Shown: positions 1 through 64,000 of the stretch, piece after piece
Layout of the letters: each line of letters starts with the position of its first letter
Numbering within the stretch: position 1 is the first letter of the stretch
DNA from: Phycisphaeraceae bacterium
GTDB lineage: Bacteria > Planctomycetota > Phycisphaerae > Phycisphaerales > SM1A02
Assembly (NCBI GenBank): GCA_015709595.1
Contig: CP054178.1
Location: forward strand, 1,054,001-1,118,000
Direction of reading: 5' to 3'
DNA: 64,000 nucleotides
Made by a program: the position numbers and the translations under genes
Notes under the pieces: model-generated
What the model saw: the letters and a program-made list of their open reading frames with translations, nothing else
What the model was told of the DNA's origin: nothing
The model's database searches: none

Positions 1-686
1 CAGATGAGCTGCATGTCGCCGTACTCGATGCCGTTGTGGACCATCTTGACGTAGTGGCCCGCGCCGTTCTCACCGATGTACGCGGTGCAGGGCACGCCGC
101 CATGCACGGGTCTGCCGGGGGCGGCGCCTTCGAGGGGCCGGCCCGTCTTCGCGTCCACCTTGGCGGCGATGGCTTCCCACATCGGCTTGAGCCGGGCCCA
201 GGCGTCGCGGTCGCCGCCCGGCATGAGCGAGGGGCCGAAGCGCGCCCCCGTCTCGCCGCCCGACACGCCCGAGCCGAAGAACGTCAGCCGCCCGCGGTAC
301 TTCCTCTCGCGCGCGATGGTGTCGGTCCACAGCGAGTTGCCGGCATCGACGACGATGTCCTGCGCCCCGGCCCCGGCTTCGATCAGCCCGTCGCACACCG
401 CGTCGATGGCCGGACCCGCCTTCACCAGCACGATCATGATGCGCGGCGGCTTGAGCGCGCGGACGAAGTCCTCCAGGGTCTCGCATCCCACCAGCCCCCC
501 GCCCAGCCCGCCGAACACGCCCGGCGGGTTGTCGCGCAGAAACTCCTCGGTGACGGACGACGTGCGGTTGTACGCGGCCACCGTGTAGCCGTGATCGGCC
601 AGGTTGAGGGCCAGGTTGCGGCCCATGACGGCCAGCCCGATCATGCCCACGTCGGCGCAGGCGGATGCTGGAGAGGAGAGCGACAT
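1..686 (-). CDS. gnd: 6-phosphogluconate dehydrogenase (decarboxylating), partial at window edge
   Basis: Oxidative decarboxylation of 6-phosphogluconate to ribulose 5-phosphate in the pentose phosphate pathway. The frame runs 228 codons from the ATG at 686 to the edge with no stop, so only the N-terminal, NADP-binding half is present. Visible family marks are the nucleotide-binding start [13 protein letters not shown] (about residues 12-24), VVDAGNS (about 111), the substrate loop [10 protein letters not shown] (about 136) and [20 protein letters not shown] near the edge, with the catalytic Lys/His region KMVHN. The start has GGGAG 6 nt upstream and a TACAAT -10 at 723-728. Confidence in the family is high; the C-terminal half lies outside the window. 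Confidence 0.95.
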
Positions 687-722
687 GCGCGGGGCTCCCT
701 GAAGTGCGAGTGCGAAGGCAGG

Positions 723-769
723 ATTGTACGGTGTGCGCGGAACGGCGCGGGAAGGGAGCGGTTTAGAAT
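723..769. promoter_or_regulatory. Divergent -10 elements for gnd and the zinc-ribbon gene
   Basis: On the minus strand TACAAT (723-728) lies 36 nt before the gnd ATG. On the plus strand TAGAAT (764-769) lies 42 nt before the ATG at 812. A short inverted repeat (GGTGAA...TTCACC, 778-794) follows the plus-strand element in the predicted leader. Both calls rest on hexamer match and position only. Confidence 0.5.
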
Positions 770-811
770 CGGTTGTCGGTGAAACAGGTTCACCGCAACA
801 CGGCGTGCTCC

Positions 812-2206
812 ATGTCCGATCACCTTCAACTCATCCTGACCTGGCTGCCGTGGGCGGTGCTGGCCGGGATCTCCGGCGCGGTGATCTACTGGGGGTTGTT
901 CGGCGACCGGGCGCGCGGACGGCGGCGCTGCCCGAAGTGCTGGTACAACATGATCGGCTCCCCCGGCATGATGTGTCCGGAATGCGGGTTCGCCGCGCGG
1001 CGCGAGCGGCAGTTCCACCGCGACCGACGCCGCTGGCGCGCCGTGACGCTGGGCCTGTTCATGCTCACGCCGCTGATGTGGAACGCCCTGCACGAGGCGC
1101 ATGGCGAACGATGGTGGCGGGCATGGATTCCTGAATCGTGGCTCGTGGCCGCCCTGCCCTGGGCGGACGACGGCAGTCACTTCGTCGCGCGGGAGCTGGG
1201 CTACCGCGCCATGCGCGATGAACTGAGCGACGCCACGTGGGACGCGCTCTTTGAGCGTTGTCTGACGGGCGATGGCGACGCGGCGCCCCCATCGCCCGCG
1301 TGGGAGCTCAAGTACGGTCGCATCCTCGTCACGCACGCGCCGCGCTTCATGGCCGATGAAGCGCGGGCGATGCGGCGGCTGGAGTTGCCGCCCCGATTCG
1401 ACCTGGTGCGCGTTTCGCCGGCGGCCTCGGATGAACCGCTCTGCGTTGAGATCATGCTGCGTCACTGGTGGCCGCGCGGCTTCGTCACCCGCGTGACGTT
1501 CGAGGCGTTCGCCGACGGCGTGCCGCTTCTTGAATCGCCGGTCGTGGCCCGCCATGTCGATCTGCCCGGCTCATCCCGCCCGTTTCCGCTGGTGATGCCG
1601 CCGCCGCCCTCCGGCGCGAGGTCGATCGACCTCCGCGTCACCGCGGAGCGGATCGATGTCGACGGCTCCGTGCGCCGGTTCGAGCCGGTCACGCTCACGG
1701 CGCCGGTTCAGCATGCGGGCGGCGCGTCAACCATGCTCAACGCCACCACCGATCCGGAGATCGAACGTCTGCTGCGCGAGGCGCTGGGCGGGCGCGTCGG
1801 ACGCCATGCCTCGGACGGGGCGGATCAGCCGGGGGCGCGGCGGGTGTCATCGCTGCGGTTCACGCGGGCGTTCAGGGCGCCGGTGCTGGAAGGCGTGGCC
1901 ATCGGTCTGCGCATCGAGATTCTGCGCGATGACGAGGTCGTTCATGTGCTCGACCACTGGGGCGAAGGCGGCGCGGGACCGGGACAGTTCAGACGCCAGT
2001 GGCTGCACTCGCCCGACGGGCTCTCTTTCGTGGACGCGATGGGCGCGGACGGCGCCGCGTGGACCATGCGCGTGCGCGGCGAGCGCGGGCTGGCGCTTCG
2101 CGTCCCCGGCGCTACCACCTGGTGGCAGGGCGAGTTCACCATGCCCCTGATCGTTGAGGACACGGGCCGCCCGGCGCAGATCGAGGAATGGACCATCGAG
2201 CGGTGA
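812..2206 (+). CDS. Zinc-ribbon membrane protein of unknown function
   Basis: Not recognised as a named family. It has a hydrophobic N-terminal segment (about residues 7-27), a four-cysteine zinc ribbon with pairs CPKC and CPEC (about residues 39-59), and a second membrane helix (about 80-97). The remaining ~360 residues look extracytoplasmic. This plan (membrane anchor plus small CxxC/CxxC ribbon plus large soluble domain) recurs in planctomycete proteins of unknown role. I chose ATG 812; an in-frame TTG at 773 would overlap the expected transcription start after the TAGAAT at 764. It is divergent from gnd and no operon partner is apparent. Confidence 0.75.
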
Positions 2207-2250
2207 TGGGGCGCGGCGTTGGCGCTCGCGCGACCGTACCGCACCCGCGT

Positions 2251-3762
2251 TCATCGGTTGAGCGCCGCGGCGTACCAGCCGGTCTTGCCCTCTACTTCGA
2301 CGGGGGCCAGCAGGTGCAGGCGCAGGTCGCCGCCGTACAGGTCGGCCACGCTGACGGGGTCGCCGGTGACGAGATGAATCGTCACCTCGCCGCTCGGCGC
2401 GATGGCGTGATCCGGGCAGGCCAGGGCCAGCATGGCGCGATTCTGCGACGCCCACGCACGCGCGACGTGGGCGCCGCGCAGGCGATCCTCCCACGCCACC
2501 AGGTGCAGCCCACCCGAGGTGTCCGCCGCGATCTCCACGTCCGCCGCGCCCGGGCAGCGGACAGGCAACAGCCCGAGCCCCGCGATCCACGAACACAGGG
2601 CGCGGGCTGGCGGCGCGGGCCGCACCGGCTTGTGCGGCACCACCGCCGCCCCGGGCTTGGGCTCCACGTGCAGCGCCGCCGGCTTGGGGCGCAGACGGGT
2701 GGGTTCAGGAGAAGTGCTCGGTTGTCGGGTGTCGGTTGTCGTCGTCGAGCCGACCGGTGCGCCGAAGCCCCTGACGGGCGTGGCGATCGAGGGGCGATCG
2801 TCCTGACGGTTCGAAGCGGGCGGCGGCGTCATCGGCGAAACGGGCATCGACGGGGGCTCCTTCGGCGCGGGAACGACGGAAGTCGGAGGGGGCGCTGCGC
2901 CCAGGAACGAATGCGGCGACGCGGTCTCGATGACCGGCGCGACGGGCGCGACCGCGCTGAGCGTGCGGATCAGGTCAGGCAGCGTCGGCGCATGGTCGGA
3001 GGGGAAGCGGAAGTGCAGCGTTGAGCCGAGCGCGCCCATCGCCCGCACGCATCGGCGCAGCGGAACGGTGACGCCGTACCGGTTCTCCACCGCGTGACTG
3101 ATGGCGGCGGCGGCCTGCTCGGCCCGGTCACGGTCGGCGCCGAGGATCGCCAGCTCCAGCGGCGGGGGCACGCGGTCCTGCTCCAGCGCGGCGTCGCAGA
3201 GGGCGCCGAGTTGCCGCACCGCCGCCTCGATGGCGACCTCGTCCGCGCCGGAGAGCAGAGTGATGATCTCGGCCCCGCAGCCGAGCAGCTCGCCTGGCGG
3301 CGCATCGTTGGCGGGCCGGATCACCCACCGCCCCACCGTGGCGGCGGCGATGGCGACGGCCTCCTGCAGCGTCGCCGCCGCGCTGGCCCGCGCCACCGAT
3401 TCGCTGCCGCGGAGAATCTCGAGGATCAACTGCTCCGAATCGAGCCGGATCAGGCCCGTCGGGCCCGCATCGCGGGCCACGTCGTCGGCGTACTGCGTCA
3501 ACCACAACCCGGCACGGACCGGCAGGTGGCCAACGAGAATCAACTCGGCGACGTGGCGCACGCCCCCGCCGATACTCCCCTGGCGGACGACGCTCGACTC
3601 GCCGGCGCGAGCGCCCCGCGGCGCTTCGGATGACGCTTCGCGCGGCGCGTCGACCGGACTCTGGCCTGCCGCAGCGGACATGCGAACACCCCCAGCCGCG
3701 CTGCCGGGTCGGGTCAGAAACAGGTCGGCCAGGTGCCGGATGTGGTCGGTCGTCTCAGCCAT
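2251..3762 (-). CDS. ParA-associated protein of unknown function, possible degenerate P-loop ATPase
   Basis: 503 residues downstream of, and on the same strand as, the ParA-CBM48 gene. A central part (VGHLPVRAGLWLTQYADDVA, then GLIRLD) has the beta-loop-helix-beta spacing of a MinD/ParA nucleotide-binding start, but the GKT residues are missing. That resemblance is my inference. A Pro/Ser/Thr-rich linker follows (about residues 300-385), encoded partly by a CGGTTGTCGGGTGTCGG-type repeat at 2728-2749, then a compact C-terminal domain of about 110 residues. The ATG at 3762 is chosen because GGGAGG lies 8 nt upstream; an earlier in-frame start would place that site inside the gene. Likely role: partner of the neighbouring ATPase. 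Unproven. Confidence 0.7.
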   Translation of the reverse strand: MAETTDHIRHLADLFLTRPGSAAGGVRMSAAAGQSPVDAPREASSEAPRGARAGESSVVRQGSIGGGVRHVAELILVGHLPVRAGLWLTQYADDVARDAGPTGLIRLDSEQLILEILRGSESVARASAAATLQEAVAIAAATVGRWVIRPANDAPPGELLGCGAEIITLLSGADEVAIEAAVRQLGALCDAALEQDRVPPPLELAILGADRDRAEQAAAAISHAVENRYGVTVPLRRCVRAMGALGSTLHFRFPSDHAPTLPDLIRTLSAVAPVAPVIETASPHSFLGAAPPPTSVVPAPKEPPSMPVSPMTPPPASNRQDDRPSIATPVRGFGAPVGSTTTTDTRQPSTSPEPTRLRPKPAALHVEPKPGAAVVPHKPVRPAPPARALCSWIAGLGLLPVRCPGAADVEIAADTSGGLHLVAWEDRLRGAHVARAWASQNRAMLALACPDHAIAPSGEVTIHLVTGDPVSVADLYGGDLRLHLLAPVEVEGKTGWYAAALNR

Positions 3763-3800
3763 GTCGGAATCCTCCCACATTGGCGTGCAAGTCGGTGGAT

Positions 3801-3883
3801 CAGGCGTCCCGCCTGCGTTCAGTGGTGCAGGCATCTCGCCCGCCATCCTCAGCCCTTCTTTCGCGGGACAGGCGTCCTGCCTG
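3801..3883. repeat. Two copies of a CAGGCGTCCYGCCTG palindromic repeat
   Basis: Copies at 3801-3815 and 3869-3883 fill most of the 138-bp gap between the ParA gene and its downstream partner. A third copy with one extra C lies at 36448-36463. The inverted core (CAGGC...GCCTG) could form a hairpin in RNA. It resembles REP-like intergenic elements. Confidence 0.6.
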
Positions 3884-3900
3884 TTCCACCCATCAGTCTC

Positions 3901-5433
3901 TCATGTCACCTCGAAGTAGTTGTTGTCTTCGCCGAATTGGTTGCGCCGACGATTGGGGTTGTACGGGTCGGCCTGCCATCGCCCATCGATGACCAGCCGA
4001 TACTCGTACCGACCAGGGGGCAGGGGCAGGATGAGCTCGTGAACGCCCGCCTCGCGGTTGTATCGCAGGGTGGAGGCGGTGGCGGACCAGCCGTTGAACT
4101 CACCCGCCACCGTAATGACCATGCCCGGCGTACCCGGCTGGATGAAGAGCACGCCCTGCGCCGTCTGACGGACGCCGAACAGTCGTGCGATGTTGGCGGG
4201 TATCATGGCGATAGTGGGAGGCACGTCCTTGGCCTCGATGAGCGTGCCCTTGCGGCCGCGCGGGCCCAGCGGCGTCAGGTCGCCCGGAGGCGAGCTGGGC
4301 GGGTCCGGCGAGCCGGGAAGCACCGGCGGCGCCGACGATTCGTCGCGCGAACGCGACTGCACCATCTGACGCACTCTCCTGGCCATTTCGGCGGCGCGGC
4401 TGTTCTCGGCGACCGGCCCCTGGGTCGCCCCCTCCACGCCGCTTCCACTCCGTGCGACTGTGACGCCGCCCTCGATCGCCGATCCGCCCATCGCAGCCCC
4501 CCCCACCGCCGCGCCCATCGGCACGGCCACGCGCTCGGGCGTGTCTCCCTCGCGCAGATAGGGCATCGAGACGCTGCGTGTGATCTCGATCTGCGGCTCC
4601 GGCGGATCGGCGGGATGCTCCTCGAGCCAGGTGGCGAGGGCCTCGAAGTCCTTGGCGGCCTGCGACTGCGGCGCGTACTCCGCCACCGGCTGTCCCATGC
4701 CCGCCGCCTCGCGGATCTCGGTGTGCTCGCGGATCACCACCGGAATCACGCGCCCCGCGAACTGCTTGCGGATCGAGCCGAGCACGTCCTGCGCCAGCCG
4801 CTCATCGGGGTTGTAGAGTGTTGGAAGCACGTACACCGCAATGGGGTGGCTGACGTGATCGACGAGGTTGCGGATCGTCTCCCACTGCTTCCTGGCGCCG
4901 CGCAGGGCGAAGAAGCCGGTTTCGACTGGAATGATCGCCTCTCCCGCCGCCCGCAGGGCGTTGTAGGTGAGCAGCCCGATGGTGGGCGGGCAGTCGATGA
5001 GGCAGCGGTCGTAGTGCGGCGCGAGATGCCGCAGCAGCATGGCCAGCCGACGGTCGCGGTCCTCCAGCCCGTGCAGCCCGCCGCCCGGCGCTTCCAGACC
5101 CGCCAGCGACATGGTGCTGGGAATCAGGTCGAGGTGACGACCGACCTCCCACACCAGGTTGGCGCGGTTGACGGAGCGCGACAGGTCGCTCAGCAGGGCG
5201 TCGCCGATGGAGCGCTCGATGGCGTCCTCCGGCACGCCCAGCCCGGCGGCGCAGTGCGACTGCGGGTCCATGTCCACCACCAGCGTGCGCAGACCCCGCC
5301 GGGCGCAGATGGCCGCGAGGTTGATGGCGGTGGTCGTCTTGCCGCAGCCGCCCTTCTGATTGACGATCGCGATGGTGCGCACGGGAACGGAAAGTGCTGA
5401 GTGCTGATGGCCCTTGGTTGGTCGATGAACCAC
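3901..5433 (-). CDS. ParA/Soj-family ATPase fused to a C-terminal AMPK/CBM48-like domain
   Basis: The N-terminal ~270 residues are a Soj/ParA ATPase: deviant Walker A with signature lysine (NQKGGCGKTT, about residues 25-34), VVDMDPQ (Walker A'), LIDCPPT (Walker B), and HTEIREAAG near the end. A charged, Pro-rich linker follows. The last ~100 residues are an early-set/glycogen-recognition domain (VAGEFNGWS, then ELILPLPPGRYEYRLVIDG and ADPYNPNRR). ParA proteins normally partition DNA or position complexes; a carbohydrate-binding-like tail suggests the cargo could be something other than a chromosome (inference). GTG 5433 has AAGG 9 nt upstream. An internal GTG at 5382 would give the usual Soj start MRTIAIVNQKGG, and the extra 17 codons include a CAGCACTCAGCACT repeat, so the true start may be 5382. 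It lies 19 bp after the CYTH gene, probably co-transcribed. Confidence 0.88.
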   Translation of the reverse strand: MVHRPTKGHQHSALSVPVRTIAIVNQKGGCGKTTTAINLAAICARRGLRTLVVDMDPQSHCAAGLGVPEDAIERSIGDALLSDLSRSVNRANLVWEVGRHLDLIPSTMSLAGLEAPGGGLHGLEDRDRRLAMLLRHLAPHYDRCLIDCPPTIGLLTYNALRAAGEAIIPVETGFFALRGARKQWETIRNLVDHVSHPIAVYVLPTLYNPDERLAQDVLGSIRKQFAGRVIPVVIREHTEIREAAGMGQPVAEYAPQSQAAKDFEALATWLEEHPADPPEPQIEITRSVSMPYLREGDTPERVAVPMGAAVGGAAMGGSAIEGGVTVARSGSGVEGATQGPVAENSRAAEMARRVRQMVQSRSRDESSAPPVLPGSPDPPSSPPGDLTPLGPRGRKGTLIEAKDVPPTIAMIPANIARLFGVRQTAQGVLFIQPGTPGMVITVAGEFNGWSATASTLRYNREAGVHELILPLPPGRYEYRLVIDGRWQADPYNPNRRRNQFGEDNNYFEVT

Positions 5434-5452
5434 TGCCTGACGCCTTCTCCTG

Positions 5453-6034
5453 TCATTCGTTATCGGAGTGGTCGATGGCGCGGCTTGATTCTTGATCTTT
5501 TCCGGACGTTGGCTGCAGCAGGTCGTGCTTCACGAGGGGCTGCACGGTCAGGGCGGCGATGGCCCGGTTGGTGTAGCGCGGATCATCGGTGACCTCACGC
5601 TCGATGAAGGGCGCCAGCCAGGCCGGGGGCGACGCGGGATGCCGTGCTTCGGGCAGTTCGACCTCCGCCAGCACCAGCCCCGGCGGTTGGTCGAACACGT
5701 CAATCTCCCACACCAGGCCGGTGGCCGCGTCCGGCACGCGGTGGCGCGTCTTTCGCAGACGCGCGCCCTGGGTGGCGGGCCAGTCACGTTCGAAGGCCTC
5801 GGGCGTGATCTCCCGCTCCACTTCCTGCCGCACCAGCCCCACGCCCTGCTTGAGGGTGTGGATCAGCACGACGCGGCCGTCGGCGCGGGTGATCCGACGC
5901 AGACGCCCCTGCCCGGGCAGATAGCCCTGCTCGATGCGCCAGGTCTCCGCGCCGGGCGGCAGGACCGGCGCAGCCCGCAGCAGGTACTTGCGCTCGATCT
6001 CCAGTCGCGGAGCGGAATCATCGGGCGAGGCCAT
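5453..6034 (-). CDS. CYTH-domain protein (triphosphate tunnel metalloenzyme)
   Basis: 193 residues. The signature EIERKYLL lies near residue 12, and alternating charged strands (RLRRITR, LIHTLKQG, REVEREI, DVFDQ, AEVELP) supply the ring of acidic and basic residues that lines the triphosphate tunnel. Bacterial relatives hydrolyse tripolyphosphate or related triphosphates; the substrate cannot be told from sequence. ATG 6034 is chosen because TAGCAT lies 5 nt upstream with no Shine-Dalgarno, the leaderless arrangement seen repeatedly in this window; a longer open frame upstream has no such support. It is first in a probable unit with ParA. Confidence 0.88.
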   Translation of the reverse strand: MASPDDSAPRLEIERKYLLRAAPVLPPGAETWRIEQGYLPGQGRLRRITRADGRVVLIHTLKQGVGLVRQEVEREITPEAFERDWPATQGARLRKTRHRVPDAATGLVWEIDVFDQPPGLVLAEVELPEARHPASPPAWLAPFIEREVTDDPRYTNRAIAALTVQPLVKHDLLQPTSGKDQESSRAIDHSDNE

Positions 6035-6039
6035 GACAG

Positions 6040-6045
6040 ATGCTA
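6040..6045 (-). promoter_or_regulatory. -10 hexamer TAGCAT of the CYTH gene (leaderless start)
   Basis: TAGCAT ends 5 nt before the ATG at 6034, so transcription would begin at or next to the start codon. Confidence 0.6.
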
Positions 6046-6340
6046 GAGACCATCCCGCAACCCGGAGTCGACGCCGGGCCATTGGAGGTCGATGAGCATC
6101 CGTGCTCCGCGGGGAAGTCCTCCGAATCCGGTCTGCTGCTCTCCATCCATCCGCGTACACTACGGTTCCTGACGAGCGGCCATCCTGAAACTCATACTCG
6201 GAATCACCGCTGAGCCGCCAAGGTCGCGGAAGAGCAACGATCGATACTCAATACGACTCGACGCTCTTTGCGGCTCTGCAGCGAATGCTTCCTGCTGAGG
6301 TTTGGGGGCCTGCTCTGCTTCCACGGAAGGGAGATCCCAG
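6046..6340. other. Intergenic region between divergent CYTH and ddl genes
   Basis: About 300 bp. I see no convincing gene. Plus-strand -10-like hexamers occur (TACACT at about 6152; TACGAC at about 6250), but none is at leaderless distance. The ddl start instead has a Shine-Dalgarno sequence, so ddl probably has a real 5' leader of uncertain length. Confidence 0.4.
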
Positions 6341-7273
6341 GTGAGCGGCGAACGGAAGCGCGTGCTGGTGCTGATGGGCGGACCGGATGCGGAGCGCGAG
6401 GTGAGCATCACTTCGGGCCGGGCGGTGGCGCAGGCCCTGCGGGAGTGCGGGCGATTCGACGTCATCGAAGAGGTCATCGATCGACCCTCGCTTGCGGAAC
6501 TGGATGCGATGCCGGGCGACGTCATCTTCCCCGTGCTGCACGGCCAATGGGGCGAGGGCGGCCCGCTCCAGGAACTGCTGGAGGCGATGGGACGCCCCTA
6601 CGTCGGATGCGGGCCCGAGGCGGCGTCGACCGCCATGGACAAGATGAAGACCAAGGTGATTCTCTCACGCGCCGGCGTGGACAGCCCGCTGGCGATCGAG
6701 ATCGGACCGGATGACCCCTGCCGCATCGAACCGCCGCTGGTGCTCAAGCCGGTGGATGACGGATCGAGCGTGGACATCCGCATCTGCCGCAGCGTGGAGG
6801 AGATCGAGGCGGGACGTGCTGCGCTTCATCCGCGCCGGGCGCGGCTGATGGCGGAGCGGTACGTTCCCGGACGCGAGCTGACCGTGGGCGTGGTGAACGG
6901 GGTGGTGCTGCCCATCATCGAGATCATCCCCGCCGTGGCCTTCTACGACTACGACGCCAAGTACGTGAGCGAGGAGACCAAGTACGTGCTGGATCCGGAT
7001 CTCAAGCCGGCGGTGTCGCGGCAGTGCCGGGAATGGACGCTGCTGGCGTGGGAGCATCTGGGCTGCCGCGACGTGGCGCGGGCCGACTTCCGGCTCGACC
7101 CGGATGATCGTCTGTGGTTCCTGGAGATCAACACCATGCCGGGGTTCACCAGTCACTCGCTGGTGCCCAAGGCGGCGGCGCACGTGGGCATCGCCATGCC
7201 GCCCTTGTGCGCCTCCCTGGTGGAGGCGGCGCTGGCTCGGGCGGAGCAGGACGTGGAGGCGGAAGCGGCGTGA
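6341..7273 (+). CDS. ddl: D-alanine--D-alanine ligase
   Basis: ATP-dependent synthesis of D-Ala-D-Ala for peptidoglycan. 310 residues with an ATP-grasp fold. Visible marks: [12 protein letters not shown] at the start, [11 protein letters not shown] (about residue 67), [15 protein letters not shown] (ATP lid), [12 protein letters not shown], and the metal-binding end ARADFRLDP...[10 protein letters not shown] chose GTG 6341, with AAGGGAG 6 nt upstream; an upstream in-frame ATG at 6302 would add 13 poorly conserved residues. The stop codon overlaps a possible GTG for dut. With murD in this window it indicates a peptidoglycan pathway, consistent with planctomycetes having a cell wall. Confidence 0.94.
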
Positions 7274-7300
7274 GTGAAGCAACCCACGCGCGGGACGACC

Positions 7301-7306
7301 TAGCAT
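7301..7306 (+). promoter_or_regulatory. -10 hexamer TAGCAT of dut (leaderless start)
   Basis: TAGCAT is followed by 5 nt and then ATG 7312, the same hexamer and spacing as at the CYTH gene. It lies just past the ddl stop, so dut has its own promoter. Confidence 0.6.
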
Positions 7307-7311
7307 CCGGC

Positions 7312-7782
7312 ATGACCTGCTCCCACGACACGTCGGCCGGCCTGACGGTGCGATTCAAGCGGCTCTCGTCGCGGGCCACGTTGCCTCGATACCAGACGGA
7401 TCACGCCGCCGGCATGGACCTGCACGCGGACCTGTCCGGCGCGGGGAATGTCATCTTGCAGCCGGGCGAGATTCACCTGATCCCCTGCGGCTTCGCCATG
7501 GCGGTGCCGCAGGGCTACGAGGCGCAGGTGCGGCCGCGCAGCGGACTGGCCACGAAGCACGGCGTGTCGATGCCCAACGCGCCAGGCACCATCGACGCCG
7601 ACTACCGGGGCGAGGTGAAGGTGCCGCTCATCAACCTGGGCAGCGAGCCGGTGACGATCACCCACGGAATGCGCATCGCGCAGATGGTGATCGCCCCGGT
7701 CGTGCGCTGTCGCGTGGAGGAGGTGGAGGTGCTCGACGAGACGCTGCGGGGTCAGGGCGGGTTCGGCAGCACGGGCGTGTGA
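7312..7782 (+). CDS. dut: Deoxyuridine 5'-triphosphate nucleotidohydrolase
   Basis: Hydrolyses dUTP to dUMP and pyrophosphate, keeping uracil out of DNA and supplying dTMP synthesis. 156 residues with the five motifs of trimeric dUTPases: AGMDLHADL (I), [11 protein letters not shown] (II), [11 protein letters not shown] (III, catalytic Asp), RIAQMVIAP (IV) and [10 protein letters not shown] (V). A GTG at 7270, overlapping the ddl stop, would extend it by 14 residues. I prefer ATG 7312 because of the TAGCAT element 5 nt upstream and because the protein then starts shortly before the first conserved strand. Confidence 0.95.
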
Positions 7783-7977
7783 AACTGCGCGGGTTGACCA
7801 CGGCGACCCGACCGGTGGATCATCCCCCGCCGGAAGGCGCACCTTCAGTTCTATCAGGAATCCCCCGATATCTTCCGGCACATCAGCGGGATGACCCCGT
7901 CGGGCGTCGTCCCGCGCGATTTCATCGGCCATGACAGCCGCGATGCCTCATGAACACCCGGGGATCAGGTGTCATTG

Positions 7978-9948
7978 ATGTCTCTCCCTTCGCTCGATGC
8001 GGTGCTGTCATCGCCCAATCTCCCGACCCTGCCCGCGGTGGCCTGGCGCGTTCTGGAGCTGACGCGCCGCCCGGACGTGCGCCTGTCGGAGATCGCCGAC
8101 GTGGTGCAGAACGATCCGGCCATCACGGCGCGGATTCTCAAGACCGTCAACTCCAGCTTCTACGGGCTGCCTTCGCCATGTCCGACCATCGCCAGGGCGA
8201 TCGCGCTGCTGGGGCTGAACGCGGTCAAGTCGCTGGTGCTGGGCTTCAGTCTGGTGGATTCGGTCAAGCAGGTGGGTTCGGCGCAGTCGATGGATCTGAC
8301 GGCGTACTGGCGGCGGTCGATCCATGCCGCCTCGGCGGCCCGCGTGCTGGCCGAGGCGACCGGCGGATGCGACCCGGAGGAGCCGTTCACCGCGGCGCTG
8401 CTGGCCAACGTGGGGCTGGTCGCGCTGGCGCTGTCCTGCCCGGAGCCGGCCGCGCAGCTGCAGGAAGAGGCAGGGGGCGACCATCTGCGCCTCGCGGCGG
8501 CTGAGCGGACACGGTTCGGATTCGACCACGCGATGCTGAGCGCCGCGCTGGCGGATCGCTGGCGTCTGCCGGGGGAACTCGTGCTCGCCGTGAAGCAGCA
8601 CCATGACCCGGGGCCAGTCCAGCCGATCTCCCGCCTGACAGCGCTCGCGGAGTTGATCGCGGAGACCCTGATCGGCGTAAACCGATCCGAGGCGCGAAAA
8701 GCGCTGCACCGCCAGGCGGGGGCGTGGTTTCGGATCGACGAAGCCCTGGTTGACGCGCTGCTGTCGCGCATCGTCGAGCAGGCGTCCCAGGTCGCCGCGA
8801 TGTTCAAGGTCGACGTGGGCGAACCAGTGGACGTTCGGCGCCTGCTGGAGGAGGCGTCCGATCAACTGGCGGCGCATCAGGTGACCGTGGCGCGCGAAAC
8901 CCTGGCGCTGCGCTCCACCAACGACGAACTGCTGCGGCAGACCGTGACCGACGCGCTGACCAGGGCGAGGAACCGTCGCTTCTTCGACGAAGCCGTGTCG
9001 GACGCCTTCCTCGCCGCCTCGACCTCGGGCGGGCGGGTGGCGGTCATCATGTGCGACGCCGACCGGTTCAAGAGCGTCAACGACACGCACGGGCATGGCG
9101 TGGGCGACCAGGTGCTGATCGAAATCGCCTCGCGCCTGCGCTCGGTGGTGCGCGAAGGCGACCACGTGTGCCGCTACGGCGGGGAGGAGTTCGCCGTGAT
9201 CCTGCCCGGCGCGGGTCGGCGCGAGGCCGCCGCCCTGTCCGAGCGTCTGCGGCACCGGGTGGGGGCGTCTCCGTTCACGGTTCATTCCGACGACGGCCAG
9301 GTGCTGGTCCTGCCCGTCACCGCCAGTTTTGGCGTCGCGGCGCTCGACGAGGAAACGCGGGGGACGATTACCGACGTCGCCGGGCTGACCGGCGCCGCCG
9401 ACAGGGCTCTCTACGCCGCCAAGGGCGCGGGGCGCAACTGCACGCGGGTGTTCCTCGCCGGGGGGGCGAACTCGTCCAGTCGCCCCGACGCGAAGCGCCG
9501 GTCGGACCAGGCGCAACGGACGCCGGACCACGGCGACGCGCACCCCCGACGCTGGATGCTCGTGGTGGAGGACGACCCGGCGTTCGCGCGAATCGCGGAA
9601 CGGGCGTTCGCAAGCAACGACCACGTGGAAGTGCGAGTGGCCAGATCAGGCGAGGATGCGCTCATGATGCTCAGCGGCGGACGGGACGGACGCGAGCCGG
9701 GGCCGGACGTTGTCGTGGCCGACCTGCAACTGCCGGGTCTGAGCGGGGTGGATCTGGTGCGCGCCATGCGGGCCCACGATCAGTGGCGCGCCATGCCGGT
9801 CATCATGCTGACAGGATCGCCCAGCGACGCCTCGCGGCGCGAGTGCTTCAGCGCAGGCGCCAACCTGTACGTCGCCAAGCAGTCGCTGGGCGACAACCCG
9901 GTGAGCCGTCTGCGCGAGATCATCGACCTGTGGCGCGCCGCCGCCTGA
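7978..9948 (+). CDS. HDOD-GGDEF-REC signalling protein (probable diguanylate cyclase)
   Basis: About 656 residues. An HDOD domain (about 1-210, starting PTLPAVAWRVLELTRRPDVR) is followed by a linker helix, a GGDEF domain (about 310-480) with the active-site sequence GGEEF at 401-405, and a receiver domain (about 520-656) whose phospho-acceptor Asp is about 582 (VADLQLPG). GGEEF is a catalytically competent form, so cyclic-di-GMP synthesis is expected. HDOD domains commonly serve as signalling or regulatory modules. A C-terminal receiver is less usual than an N-terminal one. ATG 7978 has AGGTG 6 nt upstream; GTG 7969 is an alternative. No operon partner is visible. Confidence 0.9.
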   Translation: MSLPSLDAVLSSPNLPTLPAVAWRVLELTRRPDVRLSEIADVVQNDPAITARILKTVNSSFYGLPSPCPTIARAIALLGLNAVKSLVLGFSLVDSVKQVGSAQSMDLTAYWRRSIHAASAARVLAEATGGCDPEEPFTAALLANVGLVALALSCPEPAAQLQEEAGGDHLRLAAAERTRFGFDHAMLSAALADRWRLPGELVLAVKQHHDPGPVQPISRLTALAELIAETLIGVNRSEARKALHRQAGAWFRIDEALVDALLSRIVEQASQVAAMFKVDVGEPVDVRRLLEEASDQLAAHQVTVARETLALRSTNDELLRQTVTDALTRARNRRFFDEAVSDAFLAASTSGGRVAVIMCDADRFKSVNDTHGHGVGDQVLIEIASRLRSVVREGDHVCRYGGEEFAVILPGAGRREAAALSERLRHRVGASPFTVHSDDGQVLVLPVTASFGVAALDEETRGTITDVAGLTGAADRALYAAKGAGRNCTRVFLAGGANSSSRPDAKRRSDQAQRTPDHGDAHPRRWMLVVEDDPAFARIAERAFASNDHVEVRVARSGEDALMMLSGGRDGREPGPDVVVADLQLPGLSGVDLVRAMRAHDQWRAMPVIMLTGSPSDASRRECFSAGANLYVAKQSLGDNPVSRLREIIDLWRAAA

Positions 9949-9951
9949 TCC

Positions 9952-10278
9952 TCAGCGCTTCAGCGCGTTGAAGAACAGGTAGGGCAGCGGACCGCCGTCC
10001 AGCGGGGCCACGGTGCCGGTGCGGGCGTCGGCGCCGTAGAGGATGATCAGCCCGTTGACGTTGTCGATCACGTAGATGACCTCATCGGGCTTGACGTCGC
10101 CCCCGCGTCCCGAGTCGGCGGCGACGATGGTGTAGTTGGCGCGGCTGGACACTTCACCCGCGTAGGCCGGGTTGCCGGGCAGGCGACCGGCCTGCAGGAT
10201 GACCAGGGCGCCGAGAATGAACGCGCTGGCCCACAGCACGGCCTTGCCGGCGTCGATCCGCATGGTGGATGGCTTCAT
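9952..10278 (-). CDS. Small exported/anchored protein, paralogue of its upstream neighbour
   Basis: 108 residues with one N-terminal hydrophobic segment (about residues 13-29), then a small soluble domain. The core YVIDNVNGLIILYGADARTG aligns with FIVDEVNQQMLALGFDPNAR in the next gene, so the two are tandem paralogues. Function unknown. ATG 10278 has GGAG 9 nt upstream. It is the last gene of a minus-strand unit (HYExAFE protein, 10678-10959, 10299-10610, this gene), with only 20 bp to its neighbour. Confidence 0.72.
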   Translation of the reverse strand: MKPSTMRIDAGKAVLWASAFILGALVILQAGRLPGNPAYAGEVSSRANYTIVAADSGRGGDVKPDEVIYVIDNVNGLIILYGADARTGTVAPLDGGPLPYLFFNALKR

Positions 10279-10298
10279 GGCGTGTGCTCCGTGCTGAA

Positions 10299-10610
10299 TC
10301 AGTTGCGGCTGCGCCCGTACTGGGCGGCGTCCACGGCGAGGTCGCGACCGCCCACCACGTGGACGGTGCGTGCGTTGGGGTCGAAGCCCAGCGCCAGCAT
10401 CTGCTGGTTCACCTCGTCCACGATGAAGAGCACGGACGACTCGCGTCCCGGAATCTTCGCCGGCACCGCGTGGTACATGCCCTTGGCCCGGTAGCCCTGC
10501 GCCACCGCCGGCGCACCGAAGGTGACGAAGCCCAGGGCGAGCAGCAGCGCCCCGTTGAGCGCCAGCAGGCCGCCCAGACCGCCTCGACGGAGACGAGCAC
10601 TGGATCGCAT
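10299..10610 (-). CDS. Small exported protein, tandem paralogue
   Basis: 103 residues. A signal peptide-like N-terminus (about residues 12-38, ending near APAVAQG) is followed by a short domain with LFIVDEVNQQMLALGFDPN and VVGGRDL. It shares its core with the downstream gene at 9952-10278, but the two are well diverged, so the duplication is old. Start ATG 10610 has GAGGA about 8 nt upstream. No named family recognised. Confidence 0.72.
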   Translation of the reverse strand: MRSSARLRRGGLGGLLALNGALLLALGFVTFGAPAVAQGYRAKGMYHAVPAKIPGRESSVLFIVDEVNQQMLALGFDPNARTVHVVGGRDLAVDAAQYGRSRN

Positions 10611-10677
10611 GGTCGATTTCCTCGTGTGGATGAAGCGCCGCGCGGCAACGCGGCGTGGCGTGGCGAACTGAATGCGG

Positions 10678-10959
10678 TCAGTCCTGGTGTGACCGCTTGG
10701 CGGGAATCAGACTCACCGTCATGACGACGCCCGCCATGATGACGGCTGACGCCAGGCCAAGCCACACCGGATAGCGCGTCTTGAACGACGGCTGCGGAGC
10801 GGCGGTGACGGTGTTGATGGCCGGTCCGCTGTCAAGGTTGCCGCCGCGGGGGTCGAGCGCGCCCCCCATCTGGGCCGAGGCCGCGGTGGCCAGCGACGCC
10901 GCGCCGAACAGAGCCAGTGACGCAAGACCGATCTTCAGTGTTCGGGTTCGCATGGTCAT
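10678..10959 (-). CDS. Small membrane protein with signal peptide and one C-terminal helix
   Basis: 93 residues: a signal peptide-like start (ending near TAASAQ, about residue 29), a Gly/Pro-rich linker, and one membrane helix (about 66-85) with a basic tail. Its ATG at 10959 overlaps the stop codon of the HYExAFE gene (ATGA), so the two are translationally coupled; AAGGA lies 10 nt upstream. An open frame extends further upstream but only inside the preceding gene. Unknown function. Confidence 0.75.
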   Translation of the reverse strand: MTMRTRTLKIGLASLALFGAASLATAASAQMGGALDPRGGNLDSGPAINTVTAAPQPSFKTRYPVWLGLASAVIMAGVVMTVSLIPAKRSHQD

Positions 10960-11594
10960 ACAGGATACGTCCTTTCCGGCGCCGCCGCAAGCGTCCGGGG
11001 CCCGATCCGTCCCGCCACCGGGGAAGGGGCGCGAACGGTGAATGATCGGCTGATGCGGTCGAAGCAGCGCCGGGGCACCGACACGGTGCTCCACCTCGTC
11101 GAGCGCGGCCTCATCGCCCCGGCGTACGCCGCCAGCGGAACCGCCCGCAGGGCGTACCAGCGGCCGCCAAACTCGAACATCTCCTCGAAGAGCGCGTCAG
11201 GCGGCTGCGCCTCGCACCAGTAGGCGAACACGAACACCGGCTCGAAGCCGGGTCCGAACAGCTCGCTCCACCGGGTCAGCGCCGCCACGTCCTCCTCCGT
11301 CACCCAGTTCTCCAGCCCCGACCTGCGGCGGGCGTCGTGCTTGCGGCCCTTGACGTCGATGAGCATGTTGCACGTAGGCCCGTAGACCACGAAATCGAAG
11401 GACTTGAGGGCGTCCATCCCCTCGCCGAGGGGCAGCAGCGCCTTGCGGGCCTCGTCCACCGCCACGTAGGGGACGCGGTTGACGCGCAGATACTGCTCGA
11501 ACGCCTGCTCGTAGTGGAATCGCCGCTGGGCCACGCGCCCATTGTCGCCTCCCGCATCGCCTGCCGCAACCTCCCAGGCGTGGTTTTCCGTCAT
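10956..11594 (-). CDS. HYExAFE family protein, possible PD-(D/E)XK nuclease fold
   Basis: The sequence FHYEQAFEQYLR gives this planctomycete family its name. The family has no established function that I know of. The central block SFDFVVYG...LIDVKGRKH has the D-x(n)-(D/E)-x-K spacing of PD-(D/E)XK nucleases, and WVTEEDVAALTRW with FEPVFVFAYW follows as expected for such cores. This is my inference. 212 residues from ATG 11594. A GTG at 11534 (VAQRRFHYEQ) lies closer to the conserved start, with GACAAT 6 nt upstream, and may be the true start. First gene of a coupled unit with three small exported or membrane proteins. Confidence 0.82.
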   Translation of the reverse strand: MTENHAWEVAAGDAGGDNGRVAQRRFHYEQAFEQYLRVNRVPYVAVDEARKALLPLGEGMDALKSFDFVVYGPTCNMLIDVKGRKHDARRRSGLENWVTEEDVAALTRWSELFGPGFEPVFVFAYWCEAQPPDALFEEMFEFGGRWYALRAVPLAAYAGAMRPRSTRWSTVSVPRRCFDRISRSFTVRAPSPVAGRIGPRTLAAAPERTYPV

Positions 11595-11758
11595 GCTTCA
11601 GAGGCGGGGTCCGGAAAATCACGCGACTCCGCCGCCCGACTCGCCGATACACTCTCCGGATCATTCCAGAGGGCGGACGACGCGGTTCACGCGGTTCGCC
11701 GCCCATTCGCCAGTCGCCGCGCGCCGAAGGCCGCGGACCCGTTGGACAGGGTTTCACC

Positions 11759-12268
11759 ATGACGCAGACCAGACGCCTCCACACGCTGCTCATCCCGCTG
11801 GCCGCCCTGACCCTTCTCACCGGCTGCCACTCGCCCCAGGGGGCGTTCATGCCCTATACCGGGGGCACCCAGACCCTGCACTCGACGGAAACGTCGCCCA
11901 AGACGTTCCGACTGATCGACCTCTCGACCGGCGAGACCGCCTTCGAGATCGACATCCCCGCCGGGCACCAGCTCACCTATGACTTCATCGAGAAGGGCGG
12001 CGACGACCCCGTGTCTCGCCCCTCGCTCATGCGCTACGAGATCTTCGCGATCGGCACCCGCACCGGACGCCTGCGCAACTCGATCAGCGTGCCTGCCGCC
12101 ACCGCCCGCCGCGCCGACTGGTACATCCGTGACGGCATGGAGGCCCGCCCCGAGCCGCCCGAGTACCGCTTCCGCACCGATCGTGTGGAAGACCGGCCTG
12201 ACTGGTGGTCGCCGCGCGGCGGCGCGATGCCCAACGAGGGCATCAAGACCACGCTGTACGACAACTGA
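11759..12268 (+). CDS. Lipoprotein of unknown function
   Basis: 169 residues. A signal peptide ends in the lipobox LLTGC (Cys at about residue 22), so the protein is likely lipid-anchored. The mature part includes FRLIDLSTGETAFEIDIPAG, a beta-rich stretch, and a charged C-terminal region rich in Arg and Trp. No named family recognised. ATG 11759 has AGGG about 8 nt upstream. Convergent with the CsgG-like gene; no strong terminator hairpin is visible between them. Confidence 0.78.
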   Translation: MTQTRRLHTLLIPLAALTLLTGCHSPQGAFMPYTGGTQTLHSTETSPKTFRLIDLSTGETAFEIDIPAGHQLTYDFIEKGGDDPVSRPSLMRYEIFAIGTRTGRLRNSISVPAATARRADWYIRDGMEARPEPPEYRFRTDRVEDRPDWWSPRGGAMPNEGIKTTLYDN

Positions 12269-12292
12269 TCCAAGACCGTCGGCAGCCCGACC

Positions 12293-13315
12293 CTACCGCA
12301 CACCCGCCACCGCCTCGCTCGGCGGCAGGTCGCGCGTCAGCACCGCTTCCGAGAGCGTCACCGTCGGCGCGGGCTCACCCACCAGCCAGGCCTTGGAGGC
12401 GCCGCGACTGGTTTCCGTCACCTGCGCCTGAAGGGGGGCGCCCGTGGCGCGGTCGTAGACGGGCCTCAGCCGACCCGTCGCGGCGTCGGTCGTGCAGACG
12501 TAGAACCGCTGCCCCTTGGCCAGACCGTGATCGCTCCCCCCCGCCAGCGAGAGTTCCCGCCACCCCGTCACGCGGATCACGTTGACCGACGCCACCTGCG
12601 ATGGGGCCAGCGCGGCCAGACGCTCGGCGGCCTTCTTCACCGCGTGGCGCGTGGCCTCTCCCAGCGGTGAGCGGTTGAAGAGATACGAGCCGAAACTCAT
12701 ACCCGCGTACTGCTGACTGATGGGCTTGCCGCCCGCGCTGGCGGTGCCGGCGACATGATCCGACCCGGCGATCCGGCCCGTGCGAAGATCCACGATGGTG
12801 AAACTGATCGCCGTCACCGCCTGATTCTTCGGGCCGAACAGCCCCTTCTCGATGGGTCCGCCCGCCAGGTCGGCGGTGTGGTGGAAGTCGGTGACCTGCC
12901 CCACGATGACATAATCCACGTCCGGGTAGAGCCGCCGGGCGTCGGTCAGTTCGGAGACCAGTTCGCCAGTTCGTCCGCGAGCGAGCGAGGCCACCCGCGA
13001 AGCGAGCGCCTCGTTGAAGCGCACCTCGAAGCGCTTGTCGGGCAGCATCTCGCGCCCCAGTTGCTGGGCAGCGCCCGAACCGATGTCGCTCCACTTGAGC
13101 GGCGAGGTGCGCGGATTCTCAAACGCGCCCAGCACCAGCACCGTGCGGGCCGGCGGCTGACCCACGTACGCGGCGTTGACGCCCGAGCCGAACGGGTTGC
13201 TCAGTTTCGGCGCCGAGCAGCCCGCGATCGCCAGGGCCGCGGCGAACAGCGCAATCCATGCGCGGCGGGTCCGTTCGCGGGATGTCGCGGTCGTCGGGGT
13301 GCGTCGTGGTCGCAT
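12293..13315 (-). CDS. CsgG-like lipoprotein
   Basis: 340 residues. A type II signal peptide ends at IAGCSA (Cys near residue 31). The domain then has the layout of the CsgG/curli-assembly family: VLVLGAFENPRTSPLKWSDI, a helix with LGREML, DYVIVGQVTDFH, and FTIVDLRTGRIAGSDHVAG. CsgG of enterobacteria is an outer-membrane secretion pore; many distant members are periplasmic-side lipoproteins of unknown role. No curli subunit genes are nearby, so curli secretion is not implied. ATG 13315 has GGAAG 5 nt upstream; a much longer open frame upstream is non-coding by context. Confidence 0.78.
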   Translation of the reverse strand: MRPRRTPTTATSRERTRRAWIALFAAALAIAGCSAPKLSNPFGSGVNAAYVGQPPARTVLVLGAFENPRTSPLKWSDIGSGAAQQLGREMLPDKRFEVRFNEALASRVASLARGRTGELVSELTDARRLYPDVDYVIVGQVTDFHHTADLAGGPIEKGLFGPKNQAVTAISFTIVDLRTGRIAGSDHVAGTASAGGKPISQQYAGMSFGSYLFNRSPLGEATRHAVKKAAERLAALAPSQVASVNVIRVTGWRELSLAGGSDHGLAKGQRFYVCTTDAATGRLRPVYDRATGAPLQAQVTETSRGASKAWLVGEPAPTVTLSEAVLTRDLPPSEAVAGVR

Positions 13316-13416
13316 GGCAACTTCCAGCATCGGCCCGCGCCGCGGCCTGGCTTTGAAATCGACCCTCGCCGTGCTTTCACCCGTTTTTTGGGGGTTCCAT
13401 CCCGGCGACGGTCCGG

Positions 13417-13422
13417 TACGAT
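13417..13422 (+). promoter_or_regulatory. -10 hexamer TACGAT of the beta-propeller gene
   Basis: TACGAT lies 37 nt before ATG 13460. A GC-rich hairpin-forming stretch and GGGGAGG follow, so this gene has a short leader with a Shine-Dalgarno site rather than a leaderless start. Confidence 0.5.
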
Positions 13423-13459
13423 GTGCCCGGACGGCGCTTCGGCGCCGGGGAGGTGCTGA

Positions 13460-14620
13460 ATGTCTCACAAACTCACTCGACGATCGCTGACCGAGGCCGC
13501 CGCCCTGGCGGTCCTGGCTCTCGCCACGGGCTCCGCGCTCGCCCAGAGCAAGTCGCCCGCGGTGTTCGTGGCCAACAACGTGTCGGACCAGATCACCAGT
13601 TTCCGCATGAACCCGGACGGCACGCTGACCTTCGTGGGCAACGTCGCAACCGGCGACGGGCCGCAGGCCATCTCGATCTCGCCCGACGGCGCGTTCGTCG
13701 CCGTGGCCCACGGCACCCAGTCTGTCACCACCGAGGAGGTGCGCATCTTCCGCGTCAATCCGGACGCCTCGCTCACGCAGGTGGCGCTTCACCTGGTGCC
13801 AGATTCGCCACTGGACCTGGAGTGGGTGACGGACAGGCATCTGGCCGTCTCCGAGACGCGCAGCGGCGCCAGCAAGGTGCGCATCTTCGAGTTCGACCGG
13901 AACATGCTGTGGCTGATCGAACGCTCCGTGCAGCCGGCGGGATCGTTCCACAGCAGTCTCGCCGTGCATCCCAACCGCCGCTGGGTCTACGCCAACGACA
14001 CCAGCAACAGCCGCATCACCATCTTCGAGGTGCAGCCCAACGGCTCGCTCACGCTGCTGACCGACTTCGGCACGCCCGGATTCGCGGTGGAGCTGTGCAT
14101 CTCGCCGGACGGGCGCTTCCTCTACGGCGCGGGGGGCATCGCGGGTTCAGGCCGCAACGTCCACGCCCTGCGCATCCGCGCCGATGGATCACTCGAGCCC
14201 ATTCCCGGCACCCCTTTCCAGTCGCCGGGCGCTTCGCCCTCCAACGTCCACGTCATGCCTGACGGCCGCCACCTGTTCGTGGGTCACGGCACCGACGCCA
14301 CCTGCTGGTCCTTCGCCATCAACCAGCAGACGGGTGAGATCGCCTCGACCGGCCACATGTTCGACGTGGGACTGCAGGGCACGCTTGGGGATATCCAGGC
14401 GCTGCGGCAGTTCATGTTCGTCACCGATGACAGCACCGCCATCGACGGCATCACGGGCATCTACTCCTTCCGGGTGGCCCTCGACGGCAGCTTCACGCAG
14501 GTGGCGCCGATCTACAACACCGGCGGGACAAGGCCGCGCCCGATCGCCACGTGGGACCCCACGCCTCGGGTGCATGTCCCGCCCGCCAATCGCCTGCCGT
14601 TCCGGATTCTGCCGCGGTAA
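13460..14620 (+). CDS. Exported lactonase-family seven-bladed beta-propeller protein
   Basis: 386 residues with a signal peptide (cleavage probably after ALAQ, about residue 29). Repeating blade motifs such as FRMNPDGTL, AISISPDGAFVAVA, FRVNPDASL, ISPDGRFLYGAGG and VMPDGRHLFVGHG match the 6-phosphogluconolactonase/lactonase-type propeller family. Catalytic activity cannot be inferred, since many exported members are uncharacterised. GGGGAGG lies 6 nt before ATG 13460. Monocistronic by context. Confidence 0.85.
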   Translation: MSHKLTRRSLTEAAALAVLALATGSALAQSKSPAVFVANNVSDQITSFRMNPDGTLTFVGNVATGDGPQAISISPDGAFVAVAHGTQSVTTEEVRIFRVNPDASLTQVALHLVPDSPLDLEWVTDRHLAVSETRSGASKVRIFEFDRNMLWLIERSVQPAGSFHSSLAVHPNRRWVYANDTSNSRITIFEVQPNGSLTLLTDFGTPGFAVELCISPDGRFLYGAGGIAGSGRNVHALRIRADGSLEPIPGTPFQSPGASPSNVHVMPDGRHLFVGHGTDATCWSFAINQQTGEIASTGHMFDVGLQGTLGDIQALRQFMFVTDDSTAIDGITGIYSFRVALDGSFTQVAPIYNTGGTRPRPIATWDPTPRVHVPPANRLPFRILPR

Positions 14621-14732
14621 TGCGGCGCATGCGTCGAACGACACATGACCGACGTGTGGACGCTGTCGATCAGGATGACTCATGCGAGGAGCCGGCGCCA
14701 CGGCGCGCCTCAGGGTGTCGTCCATGCCGGGG

Positions 14733-17288
14733 TCAGGGTGGAGACGAGAGTTCACGGAATCGCTCCACCCGGATCGTCCCCGCGCGGTCGATGATGACGG
14801 CCCCCGCCCCGTCGCGCACCGTGACCAGCCGCTCCAGCGGCGCCAGCGGTGCGGCCCAGGCGTCCCGTTCGAAGCGGGTCCAGCCGGTGGACTGCATCAC
14901 CACCTGAGGCGACACGATCCGGACGAACGTTTCCGCCGCGTCGTGGTGGCTGCCGTGGTGAGGAAGTTCAAGAACGTCCGCATCAAGGCGATTCGACGGA
15001 AACCGGTCGAGCAGGCGGATCATGGCGCCGCGCTGGATGTCGCCGGTGAGCAGGACCGACCGCCCCGCCGCTTCAACGCGCACCACCATCGACGTGTCAT
15101 TGACCAGCGAGAAGACATCGTCGCGGCGGGGATGCAGCCAGGTCCACGTCGAATCGCCCAGCGAGCGCCCGTCGCCCTCGCGCACGGCGCTGATGGCCAC
15201 GAGATGCTCGTTGAGCACCGAGCAGAGGTAGCCGGCGGGAGAAAGCGGGTCGCGGGCCGCCGCCTCGAGGAACTGCGGCGTCAGCAGCACTTCGCCCATG
15301 TCGAACCGCTCGACCAGTTCGATCACCGCGCTGAAGTGATCGAGATTGGCGTGGCTGACGGCGATGAAGTCCACGCGCGAGACGCCCAGCCGCTCCATGG
15401 CCCGGATGATCGTGGAGCGGCCCGCATCCAGGTCGGTGCTGGACCCGGCGTCGAACACGGCGCACGCGCCGCCGCTGCGCACGACGTAGCACGAACCGTC
15501 TCCCACTGACAGCATGTCGATGCGCAGGGCGGGGCTGCCGCTCACGGGAAGCACTGGCCACCACAGCCACGCCGCCAGCATCACGGTGGCGCCCCACAGA
15601 GCGCGTCGCTGGAGGCGCGTACGGTGCAGCACCCACCCCGCGATGAGCGTCATCGTCAGCAGCGTCCATGCGCTGCCCGGGAAGGGCACCCGCACAGTCG
15701 CCAGCGGCAGCATGTCCATGACTTCGACGACCGAGACCAGCAGGTCGGCGGCGATCACCAGTGGAGCGCCCAGGAACAACCCCGCGCTGGGCAGGATCGC
15801 GCCGAAGATCATCTTCAGGTAGCCGACGCCCAGCAGCACCGCCACCACGGGCAGGGTGATGATGCTGCCCAGGGCCGCCAGCGGGGTGATCATGCCGAAG
15901 TGATGCGCCACCAGGGGCGTCGCCACCGCCCACGCCACCACGCCGCCGGCGACGGAATCCTTGAGCCACTCCAGCAGCATGGCGCCGCCGGTGGGCGCCA
16001 GCTGATCGCGCGGTCCGAACCATGCGCGGCGCAGCACGGGCGAAAGATGCACCAGCCCCAGCACGACGCCGAAACTCAGCTGGAACCCCGCGTCGAACAA
16101 CTGCGACGGCTTCCACGCCAGCAGGATCAGCCCACTGAGCGCCACCAGCGAGGGCAGCCGCAGCCGACGCCCGAACAGCAGTCCCAGCGAGCCCACGCAG
16201 ATCATCAGCGCGGCGCGCAGCACAGGCAGCCGCGCCTCGATGATCCCGACGTAGGTGACGATCAGCACGATCAGCACCAGCGCGTGCCAGCGGCTGGACC
16301 GGCCCGTCATGCGAAGCACCATCAGAATCAGCCCCGCCAGGATGCCCAGGTGCATGCCCGAGATCGCCAGCACGTGCGCCAGCCCCGTGCGGCGGAAGGT
16401 CTCGTTCAGTTCAACCAGTTCGGGCTCGCGCTCGCCCAGCAGCAGCGCGGCGAGCAGCGCGTCCCGCTGATTCCGCTTGTCGGGCGGCAGGTCTGAACGG
16501 ATCCACGCCCCCGCCCGCGCCCGAAGCCGCTCGCGCCAGAAGTTGACCGTCTCGCTCGGCGCGCTGCGCTCGACGGGCTCGATCGTCACCAGCTCGCGCT
16601 GACCCACCCGCAGCATCCCCGCCTGATCGAGTGCACGGGCATACGTGGCTCGATCAAACTCGCCCGGGTTCGACGCCGGGGGAAACCGTCTGAAGGTTCC
16701 GATCACCTCGACGCGGTCGCCCGGCCTGAACCGCGGCAGCGTCTCGTCGCACCGCACCAGGATGTCGCCGCTCACGGGCGCGACGGCTCCATCGCGCGAC
16801 GCCAGGGCCTCCACGCGCATGCGAAAGTACGAGGCGGGCGGCTGGAAGTTGAAGACGGCCATCGAGCCGCTCGCGGTGTCTCGCACCACGGGCGAGGAGG
16901 TCGCCACGCCGCGCATCCGAACGGCGACGGGTTGCTCGCCGATCATCGAAGCCAGGTGTCCTTCCGGAACTCGGTGATGACGCAGCGTCAGCCACGCGCC
17001 GCCCAGCGCGGCGATCGTCAGCAGCATGCCGCAACCGCAGACGCGAGAGTGCCCGCGTCGCAACATCGCCGCACAGACCAGCAGCACCCACGCGCCCGTG
17101 ACCCACGGCCAGGCGCTGACGCCGCCCCACCACCACGCCAGCGCGATACCGAGGGCGAAGGCCCCCGCCGCCAGCGACACCCGCGGCGCATCCGCCAGCC
17201 ATTCAATGAATCGTCGCCCGCCGGGAGGTCGTTCCCGAGCGTTCTCTTCCCGTCGATTACCCCGCGTGAGCCCCAATCCATTCCCCAT
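14733..17288 (-). CDS. comEC: ComEC/Rec2-type DNA uptake channel protein
   Basis: 851 residues. Membrane helices near the N-terminus are followed by a soluble domain (about 120-240), the ComEC competence core with LAISGMHLGILAGL and many helices (about 300-590), and a C-terminal metallo-beta-lactamase domain (about 600-850) with SHANLDHFSAV (HxxxDH) and LPHHGSHHD. ComEC moves single-stranded DNA across the inner membrane during transformation; the MBL domain is thought to act on the non-transported strand. ATG 17288 is preceded by TACGTT 12 nt upstream. Other competence genes are not visible nearby; a prepilin-like gene occurs at 56.8 kb. Confidence 0.93.
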   Translation of the reverse strand: MGNGLGLTRGNRREENARERPPGGRRFIEWLADAPRVSLAAGAFALGIALAWWWGGVSAWPWVTGAWVLLVCAAMLRRGHSRVCGCGMLLTIAALGGAWLTLRHHRVPEGHLASMIGEQPVAVRMRGVATSSPVVRDTASGSMAVFNFQPPASYFRMRVEALASRDGAVAPVSGDILVRCDETLPRFRPGDRVEVIGTFRRFPPASNPGEFDRATYARALDQAGMLRVGQRELVTIEPVERSAPSETVNFWRERLRARAGAWIRSDLPPDKRNQRDALLAALLLGEREPELVELNETFRRTGLAHVLAISGMHLGILAGLILMVLRMTGRSSRWHALVLIVLIVTYVGIIEARLPVLRAALMICVGSLGLLFGRRLRLPSLVALSGLILLAWKPSQLFDAGFQLSFGVVLGLVHLSPVLRRAWFGPRDQLAPTGGAMLLEWLKDSVAGGVVAWAVATPLVAHHFGMITPLAALGSIITLPVVAVLLGVGYLKMIFGAILPSAGLFLGAPLVIAADLLVSVVEVMDMLPLATVRVPFPGSAWTLLTMTLIAGWVLHRTRLQRRALWGATVMLAAWLWWPVLPVSGSPALRIDMLSVGDGSCYVVRSGGACAVFDAGSSTDLDAGRSTIIRAMERLGVSRVDFIAVSHANLDHFSAVIELVERFDMGEVLLTPQFLEAAARDPLSPAGYLCSVLNEHLVAISAVREGDGRSLGDSTWTWLHPRRDDVFSLVNDTSMVVRVEAAGRSVLLTGDIQRGAMIRLLDRFPSNRLDADVLELPHHGSHHDAAETFVRIVSPQVVMQSTGWTRFERDAWAAPLAPLERLVTVRDGAGAVIIDRAGTIRVERFRELSSPP

Positions 17289-17340
17289 GATGATGATGAC
17301 AACGTAGCGAGCCAATCGCGCTTCGGCCTGCGCCGTGCGA

Positions 17341-17736
17341 TCATGTCACAGCCAGACGAAGGAGGACGACCGCCGCCGCGATCGCCAACACAACGGGCAG
17401 GATGAGCAGGAGTCGCCCCAGCGACCCGCCCTCGGCGACCTGACGGGTTTCGGCGTCCGGTTCGCCCACTTCCACCTCGTCCCAATCGATGTCCACGGAG
17501 TCGGCGATCTGCCGTTCGAGGGCTGCGGCGGCGCGCTCCCGGTCCTCGGCCCGCACCCAGATGGGCACGCCCCGGCGTTGCTGCTGAAATGAAGCCGTGC
17601 CCAGCCAGGCCGCCTCGCCGGGAAAGACCGCCGCGTCGATGCCCGCTTCGGCCAGCACGATGATCTTGGCCTGGGCCTCAAACTCGCCCGCCGCATGCGT
17701 GAGAATCACCAGGTCGTCGGGGCGAGGATCGGACAT
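17341..17736 (-). CDS. DUF2007-like putative signal-transducing protein with a C-terminal membrane helix
   Basis: 131 residues. An N-terminal ferredoxin-like DUF2007 domain (LVILTHAAGEFEAQAKIIVL, GIDAAVFPGE, VPIWVRAEDRERAAAAL) is followed by an acidic linker and one membrane helix near the C-terminus (about residues 108-128). Members are annotated as putative signal-transducing proteins; no partner is known from this context. ATG 17736 has TATCCT 6 nt upstream and no Shine-Dalgarno, so it is probably leaderless. It lies downstream of, and on the opposite strand to, folC. Confidence 0.8.
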   Translation of the reverse strand: MSDPRPDDLVILTHAAGEFEAQAKIIVLAEAGIDAAVFPGEAAWLGTASFQQQRRGVPIWVRAEDRERAAAALERQIADSVDIDWDEVEVGEPDAETRQVAEGGSLGRLLLILPVVLAIAAAVVLLRLAVT

Positions 17737-17742
17737 GCTCGC

Positions 17743-17896
17743 AGGATAGCGTACCGCCGGATCTGTCGACGGATGAGCGGCGCGCGGGTTCTGCGGCGGC
17801 TCGGCGTGGTCGGACGCGCCGGAAAATGACGCAACATCATATATGGCAATGATTTATTGATCGCTCTTTGCGGTTTCCGCCGGATGCTGGTACCAT
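17743..17896. promoter_or_regulatory. Divergent -10 elements for the DUF2007-like gene and folC
   Basis: Minus strand: TATCCT at 17743-17748, 6 nt before ATG 17736. Plus strand: TACCAT at 17891-17896, 8 nt before ATG 17905. The region between contains an AT-rich patch (about 17836-17866) that is unusual for this GC-rich window. Confidence 0.55.
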
Positions 17897-17904
17897 GAAG
17901 GCCC

Positions 17905-19314
17905 ATGAGCGACGCTCCACCCCGGACGACGCGGCGCACGGGGACTGCCGCCGCCCCTCCGGTTGAGATCACCACATTCCCCAACGCCGTGCGGTATCTG
18001 TACGACCGCGCGGACATCGAGCGCCAGCGGGCGGTGGCGATCGACCGCAGCGCGTTCAAGCTGGAACGGATGCAGGAACTGCTGGCGCTGCTGGGCAACC
18101 CGCATCTGGAGATCCGCACGGTGCATGTGGCGGGTACGGTGGGCAAGGGTTCGACCTGCGCCATGATCGCCCACATGCTGCGCGGCTGCAAGTACGCGGT
18201 GGGCGAATACACCAGCCCGCACCTGGTGGACATTCGCGAGCGCATCCAGATCAACGGGCAGATGATCGGGAGGAACGACTTCACGGAGGGCGTTGGCGAG
18301 GTGGCGGCGGCGGCGGCGAAACTCAAGTTTCAGCCCACGTTCTTCGAGCTCGTCACCGCGCTGGCCTTCAAGCACTTCGCCGAGCAGGCGGTGGACATCG
18401 CGGTCATCGAGGTGGGGCTGGGCGGGCGGCTGGACTGCACCAACGTCATCACCCCCGAGGTATCGGTCATCACCACCATCGACTACGACCACATGCACCT
18501 GCTGGGGCGAACGCTGCCCGAGATCGCGCGGGAGAAGGCGGGCATCTTCAAGCCCGGCGTACCGGCGATCTCGGTGGAGCAGACGCCCGAGGTGGACGCG
18601 GCGCTGCGCGAGGCGGCGGAGAAGGTCGGCGCGCCGCTGTCGGTCGTGAACAAGGAGATCGAGTTCTCCTACCGCTTCGGAGCCGCCCAGGCGCGCGGAC
18701 CGCAGAGCCGGGTGTGCCTGTTCACGCCCACCAGCCGCTTCGAGCATGTGGGCGTGCCGCTGCCCGGCGAGCATCAGGCCCTCAACTGCGGCGTGGCCCT
18801 GGCCGCGGTGGACGTGCTCAAGGGCGCGGGGTACGACCTGCCCGACAACCTTCTGCTGGAGGGTCTGGCGACCACGAAGATTCCGGGACGGATGGAGCTG
18901 GTGTGGACCAAGCCGCGGATTCTGGTGGACGGCGCCCACAATCCCGCCGCCCTCACCACGCTGATGAAGTGCGTGGGCGTCCACGCGCCGTACGACTCGA
19001 TGGTCTGCATCTTCGGCTGCTGCGACGACAAGGACGTGGACGCCATGCTCGACCGCGTGGCCCTGGGCGGCGACAAGGTGATCTTCACGCGGGCCAAGGG
19101 CATCGCCCGGGCCGCCGACCCGGAGGATCTGCAGCACCGCTTCCAGGAGCGGTCAGGCAAGATGAGCCAGGTGGCGAAGGACGTGGGCGAGGCGCTCAAC
19201 CTCGCCAGCCGCGCGGTGGGACGCGATGACCTCATCTGCGTGACGGGCTCGTTCTACCTGGTCGGCGAAACCAAGAAGTACCTGGCGGAGCTGGAGAAGA
19301 AGCGGCCCGCGTGA
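17905..19314 (+). CDS. folC: Bifunctional folylpolyglutamate synthase/dihydrofolate synthase
   Basis: Adds glutamate to dihydropteroate or folates, using ATP. 469 residues of the Mur-ligase superfamily: P-loop VAGTVGKGSTCAM (about residues 76-88), YTSPHLVDIRERIQING, EVGLGGRLDCTN, and DGAHNPAALTTLM in the C-terminal domain. The N-terminal extension of about 35 residues before YLYDRADIER is not conserved. Start ATG 17905 has a TACCAT element 8 nt upstream. It is followed by a separate promoter and leader for leuS, so it is likely monocistronic. Confidence 0.93.
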   Translation: MSDAPPRTTRRTGTAAAPPVEITTFPNAVRYLYDRADIERQRAVAIDRSAFKLERMQELLALLGNPHLEIRTVHVAGTVGKGSTCAMIAHMLRGCKYAVGEYTSPHLVDIRERIQINGQMIGRNDFTEGVGEVAAAAAKLKFQPTFFELVTALAFKHFAEQAVDIAVIEVGLGGRLDCTNVITPEVSVITTIDYDHMHLLGRTLPEIAREKAGIFKPGVPAISVEQTPEVDAALREAAEKVGAPLSVVNKEIEFSYRFGAAQARGPQSRVCLFTPTSRFEHVGVPLPGEHQALNCGVALAAVDVLKGAGYDLPDNLLLEGLATTKIPGRMELVWTKPRILVDGAHNPAALTTLMKCVGVHAPYDSMVCIFGCCDDKDVDAMLDRVALGGDKVIFTRAKGIARAADPEDLQHRFQERSGKMSQVAKDVGEALNLASRAVGRDDLICVTGSFYLVGETKKYLAELEKKRPA

Positions 19315-19336
19315 GAGATTCCGACCGTCGGCTGAT

Positions 19337-19364
19337 TTGATTCCGACCGTCCGGTCGATAGAGT
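19337..19364 (+). promoter_or_regulatory. Promoter of the leuS leader
   Basis: -35 TTGATT (19337-19342), 16-bp spacer, -10 TAGAGT (19359-19364). The motif GATTCCGACCGTC occurs twice here (from about 19317 and 19338), the second copy overlapping the -35. Transcription would start at about the ATG at 19372. Confidence 0.6.
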
Positions 19365-19371
19365 GCTGGGC

Positions 19372-19431
19372 ATGAATGGAAAGCACGGTGCATTCCGCTC
19401 GCCACTTACCGGGTCGGCAACCCCGGTGTAG
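19372..19431 (+). CDS. Candidate 19-residue leader peptide upstream of leuS
   Basis: ATG to TAG, 19 codons, reading MNGKHGAFRSPLTGSATPV. The ATG lies 7 nt after the -10 TAGAGT, so it would be translated from a leaderless transcript. The RNA can form at least two hairpins across the ORF (GGAA...TTCC around 19378-19396, ACCGGG...CCCGGT at 19408-19427). It contains only one leucine codon, so classical leucine-codon attenuation is not obvious. It may be a chance ORF inside a structured leader or small RNA. Confidence 0.4.
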   Translation: MNGKHGAFRSPLTGSATPV

Positions 19432-19458
19432 CCGCGCGCGGACATGGATGATCCCCCC

Positions 19459-19488
19459 AGGCCCCGCGACGACGGGGCCTGTTGTTTT
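19459..19488 (+). terminator. Intrinsic terminator within the leuS leader
   Basis: A perfect 8-bp stem AGGCCCCG/CGGGGCCT with a 6-nt loop is followed by GTTGTTTT. It lies between the promoter and leuS, which is the arrangement of a transcription attenuator, or of a small RNA ending just before the gene. Confidence 0.7.
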
Positions 19489-19504
19489 CGAGGGAGGATT
19501 TCGG

Positions 19505-19543
19505 ATGACGACGAGCGCCGGTGCGTCCTGCCTTCTCGTCTGA
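19505..19543 (+). CDS. Candidate 12-residue ORF between the attenuator and leuS
   Basis: ATG to TGA, reading MTTSAGASCLLV, with GGGAGG 7 nt upstream, an excellent ribosome-binding site. Two adjacent leucine codons (CTT CTC) precede the final valine. The stop lies 18 nt before the leuS ATG, which itself has a more distant AGGAG (12 nt). Translational coupling to leuS is plausible, with leucine-sensitive pausing as a further possibility. Both are inference. Confidence 0.4.
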   Translation: MTTSAGASCLLV

Positions 19544-19561
19544 TCAGGAGACCACGACATC

Positions 19562-22500
19562 ATGGCTCAGCCCGCCCCCCCGACACACGCATCCGCTCCC
19601 GCGACAGCCGCGTCATCCACGGACGCGGAGTTCCCCTTCCGCTACGGGGCGGCGCTGGCCAACGTCATTGAACGACGCTGGCAGGAGTGCTGGGCGGCAT
19701 CGCAGACGTTCCGCACGCCCAACCCCGGCGAGCCCGACTTCGACCCCCGGAAGCCGAAATTCTACGTGCTGGACATGTTCCCCTACCCTTCGGGTGCGGG
19801 GCTGCACGTGGGGCATCCGATCGGGTACATCGCCACCGACGTGGTGGCCCGCTTCAAGCGCATGCAGGGCTTCAACGTGCTGCACCCGATGGGGTGGGAC
19901 GCCTTCGGCCTGCCTGCGGAGCAGTACGCGATTCAGACGGGCGTTCACCCCGCCGTCACCACGCGCAAGGCCATCGACACCTTCCGCGCGCAGCTGCAGC
20001 GGCTGGGTTTCTCGTACGACTGGACGCGCGAGCTGGCGACCATCGATCCGGACTACTACCGCTGGACGCAGTGGATCTTCCTGCGGCTGTACGACGCCTG
20101 GTATGACCACGCCGCCAACCGCGCCCGTCCCATCCGCGAACTGATCGACGAACTGGATCGCGGCGTGCGCTTACCCGCCATCAACCCTCACGCGTCGGAA
20201 GTGCCCGCTGCGGAAAAAGCCCGGCGCTTCGGTCCGTGGAAGACGCTCTCGCCTTCGGATCAGCGCGCCGTCATCGACTCGCACCGGCTGGCCTACCTGG
20301 CCGAGCAGATGGTCAACTGGTGCCCCAAGCTGGGCACCGTGCTGGCCAATGAGGAGGTCATCGACGGGCGCAGCGAGCGCGGCGGGCACCCCGTCTTCCG
20401 CCTGCCGCTCAAGCAGTGGATGTTCCGCATCACCGCCTACGCCGAGCGGCTGCTGACCGATCTGGAGCCGCTGAAGTGGCCCGAATCGACCCGCACGATG
20501 CAGCGCGAGTGGATCGGGCGAAGCGAGGGGGCGGAGGTCGAGTTTCCGCTGGCCAAGCCCTGCTCGGGAGTGAAGTCGCTGCGCGTTTTCACCACGCGGC
20601 CCGACACCATCTTCGGAGCCACGTACATGGTCGTGGCGCCGGAGCATCCGCTGGTGGCGGCCCTGCTGGCTGAGCGGCCGGAACGCGACGCGGAGCGTTG
20701 CGCCATCCCCGACCGCGCCACCATCGACGCGCTGCGCGCCTACGTCGAGCAGGCCCGCAACCGCGCGGACATGGATCGTCTGGCCGACACGCGCGAAAAG
20801 ACCGGCGTGTTCACGGGGGTGCATGCCGTCAACCCCGCCACAGGCCAGTGCATTCCCGTGTGGACTTCGGATTACGTGCTGATGGGCTACGGACACGGGG
20901 CCATCATGGCCGTGCCGGCGCACGATGACCGCGACTTTGAGTTCGCGCGTACCTTCGGGCTGCCCATCCGCGACGTGGTGCATAACCGCCTGCTGGGCGC
21001 GATCGCCGCCGGCTGTCGCCCGCACCTGGAAGGCCGCGACACGCCCGGCGACTGGCCCAACCTGATGGTCGATTTCGTGGGCATCTGCCTGAGCGAGGGG
21101 CGCACGGACTACGAGAACATCTGGTCCGAGGCCCGGTCGCGGGCGGAGCAGGCGATCGCCTCGCCCCAGGTGAAGCCGTCAGGCGAAGGGGATATCGACG
21201 CCATCCTGCGCACGCCGCTCAAGCAGGCCGGAGAAGGCGCCAACCCCGACCCGGCGCAGGCGCGGCTGATCGCCATGGTGTGGTACGAGACGCTGATGGA
21301 CGCGGCGCACGGCGACTTCGACGCCCTGGCCCGCGCCAGCGTCGAAGGACGGCTGATTGACCTGCTGGGACACCCCGTCACCGAGGACGGCGTCGCCGTC
21401 AACTCCGCCAACGATGAGGTTTCGCTCAACGGGCTGCCGACCTCGCACGCGAAGCGGCGCATCGTCGAGTGGCTGGAGCGGACCGGTCGCGGCTCGCGCA
21501 AGGTCAACTTCAAGCTGCGCGACTGGCTCTTCTCGCGCCAGCGTTACTGGGGCGAACCCTTCCCCATCGTGTTCGATGCGCAGGGAAACCACTATCCCGT
21601 CTCGGACGCCGCGCTGCCCGTGCGGCTGCCGGACATGGCTGACTACGAGCCGATCGAGTCGGATCGCCCCACCCCGCCTCTGGGCAAGGCGACAAACTGG
21701 GTGAAGACCACCGCGGGCGAGGCGGGCGTGGACCCGGCCCTGCTGCCTCCCGACACGCCGGTGACGCGCGAAACCAACACCATGCCCGGCTGGGCCGGGT
21801 CGTGCTGGTACTACCTGCGCTTCTGCGACCCCCGGAATGACACGCGGTTCGTCGGCCCGGAGGCCGAACGGTACTGGATGGTGTCGCGAAAGGGAGAGGC
21901 ATCGAGGGATCAGGGCATCGAGGGATCGAGGCGGGAAGGCGGCGAAGCGTGGGACGCTTCCACGCATCATGTCGGGGGAGTCGATCTGTACGTGGGCGGC
22001 GCGGAGCACGCCGTGCTCCACCTGCTCTACGCGCGGTTCTGGCACAAGGCGCTGTTTGACCTGGGATTCGTTTCCACCCCCGAGCCGATCGGGCGGCTCT
22101 TCCACCAGGGGCTGCTGGTATCGCACGCCTATCAGCGGGATGACAAGACGCTGGTCCCCATCGACGAGGTCGAAGAGCGCGGCGAAGGCGTGTTCATCGA
22201 ACGCGCCACCGGCAGACCGGTCACGCCCATCATCGCCAAGATGTCCAAGTCGCTGCGCAACGTGGTGGTGCCGGACGACGTGGTGGCCGAGTACGGGGCG
22301 GATACCTTCCGCCTGTACGAGATGTCCATGGGCCCGCTGGAGGCCAGCAAGCCATGGAACACGCGCGACATCATCGGCCCCTTCCGCTTTCTGCAGCGAG
22401 CATGGCGGCTGATGGTGGATGAGAAGACGGGCGCCATCGCCCTGCGCGGCGGCGACCCGGACCCGACGGTCGAGAAGCAGCTGCACCGCACCATCGCCAA

Positions 22501-22960
22501 GATCGGCCCCGACATCGACAAGCTGAGCATGAACACCGCCATCGCGGCGTTGATCGAGTTCGTCAACGTCGCCACCAGCGCGGCCGGACCGGGCGGCGGC
22601 TCCGGTGGCGGGGGCGGCGTCCTCACGCATCATCAGGCCGAACGGTTCGTCACGCTGCTGGCCCCCTTCGCCCCGCACATGGCGGAGGAGCTGTGGTCGA
22701 AACTGGGACACGCCAAGTCGATCGCGCACGCCCCCTGGCCCGCCTTCGACCCCGCCATGCTGGTGGATGACGAGGTGGAGATCGCGGTGCAGGTCATGGG
22801 CAAGGTGCGTGCCCGACTGATGGTTCCCACCGGGTCGGACGAAAAGGCCATCGAACGGATCGCGATGGCTGATCCGAAGGTGAAGGTGCTGCTCGAGGAC
22901 AAGACCATCCGCAAGGTGTTCGTGGTGCCTGGTCGGCTGATCAACTTCGTGGCGCAGTAG
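19562..22960 (+). CDS. leuS: Leucyl-tRNA synthetase, with a repeat-derived insertion
   Basis: Charges tRNA-Leu. 1132 residues, well above the ~860 of typical bacterial LeuRS. FPYPSGAGLHVGHPIGY carries the HIGH-type motif (82-85), and KMSKS is at 893-897. An editing domain lies between, with TTRPDTIFGATY and the conserved LMGYGHGAIMAVPAHDDRD. After YWMVSRKG the protein carries about 20 extra residues (around 776-796) encoded by a dispersed GGCATCGAGGGATC repeat, just before VDLYVGGAEHAVLHLLY. Another ~50 residues separate the early HIGH domain from MVNWCPKLGTVLANEEV. The gene follows a structured leader with a terminator, so expression is probably attenuated. ATG 19562 chosen; AGGAG is 12 nt upstream. 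Confidence 0.95.
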   Translation: MAQPAPPTHASAPATAASSTDAEFPFRYGAALANVIERRWQECWAASQTFRTPNPGEPDFDPRKPKFYVLDMFPYPSGAGLHVGHPIGYIATDVVARFKRMQGFNVLHPMGWDAFGLPAEQYAIQTGVHPAVTTRKAIDTFRAQLQRLGFSYDWTRELATIDPDYYRWTQWIFLRLYDAWYDHAANRARPIRELIDELDRGVRLPAINPHASEVPAAEKARRFGPWKTLSPSDQRAVIDSHRLAYLAEQMVNWCPKLGTVLANEEVIDGRSERGGHPVFRLPLKQWMFRITAYAERLLTDLEPLKWPESTRTMQREWIGRSEGAEVEFPLAKPCSGVKSLRVFTTRPDTIFGATYMVVAPEHPLVAALLAERPERDAERCAIPDRATIDALRAYVEQARNRADMDRLADTREKTGVFTGVHAVNPATGQCIPVWTSDYVLMGYGHGAIMAVPAHDDRDFEFARTFGLPIRDVVHNRLLGAIAAGCRPHLEGRDTPGDWPNLMVDFVGICLSEGRTDYENIWSEARSRAEQAIASPQVKPSGEGDIDAILRTPLKQAGEGANPDPAQARLIAMVWYETLMDAAHGDFDALARASVEGRLIDLLGHPVTEDGVAVNSANDEVSLNGLPTSHAKRRIVEWLERTGRGSRKVNFKLRDWLFSRQRYWGEPFPIVFDAQGNHYPVSDAALPVRLPDMADYEPIESDRPTPPLGKATNWVKTTAGEAGVDPALLPPDTPVTRETNTMPGWAGSCWYYLRFCDPRNDTRFVGPEAERYWMVSRKGEASRDQGIEGSRREGGEAWDASTHHVGGVDLYVGGAEHAVLHLLYARFWHKALFDLGFVSTPEPIGRLFHQGLLVSHAYQRDDKTLVPIDEVEERGEGVFIERATGRPVTPIIAKMSKSLRNVVVPDDVVAEYGADTFRLYEMSMGPLEASKPWNTRDIIGPFRFLQRAWRLMVDEKTGAIALRGGDPDPTVEKQLHRTIAKIGPDIDKLSMNTAIAALIEFVNVATSAAGPGGGSGGGGGVLTHHQAERFVTLLAPFAPHMAEELWSKLGHAKSIAHAPWPAFDPAMLVDDEVEIAVQVMGKVRARLMVPTGSDEKAIERIAMADPKVKVLLEDKTIRKVFVVPGRLINFVAQ
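21898..21931 (+). repeat. In-frame GGCATCGAGGGATC repeat inside leuS
   Basis: Two exact 14-bp copies (21898-21911 and 21914-21927) plus a partial GAGG. The 17-mer GGGATCAGGGCATCGAG (21906-21922) recurs exactly at 54832-54848, and GGCATC(A/G)AGG variants occur at 33673 and 52124-52156, all intergenic. Confidence 0.75.
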
Positions 22961-22974
22961 CGGGTGACGTCTCC

Positions 22975-22980
22975 TACACT
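22975..22980 (+). promoter_or_regulatory. -10 hexamer TACACT of the DUF2314-like gene (leaderless start)
   Basis: TACACT is followed by CTGCG and ATG 22986; no Shine-Dalgarno is present. It lies 14 bp after the leuS stop, so this gene has its own promoter. Confidence 0.6.
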
Positions 22981-22985
22981 CTGCG

Positions 22986-24335
22986 ATGCCCTTTCCCCAG
23001 CCGGACGACGCCACGAACCTCCCCAACGGTGATGGCGCTGACGCGACCGCGGATCCCTGGGGTCTGCACGGCATCGAGCCCACGCGGCTCATCATCGCCT
23101 GGCCCGATGACCAGCCGCCGACCCGCACGGAAGTGATGTCGCTCTTCGAGGCGGCCGCGGGCGGACTGAACGATCAGGGCGAACTCGAAGGCGGCTCACC
23201 GGACGTGCTCTGGAACGCGGTGGTGCGTCCCGCCGGAGCCGAGATCAGTCAGATCCTCTGGTGCGAGCCGGGCAAGATGATGATCGACCCCGCCACCGGC
23301 GCGCCGGGGTACAGGCCCACCTGGGTGGTGGGCGTCGAGACGCTGCTGGACCCCGATGACGCCGTCGCCTCCTACGCCCGACTGCTGCGGCTGGCGATGA
23401 ACGCCATGCCCGATGCACCGGTGATCTACGACGCCTCGTCTTTCCGTTCGTTTTCACGCGAGGATCTGGCGTGGATGCTTCCGTCGATCGACCTGGAGCC
23501 CGTGGCCGATTCGCTCTGGTGCATCCACGTGGTCGGCCGTGAGAAAGGCGAAGGCCCGGTGTGGCTGCACACGCACGGGCTGTGGCGGTGCGGACGCCCG
23601 GAGCTGGAGATGCTCGAGGTGCCCACGGAGTTCATCGGCACGGCCGCGGAGATGATCAATCTGGTCGGAGAACGCTGGCTGGATGAAGCCCCTCCCGCCC
23701 CGGGTGGAATCATGCCCCTGGGCGACACGTTGAACATTTCGCTGCAGAGGTGGCAGGACTGCGTGGAGACCCTGCCGCCCGGCTCGCCCGGCGAAAAGGC
23801 CGACCGCGCGGATGGAGAGGATGGGGACCACGTGGGCGCCCGCGCGGTGATCTGCGACGCCAGGCCGCGCGGCGTCTTTCGCAAGGTGTGGACGTGGCCC
23901 GAACAGGTGATCCGCGCGCTCGAGGAGGGCTCGGCGGTCGTCGCCCGCACCGAGCGGGCCACGCGCCGCAGCGAGCAGATCGCGCGGGCCACCTGGCCCG
24001 AGCTGGCCATGGCTCACGCCGACTTCCGACGGGCTCGCAAGGGCGTTCATCATCCGGACGTTCACTTCCTCCTCAAGATCGGGCTGCCCTACGGCGAAGG
24101 CGAGGACGCCAGCCGCGAACACATGTGGTTCGAGGTGGAGCGGTTCGAGGGCGACCGGGCCGAGGCGCGGCTGCTCAACCGGCCTCATTTCGTCGAAGGC
24201 CTGAGCGAGGGGGACGTGCGCTCGGTCGAACGCTCCCAACTCTCGGACTGGAGCGTCTTTTCGCCCGAGGGTCGCTTCGAGCCGGGGCGCAGTGCGGGGC
24301 TGCGGGAGGCGCTGGAGCGCCTCGCGCGGACTTGA
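22986..24335 (+). CDS. DUF2314-like (DUF4026-like) protein of unknown function
   Basis: 449 residues, soluble, no signal peptide. The C-terminal ~90 residues match the DUF2314 pattern: FLLKIGLPYG, REHMWFEVERFEGDRAEARL, LNRPHFVEGLSEGD, and a final SDWSVFSPEGRF. The upstream ~300 residues contain VIYDASSFRSFSREDLAWM and resemble DUF4026-type proteins. No catalytic motif is clear. Leaderless start by position. Confidence 0.75.
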   Translation: MPFPQPDDATNLPNGDGADATADPWGLHGIEPTRLIIAWPDDQPPTRTEVMSLFEAAAGGLNDQGELEGGSPDVLWNAVVRPAGAEISQILWCEPGKMMIDPATGAPGYRPTWVVGVETLLDPDDAVASYARLLRLAMNAMPDAPVIYDASSFRSFSREDLAWMLPSIDLEPVADSLWCIHVVGREKGEGPVWLHTHGLWRCGRPELEMLEVPTEFIGTAAEMINLVGERWLDEAPPAPGGIMPLGDTLNISLQRWQDCVETLPPGSPGEKADRADGEDGDHVGARAVICDARPRGVFRKVWTWPEQVIRALEEGSAVVARTERATRRSEQIARATWPELAMAHADFRRARKGVHHPDVHFLLKIGLPYGEGEDASREHMWFEVERFEGDRAEARLLNRPHFVEGLSEGDVRSVERSQLSDWSVFSPEGRFEPGRSAGLREALERLART

Positions 24336-24451
24336 CGACCAGCCCGCCTACAGTCGTCAGCCCGGGAGCGGTCGATCGGCGCACGCGGTCAACGTCCCGT
24401 ACCGATGTACGCCTCTCATGCCAGCACGCCCCGGCCCGGCACTCAGCGCCC

Positions 24452-25648
24452 ATGCCCACCTTCAACGCCGTCATCGCCCAGTCCGGCGGGCCAACCGCCG
24501 TCATCAATCAGTCTCTCGTCGGCTGCCTCGAGGCCTTGCGCGGCGCGGCCGACGTCGGGTGCATCTACGGCGCCCGCCATGGCGTCAAGGGGCTGCTGAA
24601 GGATGACCTGATCGACCTGACCAACCTCGATCAGACGCGGCTGGAGCGCGTCGCCGCCACGCCCTCCGCCGCGCTCGGCTCCACGCGCGACAAGCCGGAT
24701 GAAACCTACTGCACGCGGATTCTCGATTCGCTGCGAAAGCACGACATCCACTGGCTGTTCTACATCGGCGGCAACGATTCGGCGGATACCTGCCGCATCG
24801 TGCGCGATCAGGCCGTCGCGGCCGGGTACCCCCTGCGCTGCTTCCACGTGCCAAAGACCATCGACAACGATCTGGAGTGCAACGATCACACGCCCGGCTA
24901 CGGCAGCGCGGCCCGCTGGGTGGCGACGACGTTCATGTCCGACAACCTCGACAACGCCGCCCTTCCGGGCGTGAAGATCAACGTGGTCATGGGGCGCAAC
25001 GCGGGGTTTCTCACCGCCGCCAGCACGCTGGGCCGGCGGCATGAGGACGACGGCCCCCACCTGGTCTACCTGCCCGAGCGCGTGTTTGATCCGGAAGACT
25101 TCGTGGCCGACGTGGACCGCGTCTACACCCGGCTGGGGCGGTGCCTGATCGCGGTGAGCGAGGGCGTGAAGGACCGGGCCGGCAACGCCGTCACCGCCAT
25201 GATGGCCGACACGCGCGAGCGCGACGCGCACGGCAACATTCAGCTCTCAGGCACGGGCGTGCTGGGAGACTTCCTCGCCGAGCGTCTCAAGCAGGATCTG
25301 GGCGGTACGCACAAGAAGATCCGCGTGCGCTCGGACACGTTCGGGTACATCCAGCGGTCGAGCTTCGACATTTCGCCGGTGGACGCGGCGGAGGCCCGGG
25401 CCGTGGGTCAGCACGCCGCGCTCTGCGCCATCCGCGGGCAGGAGAGCGGGTCGATCACCATCGAGCGCGAATCGACCGATCCGTATCGGGTGCGCTTCGG
25501 GTTGGCGCCGCTGGAGCACGTGGCCGCGAAAACGCGCGTGATGCCGCCGCACTTCATGGATTCGGATGCGCCGGGCGTCACGGACGCCTTCCGCCGCTAC
25601 GCCGAGCCGCTGGTGGGGCGCCTGCCGGAGGTGGGTCGGCTGGGGTAA
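24452..25648 (+). CDS. 6-phosphofructokinase, probably PPi-dependent
   Basis: Phosphorylates fructose 6-phosphate in glycolysis. 398 residues. N-terminal AQSGGPTAVINQSL, the donor-site sequence GGNDS (in place of the GGDGS of ATP enzymes), the catalytic PKTIDNDL, and MGRNAGFLTAAS are all present. The GGNDS form and overall length fit the pyrophosphate-using group, but donor specificity should be tested. I chose ATG 24452 because the conserved protein starts there; upstream in-frame sequence runs into the preceding gene. A -10-like TACAGT lies about 100 nt upstream. A strong hairpin follows the gene. Confidence 0.9.
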   Translation: MPTFNAVIAQSGGPTAVINQSLVGCLEALRGAADVGCIYGARHGVKGLLKDDLIDLTNLDQTRLERVAATPSAALGSTRDKPDETYCTRILDSLRKHDIHWLFYIGGNDSADTCRIVRDQAVAAGYPLRCFHVPKTIDNDLECNDHTPGYGSAARWVATTFMSDNLDNAALPGVKINVVMGRNAGFLTAASTLGRRHEDDGPHLVYLPERVFDPEDFVADVDRVYTRLGRCLIAVSEGVKDRAGNAVTAMMADTRERDAHGNIQLSGTGVLGDFLAERLKQDLGGTHKKIRVRSDTFGYIQRSSFDISPVDAAEARAVGQHAALCAIRGQESGSITIERESTDPYRVRFGLAPLEHVAAKTRVMPPHFMDSDAPGVTDAFRRYAEPLVGRLPEVGRLG

Positions 25649-25704
25649 GCGTGCGCGAACAACCGGGCCCCGATTCCCGCGGAACCGGATCAGAGACGAT
25701 CGCA

Positions 25705-25743
25705 ACAAAAAACCCGGCGACCTCGCGGTCGCCGGGCTTTGTT
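25705..25743. terminator. Bidirectional terminator between phosphofructokinase and the minus-strand unit
   Basis: A 10-bp stem CCCGGCGACC/GGTCGCCGGG (25713-25722 and 25727-25736) with a TCGC loop. On the minus strand it is followed by TTTTTTGTT, a strong intrinsic terminator; on the plus strand by CTTTGTT, weaker. Confidence 0.8.
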
Positions 25744-25794
25744 CCAACGTAGGGGAACAGGGCTGCACGCCGTGCAGACCCGTCGGTGCACGGG

Positions 25795-25836
25795 TTACCT
25801 GTGCAGCCCCTTCAAACAGTCACATTGATGCGTCAC
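25795..25836 (-). CDS. Candidate 13-residue protein with a near-perfect ribosome-binding site
   Basis: GTG to TAA, reading MTHQCDCLKGLHR. Directly upstream, at 25838-25850 on the minus strand, lies AAGGAGGTGATCC, a 13-nt exact complement of the conserved 16S rRNA 3' end, with 7 nt between AGGAGG and the GTG. It lies downstream of the lipoprotein gene, and two further small inverted repeats separate it from the terminator at 25705-25743. The two cysteines (CDC) could bind metal or be chance. The extreme Shine-Dalgarno is hard to explain unless translation here matters. Confidence 0.5.
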   Translation of the reverse strand: MTHQCDCLKGLHR

Positions 25837-25906
25837 TGGATCACCTCCTTCTGAAAGCGGTTTTCCCGGCGTGTCCCACTGACGTTGCGGGCACAACCGG
25901 GCCGGT

Positions 25907-26659
25907 TCACCCCCGCGGCGTCCCGCGGGGCTCATCGCCCGCGCCCGAAGGTGGGGCACGGTCGTCGCGGGTCGGAACGGTATGGCCGGGGGTTGTCCCG
26001 GGTGCTCCGCCCTGGGGCCGCGATACAGGAAGTATCGCATCTTGCGCGGGGTTTGCAACAGAAATCGGAATCGGATCGATGCGAACGCCCCGGATCCACC
26101 TGGCGTTCCAGCGGTCGGGGTGGGTCGCGGGGAGCGGCTCCAGCACGGGCTGCTCGCCCTTGCCGCGATACATGTCCAGCCAGCCGCTGAGTTTGTGAAT
26201 ATCGGGCTTGCCCCGGCGCCAGGCGTCGAGAACGAACGCGCGATCCCCCGATGAGGCCATGAGCGGCTCTGACGGCTCATAGCCGGACGGGTCGTACACC
26301 AGCACCACGTGATGCTCCCTCGCCAGTCCCATGGCGGCGCCGACCCCCGTGATGCGCCAGCCGATGGCCTCCGCCGTGCTGCGCACACCCGCGAACACGC
26401 GATCCTGCCAGTGAAAGCACAGACCGAAGTGATCGCCCGGCGCCACGTGAACCAGCGCGTTGCCCAGCCACCCAGCGTGCCAAGCGGCGTCCTCTGACGC
26501 CAAGGCGTCATTCACCGTGCGCTCCAGCGCCGCGTGAATGATGCGAAGTTGCGGATCGGCGTCGATTACATCGCGTGAGAGCGGCGCGGAGCCGCACCCG
26601 GCGCATGCCGCGATGAGCCCCACGGCAAGTGCGACCGCGGTCGCCCGCGCCCCGGTCAA
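25907..26659 (-). CDS. Lipoprotein of unknown function, coupled to an M16 protease
   Basis: About 250 residues. A short hydrophobic N-terminus ends in a lipobox-like AACAGC, so lipid anchoring is likely. I place the start at TTG 26659, which overlaps the TGA of the upstream protease gene (TTGA), the usual sign of translational coupling; longer frames would run inside that gene. The mature domain has HFGLCFHWQDRVF, HHVVLVYDPSGY and DIHKLSGWLDMYRGKG. The last ~40 residues are Pro-rich. No family recognised. Confidence 0.7.
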   Translation of the reverse strand: MTGARATAVALAVGLIAACAGCGSAPLSRDVIDADPQLRIIHAALERTVNDALASEDAAWHAGWLGNALVHVAPGDHFGLCFHWQDRVFAGVRSTAEAIGWRITGVGAAMGLAREHHVVLVYDPSGYEPSEPLMASSGDRAFVLDAWRRGKPDIHKLSGWLDMYRGKGEQPVLEPLPATHPDRWNARWIRGVRIDPIPISVANPAQDAILPVSRPQGGAPGTTPGHTVPTRDDRAPPSGAGDEPRGTPRG

Positions 26660-27921
26660 TCGCGGGGCTCCAGCACCAGCGACCCCGTCGGGGCGCCACG
26701 CAGCCGCTCCGCCACCGGCCTGATCGACTCCGCGGTCAGTTCGCGCAGCGACCCGGCGATCGCCTCCGCCGGCATGCCCCAGTTGAACTCCTCCATGGAT
26801 CGAGTGAGAAGCCACTGGCCCTCCAGCAGGTCGCGCATCCGCCCCTGCAGGTTGCGGCGCGAGGCGGCGAAATCCGGCGCCGGTCCCCAGTTCATGGCGT
26901 TCATCCGCCCCAGCCGCAGCGCCATCTCGGGATTGCCGCTGTTCATCGCCTGCACCACCTCATTCCGCGCGGCGGCAGGATCGATTCCGGGCGCCAGGCG
27001 CAGGTTAACGATGAAACAGGAGCCCTCGGGCGTGTTGACGACGGGGTGGATCAGGACGACGCCGGGCTTCTCACCTCCCACCTTCAGCGTCTGCAACCGC
27101 ATCTGCGCGTCCATGAACAAGGCCGTCGCGGCGGCGCGGGTGGCGGGCGAAGCGTCCGGCAGACGCCACCAGATGAGCACGTGACGGGTGGGCAGATCCC
27201 ACGTGGCGGTCACGTCGCCTTCCAGCCGCGGCGCGGCGGCCTTCTTCCGTGACGCGTCGGGCATCCCGACCGGCAGACCACCAAGCATCTCCTGCATCGC
27301 AGCGCGCACCGCATCCGGCTCCGCCGGGCCGATGGTGGCGATGAGCACGCTCTGGTCGATCGGCAGGCGCGCCCGAGCCGCACCCATGACCGATTCGACG
27401 CTCGCCCCCGCCACGTCGCCATGTACGGCGGCGTGATCAAGGCCGTGACGGATGATCTGGTTCCACGCCGCAATCGCCCACTTGTGCGTGAAGCCGGACG
27501 TCGAGGTGCCCCGCTCCTCCCCGGCGATCATGACCTTCTCGCGTTCGAGGGTGTCGGCGTCGAACGACCTCGCCGCCAGCCACTTCGCGTGACGCTCGAT
27601 GGATGCCCGCCACTGCTCCGGCGCGGCGTAGGAGTCCAGCCGCAGGCACTCCGGCCCCGTCTCACCGTTGAACTCCATGCCGTCGGCCTGAAGGGCGTGC
27701 GGATCGGTGGAACGGATCAGCAGGTGCTCCACGAGGTGCGACCACTGCGCCTCGTTCGGCCCGTCGGTCGCCAGCGAAAGCGGCAGGAAGGTGAACGTGG
27801 TCTGCTTCGGCGCGTCCGGCACGTGGACCACGACGGCGCGCACACCGTTGGACAACTCGAACCGCTCGACGACCGGCGGAGCGGCGATCAAGGCGACGAC
27901 CAATGCGGGATTCACCAACAT
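26656..27921 (-). CDS. M16 (insulinase-like) metallopeptidase
   Basis: 421 residues, about one M16 protease half. The inverted zinc motif HxxEH is present as SHLVEHLLI (about residues 61-69), with downstream EKVMIAGEE supplying the further acidic ligand expected about 75 residues on. An N-terminal hydrophobic stretch (NPALVVALIAAPPV) suggests export or a signal anchor. These enzymes usually act with a second half or as dimers; none is nearby. ATG 27921 has GGAG 8 nt upstream. The stop overlaps the start of the lipoprotein gene. Confidence 0.85.
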   Translation of the reverse strand: MLVNPALVVALIAAPPVVERFELSNGVRAVVVHVPDAPKQTTFTFLPLSLATDGPNEAQWSHLVEHLLIRSTDPHALQADGMEFNGETGPECLRLDSYAAPEQWRASIERHAKWLAARSFDADTLEREKVMIAGEERGTSTSGFTHKWAIAAWNQIIRHGLDHAAVHGDVAGASVESVMGAARARLPIDQSVLIATIGPAEPDAVRAAMQEMLGGLPVGMPDASRKKAAAPRLEGDVTATWDLPTRHVLIWWRLPDASPATRAAATALFMDAQMRLQTLKVGGEKPGVVLIHPVVNTPEGSCFIVNLRLAPGIDPAAARNEVVQAMNSGNPEMALRLGRMNAMNWGPAPDFAASRRNLQGRMRDLLEGQWLLTRSMEEFNWGMPAEAIAGSLRELTAESIRPVAERLRGAPTGSLVLEPRD

Positions 27922-27966
27922 CGTTCGACTCCATCAGGAGAAACCGCGCCGTCACGGTCTCCCCGG

Positions 27967-29097
27967 TCAATCCAGACGCACTTCGCCCTTGCCCGGCACG
28001 ATCTCGCCGATCACGGTGGCCGCTTCGCCGCTCTTGCGCAGCTGCCGCACGACTGAATCGACGAACGTCGGGCGCACGATCAGCGTGTAGCCGATGCCCA
28101 TGTTGAAGACGCTGAACATCTCCGTCCGCTGCACGTTGCCGTGGCGCTGCAGAAACTCAAAGACCGGCGGCACAGTCCATGCGCGAGTGTCCAGCCGCGC
28201 ATCCAGGTCGCCCCCGAAGGCGCGGGGCAGGTTGCCCGGCAGGCCGCTGCCGGTGATGTTGGCCATGCCGGAGATCACCTTCTTCACGCGATACGTGCGC
28301 AGCAGTTTGATGATCGGCTTCACGTAGATGCGCGTGGGTTCGAGGAGCACCTCACCCAGCGGGCGAGGGTCATTCAGTTCGTCGTACGCCTTGTCGAGTT
28401 TGAGTTTCCGCTGCTCCACGATCTTCCGGACCAGCGAGTAGCCGTTCGAGTGAATGCCCGATGAGCCGAGTCCGATGACCACGTCGCCCTTCTCGACGCG
28501 CAGCGGGTCGATGGCGCGGCTGAGCTCCACCACGCCCACCGCGAAACCCGCCAGGTCGAAATCGCCTGGCGCGTACACGTCGGGCATCTCCGACGTCTCG
28601 CCGCCCAGCAGGGCGCAGCCGGCGATCTCGCAGCCGCGGGCCACGCCCTCCACCATGCGGGCCACGTGCTCGGGCACCACCTTGTTCAGCCCGATGTAAT
28701 CCAGGAAGAACAGCGGCTCCGCGCCCTGCACGATCATGTCGTTGACGTTCATGGCCACGCAGTCGATGCCGACGGTGTGGTACACGCCCAGCTGCGCCGC
28801 CAGTTTGACCTTGCTGCCCACGCCGTCGGTGCAAGCCACCAGCACCGGATCCTTGTAGTTGCGCTTGAACAGCCGCTCGTTGTAGTCGAGCCGGAACATG
28901 CCCGCGAAGCCGCCGAACCCGCCCAGCACGCGCGGCCCGTGCGTCCGCTTGACCAGGTGCTCCATCAGGTCCACCGCCCGGTCGCCGGCGTGAATGTCCA
29001 CGCCCGACGCGGCATAGGTCATCGGCTCGGCTGAGTCGCCTGAGCCGGCGTCGGAGGGCGGCTTCTTCGATCGACGACGAGGGGCGGCCATGGTCAT
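27967..29097 (-). CDS. purM: Phosphoribosylformylglycinamidine cyclo-ligase (AIR synthetase)
   Basis: Fifth step of purine synthesis: ATP-dependent ring closure of FGAM to AIR. 376 residues. Visible marks: GGFGGFAGMFRLD, TDGVGSKVKLA, GIDCVAMNVNDMIVQGAEPL, LLGGETSEMPDVY, GLGSSGIHSNGYSLVRKI and ANITGSGLPGNLPR. The first ~25 residues are basic and non-conserved. ATG 29097 has TACACT 5 nt upstream and no Shine-Dalgarno (leaderless). It is divergent from the methyltransferase gene, with only 63 bp between start codons. Confidence 0.95.
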   Translation of the reverse strand: MTMAAPRRRSKKPPSDAGSGDSAEPMTYAASGVDIHAGDRAVDLMEHLVKRTHGPRVLGGFGGFAGMFRLDYNERLFKRNYKDPVLVACTDGVGSKVKLAAQLGVYHTVGIDCVAMNVNDMIVQGAEPLFFLDYIGLNKVVPEHVARMVEGVARGCEIAGCALLGGETSEMPDVYAPGDFDLAGFAVGVVELSRAIDPLRVEKGDVVIGLGSSGIHSNGYSLVRKIVEQRKLKLDKAYDELNDPRPLGEVLLEPTRIYVKPIIKLLRTYRVKKVISGMANITGSGLPGNLPRAFGGDLDARLDTRAWTVPPVFEFLQRHGNVQRTEMFSVFNMGIGYTLIVRPTFVDSVVRQLRKSGEAATVIGEIVPGKGEVRLD

Positions 29098-29102
29098 GGA
29101 GA

Positions 29103-29154
29103 AGTGTAGGAAGCATGGCCGCGTCGTCCGGGCGGCGGTCCCCGCGGGTACGCT
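29103..29154. promoter_or_regulatory. Divergent leaderless promoters for purM and the methyltransferase gene
   Basis: Minus strand TACACT (29103-29108) is 5 nt before purM ATG 29097. Plus strand TACGCT (29149-29154) is 6 nt before ATG 29161. The 63-bp gap leaves little room for leaders on either side. Confidence 0.6.
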
Positions 29155-29160
29155 TTCTCA

Positions 29161-30036
29161 ATGGACGCGCGGGACTCTCATCGGCTGCTGCTCGACGGCG
29201 CCACCGGCACCGAACTCGACCGGCGGGGCGTGGACACCTCCCTGCCCCTCTGGTCCGCGCGGGCGATCACCGATGCCCCGGATGTGCTGTCCGCCATTCA
29301 CCGCGACTACCTGCTCGCCGGGGCGGACATCATCACCGCCAATACGTTCCGCACGCAGGAACGCACGCTGGCGCAGGCGGGCCGACCCGGCCAAGGACGC
29401 GAACTCACCCTGCGGGCGGTTGAGATCGCGCGGCGGGCGCGCGACGCCATCAACTCCGACGCCCAAGTGGCCGGCTCGGTCGCGCCGTTGGAGGACTGTT
29501 ACGAACCGGATCGTTCGCCGCCATTCGAGCAATGCCTGGAAGAACACGCGGACCACATCGACGCACTCATCGAGGGCGGCGCGGACCTGCTGCTCATCGA
29601 GACCATGAACACAGTGCATGAGGCCCGGGCCGCGATTGAAGTCGCACGCGAGCGCCTGCCGGGCCGGTGGATCGCCAGTTGCTGCCTGCGCTCGGATGGT
29701 CCATCAGGGGTTCTCCTTTCGGGTGAGCCGGTCGGGGCGCTTGGTCCGTATCTTGCCGGGGCCTTCGCGGTGGGGGTGAATTGCGCCAGCGCGGCATCGC
29801 TGGCGGCTCAGATCGATCACCTGCGGCGACTCGTCGAACCGGGAACGCGGCTGATCGCCTACGCCAACATCGGTCGCCCCGATCCCGTCCGCGGCTGGGT
29901 CAATACCGACGCCGTCAACCCGGCCCGCTACGCCGAACACGCCCGGACGTGGCTCAAGGCCGGCGCCAGCATCATCGGCGGTTGCTGCGGCACGACGCCC
30001 GCAACAATTGCCGCCCTTGCCGCGTTGAAGGTGTGA
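29161..30036 (+). CDS. Homocysteine S-methyltransferase family protein
   Basis: 291 residues of the TIM-barrel pterin- or AdoMet-dependent methyltransferase family. LLLDGATGTELDRRG starts the barrel; the zinc ligands are GVNC (about residue 205) and the C-terminal GGCCGT pair (about 278). Substrate (homocysteine methylated by S-methylmethionine, betaine or another donor) cannot be assigned. ATG 29161 is leaderless by position. Confidence 0.88.
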   Translation: MDARDSHRLLLDGATGTELDRRGVDTSLPLWSARAITDAPDVLSAIHRDYLLAGADIITANTFRTQERTLAQAGRPGQGRELTLRAVEIARRARDAINSDAQVAGSVAPLEDCYEPDRSPPFEQCLEEHADHIDALIEGGADLLLIETMNTVHEARAAIEVARERLPGRWIASCCLRSDGPSGVLLSGEPVGALGPYLAGAFAVGVNCASAASLAAQIDHLRRLVEPGTRLIAYANIGRPDPVRGWVNTDAVNPARYAEHARTWLKAGASIIGGCCGTTPATIAALAALKV

Positions 30037-30119
30037 TACAGTGGTCAGAGCGGCGTGTCACGACGCCGGAATCGTCGTCATTGGACCACATCGTTCGAGT
30101 CATCAACAGGAGGGTATCC

Positions 30120-30896
30120 ATGCTCCTTTCCACGCTGATCGTGTCATGCTCACTCACCACGGCGTCACCCGCAGCGACCCCCGTGCCGATGCCCGTCCGG
30201 CTCACCGTGACGCAGGATGACCGGCTTCACGCCTTGGAACTGCGGGCGGCGGAGATCAAGGCCGCCATGGCGAAGGCCCGCGAGGCCGGACGCCTGGACG
30301 AGGTCGAGCGTCTGGAGCGGTCGATGCAGGAAGTCCGCCACATGATGGAGGAGGTTCGCGCATCGATCAAACAGCAGAAGGAGCGAGCGTCAGTCGACAA
30401 GCCCCTTCCGCCCGACGCCCGCAAGGAACCCGCGCCGCCCCGCGACAAGCCGCTTCCGCCTGGAGCCGCCGAACTGGAGAAGCAGGAGCAGCAGATTCGC
30501 CACCTGAAGGAGGCCATCGGCCACCTGCGCGAGGCGGGCATGATCGACGCCGCCGAACACCTGAGCCAGGAACTGGAACGTCGCCATCACGCCCTGCGAC
30601 AGCGTGTCGGCGGCGCCGCGGAAGCCGAACGAGCCGCCCTCGAACGCGCCCAGAAGGAGCGTGCCAATGCCGAGCGTGCCCGGGCCGAGGCGATGGAGCG
30701 CGAGGTCAGGGCTCGCGCCGAGCGGGAGGGCGCGCTGCGACAGCCCGGGCCCGGAGCGGGCGGACCCGGCATGGAGCGCCTCGAGCGGCTGGAGATGACC
30801 GTGCAGGAACTGGCCGCTCACGTGCGCGAACTGACAGCGATCATCGAGCAGATGCGACGTGAGCGCGGCGGCGCGGCCCGTCAGCCGCTGCCGTAA
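30120..30896 (+). CDS. Exported coiled-coil protein of unknown function
   Basis: 258 residues. A signal peptide-like start is followed by long Ala/Glu/Arg-rich helices. Two helical repeats (about 36-80 and 120-160) share a pattern, as in IKAAMAKAREAGRLDEVERL and IRHLKEAIGHLREAGMID, separated by a Pro-rich linker with a duplicated DKPLPP. The C-terminal helix (RLERLEMTVQELAAHVRELT) looks like a trimeric or dimeric coiled coil. AGGAGG lies 7 nt upstream of ATG 30120. TACAGT at 30037-30042 may be its promoter. Confidence 0.75.
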   Translation: MLLSTLIVSCSLTTASPAATPVPMPVRLTVTQDDRLHALELRAAEIKAAMAKAREAGRLDEVERLERSMQEVRHMMEEVRASIKQQKERASVDKPLPPDARKEPAPPRDKPLPPGAAELEKQEQQIRHLKEAIGHLREAGMIDAAEHLSQELERRHHALRQRVGGAAEAERAALERAQKERANAERARAEAMEREVRARAEREGALRQPGPGAGGPGMERLERLEMTVQELAAHVRELTAIIEQMRRERGGAARQPLP

Positions 30897-30957
30897 TCGC
30901 GGTACATCCCCTCTTCCAGAGGGAGAGGGGCCAAGATGGTTCACGTCGAGGGCCTTG

Positions 30958-31629
30958 TCACCGCACGTTCGCGCCGTTCAGCAGCGCCGCGAAGTCGCGC
31001 GGCGAGAGTTCCCGCAGCGACCGCACCACCCGCTCGGCGTGCGCCACGTCGGAATGCGTGCGGCCGGTCGAGATCACGCCCACGCAGGTCATCCCGGCGC
31101 GGTGCGCCGCCTCCACGCCCGCCGGGGCGTCCTCCACCACCACGCAGCGGGCGGGCGGCACGCCCAGACGCTCGGCGGCGAGCAGGAACACCTGCGGGTC
31201 GGGCTTGCCGCGCGTCACGTCCATGCCCGTCACCAGCGCGTTGAAGGCGTGCGCCATGCCCAGGCGCTCCACGGCCAGTTGCACGTTCTCCGGGGGTCCG
31301 GACGAACCGGCGGCGATGCGGAACCCCGCCTGATGCAGGCCACGGATGAGCTCCGCCGCTCCATCCATGGCGGGAAACGCCGCAGCCACGATCTCGCGGT
31401 AGAGCGCCTCCTTGCGATCGTCGACGGCGCGGATCGCCTCATCACTCAGCGCCTCGCCATTCGGCCAGAGCAGCCGGATGATGTCGCGGCTGGTGCGCCC
31501 GAAGGTGCGAGCAAAGTCCTCGCGCGTGAAGGGCACTTCGTGCTCGCGGGCCGTCGCCTGCCAGCTCTCCAGGTGCGCGTGGTAGGAATCGACCAGGACA
31601 CCATCGACATCGAAGATCACGGCTTGCAT
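30958..31629 (-). CDS. HAD-superfamily hydrolase, beta-phosphoglucomutase/phosphatase type
   Basis: 223 residues. The HAD motifs are complete: FDVDGVLVDS (I, nucleophile Asp), AAGSSG (II), RGKPDPQVFLLAAERLG (III, Lys) and VVEDAPAGVEAA (IV). An alpha-helical cap lies between I and II, as in the PGMB/phosphonatase-like branch. The substrate is likely a small sugar phosphate or similar; not determinable. ATG 31629 begins directly at the first strand; no good Shine-Dalgarno or leaderless -10 is visible, so the start is less certain. Confidence 0.88.
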   Translation of the reverse strand: MQAVIFDVDGVLVDSYHAHLESWQATAREHEVPFTREDFARTFGRTSRDIIRLLWPNGEALSDEAIRAVDDRKEALYREIVAAAFPAMDGAAELIRGLHQAGFRIAAGSSGPPENVQLAVERLGMAHAFNALVTGMDVTRGKPDPQVFLLAAERLGVPPARCVVVEDAPAGVEAAHRAGMTCVGVISTGRTHSDVAHAERVVRSLRELSPRDFAALLNGANVR

Positions 31630-31782
31630 GGGTCTTGCTTCGAGGTCCACCGATGAACACGGATGAACTGGATGAATGATCCGGGAGCGATGCACGGCGC
31701 CCGGAATGCGCCGTGCGAGTCGCCAACAGGCGCATCCGTCAGAAGGACGGAAGCGCCTCGTGAGCCCCCTCGCGTCGCATCG

Positions 31783-33135
31783 TCATCCGACACGCGTGGC
31801 CTCGCATGACTCCCTCACGAGGGCGGCGAACGCCTCGCCGCGCGCTTCGTAGTTGGCGAACTGATCGAGCGAGGCGCAGCCGGGCGAGAGCAGCAGCACG
31901 TCGCCCGGCCGCAGGCGCGCCATGGCCGCCGCGACGGCGCGTTCGAGCGTCTCCGCGTAGACCGCGTGGCGCGTCGATGAAGCAGCATCGCAGCCCACGA
32001 CAAACGAAACACGCTCGGCCAGGTCGATGATCCGTCGCCCGGTCAGCCCGATGGCGTACAGCCCGCCCAGCCGCGGCCCGAGGCGGGCGATGGGCGACAG
32101 GTCGGCCCCCTTGTCGCTGCCGCCGACGATCAGGTGAACGCGGGCCGGGTCATCGAAGGACGCCACCGCCAGCAGCGTCGCCTCCGGTGTGGTGGACTTC
32201 GAGTCGTTGTAATACCGCACGCCATCGTGCTCCGCCACCAGTTGCAGCCGATGGGGCAGTCCCGGAAAGTCCGCCAGCGCCGCGGCGGCTTCGTCCGGCG
32301 AGCATTCTGTCATGGCCGACGCCGCGTGACTCGCCGTCCAGGCGTTGCGCTGGTTGTGGCCGCCGGGCACGCGCAATGGAATCACGCGCGCCGGGAGCAA
32401 CTCGTCGGATCGGATCAGCACATCGCCCGGCCCCTGCGCCCTCGTGATGTTCATCTTCGACTCGCGGTACTGCTCGAACGTGCCGTGCCAGTCGAGATGG
32501 TTGGGCGCGATGTTGGTGATCACCGCCACGCGGGGAGACCACGCGGGAGCGCCCGGCTGCCCCACTCCCGCCCCCAGCCAGTGCAGCTGGGCGCTCGAGA
32601 GTTCGAGCACCACCAGGTCACTCGCCCCGATCGGGTCATCCGCTCCGGGCGTCAGACGGTCGAGCAGCGAGCCGCCGATGTTGCCGCCCAGGTGCGCCCG
32701 ATGGCCGAGCCGAAGCAGCGCGTGATGGATCATCGCGCTGGTGGTGCTCTTGCCCGCGCTGCCGGTGACGCCGATGACGCGGCGGCGATCAAGCCGCTCC
32801 GTCACCAGGCGGATCTCCGTGGTGATCGGCACGCCCGCCGCGCGGGCGGCGTTCAGCAGCGGGTTCTCCCACGGCCTGGGCACGGCGGGGTTGGCGATCA
32901 CCACGTCGTGCGATGTGAAATCGCGCTCGTCGTGGGCGCCCAGCCGAAGCACGACGCGGCCCGCATCGATCAGGTCGCGCAGAGCAGCGACGGACGCCGC
33001 AAGCTTCTCCGCCGGGGCGGTATCGGTGACGGTCACGCGCGCCCCCTGCCCTGCCAGCCAGCGCGTCACGCCCAGCCCGCCGCCGAAGCGTCCCAGCCCC
33101 ATGACCAGCACCCGTTGATTGCGAAGTGAATCCAT
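31783..33135 (-). CDS. murD: UDP-N-acetylmuramoylalanine--D-glutamate ligase
   Basis: Adds D-Glu to UDP-MurNAc-L-Ala in peptidoglycan precursor synthesis. 450 residues: an N-terminal nucleotide-binding domain (VLVMGLGRFGGGLGVTRWL), the ATP-binding P-loop GVTGSAGKSTT (about 119-129), NIGGSLLD, ITNIAPNHLDWHGTFEQY, and YYNDSKSTTPEATL in the C-terminal domain. ATG 33135 has TACCAT 7 nt upstream (leaderless). It stands alone rather than in a division/cell-wall cluster, as is common in planctomycetes. Confidence 0.95.
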   Translation of the reverse strand: MDSLRNQRVLVMGLGRFGGGLGVTRWLAGQGARVTVTDTAPAEKLAASVAALRDLIDAGRVVLRLGAHDERDFTSHDVVIANPAVPRPWENPLLNAARAAGVPITTEIRLVTERLDRRRVIGVTGSAGKSTTSAMIHHALLRLGHRAHLGGNIGGSLLDRLTPGADDPIGASDLVVLELSSAQLHWLGAGVGQPGAPAWSPRVAVITNIAPNHLDWHGTFEQYRESKMNITRAQGPGDVLIRSDELLPARVIPLRVPGGHNQRNAWTASHAASAMTECSPDEAAAALADFPGLPHRLQLVAEHDGVRYYNDSKSTTPEATLLAVASFDDPARVHLIVGGSDKGADLSPIARLGPRLGGLYAIGLTGRRIIDLAERVSFVVGCDAASSTRHAVYAETLERAVAAAMARLRPGDVLLLSPGCASLDQFANYEARGEAFAALVRESCEATRVG

Positions 33136-33142
33136 GCGCGGG

Positions 33143-33148
33143 ATGGTA
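33143..33148 (-). promoter_or_regulatory. -10 hexamer TACCAT of murD (leaderless start)
   Basis: TACCAT ends 7 nt before ATG 33135; no Shine-Dalgarno lies between. Confidence 0.6.
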
Positions 33149-33246
33149 GGTGAATCGGTGGTTGGACCCTGGCTTGTGGTCTTTGGCTGCCGTCAACGTT
33201 CAGCCCGTTGCCATGCGCCGAGCGCCGCCGCATCCACAGCCGTCTC

Positions 33247-33630
33247 TCACCCGCTGCCCGGCGTGGGGCTCATCTGCCCCCCGCCGCAGTCGAATGAGAC
33301 GGGCACGAAGCACAGGAACTGAAAGGGCTTCGCGCCCTTGTTGACGAACTGGTGCAGCGCGTTGGGCTTGACGAACACGACATCTCCCTGCCTGATCTCG
33401 CGAAACTCGCCATCCTGCTCCACCGTGGCCTCGCCCGCCACCACGTACACCTCGTGCTCGTAGTTGTGGCTGTGGCGCGGTGTGTGTCCGCCGGGCTCGA
33501 CCGTGAAATGCCGCATGGCGAAGGTGGGCGCGCCATCACCCCGACCGACCATCATGCGCATGGTCACGCCCTTCACTCCATCCATCTCCATGGGCTTGCC
33601 CGGCGTGTCCTCGGCGCGTCGAATGAGCAT
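33247..33630 (-). CDS. Cupin-domain protein
   Basis: 127 residues, one cupin barrel. Motif 1, HTPRHSHNYEHEVYVVAGE, has the His/His/Glu metal ligands; motif 2, GDVVFVKPNALHQFVN, has the final His. Ligand or reaction unknown; such small cupins are often isomerases, oxygenases or sensors. A C-terminal CGGG motif follows the barrel. AAGGAG lies 6 nt upstream of ATG 33630. Confidence 0.85.
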   Translation of the reverse strand: MLIRRAEDTPGKPMEMDGVKGVTMRMMVGRGDGAPTFAMRHFTVEPGGHTPRHSHNYEHEVYVVAGEATVEQDGEFREIRQGDVVFVKPNALHQFVNKGAKPFQFLCFVPVSFDCGGGQMSPTPGSG

Positions 33631-33672
33631 GGCGATCTCCTTGGCGGCATTATTCGCTGGTGGGTGGAGGTA

Positions 33673-33808
33673 GGCATCAAGGCATCGGGCTGCAGGGTGG
33701 GTCGAGTCTGTGACGCCCACCGATTCCTGCGAACTCCGCACGCCGCACGCCGCACTCAGCACTCAGAACTCAGCACTCAGCACTCATCACCCAGCACTCT
33801 CCACTCGC
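33673..33808. repeat. Intergenic GGCATC and ACTCAGCACTC repeat cluster
   Basis: GGCATCAAGGCATCGGGC (33673-33690) is followed about 60 bp later by a run of degenerate CACTCAGCACTCAGAACTCAG units (about 33751-33808). Both families recur together at 52124-52240 and singly at 5394-5408 and 54832-54848. Function unknown. Confidence 0.65.
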
Positions 33809-33816
33809 CGCACCGC

Positions 33817-33822
33817 TATCTT
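33817..33822 (+). promoter_or_regulatory. -10 hexamer TATCTT of the MBL-fold gene (leaderless start)
   Basis: TATCTT is followed by TCCCC and ATG 33828. It lies just after the repeat cluster. Confidence 0.55.
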
Positions 33823-33827
33823 TCCCC

Positions 33828-34487
33828 ATGACCACTCCGCCGCCGCGCCCCATCATCCACACCTTCGTCCTCGGCGACTACCAGACCAACTGCTTCGTGG
33901 TCGAAGCGCCGCCCTCGCGCGACTGCTGGATCGTGGACTGCGGCCAGGAGCCGGAGGAACTCATCGACTTCATCCGCTCGCGCGGGCTGAAGCCCGTCGC
34001 CCTGCTGCTGACGCACGCGCATCTCGACCACATCGCGGGCATCGACATCGCCCGCCGCGCGCTGGGGCCGATGCCCATGTTCATTCACCGGGCGGAGGCG
34101 GGCTTCTGCTCCGACCCCATGGCCAACCTGTCGATCCTGACCGGACGGCCCGTGAGCGTGACGGAGCCGGAGAACCTGCTCAGCGGCGGCGAGACGCTTC
34201 AACTCGCGGGCACGCGCTGGCGCGTTCTCCACACGCCCGGCCACTCGCCCGGCGGCGTGTGCTACATCCACGATGACTCCAGGCAGGCCCTCGTGGGCGA
34301 CACGCTCTTCGCCGGCTCGATCGGCCGCTTCGACTTCCCCACCTCCGACCCGGACGCGCTGCGGACCTCGATCCTGGAGACAATCATGTCCCTGCCCGAC
34401 GACATGACAGTCCATCCAGGCCACGGCCCGGCGACGACCATCGGGCGCGAGCGAAAGACAAATCCGTATGTGCGCGGGGGGTGGTGA
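33828..34487 (+). CDS. MBL-fold hydrolase, glyoxalase II-like
   Basis: 219 residues. Metal-binding motifs: LLTHAHLDHIAG (HxHxDH), HTPGHSPGG (second His), LVGDTLFAGSIGRFD (bridging Asp) and VHPGHGPATTIGRE (last His). The sequence fits the short bacterial hydroxyacylglutathione-hydrolase-like branch, which acts on thioesters or related bonds. Exact substrate unknown. Confidence 0.88.
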   Translation: MTTPPPRPIIHTFVLGDYQTNCFVVEAPPSRDCWIVDCGQEPEELIDFIRSRGLKPVALLLTHAHLDHIAGIDIARRALGPMPMFIHRAEAGFCSDPMANLSILTGRPVSVTEPENLLSGGETLQLAGTRWRVLHTPGHSPGGVCYIHDDSRQALVGDTLFAGSIGRFDFPTSDPDALRTSILETIMSLPDDMTVHPGHGPATTIGRERKTNPYVRGGW

Positions 34488-34506
34488 GCATGGCGTCCCG
34501 GCGTCG

Positions 34507-35253
34507 CTAATCCCCTCGCTCGTGCCGTAGGCGCGACAGTTCCGCACGGAGCGGCGCCCAGTACAGCGCATCCGCCTCGCGCTCCCGCTGCTCTTCGGCC
34601 CGCAGCGCTTCCCGCACGCCCGGTTCATCGTGCTTGAGCGCGGCCGCCACGGCCGGGCGATCCGCCGCCATGATTCGAGCCGTTTCGGTATGCGCCGAGG
34701 CAACTTCGATGAGATACCGTGGCGTCCGCAGCTCCCGCAGCCAGAACCGCACCTGCTGCGGCGTGGGTGCGTCGCCCGCGCCGAGAAAACTGGCATCCAC
34801 CAGCCGGGCCACCATCGGCCAGTCCTTGTCGCGCTGGGTCTTCTTGGCGGCCACCAGATCCTCCAGCGACAGAGCATCCACCGACCCATCCGGCAGGTGA
34901 AAAGTCGTTCGCCGCTCCCACAGCGATTCGAACTCGTCAACGCCGCGCAGCCGCGTCATGACATCCACCCGCATGCCCCGCGCCTCGGGATGCCCGCACC
35001 GAAAATGAACGGCCAGCCCCATGTCGAGGAAGCGCGGCTCGAACGGCGGCACGGCAATACAACTCGCCTGAAGCTCGTCAAGCGCGCGTTCCAGACGACT
35101 GAGATTCACGGGATCGCCCAGCACGATCAGATCGGTGTCGCGGCTAAACTCCGCTCCGCCGTACAACACGCACGCCTGGCCGCCCATCAGCAGCGAGCGC
35201 ACGCCATTCGTCCTCATCGAAGAAAGGACTCTGTGGATCGGGTTCGGGATCAA
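34507..35253 (-). CDS. Nucleotidyltransferase-superfamily protein
   Basis: 248 residues. LLMGGQACVLYGGAEFSRDTD is the helix-turn and G-G...D-x-D layout of the MNT/AbiEii-type nucleotidyltransferase fold; SLEDLVAAKKTQRDKDW follows as in related proteins. Such enzymes are often antitoxin/toxin or RNA-modifying proteins. TTG 35253 has GGAGG 5 nt upstream; ATG 35217 is an alternative. Either start lies inside the upstream small gene (35144-35386) in another frame, so the two overlap by 74-110 bp and are likely coupled. Confidence 0.78.
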   Translation of the reverse strand: MIPNPIHRVLSSMRTNGVRSLLMGGQACVLYGGAEFSRDTDLIVLGDPVNLSRLERALDELQASCIAVPPFEPRFLDMGLAVHFRCGHPEARGMRVDVMTRLRGVDEFESLWERRTTFHLPDGSVDALSLEDLVAAKKTQRDKDWPMVARLVDASFLGAGDAPTPQQVRFWLRELRTPRYLIEVASAHTETARIMAADRPAVAAALKHDEPGVREALRAEEQREREADALYWAPLRAELSRLRHERGD

Positions 35254-35386
35254 GCGTGCCTCCCAGCGCGAGGTACGTCCGCCACAGTTCCATGCTCGCT
35301 TCCCACCGCTGGAGCGGCGTCATGCAGATCCAGTCCGCCTGCTCCGGGTCAAGCTCTTCGAGGAACTGGCGCACTTGCTCGCGCAT
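35144..35386 (-). CDS. Small protein overlapping the nucleotidyltransferase gene
   Basis: 80 residues, MREQVRQFLEELDPEQADWI at the start, then TPLQRWEASMELWRTYLAL, with an acidic middle and a basic C-terminus (GVRVVRRSGV). No named family recognised, although similar 80-residue proteins paired with nucleotidyltransferases seem familiar from planctomycetes. Support for coding: TAGGAT lies exactly 5 nt before ATG 35386, as at other genes here, and an in-frame GGAGG precedes the overlapping downstream start. The pair may be a toxin-antitoxin-like unit (inference). Confidence 0.68.
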   Translation of the reverse strand: MREQVRQFLEELDPEQADWICMTPLQRWEASMELWRTYLALGGTLDPEPDPQSPFFDEDEWRALAADGRPGVRVVRRSGV

Positions 35387-35391
35387 GGTCG

Positions 35392-35397
35392 ATCCTA
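35392..35397 (-). promoter_or_regulatory. -10 hexamer TAGGAT of the small protein/nucleotidyltransferase pair
   Basis: TAGGAT ends 5 nt before ATG 35386; no Shine-Dalgarno is present. Confidence 0.55.
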
Positions 35398-35544
35398 GGC
35401 CCGCCCGACCACCCACCGATCGGCATGGTCACACACCGTCCACTCCAACCCCAACTTGTCTCCTCCCCTTCAGGATTGCATTCCTCCTCGCACACGGGCC
35501 GCGCCTGAATCCCGGCTACGATCCCCTCCCACGCCCTCGACCGG

Positions 35545-36399
35545 ATGAACCCCCGCATGGCCCTGTTCCGACGATCCAAGAAACTACCCGGCAAGGAGAA
35601 GCCCCAGCCCACAACCTGGTACGGGCGGCTGTGGGTCAACTGGATTCGCCCCATCGGCCTGGCCGTGCTCATCGTCTTCGGCTTCCGCTCCATGTTCATC
35701 GACTGGAACGATGTACCCTCCTCCTCCATGGAGCCGACCATCCTCGTCGGCGACCGCATCTTCGTGAATCGCACCGCCTTCGGGCTGCAGGTGCCCTTCT
35801 CCACCGCGCTCGGCGGGCCGTGGTGGATTCTCAAATGGGGCCAGCCGCAGCGCGGCGATATCGTCGTCTTCTTCGCCACCCAGAAAGAACCCGGCGGCGC
35901 CACCGCCACCCGGCGGCTCGTCAAACGCATCGCGGGCGTGCCCGGCGACACGCTGGAAATGCGCAACGGAGTCCTCAGCGTGAACGGCAAGCCGGTCGAA
36001 ACGCGCGAGGGCAACGCCGGCAAGTACGCCCGGCTCGATCTGCACGGCGTCCACCCCGACCAGGCCGCGTTCTCGCAGGAAGTGCTGGGCGATGTGCTGC
36101 ACCCCGTCATGCACACACACAACTCGCGCTCGCCCTTCTCCACCTTCGGCCCGGTGGTGGTGCCCGAGGGTCACTACCTGATGATGGGCGACAACCGCAA
36201 CAACAGCCGCGACTCGCGCCGCGTCGAAGGGCTGCCGGATGAGAACAACGGCTTCGGCTTTGTGCCCCGCGAGAAGATCGTCGGCCGCGCATTCGGCGTG
36301 GCGTTCTCGGTGGACAAGGTGCCCTCCTTCCGCCCGCGCTGGGAGCGGTTCTTCCGCGGCTTCGATCAGACGCGCGTGGAAGCGCCGGCGGGCAACTGA
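35545..36399 (+). CDS. lepB: Signal peptidase I
   Basis: Cleaves signal peptides from exported proteins at the outer face of the inner membrane. 284 residues, one membrane helix (about 31-48), then the catalytic Ser in PSSSMEPTILVGD (about residue 61), Lys in TRRLVKRIAGVPGD (about 127), and GDNRNNSRDSR near the C-terminus. An insert of ~50 residues lies between the Lys box and GDNRNNS. TACGAT lies 22 nt before ATG 35545; ATG 35557 is an alternative start. Confidence 0.94.
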   Translation: MNPRMALFRRSKKLPGKEKPQPTTWYGRLWVNWIRPIGLAVLIVFGFRSMFIDWNDVPSSSMEPTILVGDRIFVNRTAFGLQVPFSTALGGPWWILKWGQPQRGDIVVFFATQKEPGGATATRRLVKRIAGVPGDTLEMRNGVLSVNGKPVETREGNAGKYARLDLHGVHPDQAAFSQEVLGDVLHPVMHTHNSRSPFSTFGPVVVPEGHYLMMGDNRNNSRDSRRVEGLPDENNGFGFVPREKIVGRAFGVAFSVDKVPSFRPRWERFFRGFDQTRVEAPAGN

Positions 36400-36447
36400 C
36401 GCCTGACTCGGCGAGGCAGGCGTCGTGGATGCGGGTGTCCAGTGGAG

Positions 36448-36463
36448 CAGGCGTCCCCGCCTG
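36448..36463. repeat. CAGGCGTCCCCGCCTG repeat next to the EF-G remnant
   Basis: Third copy of the palindromic element at 3801-3883 (one extra C). It lies 7 bp from the boundary of the EF-G 3'-end remnant. Confidence 0.55.
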
Positions 36464-36470
36464 CCATCGA

Positions 36471-36550
36471 TTACTCCTCCTCCGCCCTTGGCTTGTACCG
36501 CGCCACCACCTCCGCCTGGATGTTGGGCGGCGTCTGCTCGTCGTGGCTGT
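36471..36550 (-). pseudogene. Remnant copy of the EF-G-like gene 3' end
   Basis: The 80 bp match the last 80 bp of the intact EF-G-like gene (37091-37170) at 77 positions; differences are at 36471, 36510 and 36540. It still encodes SHDEQTPPNIQAEVVARYKP and RAEEE followed by a stop. Identity falls to about half over the next 20 bp and then disappears. The copy and the gene are in the same orientation and flank the DUF4258/DUF2283 pair. Confidence 0.85.
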
Positions 36551-36588
36551 CCTCCACCGTCGACGGGCGCGGGACGAACCGGTCCCGC

Positions 36589-36789
36589 TCACGCCGCGAC
36601 TTGCTGATACGAAAACTCCGGGATGCCGGTGCGCCGCGAGGCGTGTTCGATCGTCAGCGCGCAGAGGTTGCCCTGGGCGTCGAGGTCGAGCGTCGTGTTC
36701 TCATCGAGATCGCGGGTGTGGGCGACCGCCCCGTCCTCGCGGAACTCGATCAGCAGCGTGTCGGTGTCGGTGAAGTAGCGGATTCTCAT
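36589..36789 (-). CDS. DUF2283 family protein, putative antitoxin-like partner
   Basis: 66 residues, MRIRYFTDTDTLLIEFRE at the start and DLDENTTLDLDAQGNLCALT with IEHAS, the two-strand pattern of DUF2283. It starts at ATG 36789, overlapping the stop of the DUF4258-like gene (ATGA). The DUF4258/DUF2283 pair is common in bacteria and is widely treated as a candidate toxin-antitoxin module. Its stop lies 39 bp before the EF-G remnant. Confidence 0.85.
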   Translation of the reverse strand: MRIRYFTDTDTLLIEFREDGAVAHTRDLDENTTLDLDAQGNLCALTIEHASRRTGIPEFSYQQVAA

Positions 36790-37034
36790 GGTCGAAAGTC
36801 GCGATCGAAGAAAGCGTTGTGAACCGTGAGGCGGTCCTCCAGGAGCACGACGCGAAGGTATCGGCCTTCGTGCTCGGGCACGGGCGCCCATCGGCGGACT
36901 CGGCCGTCGGCCTGCACCACCTCGCGGAGCGGGTGAGAGACCGCCCGTTCGATCCATTCGTCGCGGATGATAGCGCGGTCGGGACGCTGCCGAATCGCCA
37001 GAAAGTACTGGGTGAACTTCAAGGGCATGAGCAC
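36786..37034 (-). CDS. DUF4258-like protein, putative toxin
   Basis: 82 residues (80 from the better ATG at 37028). It has LKFTQYFLAIRQRPDRAIIR, SHPLREVVQADGRVRRWAPV and YLRVVLLEDRLTVHNAFFDR, matching small DUF4258-type putative RNases. It begins 57 bp after the EF-G stop codon, on the same strand. Upstream sequence GGAT about 8 nt from ATG 37028 is a weak ribosome site. Confidence 0.78.
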   Translation of the reverse strand: MLMPLKFTQYFLAIRQRPDRAIIRDEWIERAVSHPLREVVQADGRVRRWAPVPEHEGRYLRVVLLEDRLTVHNAFFDRDFRP

Positions 37035-37090
37035 GATCCGTGGCGGGTTTCACTCGATGATTCGCTCCGCCCGCCCGCGCTTCCCTTCGC

Positions 37091-39178
37091 CTACTCCTCC
37101 TCCGCCCTTGGCTTGTACCGCGCCACCACTTCCGCCTGGATGTTGGGCGGCGTCTGCTCATCGTGGCTGTATTCCATGCTGTACGAGCCCGCGCCGCCCG
37201 TGATGGACTTGAGCTGGGCGGAGTACGACATCACTTCCGCCAGCGGCACCTCGGCCTTCACCACCGCCTGGTTGCCGGGCAGCATGTCGGTGCCCTGGAT
37301 GCGGCCGCGGCGGCCTGAGAGGTCGCTGGAGATGGCGCCGATCTGGTCGGCGGGCACGGTGATCTCCAGGTGGACATAGGGCTCCAGCAGCACGGGGCGG
37401 GCCTTGCTCACCGCGTCGATGAACGCCTTTCGGCCCGCGGTGATGAAGGCCACTTCCTTCGAGTCCACGTCGTGGTACTTGCCGTCGTACACCGACACGC
37501 GGATGCCCTGCATGGGGTAGCCCGCGACCGCGCCGGTGGAGAGCACCTGTCGGATGCCCTTTTCGATGGCGGGCAGGAACTGCTTGGGGATCGACCCGCC
37601 GAAGGTGTCATCCACGAACTCGAAGAGTTCGCCGTTGGCGGCGCCCTCCTCGGCGGTGAGGGGTTCGACGCGCAGGTAGACCTCGCCGAACTGTCCCGCG
37701 CCGCCGGTCTGCTTCTTGTGGCGGTGGTGGCCGTCGGCCTTGGCGGTGATGGTCTCCTTGTAGGCCACCTTGGGCAGGCGGGCCTCCACGTCCACGCCGT
37801 AGCGATCCTTGAGCATCCGGAGTTTCATGCGCAGGTGCTGCTCGCCCAGCCCGCGGATGACCGTTTCGTTGGTCGCCGCCACGCGCTCGACGGCGAAGGT
37901 GGGATCCTCGGCGGTCATCTTGTGCAGGGCCTCGGCGAGCTTGGTCTCCGCGCCCTTCTGCTTGCCCTCGATGGCCAGCCCGTACATGGGCTTGGGCAGG
38001 GCCAGCGGCTTGAGGTGCAGGTCTTCGCCGATCTCACCCGTGTGAAGCACCGAGTTGAAGTGAATCTCGTCGATCTTGGCCACCGCGCCGATGTCTCCCG
38101 CGATGATCTGCCTGATCTCGGCGTGATCCTTGCCCCGCACCTTGAAGACGTGCGCGATGCGCACACCCTTGCGCCCCGCGTCCACGCGCGGCTGCAGGTC
38201 CGATCCGACGTGCCCCTGATGCACGCGGAAGACCGCCAGCTTGCCCACGTAGGGGTCGCTGGCGACCTTGAACACGTGCGCCACCAGCGGCTTGGAGGAA
38301 TCCGGCACGGCGCGGAAGGGTTTGAGTTCCCCCCCTACTCCTGCCCCCGCACCACCCGCCGTGTACTGGAACGGACGGGGGTTGCCCTCCAGCGGGCTGG
38401 GCAGGTTGTGGGCGAAGAAATCGACGAGCTCCTTCAGCCCCACGTTCTCGCGGGCGGAGGTGAAGAAGACCGGGATCAGGTGTCCCTCGCGCAGGGCCTT
38501 GCAGAACGGTTCATGCAGTTTCTCGATGGGGACCGAGCCGTTGGCCAGGTATTCCTCCATCAGTGCTTCATCCACCTCCACCACCTGGTCCACGATGCCG
38601 GTGTGGAACTCGGACACGTCGCCCATGTCGCTCGCGCCCGAGGCGTTCTGAAAGCAGTCGATCACCTGCTTGCCGCCATTGGCGGGCAGGTTGACGGGGC
38701 GGCATTCGCTGCCGAAGGTTTCCTGCACCGCGCCGAGCAGGTCGAGCAGGTCGCCGCCGTGATCGATCTTGTTGATGATGATCATGCGGGGCAGATTTCG
38801 CTCGGCGGCGAACTTCATCAGCCGCCTCGCCACCGGGTCGATGCCGCGAACCGGGTCGAGCATGACGATCACCGTCTCCACCGCGGGCATGGCGCAGAAG
38901 GCCTTGCCGATGAAGTCGGGAGCCCCGGGCGTGTCAATGAGGTTGATGTGCGCCCCGGCGTGGTCGAAGTGGACCAGGGCGCTGTCGATGCTGTGATGGA
39001 GTTCCTTCTCCAGCGGGTCGTAGTCGGTGACCGTGTTGCCGTCCTCCACGCGCCCCACCCGTCCGATCAGTCCGGCGTTGTGCAGCAGGTGCTCGACGAG
39101 GGTCGTCTTGCCCGACGCCGCACTGCCGGTCAGGGCAATGTTGCGGATGTCCTTGGTGGTGTAGGCGGGTGTCATCAT
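37091..39178 (-). CDS. fusA: Elongation factor G-like GTPase (EF-G2 type)
   Basis: GTP-dependent translocase family. 695 residues. G1 TGSAASGKTTLVEH, G3 LIDTPGAPDF, G4 IINKID; the start IRNIALTGS plus GRVGRVEDGNTVTDYDPLEK fits the second EF-G subfamily rather than housekeeping EF-G with its GHIDAGKT P-loop. Domains II-V follow, ending SHDEQTPPNIQAEVVARYKP. A Gly/Ala/Val run (TAGGAGAGVGG, 38328-38363) interrupts domain II. GGAGG lies 8 nt before ATG 39178. The last 80 bp recur at 36471-36550. Role may be distinct from canonical translocation. Confidence 0.93.
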   Translation of the reverse strand: MMTPAYTTKDIRNIALTGSAASGKTTLVEHLLHNAGLIGRVGRVEDGNTVTDYDPLEKELHHSIDSALVHFDHAGAHINLIDTPGAPDFIGKAFCAMPAVETVIVMLDPVRGIDPVARRLMKFAAERNLPRMIIINKIDHGGDLLDLLGAVQETFGSECRPVNLPANGGKQVIDCFQNASGASDMGDVSEFHTGIVDQVVEVDEALMEEYLANGSVPIEKLHEPFCKALREGHLIPVFFTSARENVGLKELVDFFAHNLPSPLEGNPRPFQYTAGGAGAGVGGELKPFRAVPDSSKPLVAHVFKVASDPYVGKLAVFRVHQGHVGSDLQPRVDAGRKGVRIAHVFKVRGKDHAEIRQIIAGDIGAVAKIDEIHFNSVLHTGEIGEDLHLKPLALPKPMYGLAIEGKQKGAETKLAEALHKMTAEDPTFAVERVAATNETVIRGLGEQHLRMKLRMLKDRYGVDVEARLPKVAYKETITAKADGHHRHKKQTGGAGQFGEVYLRVEPLTAEEGAANGELFEFVDDTFGGSIPKQFLPAIEKGIRQVLSTGAVAGYPMQGIRVSVYDGKYHDVDSKEVAFITAGRKAFIDAVSKARPVLLEPYVHLEITVPADQIGAISSDLSGRRGRIQGTDMLPGNQAVVKAEVPLAEVMSYSAQLKSITGGAGSYSMEYSHDEQTPPNIQAEVVARYKPRAEEE

Positions 39179-39252
39179 GGCACGGTCCTCCTGCACGCGG
39201 CCCCAACGCCGCGGAAAAGGGTTCAGAAGGCGCCCAAGCGGCGCAGTCCAGG

Positions 39253-39258
39253 ATTGTA
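39253..39258 (-). promoter_or_regulatory. -10 hexamer TACAAT upstream of the EF-G-like gene
   Basis: Lies 74 nt before ATG 39178, giving a leader of about 65 nt with a GGAGG site. Confidence 0.45.
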
Positions 39259-39324
39259 GCGGAAGACGTGCGAATCAGGTACGTGCTCGTCGCCGCACGA
39301 ACAGCGTGGAGGCGACGGCGGTTG

Positions 39325-39356
39325 GAAAGAAAAACGCCCCGGGGCTGCCCGGGGCG
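39325..39356 (-). terminator. Intrinsic terminator downstream of the exported Cys-rich protein gene
   Basis: 9-bp stem CGCCCCGGG/CCCGGGGCG with a 4-nt loop (39335-39356). On the minus strand it is followed by TTTTTCTTTC, so it terminates the gene at 39381-40583 before the EF-G-like promoter. Confidence 0.85.
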
Positions 39357-39380
39357 TATGACATCGGAAGGCGGCAGCCG

Positions 39381-40583
39381 CTACTCGCACTCCGGACATC
39401 CGGATGGACCCTGTGTTGGATGCGCACAGATTCGCTCGATCTCCGAGCAGCTGATGGACGTTGACGTCTCCTCAAAGCACTCCAAGGTCAGGTGCGGCGT
39501 ATCGCAGGCAATATCCTGAAGTCCGCCGATGGCTCGGATCCACACGCACGCTCCGCTCGGCGCCGTCGGCACGCAGTCGTCGTCGACAAGCGTCATCGCC
39601 CACCACCACTCCTTGCCATCGGGACACACATCCATCACGGGACATGCCGTGCGGAACTGGTCCCAGGAGTTCCGACGAATCCACGTGATCTCCGTGTGCT
39701 GCTGATTCGTTTCATCACACCAGATGATCTTGACGGGATAGGAGGGGCACAGATCCTGCGCTCGCGTTCGGCGCGCCAAGAACCCTTGCACATTCAATTT
39801 CGTCAGCACCGCGTGGGCGAGTTCGCGTGCTTCCGACTCCGGAATACCCCGCGTCTGCAACGCTTCGGTGACGATGCGAAGCGGCCCCAGCGAACGCCAT
39901 GGCTCGGACCTGTTCCGGGCGGAATCCTCAGAGGCGTAGTCCATCAATCCGACGGCCCATGTCGTCGCATTGACAGCTTCCTGACCCTCCAGTCCCAGTT
40001 CAAGAAACGCGGCATAAAGAAAACCGTGGATGTTACCCTGCCAACTAAAGAACGCCCGATTGTTCAATGACATTCTTCCTGGCGCTCGTGGTTGATCTGA
40101 TGGTGCTGTCACCGCGGTGACTGTCCGCATCTCACCATGCAGTTCCGTTAATTGGGCGATCGCCGACTCCGCCGCCTTTTCCGCCGCCTCCGACTCGAAG
40201 CCGATCGCTCGAAACGCGAACCGCGCATAGACCTTGGGATCCCTGACGGCCTCGCGATTGGTCAAGCCGATGACCGAGTCCGCCAGTTCAACCGCCCGCG
40301 AAGCGGGAATGCCCGCGGTCTCAAACACAGAAGCCACGAAAGCGAGCAGATTGTTCTCCCAGTGGTAGATGGGACGACGCTCCATCGCTGCGTCTCGATT
40401 GCCGTCATCCACCACCGGAGCGTACTGGATTGATCGAGCGTTCCTGAAACCGCAACCGCAGTCATTCCGGGCAGTGCGTGCATCAATCGAGGGCGCCGCC
40501 GCACCGACCCAGACGCCTCCACCACCGATGATGAGCGCGAGGATCGCGACACAGAACCAACGCTGCTGTAGTACGTTTCGCAT
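39381..40583 (-). CDS. Exported cysteine-rich protein of unknown function
   Basis: 400 residues. A signal peptide or signal anchor (about residues 10-30) is followed by NDCGCGF, two similar helical stretches (PIYHWENNLLAFVASVFETAG and AFFSWQGNIHGFLYAAFLEL), and a Cys-rich C-terminal third (about 290-400) with about 12 cysteines. Codon use looks less GC-rich than in its neighbours (by eye). GGGGA lies 9 nt before ATG 40583, and TTGACC-17 bp-TAGCTT (overlapping trmL's promoter) fits its promoter. No family recognised. Confidence 0.75.
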   Translation of the reverse strand: MRNVLQQRWFCVAILALIIGGGGVWVGAAAPSIDARTARNDCGCGFRNARSIQYAPVVDDGNRDAAMERRPIYHWENNLLAFVASVFETAGIPASRAVELADSVIGLTNREAVRDPKVYARFAFRAIGFESEAAEKAAESAIAQLTELHGEMRTVTAVTAPSDQPRAPGRMSLNNRAFFSWQGNIHGFLYAAFLELGLEGQEAVNATTWAVGLMDYASEDSARNRSEPWRSLGPLRIVTEALQTRGIPESEARELAHAVLTKLNVQGFLARRTRAQDLCPSYPVKIIWCDETNQQHTEITWIRRNSWDQFRTACPVMDVCPDGKEWWWAMTLVDDDCVPTAPSGACVWIRAIGGLQDIACDTPHLTLECFEETSTSISCSEIERICAHPTQGPSGCPECE

Positions 40584-40661
40584 GATATGTTCCCCTGACA
40601 GTAATCAGGCGATCCCTCTCCGAGTCGAAGCTATGCTGAGTAGGCGAGGAGGTCAAGTTTC

Positions 40662-41228
40662 ATGACGAGAAAAGAGCTGACTGCACCCTCTCCTGACACG
40701 CCTCTCTTCCACATCGTGCTTCTGAGCCCGGAGATCCCCAACAACACGGGGAACATCGGCCGCACCGCTGCCGCCACGGGGTGTCGGCTGCACATCATTC
40801 ATCCCATCGGCTTCGACATGTCGGAGAAAGCCCGTCGCCGGGCGGGGCTGGACTACTGGCACCTCGTCGATTGCGTGGAGCATGCCTCGTGGGAGGCGTT
40901 TGTGGCGCGCGAGGGACTCGAACCACTCTCCCCGGCATCCCGCCCGCCGCGCCTCTGGCTCTACACCACCAAGTCCGACCGACCGCACTGGGAGGCGACG
41001 TTCCGTCGCGGCGACTATCTGCTCTTCGGCCGCGAAACCGCGGGCGTGCCCGAGCATGTTCACGACTGGGTGGCCCGCGCGTGCGGCGAGGATCACCGCA
41101 TCACACTTCCCATGGTCAATGTGCCGGGGGCGCGGTCGCTCAACCTCGCCACCGCCGTGTGCGCCGCGGTGTACGAGGGGATGCGGCAGGTCATGTCCTC
41201 GTCCGTCGTGCGATCAGCCGCAGGATGA
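40662..41228 (+). CDS. trmL: tRNA (cytidine/uridine(34)-2'-O)-methyltransferase
   Basis: SPOUT-class enzyme that 2'-O-methylates the wobble base of tRNA-Leu isoacceptors. 188 residues. LLSPEIPNNTGNIGRTAAAT at the start, RRAGLDYW, LLFGRETAGVP and the knot-forming ITLPMVNVPGARSLNLATAV at the end. GGAGG lies 10 nt before ATG 40662. A TATGCT -10 overlaps the divergent promoter of the Cys-rich gene. The next genes, thiS and thiG, have their own promoters. Confidence 0.93.
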   Translation: MTRKELTAPSPDTPLFHIVLLSPEIPNNTGNIGRTAAATGCRLHIIHPIGFDMSEKARRRAGLDYWHLVDCVEHASWEAFVAREGLEPLSPASRPPRLWLYTTKSDRPHWEATFRRGDYLLFGRETAGVPEHVHDWVARACGEDHRITLPMVNVPGARSLNLATAVCAAVYEGMRQVMSSSVVRSAAG

Positions 41229-41293
41229 CCCGCACGGGCTGGCGGGCATCGGGAGCGCCGCGGATGGCCGCGCGCGTGCGCGGAAGCCAGCCC

Positions 41294-41299
41294 TACGAT
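41294..41299 (+). promoter_or_regulatory. -10 hexamer TACGAT of thiS (leaderless start)
   Basis: TACGAT is followed by 5 nt and ATG 41305. Confidence 0.55.
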
Positions 41300-41304
41300 C
41301 GGCC

Positions 41305-41508
41305 ATGCGGATCACGTTGAACGGCGAGCCGGTGTCGATGCCCGAGCCGCGACTGACGCTGTCGGAACTGCTGCAACGCTACCCGCCCGCCCACCGGGGT
41401 TACGCGGTGGAGGTGAATGGAGCCGTCACAACCCGCCGCGATCACGACCGGATCGAAATCCGCGAGGGTGACCGCGTCGAGATCGTCACGCTGGTGGGCG
41501 GCGGCTGA
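41305..41508 (+). CDS. thiS: Sulfur carrier protein ThiS
   Basis: Carries sulfur as a C-terminal thiocarboxylate to the thiazole synthase in thiamine synthesis. 67 residues, beta-grasp start MRITLNGEPVSMPE and LTLSELLQR, ending IVTLVGGG with the required terminal Gly-Gly. Immediately followed by its partner thiG (54 bp). Confidence 0.92.
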   Translation: MRITLNGEPVSMPEPRLTLSELLQRYPPAHRGYAVEVNGAVTTRRDHDRIEIREGDRVEIVTLVGGG

Positions 41509-41548
41509 GCGCGGCGACGGCCCCGCCAGCGCCACGGCGCGACATTCC

Positions 41549-41554
41549 TACAAT
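41549..41554 (+). promoter_or_regulatory. -10 hexamer TACAAT of thiG (leaderless start)
   Basis: TACAAT is followed by 8 nt and ATG 41563. The hexamer matches the bacterial consensus at five of six positions. Confidence 0.55.
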
Positions 41555-41562
41555 CCCGCGTC

Positions 41563-42492
41563 ATGCCCGTCGATCCCGCCATCATGTCGTCATCAGTCGC
41601 TCCCGCATACGCGCCGCTCGTGCTTGGTCCGGTCACCATCCACAACCGACTCATCGTCGGTACGGGGAAGTACGAGAATTACGAAGTGATGCAGCAGGCG
41701 CTGGACGCCTCGGGGGCCGAGGTCATCACCGTCGCCGTGCGGCGTGAGCGGCTGGTGGACCAGCAGGGCCGGTCGATCCTCGATTTCATCGACCTCGATC
41801 GGTACACGATTCTGCCCAACACCGCCGGGTGCTTCTCGGCGGAAGACGCTGTCCGCGTGGCGCGGCTGGGACGGGAGATTCTCGATCAGCTCGACAACCC
41901 CGGTCGCCACTGGGTGAAGCTCGAAGTGCTGGGCGACCGGAAGACGCTGCTGCCCGACCCCGTGGGCACGCTCGATGCCTGCCGCGAACTCGTGAAGGAC
42001 GGCTTCACGGTGCTGTGCTACTCGAGCGACGACCCGATCATGGCGCTGCGTCTGCGCGACGCGGGCGCCGCCAGCGTGATGCCCGCGGGCAGCCCGATCG
42101 GTTCGGGCCGCGGCATCGCCAACCCCAGCGCGATCCGGATCATTCTCGAACTCCTCAAGGGAGACGGCGCGGCGGCGCCGACCACGCCACCCGCACTTTC
42201 CGCCACGCAGTCGTCGGTTCCCGGTCCTCCGTCTTCGTCCTATCCCGTCATTGTTGACGCCGGCGTGGGCACGCCCAGCGACGTGACCCTGGCCATGGAG
42301 CTGGGCGCGGATGGCGTGCTGCTCAACACCGGCATCGCGCACGCCAGAGACCCTGTCCGCATGGCTCATGCCATGCGGGCGGCGTGCGAGGCCGGCTACC
42401 ACGGAGCGCGCGCGGGACGGATTCCCAGGCGGATGTACGCCACCGCCTCCAGCCCGTGGGAGGGCGTCGTCACCTACGTGCCGGGCGAGTGA
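41563..42492 (+). CDS. thiG: Thiazole synthase ThiG, with a low-complexity insertion
   Basis: Builds the thiazole phosphate of thiamine from DXP, ThiS-thiocarboxylate and dehydroglycine. 309 residues, longer than the usual ~255. [10 protein letters not shown]-like start ([16 protein letters not shown]), catalytic Lys in [10 protein letters not shown] (about 119), [19 protein letters not shown] and [12 protein letters not shown]. Between [10 protein letters not shown] and PVIVDAGVG there are about 25 extra residues rich in Pro/Ser/Thr/Ala (42163-42246), which are normally absent. The C-terminus is also extended. Partner of thiS. Confidence 0.93.
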
Positions 42493-42521
42493 TCGCCCTC
42501 GCCGCTCACCATCGCGGGGCG

Positions 42522-43178
42522 TCAGTGGCCCGGATGCAGCGCGCCATGCCCGGCGAGAATCGCCAGCACGTCCTCATCCGTCACTTCGCCGAAGTCCGCG
42601 TAGAACTGACCCACGGCCTGGAATCGCGGCGGAAGATCGAGGATCACCACCTCGTCGGCCTTCGACTCAAGCAGGCGGGCCGCCTCGGCGGATGCCACCG
42701 GCGCGGCGACCACCACCCGACCCGGCCGGCGGGCTTTCAGGCACTCCACCGCCGCCAGGAACGTCGCCCCCGTGGCGACGCCGTCATCCACCACGATGAC
42801 CGTTCGACCCACGATCGGCTCGGCGGGGCGACCGGCCCGATAGCGTCGTTCACGCTCCCGCACCAGGGCCAGCTGCTGCTGCGCCAGCTGCGCCGCTTCA
42901 GCGTCCGTCACGCCCGTCAGCGCCACCGCGTCCGGCTGGAGCAGGATGACCGGCTCTCCCCCATCCGTCACCGCGCCGATGGCGAACTCGGGTTGACGCG
43001 GCGCGCCGATCTTGCGCACCACCAGCACATCCAACGGCGCACGCAGAGCGCGGGCCACTTCCGCCGCCACCACCACCCCACCGCGCGGCAGGCCCAGCAC
43101 GATCGGATTGATGTATTCCCGCCCGGCGAGCACCGAGCCCAGCCGACGCCCGGCATCGGTCCGGTCCCTGAACATCAT
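42522..43178 (-). CDS. Phosphoribosyltransferase-domain protein
   Basis: 218 residues. PRTase core with VLGLPRGGVVVAAEVARAL, a Lys-containing VVRKIGAPRQPEFAIGAV loop, and the PRPP-binding VIVVDDGVATGATF. The family is widely annotated as putative phosphoribosyltransferase; substrate unknown. Start ATG 43178 or 43175. Convergent with thiG and directly downstream of the IscA-like gene. Confidence 0.85.
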   Translation of the reverse strand: MMFRDRTDAGRRLGSVLAGREYINPIVLGLPRGGVVVAAEVARALRAPLDVLVVRKIGAPRQPEFAIGAVTDGGEPVILLQPDAVALTGVTDAEAAQLAQQQLALVRERERRYRAGRPAEPIVGRTVIVVDDGVATGATFLAAVECLKARRPGRVVVAAPVASAEAARLLESKADEVVILDLPPRFQAVGQFYADFGEVTDEDVLAILAGHGALHPGH

Positions 43179-43198
43179 GCTTCAACCGCCCGGCGCGC

Positions 43199-43627
43199 TC
43201 ATGCCGAGAACGACGACCCGCAACCGCACGAACTGGTCTGGTTGGGGTTGTTGAACACGAAGCCGCGCCCCATCACTTCGTCCTTGAAGTCGATCACGGT
43301 GCCGTTGAGGTAGAGGTAGCTCTTGGGGTCGCAGATGACGCGGATGGTGAAGGACTCCGCTTCCCCGCCCTCCGCGACGGCTGTCCCGCCCTGACCGCCG
43401 CCGTTCATTCCCGCGGCGACCGCGCGGGCGGGCCTGCGCGTGAAGGTGTACTCCCAGAGGTCATCGGTGTCCTTCTGGGCTTCGGTCAGGTCGAGGATGT
43501 AGGAGAAGCCGGCGCACCCGCCGCCCTTCACCCCCACGCGCAGCCGAACCTTCTCCGCATCCAGCCCCTGCTGCTCGATGATGTGGAAGATTTCGCGTGC
43601 GGCGGTTTCGGTGACGGTGACAGGCAT
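43199..43627 (-). CDS. IscA/ErpA-type iron-sulfur cluster assembly protein
   Basis: 142 residues, longer than the usual ~110. The three Cys ligands are present: GGGCAGFSY and the C-terminal SSCGCGSSF. FTIRVICDPKSYLYLNGTVIDF matches the core. Between EYTF and SFTIRV there are about 30 extra residues rich in Gly and Ala (RAVAAGMNGGGQGGTAVAEG, 43366-43440), which are not normal for the family. GGAGG lies 7 nt before ATG 43627. Confidence 0.92.
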   Translation of the reverse strand: MPVTVTETAAREIFHIIEQQGLDAEKVRLRVGVKGGGCAGFSYILDLTEAQKDTDDLWEYTFTRRPARAVAAGMNGGGQGGTAVAEGGEAESFTIRVICDPKSYLYLNGTVIDFKDEVMGRGFVFNNPNQTSSCGCGSSFSA

Positions 43628-43768
43628 GGTCGTTCCTCCGGGAAGGGACTGGTGATCCTAGGCGCGAAAGCGCTCCCCGCCCGGGCTTTTCGGACTCAAG
43701 ACCGGCCTCTCTTCAGTCGATGTCAGCCGTGCCCCGGCGTCCATGACGCCGCCGGGGGGAGGGTCACG

Positions 43769-45919
<2,151 letters not shown>

Positions 45920-45927
45920 GGCCACGA

Positions 45928-49131
<3,204 letters not shown>

Positions 49132-49188
49132 TGCGAGGCCATCGTGTGAATCGGCCCCACGCTTCCGTGAGGCGGGCGCTTCCCGTCA

Positions 49189-50514
49189 TCACCCGCGCCC
49201 CATCACCACCGCCGCATTCTGACCGCCCATGCTGGTCACCATGACCAGCACATGGCGCAGCAAGGCCGGACGCGCCGGAGCCGCGGCGGCGTTCAGCCCG
49301 GGTGTGACGGTCGCGCTCAGCCGGGCGGGAAGCATCTGCTCGCGCAGGCACTTGGCGGCCACGCACATCGACACCGCCGCCATCCCGGCGCAGCAGTTGC
49401 CCACGTTGGGCACCACGGTAACGAGTGGAATATCCGCCGCGCGCGGGCCGAACACGCGCCGGATGGCGGCGGCCTCCGCGGCGTCCACCGAGGGAATGCC
49501 CGAACCGAAGGGCACGATCGCGTCAATCGACTCCGGCCCAAGCCCGCCATCGCGCAGGGCGTTCTCGATGGCGGCGTCAATGCCCGTGTCATCCGGGTCT
49601 GGCGCCAGCCCCACCGTATCCGGGCAGAAGGACTGGCTCGAGCCGAACCCGGCCACCCGGGCGTAGACCCTCGCCCCGCGGGCGGCGGCGGAATCCTCCG
49701 CCTCCACCACGAGAATCCCGCCGCCCTCGCCCAGCACCGATCCGACGGCGGCGGGGTCGAAGGGCCGCACCACCGTGGCGGGATCAACCCCGTCGGGCGT
49801 GGGAGCCAGCCGCCTGGCGAAGTGCTGTCGCAGCACGCCCATGGGGTTGAGTTTGTACTCCGCCCCGCCGGTGAGACAGGCGATCGCCTGCCCCCGCTCG
49901 ATCACGCGAACGGATTCGCCCAACGAGAGCAGCGCGGAGGCCTCGTTGCAGGTGATGGTGTTGCTCGGTCCGCGGCAGTCGTGGATGATCGTCACGTGGC
50001 AGGCCAGCATGTTGGGGAGGTACTTGAGCAGCCACAGCGGCGTCAGGTTCTCCATCCCCCGGGCTCCCCAGACGTGCAGGTCGAACTCACCATCGGGCGT
50101 GCGGCTCTCGTGGAACGCGGCGGCCAGCTCCTCCACGTCCGCCGCGATCAGACCCGCGCCGATGTGGCACCCGAAGCGGTCGGGATCAATGGTGGGCGGT
50201 TGATCCGGATCGATGCCCTTGGTGTTCAGCCCGGCGTCCTGCACCGCCGCCAGGGCCGCGCCGACGGCCAACTCGATGTCGCGGGCCATCACCTTGGTGG
50301 CCTTGCGATAGTTCTTGGGCACCACGTCGCGCACGTTGAAACGATCATCCGGCAGTTCCGCGCCGAGGCGGCAGGGGAACGACGAGGGATTGAAGCGCGA
50401 GATCGGCGCAATGGCGGAGCGGCCTTCGATCAGGGCCGACCACAGCGGGTCGATACCCAGGCCGAACGCCGTGATGGGGCCGATCCCAGTGATGACGACG
50501 GAACGCTTGGACAT
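49189..50514 (-). CDS. Beta-ketoacyl-ACP synthase homologue lacking the catalytic triad
   Basis: 441 residues, full-length KAS I/II fold: VVITGIGPITAFGLGIDPLW at the start, GGILVVEAEDSAAARGARVY and VIPFGSGIPSVDAAEAAAIR-like sequence near the end. Aligned to fabF at 57627-58955, the first catalytic His becomes Phe (PFGSG for AHGTG) and the second becomes Asn (NVGNCC for MMGHLI). The nucleophile Cys is replaced or shifted (TCNEASALLSLGE for ACAASTQAIGE; a Glu falls at its place in a gap-free alignment). A non-condensing, chain-length-factor-like role is possible. ATG 50514 has TACACT 8 nt upstream. Confidence 0.85.
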   Translation of the reverse strand: MSKRSVVITGIGPITAFGLGIDPLWSALIEGRSAIAPISRFNPSSFPCRLGAELPDDRFNVRDVVPKNYRKATKVMARDIELAVGAALAAVQDAGLNTKGIDPDQPPTIDPDRFGCHIGAGLIAADVEELAAAFHESRTPDGEFDLHVWGARGMENLTPLWLLKYLPNMLACHVTIIHDCRGPSNTITCNEASALLSLGESVRVIERGQAIACLTGGAEYKLNPMGVLRQHFARRLAPTPDGVDPATVVRPFDPAAVGSVLGEGGGILVVEAEDSAAARGARVYARVAGFGSSQSFCPDTVGLAPDPDDTGIDAAIENALRDGGLGPESIDAIVPFGSGIPSVDAAEAAAIRRVFGPRAADIPLVTVVPNVGNCCAGMAAVSMCVAAKCLREQMLPARLSATVTPGLNAAAAPARPALLRHVLVMVTSMGGQNAAVVMGRG

Positions 50515-50522
50515 GGAGGGAG

Positions 50523-50528
50523 AGTGTA
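50523..50528 (-). promoter_or_regulatory. -10 hexamer TACACT of the KAS homologue (leaderless start)
   Basis: TACACT ends 8 nt before ATG 50514. The 90-bp gap to mnmE also holds a GAGTGCTGAGGATT repeat fragment. Confidence 0.5.
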
Positions 50529-50605
50529 GGGGCGCGGAAGAGTGCTGAGGATTGAACGCCAGGGCGATGTGGATTCCCGTCGCTCGGCGCTTCAGGCCCG
50601 ATGCC

Positions 50606-52090
50606 TCACTTGCCAACGCAGAACCGACCGAAGATGCGGCCCAGCACATCATCGGGTGTGATGTCGCCCGCCACCTCAGCCAGGTCGTCCAGTGCGGAGC
50701 GCAGACAGGCGGCGATCAGTTCCGGCGCGGCCAACGCGCGCTCCTGCTTCCGAGGCGCCAGCAGGGCGGCGGCCTCCTCAATCGACGCCAGAGCCGCCCG
50801 CAGGCCCGATTCGTGCCGCGGCTGCAGCGCCAGGGCGTCGGCGGCCAGCGACACCGCACGCCCGGCGAGCCGCTCCGCGATGGCGACGCGCAGCGCCTCC
50901 AGACCCTCGCCCGTGTGAGCGGAGACGGAGATGGGGCCGTGGCCTGTCGTTGATTCCCAGTGGTCGGCGGTCGGTGGTTGGGCGACGGCTGACGGCTGAT
51001 GGCTGAGCGATGACGGTTGACCACGCTCCGCGTCCGCCTTGGTCCGCACCATGAGCACGCGCGGATCAGCGGGGTCGATCCAGCGCAGCGCCTCGGCGCC
51101 AGGAGTCGGCGCGTCGCCGGGTACGCAGAGAAGAACAAGCTCCGCACGGTCAATCGCCTGACGGGCCGCGTCGCGCATGGCGGCGTCAAGGAACGAACCC
51201 GCCGCGTCATCCAGGCCCGCTACGTCCACCAGCATCACCTCGGCCTCCGGCTGACGGCTGATGGTTGATGGCTGCCTGCTCACCACAATCGGCTCAACCA
51301 GCACGTCGCGCGTGGTGCCCGCCAGGGCCGAAGTCACCGCGCGAGGGCGACCCAGCAGTGCGTTGAAGAGCGTGGACTTTCCGGCGTTGGGCGCGCCCGC
51401 GAGCACTACCCACGGAATGGCCTGAAGCGATTCAAAACCCACCGCCCTGTCCAGCCGTGCCCGCAGGCGACCCCCGATGTCGGTGAGCCGCCCGAGCAGA
51501 TCGGCGGGCGCCATGACGATCACATCCTCCTGGTCGGTGAAGTCGATGCCCGCCTCGACGAGTGCGAGCGCGTCAGCCAGATCGTCAGCAAGCGAGCGGG
51601 CGAAGTTGCCCAGTTCGCCGCCCGTGAGCAGGGCGGCGGCCCGGAGCTCGGCGTCGCTGCGCGCGGCGATGGACGCCGCCACGCCCTCCGCCTGCGTGAG
51701 CGACAGGCGGCCATTGAGAAAGGCGCGGGCCGTGAACTCGCCCGGCCCGGCTCGTCTGGCGGCCAGCCCGACGCCGTCCGCGGCATCAAGCAAGGCGTCG
51801 ATCACGCGCTCCAGCAGCACCGGATTGCCCGGCAGGAACAGTTCGATCACATCTTCGCCCGTGTATGACGCGGGACCGGGGAAGTGGAGCGCGAGGCAGG
51901 GCAGTTCCGCGCCGCCATCCGAAGGCGAAAGCCGAAGGCGAACCGGACGAGCGCCCCGGCTCGCATCGCCGCAGCCCTGAGCCAATCGTCGCAGCAGGTC
52001 GAATGACCCGGCGCCGCTGAGGCGGACGAGCCCCCGTGCCGCTCGACCGGGCGGGCTGGCGACGGCCAGGATGATGGAATCGTCGAGCAC
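50606..52090 (-). CDS. mnmE: tRNA uridine-5-carboxymethylaminomethyl GTPase MnmE, with two repeat insertions
   Basis: With MnmG it modifies U34 of certain tRNAs. 494 residues. N-terminal folate-binding domain (GPGEFTARAFLNGRLSLTQA), G domain with GAPNAGKSTLFNALLG (G1), GTTRD (G2), DVAGL (G3), RTKAD (G4) and VSAHTGEG (G5), and the C-terminal FCVGK, whose Cys is required. Extra segments interrupt the G domain: VVSRQPSTISRQPEAEV between G2 and G3, and about 30 residues between G4 and G5. Both are encoded by CGGCTGACGGCTGATGG-type repeats. GTG 52090; no clear Shine-Dalgarno. Confidence 0.93.
   Translation of the reverse strand: MLDDSIILAVASPPGRAARGLVRLSGAGSFDLLRRLAQGCGDASRGARPVRLRLSPSDGGAELPCLALHFPGPASYTGEDVIELFLPGNPVLLERVIDALLDAADGVGLAARRAGPGEFTARAFLNGRLSLTQAEGVAASIAARSDAELRAAALLTGGELGNFARSLADDLADALALVEAGIDFTDQEDVIVMAPADLLGRLTDIGGRLRARLDRAVGFESLQAIPWVVLAGAPNAGKSTLFNALLGRPRAVTSALAGTTRDVLVEPIVVSRQPSTISRQPEAEVMLVDVAGLDDAAGSFLDAAMRDAARQAIDRAELVLLCVPGDAPTPGAEALRWIDPADPRVLMVRTKADAERGQPSSLSHQPSAVAQPPTADHWESTTGHGPISVSAHTGEGLEALRVAIAERLAGRAVSLAADALALQPRHESGLRAALASIEEAAALLAPRKQERALAAPELIAACLRSALDDLAEVAGDITPDDVLGRIFGRFCVGK
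50976..51020. repeat. CGGCTGACGGCTGATGG repeat inside mnmE (copy 1)
   Basis: Includes CGGCTGACGGCTGATGG at 50986-51002, followed by degenerate GGCTGAGCGATGACGG units. It encodes a Ser/His/Gln/Pro-rich segment between G4 and G5 of the GTPase domain. Confidence 0.7.
51248..51275. repeat. CGGCTGACGGCTGATGG repeat inside mnmE (copy 2)
   Basis: The exact 17-mer at 51248-51264 matches 50986-51002 and is followed by TTGATGGCTGC. It encodes a Ser-Arg-Gln-Pro-rich insert between G2 and G3. Confidence 0.7.
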
Positions 52091-52123
52091 GGGGAGGCGT
52101 CAGGCGCTGGGTACTGAGGATGA

Positions 52124-52240
52124 GGCATCGAGGCAACAAGGCATCGAGGCATCCAGTTTCCCGGAACTCAGAACTCGGAACTCGGAACGCCCTACCCCTC
52201 ACTCCTCAGCACTCAGCATCAAGTACCCAGCACTCAGTGC
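52124..52240. repeat. Intergenic GGCATCGAGG and ACTCAGCACTC repeat cluster
   Basis: GGCATCGAGGCA twice (52124-52135 and 52140-52151), then degenerate GGAACTCAGAACTCGG and CACTCCTCAGCACTCAGC units to about 52240. Same pairing as at 33673-33808. It fills the gap between yidC and mnmE. Confidence 0.7.
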
Positions 52241-52249
52241 GTTTCCCCC

Positions 52250-54694
52250 TCACCCGCGCTTCTTGTACTTCTTCGTCGGTCCCTGACGCTTGGCCTCGGC
52301 CCGCTGCCTGGCGTTCTCCAGCCGCTCCATGTACATGCGCTGCAGGGCGTTGCGAGGTTTTTTCTTCTGCTCGGCGAGCTTGGGCGAGAGCTGATCAAGG
52401 TCGAGCGAGTCCACGTGCTTGCGGATGATGCGGCTCTCGATAATGCCCCAGATGGACGAGCTGATGATGTACAGCGTCAGACCCGAGGGCGCGCCGTACA
52501 TGACGAGCGGCATCATCAGCACCAGCATCCACTTCATCATGCGCTGCGTGGCCATCTGCTCCGGCGTCATGGTGGCGGTGGGAGGCGGCGTCATGTACTT
52601 CTGCTGCACGTAGAACACCAGCCCCAGCAGCACCGGCAGAATGTTGATGCCGGTGATGGGAATGAACAGGAACGTGAAGGGCTGGCTCACCTCGCCGAAG
52701 AAGTGATCGCTCTCGCTCAGGTCGGCGAGGAAGGGCCAGTCCCAGAACACCTGGAACACGCCCCAGAAGGCCGGCTCGTGGCGCAGGTCGAACGCGAAGT
52801 AGAGCATCGCGTACAGGGCGATCCAGATGGGCATCTGCAGGAACAGGGGCAGGCACCCGAGCATGGAGAAGGGGCTGACCCCGTGCTCGCGCCAGAGCCG
52901 CAGCTGCTCCTGCTGCATGCGCTTGGGGTCGCTGCCGTACTTCTGCTGCAGCTTCTCGATTTCCGGCTTGAGTTTCTGCATCACCCGCGCGAAGCGCTGC
53001 ATCGACACCTGCGACCGCTTGGTGATGGGGTGGAGGAGCAGCCGCACCACCGCCACCAGCAGGATGATGGCGACCCCCCAGTCGGCGAAGATGGCGTGCG
53101 CCACCGAGAGAATCCAGATGAGCACGTGAGCCAGCCACTGGAAGGTGCACCAGGCGCACATGGCCGACATCTGGTAGTGGATGAGCCCGCCCATGCGCAG
53201 CGAGACGTAGGGCTCCGACGACTCCAGCACGTGCCGATCGAGCGGGCCCGCGTAGAGGCCCATGTCAAATGATTCCGTCGCCCCCGGCGCGACGCGTCGG
53301 GGCACGCCCCGCAGCTCCAGCACCACCCAGTCGTGCGTCTGGCGGCGCAGCGCGGCGTCGTCCTCGTTGTAGAAAGGCACGATCGCGCCGATCACGTCGC
53401 TCAGCGTGCGCCGGGACGGCGGGGTCGAGCCGTCCCCCGCGTAGGGCGGCATGATGGCGGCGGCGAAGTAGCGATTCTCCACCGCGTACCACGACAGTTC
53501 GTAGTTGCGGGCCAGCGAGTCGGCATTGGGCCAGAGCATGGCCTCCGTGCCGGGGTAGCGCAGGTTGCCCCCGCCGATGCCCATCACCGTGCCGCGCGAG
53601 AGCAGAAAGTCGTCATCCGCGATCACCAGCGTGCGCTGGGGGTATCGCTTGGTGTCCGCCAGGTGCCCGGCGCGGTAGCGTCGGTTCTCCATGTAGCGGG
53701 CGCGGTCCTGGTCGAGGTCCGTCTGGCCGTAGATGATCCACGACACATCCACCGGCACGTCGGACAGGTTCTCGACGCGCTGCTCGATGGTGAGGGCGTA
53801 GTCGCTGGGAGCGATGACGTAGCGCCGCGTGATGCGCAGCACCGCGGCGCCCTGCTGGTTGCGCACCTCGGTGGTGAACAGCCCCGGATCGGCGCCATCC
53901 TGCGACCAGACATCGGCGAACAGGTTGACTTCCTGCGGCGTGGGCGCGGGTCCGCCTTCGGTCGCGGCAGGCGTGACGCGAATCGCCCGAGCCGCCAGGG
54001 CGGGAAAGGTGTAGTCGTATCCACCTACCCGCATGGGCCGGGCCTGCTGGATCACGTAGCGTTCCGCCGAGGGCATCTCGGCCAGCGTGGCCTCGCCCCG
54101 CTCGATGCGCGGCTTGAGCTTCTCCGCCTGGCGACGGGCGGCGGCGGTGTTCCAGATGTCCGACAGCGTGATGCGCTCGATGCCCGCGCTGATCGTGCTG
54201 AACTCGACGAGGAAATCGTGCTGACGCCAGTCCAGTGAGCCGATGGGCCGCGGACGGGACGTCCCGAACCCGCCCGATGGAGCCACGGCGGTCAATCCGG
54301 CGAAATGCGAGGCGGGATCGACGGCGGGCTGCTCGCCGCCGGGAGGCGTGGTCGGCTGCTCCTGACCTTCGTTCTGGTCGGCGTCACGACCTGCACCTTC
54401 GGACGCGCCACCTGTCTCACCCGAGGGCGGCGTTGGGGGTGTCTCGCCGGGGTTGTCCGTCCCCCTGATGCCGGGTGTCTCGCCAGCACCGGCGTGCGAC
54501 GGGTCGGCGGCGCCCCCGGAAGTTCCACCAGCGGATCCTCCGGCGTTGTCGGGTGTCGATGTCGCGTCCGCGCTGTTCTGCGATGACTGCTGCCGCCCCG
54601 GTCCCTTGGGGCCGAACACCATCACCGCCACGACGCCCAGCGTGGCGCCGAGAACAACCAGCGTGAGAATGAGGCGTCGCAGGGCGGGATTCAT
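52250..54694 (-). CDS. yidC: Membrane protein insertase YidC
   Basis: Inserts and folds inner-membrane proteins, alone or with Sec. 814 residues: an N-terminal membrane helix (about 9-29), a long low-complexity Gly/Pro/Thr/Glu linker (about 30-130), the periplasmic beta-sandwich domain (about 150-500), and the conserved five-helix core (about 530-790) with WGVAIILLVAVVRLLLHPIT, FLQMPIWIALYAMLYFAFDL and YIISSSIWGIIESRII. The basic C-terminus ends KKYKKRG. ATG 54694 has GGAGAG about 9 nt upstream; TACCAT at 54792-54797 may be the promoter. Confidence 0.95.
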   Translation of the reverse strand: MNPALRRLILTLVVLGATLGVVAVMVFGPKGPGRQQSSQNSADATSTPDNAGGSAGGTSGGAADPSHAGAGETPGIRGTDNPGETPPTPPSGETGGASEGAGRDADQNEGQEQPTTPPGGEQPAVDPASHFAGLTAVAPSGGFGTSRPRPIGSLDWRQHDFLVEFSTISAGIERITLSDIWNTAAARRQAEKLKPRIERGEATLAEMPSAERYVIQQARPMRVGGYDYTFPALAARAIRVTPAATEGGPAPTPQEVNLFADVWSQDGADPGLFTTEVRNQQGAAVLRITRRYVIAPSDYALTIEQRVENLSDVPVDVSWIIYGQTDLDQDRARYMENRRYRAGHLADTKRYPQRTLVIADDDFLLSRGTVMGIGGGNLRYPGTEAMLWPNADSLARNYELSWYAVENRYFAAAIMPPYAGDGSTPPSRRTLSDVIGAIVPFYNEDDAALRRQTHDWVVLELRGVPRRVAPGATESFDMGLYAGPLDRHVLESSEPYVSLRMGGLIHYQMSAMCAWCTFQWLAHVLIWILSVAHAIFADWGVAIILLVAVVRLLLHPITKRSQVSMQRFARVMQKLKPEIEKLQQKYGSDPKRMQQEQLRLWREHGVSPFSMLGCLPLFLQMPIWIALYAMLYFAFDLRHEPAFWGVFQVFWDWPFLADLSESDHFFGEVSQPFTFLFIPITGINILPVLLGLVFYVQQKYMTPPPTATMTPEQMATQRMMKWMLVLMMPLVMYGAPSGLTLYIISSSIWGIIESRIIRKHVDSLDLDQLSPKLAEQKKKPRNALQRMYMERLENARQRAEAKRQGPTKKYKKRG

Positions 54695-54791
54695 CGGGCT
54701 GGGCTCTCCGGTCCCTGGCGGCGGATCGCCGCGCAGGCCGTGGATACATGCACAAGGCGTTCGGCGGAGACCGACGCCGTTCCGAGGGCGA

Positions 54792-54797
54792 TGGTAT
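54792..54797 (-). promoter_or_regulatory. -10 hexamer TACCAT upstream of yidC
   Basis: About 97 nt before ATG 54694, implying a leader of about 90 nt. Confidence 0.4.
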
Positions 54798-54831
54798 GGC
54801 GAGAGCCGCCGGGCGTCTGCCGGGTGGGGAA

Positions 54832-54848
54832 GGGATCAGGGCATCGAG
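54832..54848. repeat. GGGATCAGGGCATCGAG repeat, identical to part of leuS
   Basis: An exact 17-bp match to 21906-21922 inside leuS. It lies 29 bp from the fabF 3'-end remnant. Confidence 0.75.
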
Positions 54849-54877
54849 TCGCGGACGTCGCGGAAGTCACTCAGACC

Positions 54878-54973
54878 TCAGTCCGGAGTCCTTGCCCGCA
54901 CTACCAGCGTGTCGTTCTGCCCGCCGAAGCCGAAGGAGGTGGACAGGCACACATCGACCCTCGCAGGCCGCGC
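54878..54973 (-). pseudogene. Remnant of a fabF 3' end
   Basis: The segment 54898-54973 matches 57641-57716, the end of intact fabF, at 69 of 76 positions. It still reads ARVDVCLSTSFGFGGQNDTL and VVRARTPD before a TGA at 54878, where fabF has AKVDVCLSNSFGFGGQNDTL and VVRRAG. Homology stops abruptly at 54973/57716. The remnant and the intact gene have the same orientation and flank a 2.6-kb cargo of four genes. The wider 54695-55050 gap holds only this, a dispersed repeat and the yidC promoter region. Confidence 0.85.
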
Positions 54974-55050
54974 CTATCGACGTGGTGATGCTCGTGGACG
55001 CGACCCGACGTTCCGGTGCGAACTCAGCCCCCTGCTCGCCGCTGGAAACG

Positions 55051-55530
55051 TCACTGCTGAAAACGCGTCGGAACGTACGATGCACGCGCGCCGAAAAGGA
55101 GACATGCGATCAATAGGCCGTTCCGGAGGAGCCCCACGACGGACGCGGCTTCGGCGTCCTGAAGGAGCGACAACACCCTGCCGCACCCACACGATTCCGG
55201 CGATGCCGGATCCAGGATCATCCGAGTCAGCGCCAAAGAGAACACGATCAGCGTTCCGACAGCCGCTCGAATGCCGAACGTGGCACCAACATCGGTCAAC
55301 AGCGAAACACCGAGAACCGCCTCCCAGATCAAGACCATCACGGTGAGCCCCGAAACCACGAGCGGTGAACGCGAATTGATGTGGTACTGAATGATGTACG
55401 AGAATCCATCAATGTCGAGGGCCTTGTCAAACGCCGCCGCCACGAACACCACGCCCACGAGCGAGAGCGCGACGATTCCTGCATTTTGGCTCTTCCATCG
55501 CGGTGCTACAGCAACCACGGTCGAACCCAC
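55051..55530 (-). CDS. MauE/DoxX-like membrane protein
   Basis: About 160 residues, four predicted membrane helices, and DPASPESCGCGRVLSLL with a CxC pair before the last helix, as in MauE-type proteins thought to help thiol/disulfide chemistry of exported partners. Likely start is GTG 55530 (or 55518), overlapping the end of the upstream gene by 25 bp; an open frame to 55647 lies within that gene. Part of a three-gene minus-strand unit that includes a Cys-rich exported protein. Confidence 0.7.
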   Translation of the reverse strand: MGSTVVAVAPRWKSQNAGIVALSLVGVVFVAAAFDKALDIDGFSYIIQYHINSRSPLVVSGLTVMVLIWEAVLGVSLLTDVGATFGIRAAVGTLIVFSLALTRMILDPASPESCGCGRVLSLLQDAEAASVVGLLRNGLLIACLLFGARASYVPTRFQQ

Positions 55531-56339
55531 CTTCCCGGAGGATAATTTGCCATATTGACTTGGTGGAGAATCCACATCTCGCGCTGGGGGTGGTAGTAAC
55601 TGGTGAAGATCACGGGCCGACGTGTGCCGTCCGCGAACTCGAAACAAACCCCCGCGACAGCGACCAGTGCGCGACGGTGCCGATCCAGCACATCCGTCAG
55701 ACGTTCAACGGGCTCGAAGAGCGGAAGCGAACTCATGCTCACGCCGCCGTACCACCCATCCATGGTCAGTCCGCCCTCGATCGCCGGAACTCGCGGGTTC
55801 TCGGCAGTTGCTTCAGTGACAAGTACGCGCAAACCGGGCGGCGAATCACAGATAGAAACGGGCCGGTTGATCCCGCCTCCGATCTGATCCTTCAACCGCC
55901 ACAGCAGGTCAAACGCCTCTTCGACAGTCGCGGGCTCGTTGATGATCTCGCCCTCGTTGCCCGGCGCGATCCGCATTTCGTTGGCGATCTGTTGGAGGGA
56001 AATGCCCGCTCGTCCGGTCGGATCGACGGGACGGACCCGGGTTCCCTGTGACGCCCGCCACGCTTTGTACGGCTGTGGTGAAGGAGAGAGGTAGTACGAA
56101 GCAATCACAGTGGCCAAGGTGTCGCGCAGAGCGTTCTGTTGCGCAGCGGACATACCCTGACCGGTGAACTCCATGGAATCCAGTGCGTTCCGAACATCGT
56201 CCGGGGAGGCGAGGCGACGCATTCGGAGCGATTGGTACTCGTGGCGGGTGTCCCGAAACAGCTCGGCGGCCGGATCAGGTGGACGCCGCCACGTCAGCTT
56301 GGTGGCTGCCAAGTACACGATCGGAACGACAATCACCAC
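55506..56339 (-). CDS. Membrane-anchored protein of unknown function
   Basis: About 277 residues. One N-terminal hydrophobic segment, then a soluble domain with DVRNALDSMEFTGQGMSAAQ, a Pro-rich middle and a beta-rich C-terminus (VCFEFADGTRRPVIFTSYYH). The only in-frame near start is GTG 56339, within the hydrophobic run; an in-frame stop lies 51 bp upstream, and no ribosome-binding site is visible, so the start is uncertain. No family recognised. Confidence 0.6.
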   Translation of the reverse strand: MVIVVPIVYLAATKLTWRRPPDPAAELFRDTRHEYQSLRMRRLASPDDVRNALDSMEFTGQGMSAAQQNALRDTLATVIASYYLSPSPQPYKAWRASQGTRVRPVDPTGRAGISLQQIANEMRIAPGNEGEIINEPATVEEAFDLLWRLKDQIGGGINRPVSICDSPPGLRVLVTEATAENPRVPAIEGGLTMDGWYGGVSMSSLPLFEPVERLTDVLDRHRRALVAVAGVCFEFADGTRRPVIFTSYYHPQREMWILHQVNMANYPPGRWVRPWLL

Positions 56340-56424
56340 CAGAAGAGCGGCGGCAAAGAGATGATGCTGGTTTGGCTTGCAAAGAGCGATGGAAGTCTAC
56401 TCGCGTGATTGCAATCCCCATGGT

Positions 56425-56718
56425 TCAATGCGTGCACTGTCGCGTGTCGGCGGGCGCCCAGCGCTGCCATTGCGGGCAGGTCCACTGAATATTCGGAATC
56501 TTTGCACACTCCCATGTCGCGGAGCCAGCAGCAATCGGGCAGCAGCAGGCGTTCGAGATTGTGGTGCCGAGGCAGTTGGGATTGTTCGGGTCGCAGTCGT
56601 AAACCCCCGCGCCCGGGCCGCCTTGGGCGTGCGCTAACGCGGTGAGCGTAACTGCCAGAATCCCGACAAGAGCCCCGCAAACGGGCCTTCGGGAATCTCG
56701 AGTGTGTGCCGTTGTCAT
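56425..56718 (-). CDS. Exported cysteine-rich small protein
   Basis: 97 residues. Signal peptide (about 1-32, ending AHAQG), then nine cysteines in ~65 residues, including YDCDPNNPNC, NACCCP and a terminal QCTH. AAGGAG lies 7 nt before ATG 56718. First gene of the unit with 55506-56339 and the MauE-like gene, which could act on its disulfides (inference). It is divergent from the prepilin gene. Confidence 0.72.
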   Translation of the reverse strand: MTTAHTRDSRRPVCGALVGILAVTLTALAHAQGGPGAGVYDCDPNNPNCLGTTISNACCCPIAAGSATWECAKIPNIQWTCPQWQRWAPADTRQCTH

Positions 56719-56760
56719 TCGCAGTCTCCTTGTGATCGAGGTTGCAGTCGTTCAGTGTAC

Positions 56761-56789
56761 TTGACAATGGAGTAGCAGAGGAGTACCTT
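56761..56789 (+). promoter_or_regulatory. Consensus promoter of the prepilin-like gene
   Basis: TTGACA (56761-56766), 17-bp spacer, TACCTT (56784-56789), then 7 nt to ATG 56797. This is the best -35/-10 pair I found in the window. Confidence 0.65.
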
Positions 56790-56796
56790 GATGTCA

Positions 56797-57597
56797 ATGA
56801 CCTGCCATTACAGTCCTCCAGAGAAGCCGTATCGTCCCCGGGTCGCGGGTTTTACGATCATCGAGACGCTCGTGGTGCTGGCGGTTCTCTCCGTCCTGCT
56901 CGCCGTGCTGCTCCCGGCAGTGAAAGGTGTTCGGAACAGCGGCCGGCGTGTCGAGGCCGTTGGAGCGATGCGTCAGTCGCTTACCGCGCTTTCGCTTTAC
57001 ATGATGAGCCATGACCTGTACTACCCATTCTTCGCCGAGCCCGGTCTGCCGGCAGAGCCACTTCACATCGGGCGGACGGTCATTGATACGTCTGCGAGCG
57101 TCCACTTCAGCAGGCACTCGACGTGGTGGCCCAGCGCCATCATGCCCTTTTTGACCGCGATTCCCTCGTTGGATGGGCAGCCGACCTTTTTCCCCGACAC
57201 TACGCTCATTCCACCGGACGGTCGCCCACCGGACGTTTATTCCTCAGGGCGATTCAGGATGTCGCACACAGCGTTCGCATCACCCGAGTTCTGGACAGAC
57301 AGCGGCCCATTCCCGCATCGACTGATGGTGGGTGTTCGCGTTTCGCAGGTCCGACATCCACCCCGCAAGGGGATCATCGTCGATCTCGGCGGCCCGGAAG
57401 CGGACGATATTCCGCCGTATCGGTACATTGAGTCACCTCCGACGGCGTCGCGGATCGCGTTTGCAGATGGTTCGATCGATCGACTGCCGTGGCATTCGGG
57501 GCGTAACATCGCGCCACCATCTCAAGTCCCTTTCAACCTGATGCTTTGGGTTCCCACGATGGCGACGCAGGATGGCGTCAAGGGCGCGGACAACTGA
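56797..57597 (+). CDS. Prepilin-like protein (DUF1559-type, type II secretion/pilin N-terminus)
   Basis: About 266 residues. A basic leader ends at the prepilin cleavage motif VAGFTIIETLVVLAVLSVLL (cleavage after Gly, Glu at +5), followed by the long hydrophobic helix. The C-terminal part has SRIAFADGSIDRLPW, the H/DG-type motif of planctomycete DUF1559 pilin-like proteins. ATG 56797 fits the promoter above; ATG 56791 with AGGAG 7 nt upstream is an alternative. A single such gene is often one of many in planctomycetes; assembly genes are not nearby. Confidence 0.8.
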   Translation: MTCHYSPPEKPYRPRVAGFTIIETLVVLAVLSVLLAVLLPAVKGVRNSGRRVEAVGAMRQSLTALSLYMMSHDLYYPFFAEPGLPAEPLHIGRTVIDTSASVHFSRHSTWWPSAIMPFLTAIPSLDGQPTFFPDTTLIPPDGRPPDVYSSGRFRMSHTAFASPEFWTDSGPFPHRLMVGVRVSQVRHPPRKGIIVDLGGPEADDIPPYRYIESPPTASRIAFADGSIDRLPWHSGRNIAPPSQVPFNLMLWVPTMATQDGVKGADN

Positions 57598-57626
57598 TAA
57601 GTTGACGGTCGATCCCACAAACGTTG

Positions 57627-58955
57627 TCACCCCGCTCGACGCACCACCAACGTGTCGTTCTGCCCGCCGAAGCCGAAGGAGTTGGAGAGGCACACATCCA
57701 CCTTCGCGGGCCGCGCGGCATTGGGCACGTAGTCCAGGTCGAGCGCCGGGTCCGGCTCGCGCAGGTTGATGGTGGGGGGGAGCATCCCGTCGCGGATCGC
57801 CAGGATGCACGTGATGAGTTCCACGCTGCCCGCCGCGGCGATCAGGTGGCCCATCATCGACTTGATCGACGACATGGGAATCTTCTTCGCGTTGTCGCCG
57901 AACACGGTCTTGACGGCGAGCGTTTCGATCGAGTCATTCTCCTGCGTGCCCGTGCCGTGGGCGGAGATGTAGTGGACGCCCGGCCGCCCGTCGTGATCGA
58001 GCGTGTGCGGATCGATGCCCGACATGGCCAGCGCCTGGCGGATGGCCTCGGCCGGGCCGCGACCCTCGGGGTGCATGTCGGTGATGCGGAAGGCGTCGGC
58101 GCTCGATCCGTACCCGGTGATCTCGGCCAGGGGCGTCGCGCCGCGCTGCCTCGCGTGGTCGAGCGTTTCGAGGATGACGATGCCCGAGCCCTCGCCCATC
58201 ACGAAGCCGCCGCGGGTGCGGTCGAAGGGGCGCGAAGCGTGCTGGATGTCCTCGTTGCGCGTGGCCAGGGCGGTCAACCGGTTGAAGCCGGTGATGCCCA
58301 GCACGTGGATCATGGTGTGGGTGCCGCCGGAGATCATCACGTCGGCGTCGCCCCGCTGGAGCATGGAGAAGGCCTCGCCGATGGCCTGCGTGGAGGCGGC
58401 GCAGGCGGTGAGGCAGTTGGAGCAGGGGCCGCGGGCGCCGAACTCCCGCGCCAGGTGGGCCAGCGGCATGTTGGGCTCCTGCTCCACCTCGCGCACCGCG
58501 TCCATGAGGGCCAGCCCGTGCGCGCCCCATTTCGCGCCGTCGATGGCGCGCTTCTCCGCGTCCCAGCCGCGCAGGTTGGTGCGGGCGTAGTTGTCGAAGT
58601 CCAGCACGCCCTCGCCCGCGCCCAGGTAAATGCCCATGCGGCGCTTGTTCAAGCCCGTGAACGACCCCAGCCGGGACTGCTCCCACGCCTGCCTCGCCGC
58701 GCCCAGCGCGAACTGCGTGTTCAGCCCCGCCCCGGCGTGGACGCGGGGGTTCTCCACGTATCGGTTCACGTCGAACCCGCGCACCTGGGCGGCGAAGGTG
58801 GTGGGGAAGGTCGAGGCGTCAAAGCGGTCGATGCGGCTGACGCCCGACTCGCCCGCCAGCAGGCGCTTCCACACGGACTCGATGTCATGCCCCAGCGGGG
58901 TGACCCAGCCCATGCCGGTGATGACGACGCGGGGAGAGGAGGTTGGGCTCATCAT
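57627..58955 (-). CDS. fabF: Beta-ketoacyl-ACP synthase II
   Basis: Condenses malonyl-ACP with acyl-ACP in fatty-acid elongation. 442 residues. The triad is intact: Cys in CLTACAASTQ, His in SAHGTGTQEND, and His in KSMMGHLIAAAG; the C-terminus has SFGFGGQNDTLVV. Start ATG 58955 has TACAAT 7 nt upstream (leaderless). The last 76 bp recur as a remnant at 54898-54973, with cargo between. Other fatty-acid genes are not adjacent. Confidence 0.95.
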   Translation of the reverse strand: MMSPTSSPRVVITGMGWVTPLGHDIESVWKRLLAGESGVSRIDRFDASTFPTTFAAQVRGFDVNRYVENPRVHAGAGLNTQFALGAARQAWEQSRLGSFTGLNKRRMGIYLGAGEGVLDFDNYARTNLRGWDAEKRAIDGAKWGAHGLALMDAVREVEQEPNMPLAHLAREFGARGPCSNCLTACAASTQAIGEAFSMLQRGDADVMISGGTHTMIHVLGITGFNRLTALATRNEDIQHASRPFDRTRGGFVMGEGSGIVILETLDHARQRGATPLAEITGYGSSADAFRITDMHPEGRGPAEAIRQALAMSGIDPHTLDHDGRPGVHYISAHGTGTQENDSIETLAVKTVFGDNAKKIPMSSIKSMMGHLIAAAGSVELITCILAIRDGMLPPTINLREPDPALDLDYVPNAARPAKVDVCLSNSFGFGGQNDTLVVRRAG

Positions 58956-58962
58956 GCGGCGG

Positions 58963-58968
58963 ATTGTA
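58963..58968 (-). promoter_or_regulatory. -10 hexamer TACAAT of fabF (leaderless start)
   Basis: TACAAT ends 7 nt before ATG 58955. No TTGACA-like -35 is obvious. Confidence 0.6.
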
Positions 58969-59165
58969 CGCGTCGCCGCGCCGACTCCCGTCCGGCGCCG
59001 ACGCGTCGCGGCCGGACGCCCCGGCCCGGCAACCCGCGCCGTGAATCGCCGTGGAGGGGTTTGCCGCATTGACGGCCATCGCGCCTTTCCCTAGCATCGC
59101 CGATTCGCGCCATCCGGCGCGCGGACCTGCTGCCGGACTTCCCCCCGTCGGAATGTGATCGGACC

Positions 59166-59921
59166 ATGCGCACCGCGGTCATCAGCGACATTCACGGCAA
59201 CCTCGAAGCGCTCACCGCCGTGCTTGCCGACATCGACCAGCGGAAGGTGGATCGCATCATCTGCCTGGGCGACATCGTGGGGTACGGGCCCAACCCGGTG
59301 GAGTGCGTGGATCTGGTCGCCGCCCGCTGCGCCTGGTCGCTGATCGGCAACCACGACTTCGGGGTGCTCTACGAGCCGACCAACTTCAACTACGCCGCCG
59401 AGCAGGCCGCCTACTGGACGCGACGCCAGTTCGAGCAGGAGCCGGACAAGGACAAGTCGCGCGTGCGCTGGGACTTCCTGGGTCGCCTGCGCGTGCGCGT
59501 GACGGAAGGGCCGTTCCTGTTCGTCCACGGCTCGCCCCGGCGTCCCATCAACGAGTACCTCTTCCCCGAGGACGCCGTCAACTCGCCGGTGAAGATGGAG
59601 CAGATCTTCGAGCGCATCGACCGCTTCTGCCTGGTGGGTCACACGCACGTTCCGGGCGTGTTCACCGACGAGCCGGATTTCTACCCCCCCGCCGACCTGG
59701 ACCAGGTCTACACCTTCGTGGAGGGTGAGAAGGCCATCATCAACCCCGGTTCGGTGGGCCAGCCGCGCGACCTCAACCCGCGCGCCAGCTACGCCATCAT
59801 GGACGAGGACCGCGTCGAGTTCTTCCGGCTCGAGTACGACGTGGAGGCCGTGGTCGCCAAGATCAAGGCCATCCACGAACTCACCGACTGGCTGGGTGAA
59901 CGGCTGATCGAGGGGCGGTAA
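59166..59921 (+). CDS. Metallophosphoesterase (YfcE/MJ0936-like)
   Basis: 251 residues. Calcineurin-type motifs: DIHGNLEAL, LGDIVGYGPNP, GNHD, FVHGSP and GHTHVPG, supplying the two-metal site. Such proteins are phosphodiesterases or phosphatases of unknown physiological substrate. ATG 59166; no clear Shine-Dalgarno, and TAGCAT at about 59092 may be the promoter. Divergent from fabF. Confidence 0.9.
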   Translation: MRTAVISDIHGNLEALTAVLADIDQRKVDRIICLGDIVGYGPNPVECVDLVAARCAWSLIGNHDFGVLYEPTNFNYAAEQAAYWTRRQFEQEPDKDKSRVRWDFLGRLRVRVTEGPFLFVHGSPRRPINEYLFPEDAVNSPVKMEQIFERIDRFCLVGHTHVPGVFTDEPDFYPPADLDQVYTFVEGEKAIINPGSVGQPRDLNPRASYAIMDEDRVEFFRLEYDVEAVVAKIKAIHELTDWLGERLIEGR

Positions 59922-60027
59922 GACACGCGCCGCGCGAGGCGACCAGCGGGCTCGATGCCGTGTCGATCCGCGGACCGAGTCGAACACCCGGTGACGATCG
60001 GACAACACCTGGGATGGGGCCGGAGGT

Positions 60028-60447
60028 TCACATGCCCCGGGCGATCAGCAGCACCAGCAGCACGGTGGCCACGCTGGCGGCGAGAACGCTCACGAGCACG
60101 GTGTGGCGCCCCCGGTCGGTGCGCTTGATCGAATCCACCAGCTGCTTGCCGCCGCCCACGGTGATCAGGGGCAGCCGCACCAGCGAGCGTTGCCACTTCG
60201 CCAGGGCGACGCCGCGGTGGGCCTGCACGCACAGCACGACCACATACCACGCGAACACCGCCAGCAGCCCGGTGCTGAGCACGGGGGCATTCTCGTTGGC
60301 CACGATGTAGAACAGCCCGGAGGCGAAGACCCAGATGAGGAAGAACGCCACGTATGAGCCCAGGTCGGCGGGCGTGCGGCGACGGGGCTTGGAAGGCCCG
60401 CCCCCGGGATCATGGGTGTGGGTTTTTCGTCGCCCGGACCGAGACAT
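60028..60447 (-). CDS. Small membrane protein of unknown function
   Basis: 139 residues. A basic N-terminus is followed by two hydrophobic helices (about 31-72), a basic loop (KRTDRGRHT) and a third helix at the C-terminus (VLVSVLAASVATVLLVLLI). GAGG lies about 7 nt before ATG 60447. No family recognised. Confidence 0.7.
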   Translation of the reverse strand: MSRSGRRKTHTHDPGGGPSKPRRRTPADLGSYVAFFLIWVFASGLFYIVANENAPVLSTGLLAVFAWYVVVLCVQAHRGVALAKWQRSLVRLPLITVGGGKQLVDSIKRTDRGRHTVLVSVLAASVATVLLVLLIARGM

Positions 60448-60515
60448 GCGGCCCCTCTCCATGTTTTCCTGAGGAACAGCGACGTGACGCCCGGCCCCAC
60501 CCGGCGCCGGACGGC

Positions 60516-60872
60516 TCAGCCGCGCGACGACGCCGCCCGACGATAGGCGACGGAACCCGGTCCCGCCGTCGCCATGGGAGCCGCCCATCCGCTCCGGTCG
60601 CCGCGCTGACCCAGCCGATCGCCGACGCGGTCGCCCGCGCCGGACACGGCCCGGTCGATGGCCTCGATGACCCGTTGGGTGGCGGTGATGGCGTTGTCCA
60701 GCGCGCTGCGTCCGGTCACCTGCTTCAGATGGTCGCACCGACCCGTGCCGGACAAGGCGGTTTCGAGGGTGTCACGGTCGCGCAGCAGCCGGGCGAGGAG
60801 TTCGCGGGCGCGATCCCGCATCCGGATGGCCTCGTCCACGTCGGCGCCGGCGGATTCCAGTGTCGTGCTCAT
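60516..60872 (-). CDS. Small coiled-coil protein of unknown function
   Basis: 118 residues. A charged helix ARELLARLLRDRDTLETAL and a second helix NAITATQRVIEAIDRAVSG, then a Gly/Arg-rich tail. ATG 60872 with GAGG about 10 nt upstream. Coding is likely but not certain. Confidence 0.58.
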   Translation of the reverse strand: MSTTLESAGADVDEAIRMRDRARELLARLLRDRDTLETALSGTGRCDHLKQVTGRSALDNAITATQRVIEAIDRAVSGAGDRVGDRLGQRGDRSGWAAPMATAGPGSVAYRRAASSRG

Positions 60873-60970
60873 CGGGGAGCCCTCGTTCCGGTGGTCGCCC
60901 CTCGTCCATGCCAGGCGATCAACCTCGGATTGTCACACCATGCGACGGCGAGTGCAAGTTCACCAGCCAT

Positions 60971-62620
60971 TCACACGGGCGAAACAGATTCTAGGCGGAA
61001 ATCCTCTGTCGATCCGCGCCTCGCCTGCACCAGAGGCCGCCGCATTTCAGGAACCAGACCCCGGATTTCCTCGGCGAGTTCGTTCGGGTCGCTGGAGCGA
61101 ATGTCGGGTGAAAGACAACGGACCATCCGCTCAATATCTTGAGGGTCTGGCTGTGGCAACCCCCAGATATCGATGTCGCGGTGTCGAGTGGGCCGCAGGG
61201 ACTCGCTATCGCGGGCCAGTTCCTCGAACAGTTTTTCGCCGGGACGTGCCCCGGTGATGACGACCCGGATGGCGCCAGGGGTTGACGAAGGCGAGTTCTC
61301 GGACGTCCCGTGATCCAGCACCGCCGTCAACCCATGCGCCGCGGCGTAGCGGCAGCACATGTCCAGCACGTTGACCGGGTCGCCCATGTTGAGGACGAAG
61401 ACCTCCGCTTCCGCCGCGATGGGGTCGGCCAGGGCCGCCGCCTGAAGCACCAGGGCCGCCGCCTCGGGAATCGTCATGAAGTACCGGGTCATGCGCGGGT
61501 CGGTCACGGTGAGCGGCCCGCCCTCGGCGACCTGCCTGGCCCACACGTCCAGCACGCTGCCCGAGGAGCCCAGCACGTTGCCGAACCGGACCATCGAGAA
61601 CGCCGTCACCGCGCGCCGGTGGGCGTCCTGGATGTACATCTCCGCCAGCCGCTTGGTCGCCCCCATGATCGAGGTGGGGTTGACTGCCTTGTCGGTGGAG
61701 ATCATCACGAACCGCTCCGCCCGGCAGCCGATGGCCGCGTCGGCGACCGACTTGGTGCCGAACAGGTTGTTGTCCACCGCAGCAGCGGGGTGATCCTCCA
61801 TCATCGGCACGTGCTTGTGAGCGGCGGCGTGAAGAATGATCTCGGGGCGCACCGCGTTGAACAGCCCGCGCGTCGCGTCCGCCAGGACCACATCGTGCAG
61901 AATGGGTCTCCGGGGCAGCGCCGGGTGGAAGCGCGCGATCTGGCGATCGATCTCGAACAGCGCGTTCTCGCTGCGCTCCACCAGGAACAGCCCCGACGGG
62001 TCGTACCGAGCCGCCCGTCGGGCCAGTTCGCTCCCGATCGACCCCCCCGCGCCGGTGATGAGCACACGCCGCCCGGCGAGCAGGCCGGCGACCGATTGCT
62101 CATCAATGACGCGCGGCGGACGGGCAAGCAGGTCGTTCACATCCACCGTGAAGTGCGTGCGAGGCCCCACGCCGTCGAGCTGATCCTCGATGGTGGGGAA
62201 GAACCGGTCCGGCACGCCCGCCCGGCGAAGCCGCGTGCGGATGGACTGAATAAGGTCGGTCATCGCCGCGGGCAGCGAGACGATGGCCAGCGCCGGCCGG
62301 CGCCGGGCGAGGATGGCTTCCATTTCATCCACCGCCCCCAGGATGGGAGGCGCGTGACCCGCCGCGCTCGCGCCATCCCCAGCCGACCCGCGGCCATGCT
62401 TCCCACCATCCGCCGCACCCCCCCTGCCCGCAGGGCGATGCGACGTCGCCAGCACCCAGCCGATCGTGACGGGCCGAGGGTCCAGCAGGTCCAACTGCCG
62501 CTCCACCCGCGCGCAGGTGGCGCGCTGGCCGATGATGATGACCGCGCCGCCTGCCCGGTGCGGACTGGCGATGTCGGACGACGAACTGGTGACGATGCGA
62601 TGGCTCAACGCTCGCTCCAT
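60971..62620 (-). CDS. Nucleoside-diphosphate-sugar epimerase/dehydratase (CapD family)
   Basis: About 549 residues. An N-terminal Rossmann-like domain (AVIIIGQRATCARVERQL) and a second SDR domain with VLITGAGGSIGSELARRAA (NAD(P) loop), HAAAHKHVPMMEDHP, ISTDKAVNPTSIMGATKRLAE (the modified YxxxK region of this family) and VVITGARPGEKLFEEL. CapD/WbpM/PglF-type enzymes dehydrate or epimerise UDP-GlcNAc-type sugars for cell-surface glycans. No usual membrane helices precede the domain. The start is uncertain: ATG 62620 begins just before the first strand, ATG 62746 is an alternative. Confidence 0.85.
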   Translation of the reverse strand: MERALSHRIVTSSSSDIASPHRAGGAVIIIGQRATCARVERQLDLLDPRPVTIGWVLATSHRPAGRGGAADGGKHGRGSAGDGASAAGHAPPILGAVDEMEAILARRRPALAIVSLPAAMTDLIQSIRTRLRRAGVPDRFFPTIEDQLDGVGPRTHFTVDVNDLLARPPRVIDEQSVAGLLAGRRVLITGAGGSIGSELARRAARYDPSGLFLVERSENALFEIDRQIARFHPALPRRPILHDVVLADATRGLFNAVRPEIILHAAAHKHVPMMEDHPAAAVDNNLFGTKSVADAAIGCRAERFVMISTDKAVNPTSIMGATKRLAEMYIQDAHRRAVTAFSMVRFGNVLGSSGSVLDVWARQVAEGGPLTVTDPRMTRYFMTIPEAAALVLQAAALADPIAAEAEVFVLNMGDPVNVLDMCCRYAAAHGLTAVLDHGTSENSPSSTPGAIRVVITGARPGEKLFEELARDSESLRPTRHRDIDIWGLPQPDPQDIERMVRCLSPDIRSSDPNELAEEIRGLVPEMRRPLVQARRGSTEDFRLESVSPV

Positions 62621-62858
62621 GAGCGCGATCTGCTGACACGGGGCTCCGACCCGTGTCCGGGTGGCGCCTCCGGGTGGCGAGACGCTCCGCGTCGCGTCCG
62701 TATCCGGGGTGCGCCCGGCGGCGCGTCCTGCGCCGCACCCTTCCATGTCGGCGATTCCCCCCCTTCCGGTCGAGAAACGCACACCCCATCGTCGCCTGAC
62801 GCCCTCGCGACATGCCGGCAATGGTCCTGACGGACTTTCCTGCCGATGATGGTGGACC

Positions 62859-63602
62859 ATGAGCCGCCTCGAGACGCCCGTCCCCGCCGACCACGCCCCC
62901 GGCGCCCCCGACACCCCCGGTACGCCTGGTACGCCTGGTGAGACGGCGGACGCCGCCGGGCACGCCACCACCGACGCATCCGCCAGATCGCCCAGGCCCG
63001 TCCCCCGCTGGGCCATCCACCGGCGGCTCTACGACTGGGTTCTTTCGCTGGCCCATCACCGGCACGGCACGTGGGCGCTCTTTCTGCTGAGTTTCGCGGA
63101 GTCCAGTTTCTTTCCCGTGCCGCCGGATGTGCTGCAGATCGCGCTCACGCTCGAGAAACGCGAGCGGGCGTGGTACTTCGCCACGGTCAGCACCATCGCC
63201 AGCGTGCTGGGAGGACTGCTGGGCTACCTGATCGGCTGGGGATTCTGGGAGGCGACGCAGGATCTCTTCTACCGCTACGTGCCGGGCTTCACGCCGCAGG
63301 TGTATGACAAGGTCCACGGGCTGTACGACCAGTACAACTTCTGGATCGTCTTCGCCGCGGCGTTCACGCCGATTCCCTACAAGGTGTTCACCATCGCGGG
63401 GGGCGTGTTCGGCGTGTTCCTGCCCATGTTCGTGGTGGCGTCGCTGGTGGGGCGCGGAGCGCGGTTCTTCATCGTCGCCGCCCTGCTGTGGAAGTTCGGT
63501 CCGCCCGTCAAGGGCTTCATCGACCGCTGGTTCAACCTGCTGTGCGTGGTCTTCACGGTGCTGGTGGTGGGCGGGTTCGCGCTGCTGAAGTTCGTGCTGT
63601 GA
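62859..63602 (+). CDS. YqaA/DedA-like membrane protein
   Basis: 247 residues. A low-complexity N-terminus with a PGTPGTPG tandem (62920-62940) precedes the VTT-type fold: FAESSFFPVPPDVLQIAL, GLLGYLIGWGFWEAT and FTPIPYKVFTIAGGVF with several helices. Related SNARE-associated/DedA proteins act in membrane lipid handling; exact role unknown. ATG 62859 with GGTGG about 3-8 nt upstream. Divergent from the CapD gene. Confidence 0.82.
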   Translation: MSRLETPVPADHAPGAPDTPGTPGTPGETADAAGHATTDASARSPRPVPRWAIHRRLYDWVLSLAHHRHGTWALFLLSFAESSFFPVPPDVLQIALTLEKRERAWYFATVSTIASVLGGLLGYLIGWGFWEATQDLFYRYVPGFTPQVYDKVHGLYDQYNFWIVFAAAFTPIPYKVFTIAGGVFGVFLPMFVVASLVGRGARFFIVAALLWKFGPPVKGFIDRWFNLLCVVFTVLVVGGFALLKFVL

Positions 63603-63679
63603 CGGCACGGAGCGGCGTAGACGGCGACTTCACGCGCAAGGGTTGCCGCCCGGCGATGCGGCGCCGTGAGGCCGGGGTC

Positions 63680-63685
63680 TATCAT
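63680..63685 (+). promoter_or_regulatory. -10 hexamer TATCAT of the right-edge gene (leaderless start)
   Basis: TATCAT is followed by 8 nt and ATG 63694. Confidence 0.55.
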
Positions 63686-63693
63686 CGTGCGAC

Positions 63694-64000
63694 ATGATCC
63701 ACAAAGAACTCGACCACCAGAGCATGCTGCTGGCGGCGCGCATCGCGCGTGAGCTGCCGGAGAGGCCCGAGTGGATCGAAGCCGCCCGCGCCAACCTGCG
63801 CCGATGGATGGCGCGGAACGCCGACTCGCCCGGCCTGCGGCGCGCCTACCAGGAATGGCTGACGCTGCTCGAACAACCCGTGGACAGAATCTGCCAGGCG
63901 ATGCTGGCCTCGACCGATGAAGGACAGCGACTGCGGCAGAACTCTCCCTTCGCGGGCGTGCTGTCGCCGGGCGAGGTGTGGGCCATCAAGCGATCGGCAC
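63694..64000 (+). CDS. Hypothetical protein, partial at window edge
   Basis: 102 codons without a stop to the edge. Helical and soluble: MIHKELDHQSMLLAARIARE, then EWIEAARANLRRWMARN and YQEWLTLLEQP, and a Gly/Pro segment before the edge. No family recognised. The leaderless -10 supports this start. Confidence 0.75.
   Translation, partial: MIHKELDHQSMLLAARIARELPERPEWIEAARANLRRWMARNADSPGLRRAYQEWLTLLEQPVDRICQAMLASTDEGQRLRQNSPFAGVLSPGEVWAIKRSA

Follow-up and report, generated by a model that had tools for sequence, protein, structure and literature searches.

The 247 nt that separate folC from leuS in the window, as we call the whole 64-kb stretch of Phycisphaeraceae DNA analysed here (part of a genome made of a single 3.84-Mb contig), very probably hold a ribosome-mediated transcription attenuator of leuS of the trp/leu type (19337-19488, + strand). 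We found in this region a short leader ORF with a leucine codon, an intrinsic terminator and segments that can pair in alternative ways; the leader was conserved in a part of the relatives, where leucine codons were enriched at a fixed place, and cognate leaders were found upstream of ileS and thrS in the same genome.

Arrangement of the folC-leuS region

The upstream neighbour of the leader is folC (17905-19314, + strand; TIGR01499 match) and the gene controlled in our proposal is leuS (19562-22960, + strand; TIGR00396, 932.5 bits). All the elements that the initial annotation had listed, namely a promoter, a 19-codon ORF, a hairpin, a 12-codon ORF and leuS, were present in the sequence. On the + strand, a -35-like TTGATT (19337-19342) is separated by a 16-nt spacer from a -10-like TAGAGT (19359-19364), which lies 7 nt upstream of the ATG (19372) of the 19-codon leader ORF MNGKHGAFRSPLTGSATPV (19372-19431, the TAG at 19429-19431). 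The terminator hairpin, CAGGCCCCG-cgacga-CGGGGCCTG (19458-19481), has nine pairs, eight of them G-C, and is followed by TTGTTTT and by the 12-codon ORF MTTSAGASCLLV (19505-19543). LeuS has 1132 aa, and it may carry a lineage-specific insertion, because residues ~474-605 were left uncovered in most of the matches to relatives.

When the parts present in the window were taken alone they were not beyond chance, and the comparison with relatives lifted the layout above it. A strict sigma-70 scan of the 6-kb region found no promoter, the two terminator-like sites of this region compared with 2.5 in shuffles, and the fold of the 125-nt leader had a z of -1.8, with 9 of 200 shuffles being equally good. 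The genome showed no excess of the GGCCYCG hairpin pattern (9 sites versus 13 for the reversed control); among these nine hairpins, a run of four T followed only the leuS and ileS copies, and the one at L302 (minus strand) had TTCTTT. A strict scan for leaders (four equal residues in eight codons, a -10 and a terminator) showed no chance look-alike on either strand of the 64-kb window, the leuS leader itself, with one Leu, failing the four-residue scan.

T-boxes often control synthetase genes, and for this reason a T-box, or another tRNA- or metabolite-binding riboswitch acting without translation, was considered. No Rfam family matched the window at its gathering score, T-boxes included; a permissive search of 19200-19700 gave only chance-level matches and no T-box, in agreement with the initial remark that none was visible, and the Rfam covariance model of the enterobacterial Leu leader matched neither the window nor this region. 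As such a riboswitch would also leave the conservation of the ORF unexplained, we regard it as barely credible.

Distribution of the leader among relatives

The regions upstream of leuS were compared at 164 loci, comprising 129 of the family of the window (f1; drawn from the 169 genomes of this family in which leuS was matched), 21 of other families of the order and 14 on named contigs, some of which duplicate other genomes in the set. Of these loci, 86 (30 + 56) were read, and the remaining 78, with a folC-leuS distance below 150 nt, were covered by a terminator scan and by the covariance model R1 only. folC was located upstream of leuS in 123 of the 164 loci. The same order of parts was found in 20 loci, initially chosen by eye and including the window: 19 of the 129 in f1, the leader being absent from most loci of this family, and one of the 21 in the other families (L241, family f3).

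R1 was built from these 20 leaders, so that finding them again is true by construction; when run on all 164 loci, it returned the 20 and no further match on the leuS strand (E 1e-5 cut-off). Among 400 genomes of the order, full-length matches at E <1e-6 were obtained in 27, consisting of the 19 training genomes, seven of family f2 and G157, the last eight being outside the training of the model. The gene downstream was leuS in all 27 carriers with a readable next gene, including seven of seven in f2; the contig of G157 ends after the leader. A search at the class level (397 genomes, E 1e-5) gave, beyond the genome of the window (G000) and G020, only the doubtful G253 and G068, suggesting that the leader is confined to parts of the order, with the reservation that a divergent leader could be missed. 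The match of G253 (E 1.4e-6) was full-length, with an unrelated gene downstream and no leader ORF, and those of G145 and G068 covered the 3' part only, so none of the three was counted; further matches in the window's own genome (L288-L293) showed on reading no leader plus terminator. The conserved layout was visible only from the leuS upstream regions; when 60 relatives were searched with the DNA sequence itself, only short matches were obtained outside the own genome (best E 0.002, 44 nt).

Two peculiarities were noted among the carriers. The leader ORF of L241 is split by an in-frame TAG ahead of the conserved RSPLLQL part, which may be a real change, a readthrough or an assembly error, and in L026 and L271 the terminator hairpin, GTCTCGCCGCGCGAGACCCCG or a similar sequence, occurs in tandem, in about three copies, 3' of the leader terminator.

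The position of the terminator 3' of folC, the fact that terminator-like sites are no rarer than chance in the region and the 78 of 164 loci with less than 150 nt between folC and leuS and no leader would all agree with an ordinary folC terminator followed by a separate leuS promoter, the ORF being a chance reading frame. We consider this arrangement improbable, because all carriers have a promoter and an ORF upstream of the terminator, and because it accounts neither for the frame-specific enrichment of Leu at a constant distance from the stop nor for the cognate leaders at ileS and thrS, both described below.

Leucine codons and predicted translation of the leader ORF

Leader peptides of the relatives include MCHKVIVISPLLLLLLSG, MMTNNGSADSPLLLGLPNR and MTAHLTQLLLRLDRR, as well as MLISKETISPLLLLQLSG and MRFEVPRSLLPGTRSHT from genomes found with the model. 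Near-identical leaders were collapsed to 14 or 22 groups, because shuffles do not model relatedness, and start codons were assigned by their proximity to the -10. Leucine accounted for 66 of the 376 leader codons of the 22 groups; in the 14 groups it accounted for 44 of 246 codons. The two remaining frames gave 13 and 19, and shuffling gave 23.6 ± 3.7, with none of 500 shuffles reaching 44. A Leu codon was located exactly eight codons upstream of the stop in 15 of the 22 groups (shuffle mean 2.2), and 21 of them had one in the interval from -7 to -9 (shuffle mean 6.2, maximum 13 in 1000). In L026 the only Leu position is -4, and L281 is without Leu at -7 to -9. Across the relatives, the short leader ORF carries cognate codons at a fixed distance from its stop, the window copy alone having one Leu.

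This single Leu codon is CTT (19405-19407, + strand) and stands at -8. The Leu codons at -7 and -8 of the leaders include CTT, CTC, CTG, CTA and TTA, suggesting that the residue, and not the nucleotide sequence, is conserved. CTT represented 32 of 60 Leu codons when all 20 leaders were counted and 29 of 66 when the 22 groups were, versus 8 of 188 over the initial 900 nt of leuS at the leader-bearing loci, window included (Fisher p 1.4e-16 for leaders versus leuS, which is not a true probability as the rows are related). In the leuS and folC genes of the window it represented 1 of 128, so that the one Leu codon of the leader there is a rare one, standing where Leu is conserved.

The initial annotation had discounted the first ORF as not leucine-rich and had pointed to the second one (19505-19543), with its adjacent CTT and CTC codons. 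With Leu-rich relatives and CTT at the conserved place, the first ORF is now the likely control ORF. At the position of the second one, only three of the other 19 carriers (L026, L032 and L040) have some short ORF, none of them similar; lacking a counterpart in these carriers, it was rejected as control ORF and probably does not belong to the device. The conservation in relatives on which the initial reading had been made to depend was found in the carriers for the stem and the first ORF, and not for the second.

In all 22 group representatives the best -10-like hexamer was located 6-8 nt upstream of the ATG (searched at 3-10 nt; the assignment in L031 is doubtful), and in 7 of them TTGATT or TTGATC was found as -35 at 16 nt from the -10, the -35 of the f2 representatives being weak (two to three of six matches). 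The 6-8 nt between the -10 and the ATG, the sole observation bearing on a leaderless start, leave no room for a Shine-Dalgarno site, suggesting that the leader ORF is probably translated in a leaderless manner.

Possible alternative pairings of the leader RNA

Four segments of the + strand can form the pairs 1:2, 2:3 and 3:4, which are mutually exclusive, as in trp-type attenuators. Segment 1, TCCGCTCGCC (19394-19403), was the partner of segment 2 in folds of the ORF plus segment 2, and would pair with it when the RNA is free of ribosomes. Segment 2, CCGCGCGCGGA (19432-19442), adjoins the stop codon and, according to pairing calculations, would pair through its core CGCGG (19437-19441); a GCGCG core was conserved in alignment A1. 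Segment 3 is the 5' arm of the terminator (19458-19468), whose CCGCG (19464-19468) can, according to folds and duplexes, alternatively pair with the CGCGG of segment 2 as an antiterminator. Segment 4, supported by the hairpin scan and by covariation, comprises the 3' arm of the terminator (19473-19481) and the T tract TTGTTTT (19482-19488). The Ser-Pro ahead of the control codon is likely kept as an RNA segment, since CTCGCC would correspond to segment 1.

Covariation across relatives, which had been proposed initially as a check, was found in the terminator stem, where both sides had changed in 4 of 10 pairs, and was thin for 2:3; RNAalifold on alignment A1 recovered the terminator stem only. 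The 2:3 core was nearly invariant in the automatic alignment, with two compensated pairs in all (A-U to G-C in the window and C-G to G-C in L192) and mismatches in L161 and L241. The z of the 2:3 duplex was negative in 18 of the 20 leaders (mean -1.3 versus shuffles). Only six leaders, of which two are nearly the same, had p <0.05, and in a comparison with swapped arms the own arm was better than their average in 14 of the 20. In folds of the RNA that would be exposed by a ribosome stalled at codon -8, with segment 4 not yet made, 2:3 formed in 17 of the 20 leaders on visual reading, the exceptions being L024, L029 and L215; as a set, these folds were no more stable than shuffles (z -1.9 to 1.8; 0.34 for the window). 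An intrinsic terminator was present upstream of the gene, and an exclusive antiterminator formed by the post-ORF segment and the 5' arm of the terminator was supported over the set, the signal being weak for the window alone (shuffle p 0.10).

The one Leu codon and the modest pairing statistics of the window copy could also mean that a Leu attenuator present in the relatives has decayed in the species of the window, where it would be weak or constitutive. This is a sub-case of the attenuator, with which its probability overlaps, and we think it unlikely: the codon that remains is CTT, the rare one, at the conserved -8, the change in 2:3 is compensated and the terminator is intact.

Leaders upstream of ileS and thrS

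In the genome of the window, R1 also matched at 1702689-1702827 (G000:C1; L287 and L303; E 0.001), ~0.35 kb upstream of the ileS start at 1703180. This leader contains TATCCT 8 nt upstream of the ATG, the Ile-rich ORF MSLRTADIAIIAIESPR, a GGGCGA and a terminator arm with TCGCCC, and its 2:3 duplex had a p of 0.097. Thirty genomes were surveyed for similar leaders; 27 had an ileS match (none in G031, G003 and G157) and 23 were examined, loci L321, L323, L325 and L327 being left out because the anchor motif was absent. An Ile leader was found upstream of ileS in 13 of the 23, the own genome included (12 of 22 others). The scanner overlooked the leaders of G140, G036 and G333, which were recognised by eye; that of G333 is weak, with two Ile. 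In G338, G353 and G342 the ORFs with terminators found upstream of ileS were not Ile-rich. Short CCCCGCTGAGGGGC-like pieces, which may be weak or decayed Ile leaders, were seen upstream of ileS at four f2 loci (L317, L320, L324 and L329).

Ile accounted for 44 of 199 codons in 11 groups of ileS leaders; the remaining frames had 2 and 4, and shuffles 16.2. The amino acids were swapped between the two genes, with 44 Leu and 6 Ile codons in the leuS leaders and 9 Leu and 44 Ile in the ileS leaders. The mean z of 2:3 in the latter was -1.4 (n=13), with positive values in four (L304, L305, L316 and L324).

A thrS leader, known from the own genome only (L334:79-135; G000:C1 from 458679 on), has the seven-Thr ORF MFSARPATTTTTTTASAR, TATGCT 9 nt upstream of the ATG and a terminator with TGTTTGTT; its 2:3 duplex reached -24.2 kcal/mol (p 0.004). 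When 22 loci of the own genome were submitted to the strict scan, the leaders of thrS and of ileS, the latter in two overlapping loci, were the only ones to pass, and no leader was seen in the stretches scanned at valS (L254), the metG-like L255 and L335-L338.

The conservation, the content and position of the codons, the alternative pairings and the sister leaders of ileS and thrS together give good support to the lineage-specific attenuator that the initial annotation had suggested. That annotation had also raised a small RNA of ~120 nt; a terminated leader RNA of ~117 nt is indeed predicted, and a small RNA is not needed to explain the data. One of ~117 nt ending at the terminator and acting in trans would have its own promoter and terminator, and a stable terminated RNA is expected from an attenuator too. 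We judge it quite improbable, as it leaves the placement of the Leu codons and the cognate sister leaders unexplained, and leuS followed in all the 27 carriers with a readable next gene.

Proposed mechanism

In the attenuator that we propose, RNA polymerase would start at or beside the A of the leader ATG, as the spacing from the -10 suggests, and a ribosome would begin to translate the 19 codons of the leader with no Shine-Dalgarno site. When charged leucyl-tRNA is plentiful, the ribosome would pass the CTT, reach the TAG and cover segment 2, so that the 3:4 hairpin would form and transcription would stop upstream of leuS. When leucyl-tRNA is short, it would halt at the CTT and cover segment 1, leaving segment 2 free to form 2:3; the terminator would not form and leuS would be transcribed. 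When no ribosome is present, 1:2 would form, with the terminator as the default. A broader proposal, for and against which we see equal weight, is that Phycisphaerales have a set of leaderless trp-type attenuators on synthetase genes (leuS, ileS and thrS at least), one tRNA-Leu isoacceptor being sensed via the single rare CUU in the species of the window.

Comparison with known systems

The classical enterobacterial trp, leu and phe attenuators have cognate control codons, the 1:2, 2:3 and 3:4 hairpins and a U-tract terminator. Cognate codons, alternative hairpins and the U-tract terminator are common to both systems; unlike in enterobacteria, the devices described here would act on tRNA synthetase genes, with a leader ORF that appears to be leaderless, and one rare codon may be sufficient. 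Work by Canestrari in 2020 reportedly deals, to go by its title, with leaderless polycysteine ORFs of mycobacteria. These would likewise be leaderless control ORFs rich in one amino acid, acting there on operons.

Attenuators of leuS have been predicted in Streptomyces avermitilis and S. coelicolor, and also at trpS2, according to PMC1262725. They likewise have a leader ORF with Leu codons, an antiterminator and a terminator upstream of leuS; they belong to another phylum, and the leader of the window has one Leu and not a run. The same source attributes T-boxes and not leader peptides to actinobacterial ileS, in contrast to the leader peptide at ileS in the genome of the window, and describes mycobacterial cys leaders without obvious terminators, in contrast to the intrinsic terminator at the leuS of the window. 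Eighty named loci, 14 of them included in the 164-locus count, were all searched with R1, and the 16 actinobacterial ones were scanned for leaders. An ORF with a Leu run plus a terminator was found upstream of leuS in seven of the 16 (L078, L079, L090, L111, L114, L125 and L127), and such leaders occur outside Streptomyces. That of Micromonospora chalcea (L078) is MAGFFLLLTEPC, with TACACT 6 nt upstream of the ATG, and R1 matched L079 (Micromonosporaceae) at full length (E 1.3e-4). As the layout is shared, the planctomycete leader resembles, in its arrangement and presumed way of working, a device already predicted for leuS in Streptomyces.

In Mycobacterium tuberculosis the ilvB1 attenuator uses the codons of a uORF to sense charged tRNA, and its terminator and antiterminator are exclusive (PMC13236596); the sensing logic is the same as proposed here, the differences being the biosynthetic operon and the phylum. 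In the portion of PMC4833913 (2016) at hand, Planctomycetes are among the groups with a peak in the leader-gene distance, and no planctomycete attenuator is named. Among the matches listed from the open literature, a scope that leaves subscription papers mostly outside, no title or abstract described such attenuators in Planctomycetota; the survey of synthetase attenuators by Lopatovskaya (2010) could contain related cases. This kind of attenuator is thus already known, and none was found described in Planctomycetota among those matches.

Significance

If our proposal is true, leader-peptide attenuation of synthetase genes is also present in Planctomycetota, where one genome has a set of cognate switches, and small ORFs and RNA elements that have no matching Rfam family here would be gained for annotation. 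A spatial segregation of transcription and translation has been suggested for Gemmata obscuriglobus (Gottshall 2014, as cited in PMC5287468 and PMC5394234). Because attenuation works only with a ribosome close behind the RNA polymerase, the leader offers a direct test of transcription-translation coupling in this phylum, and the set of leaderless attenuators, if true, would require tight coupling in a phylum where spatial separation has been proposed for Gemmata.
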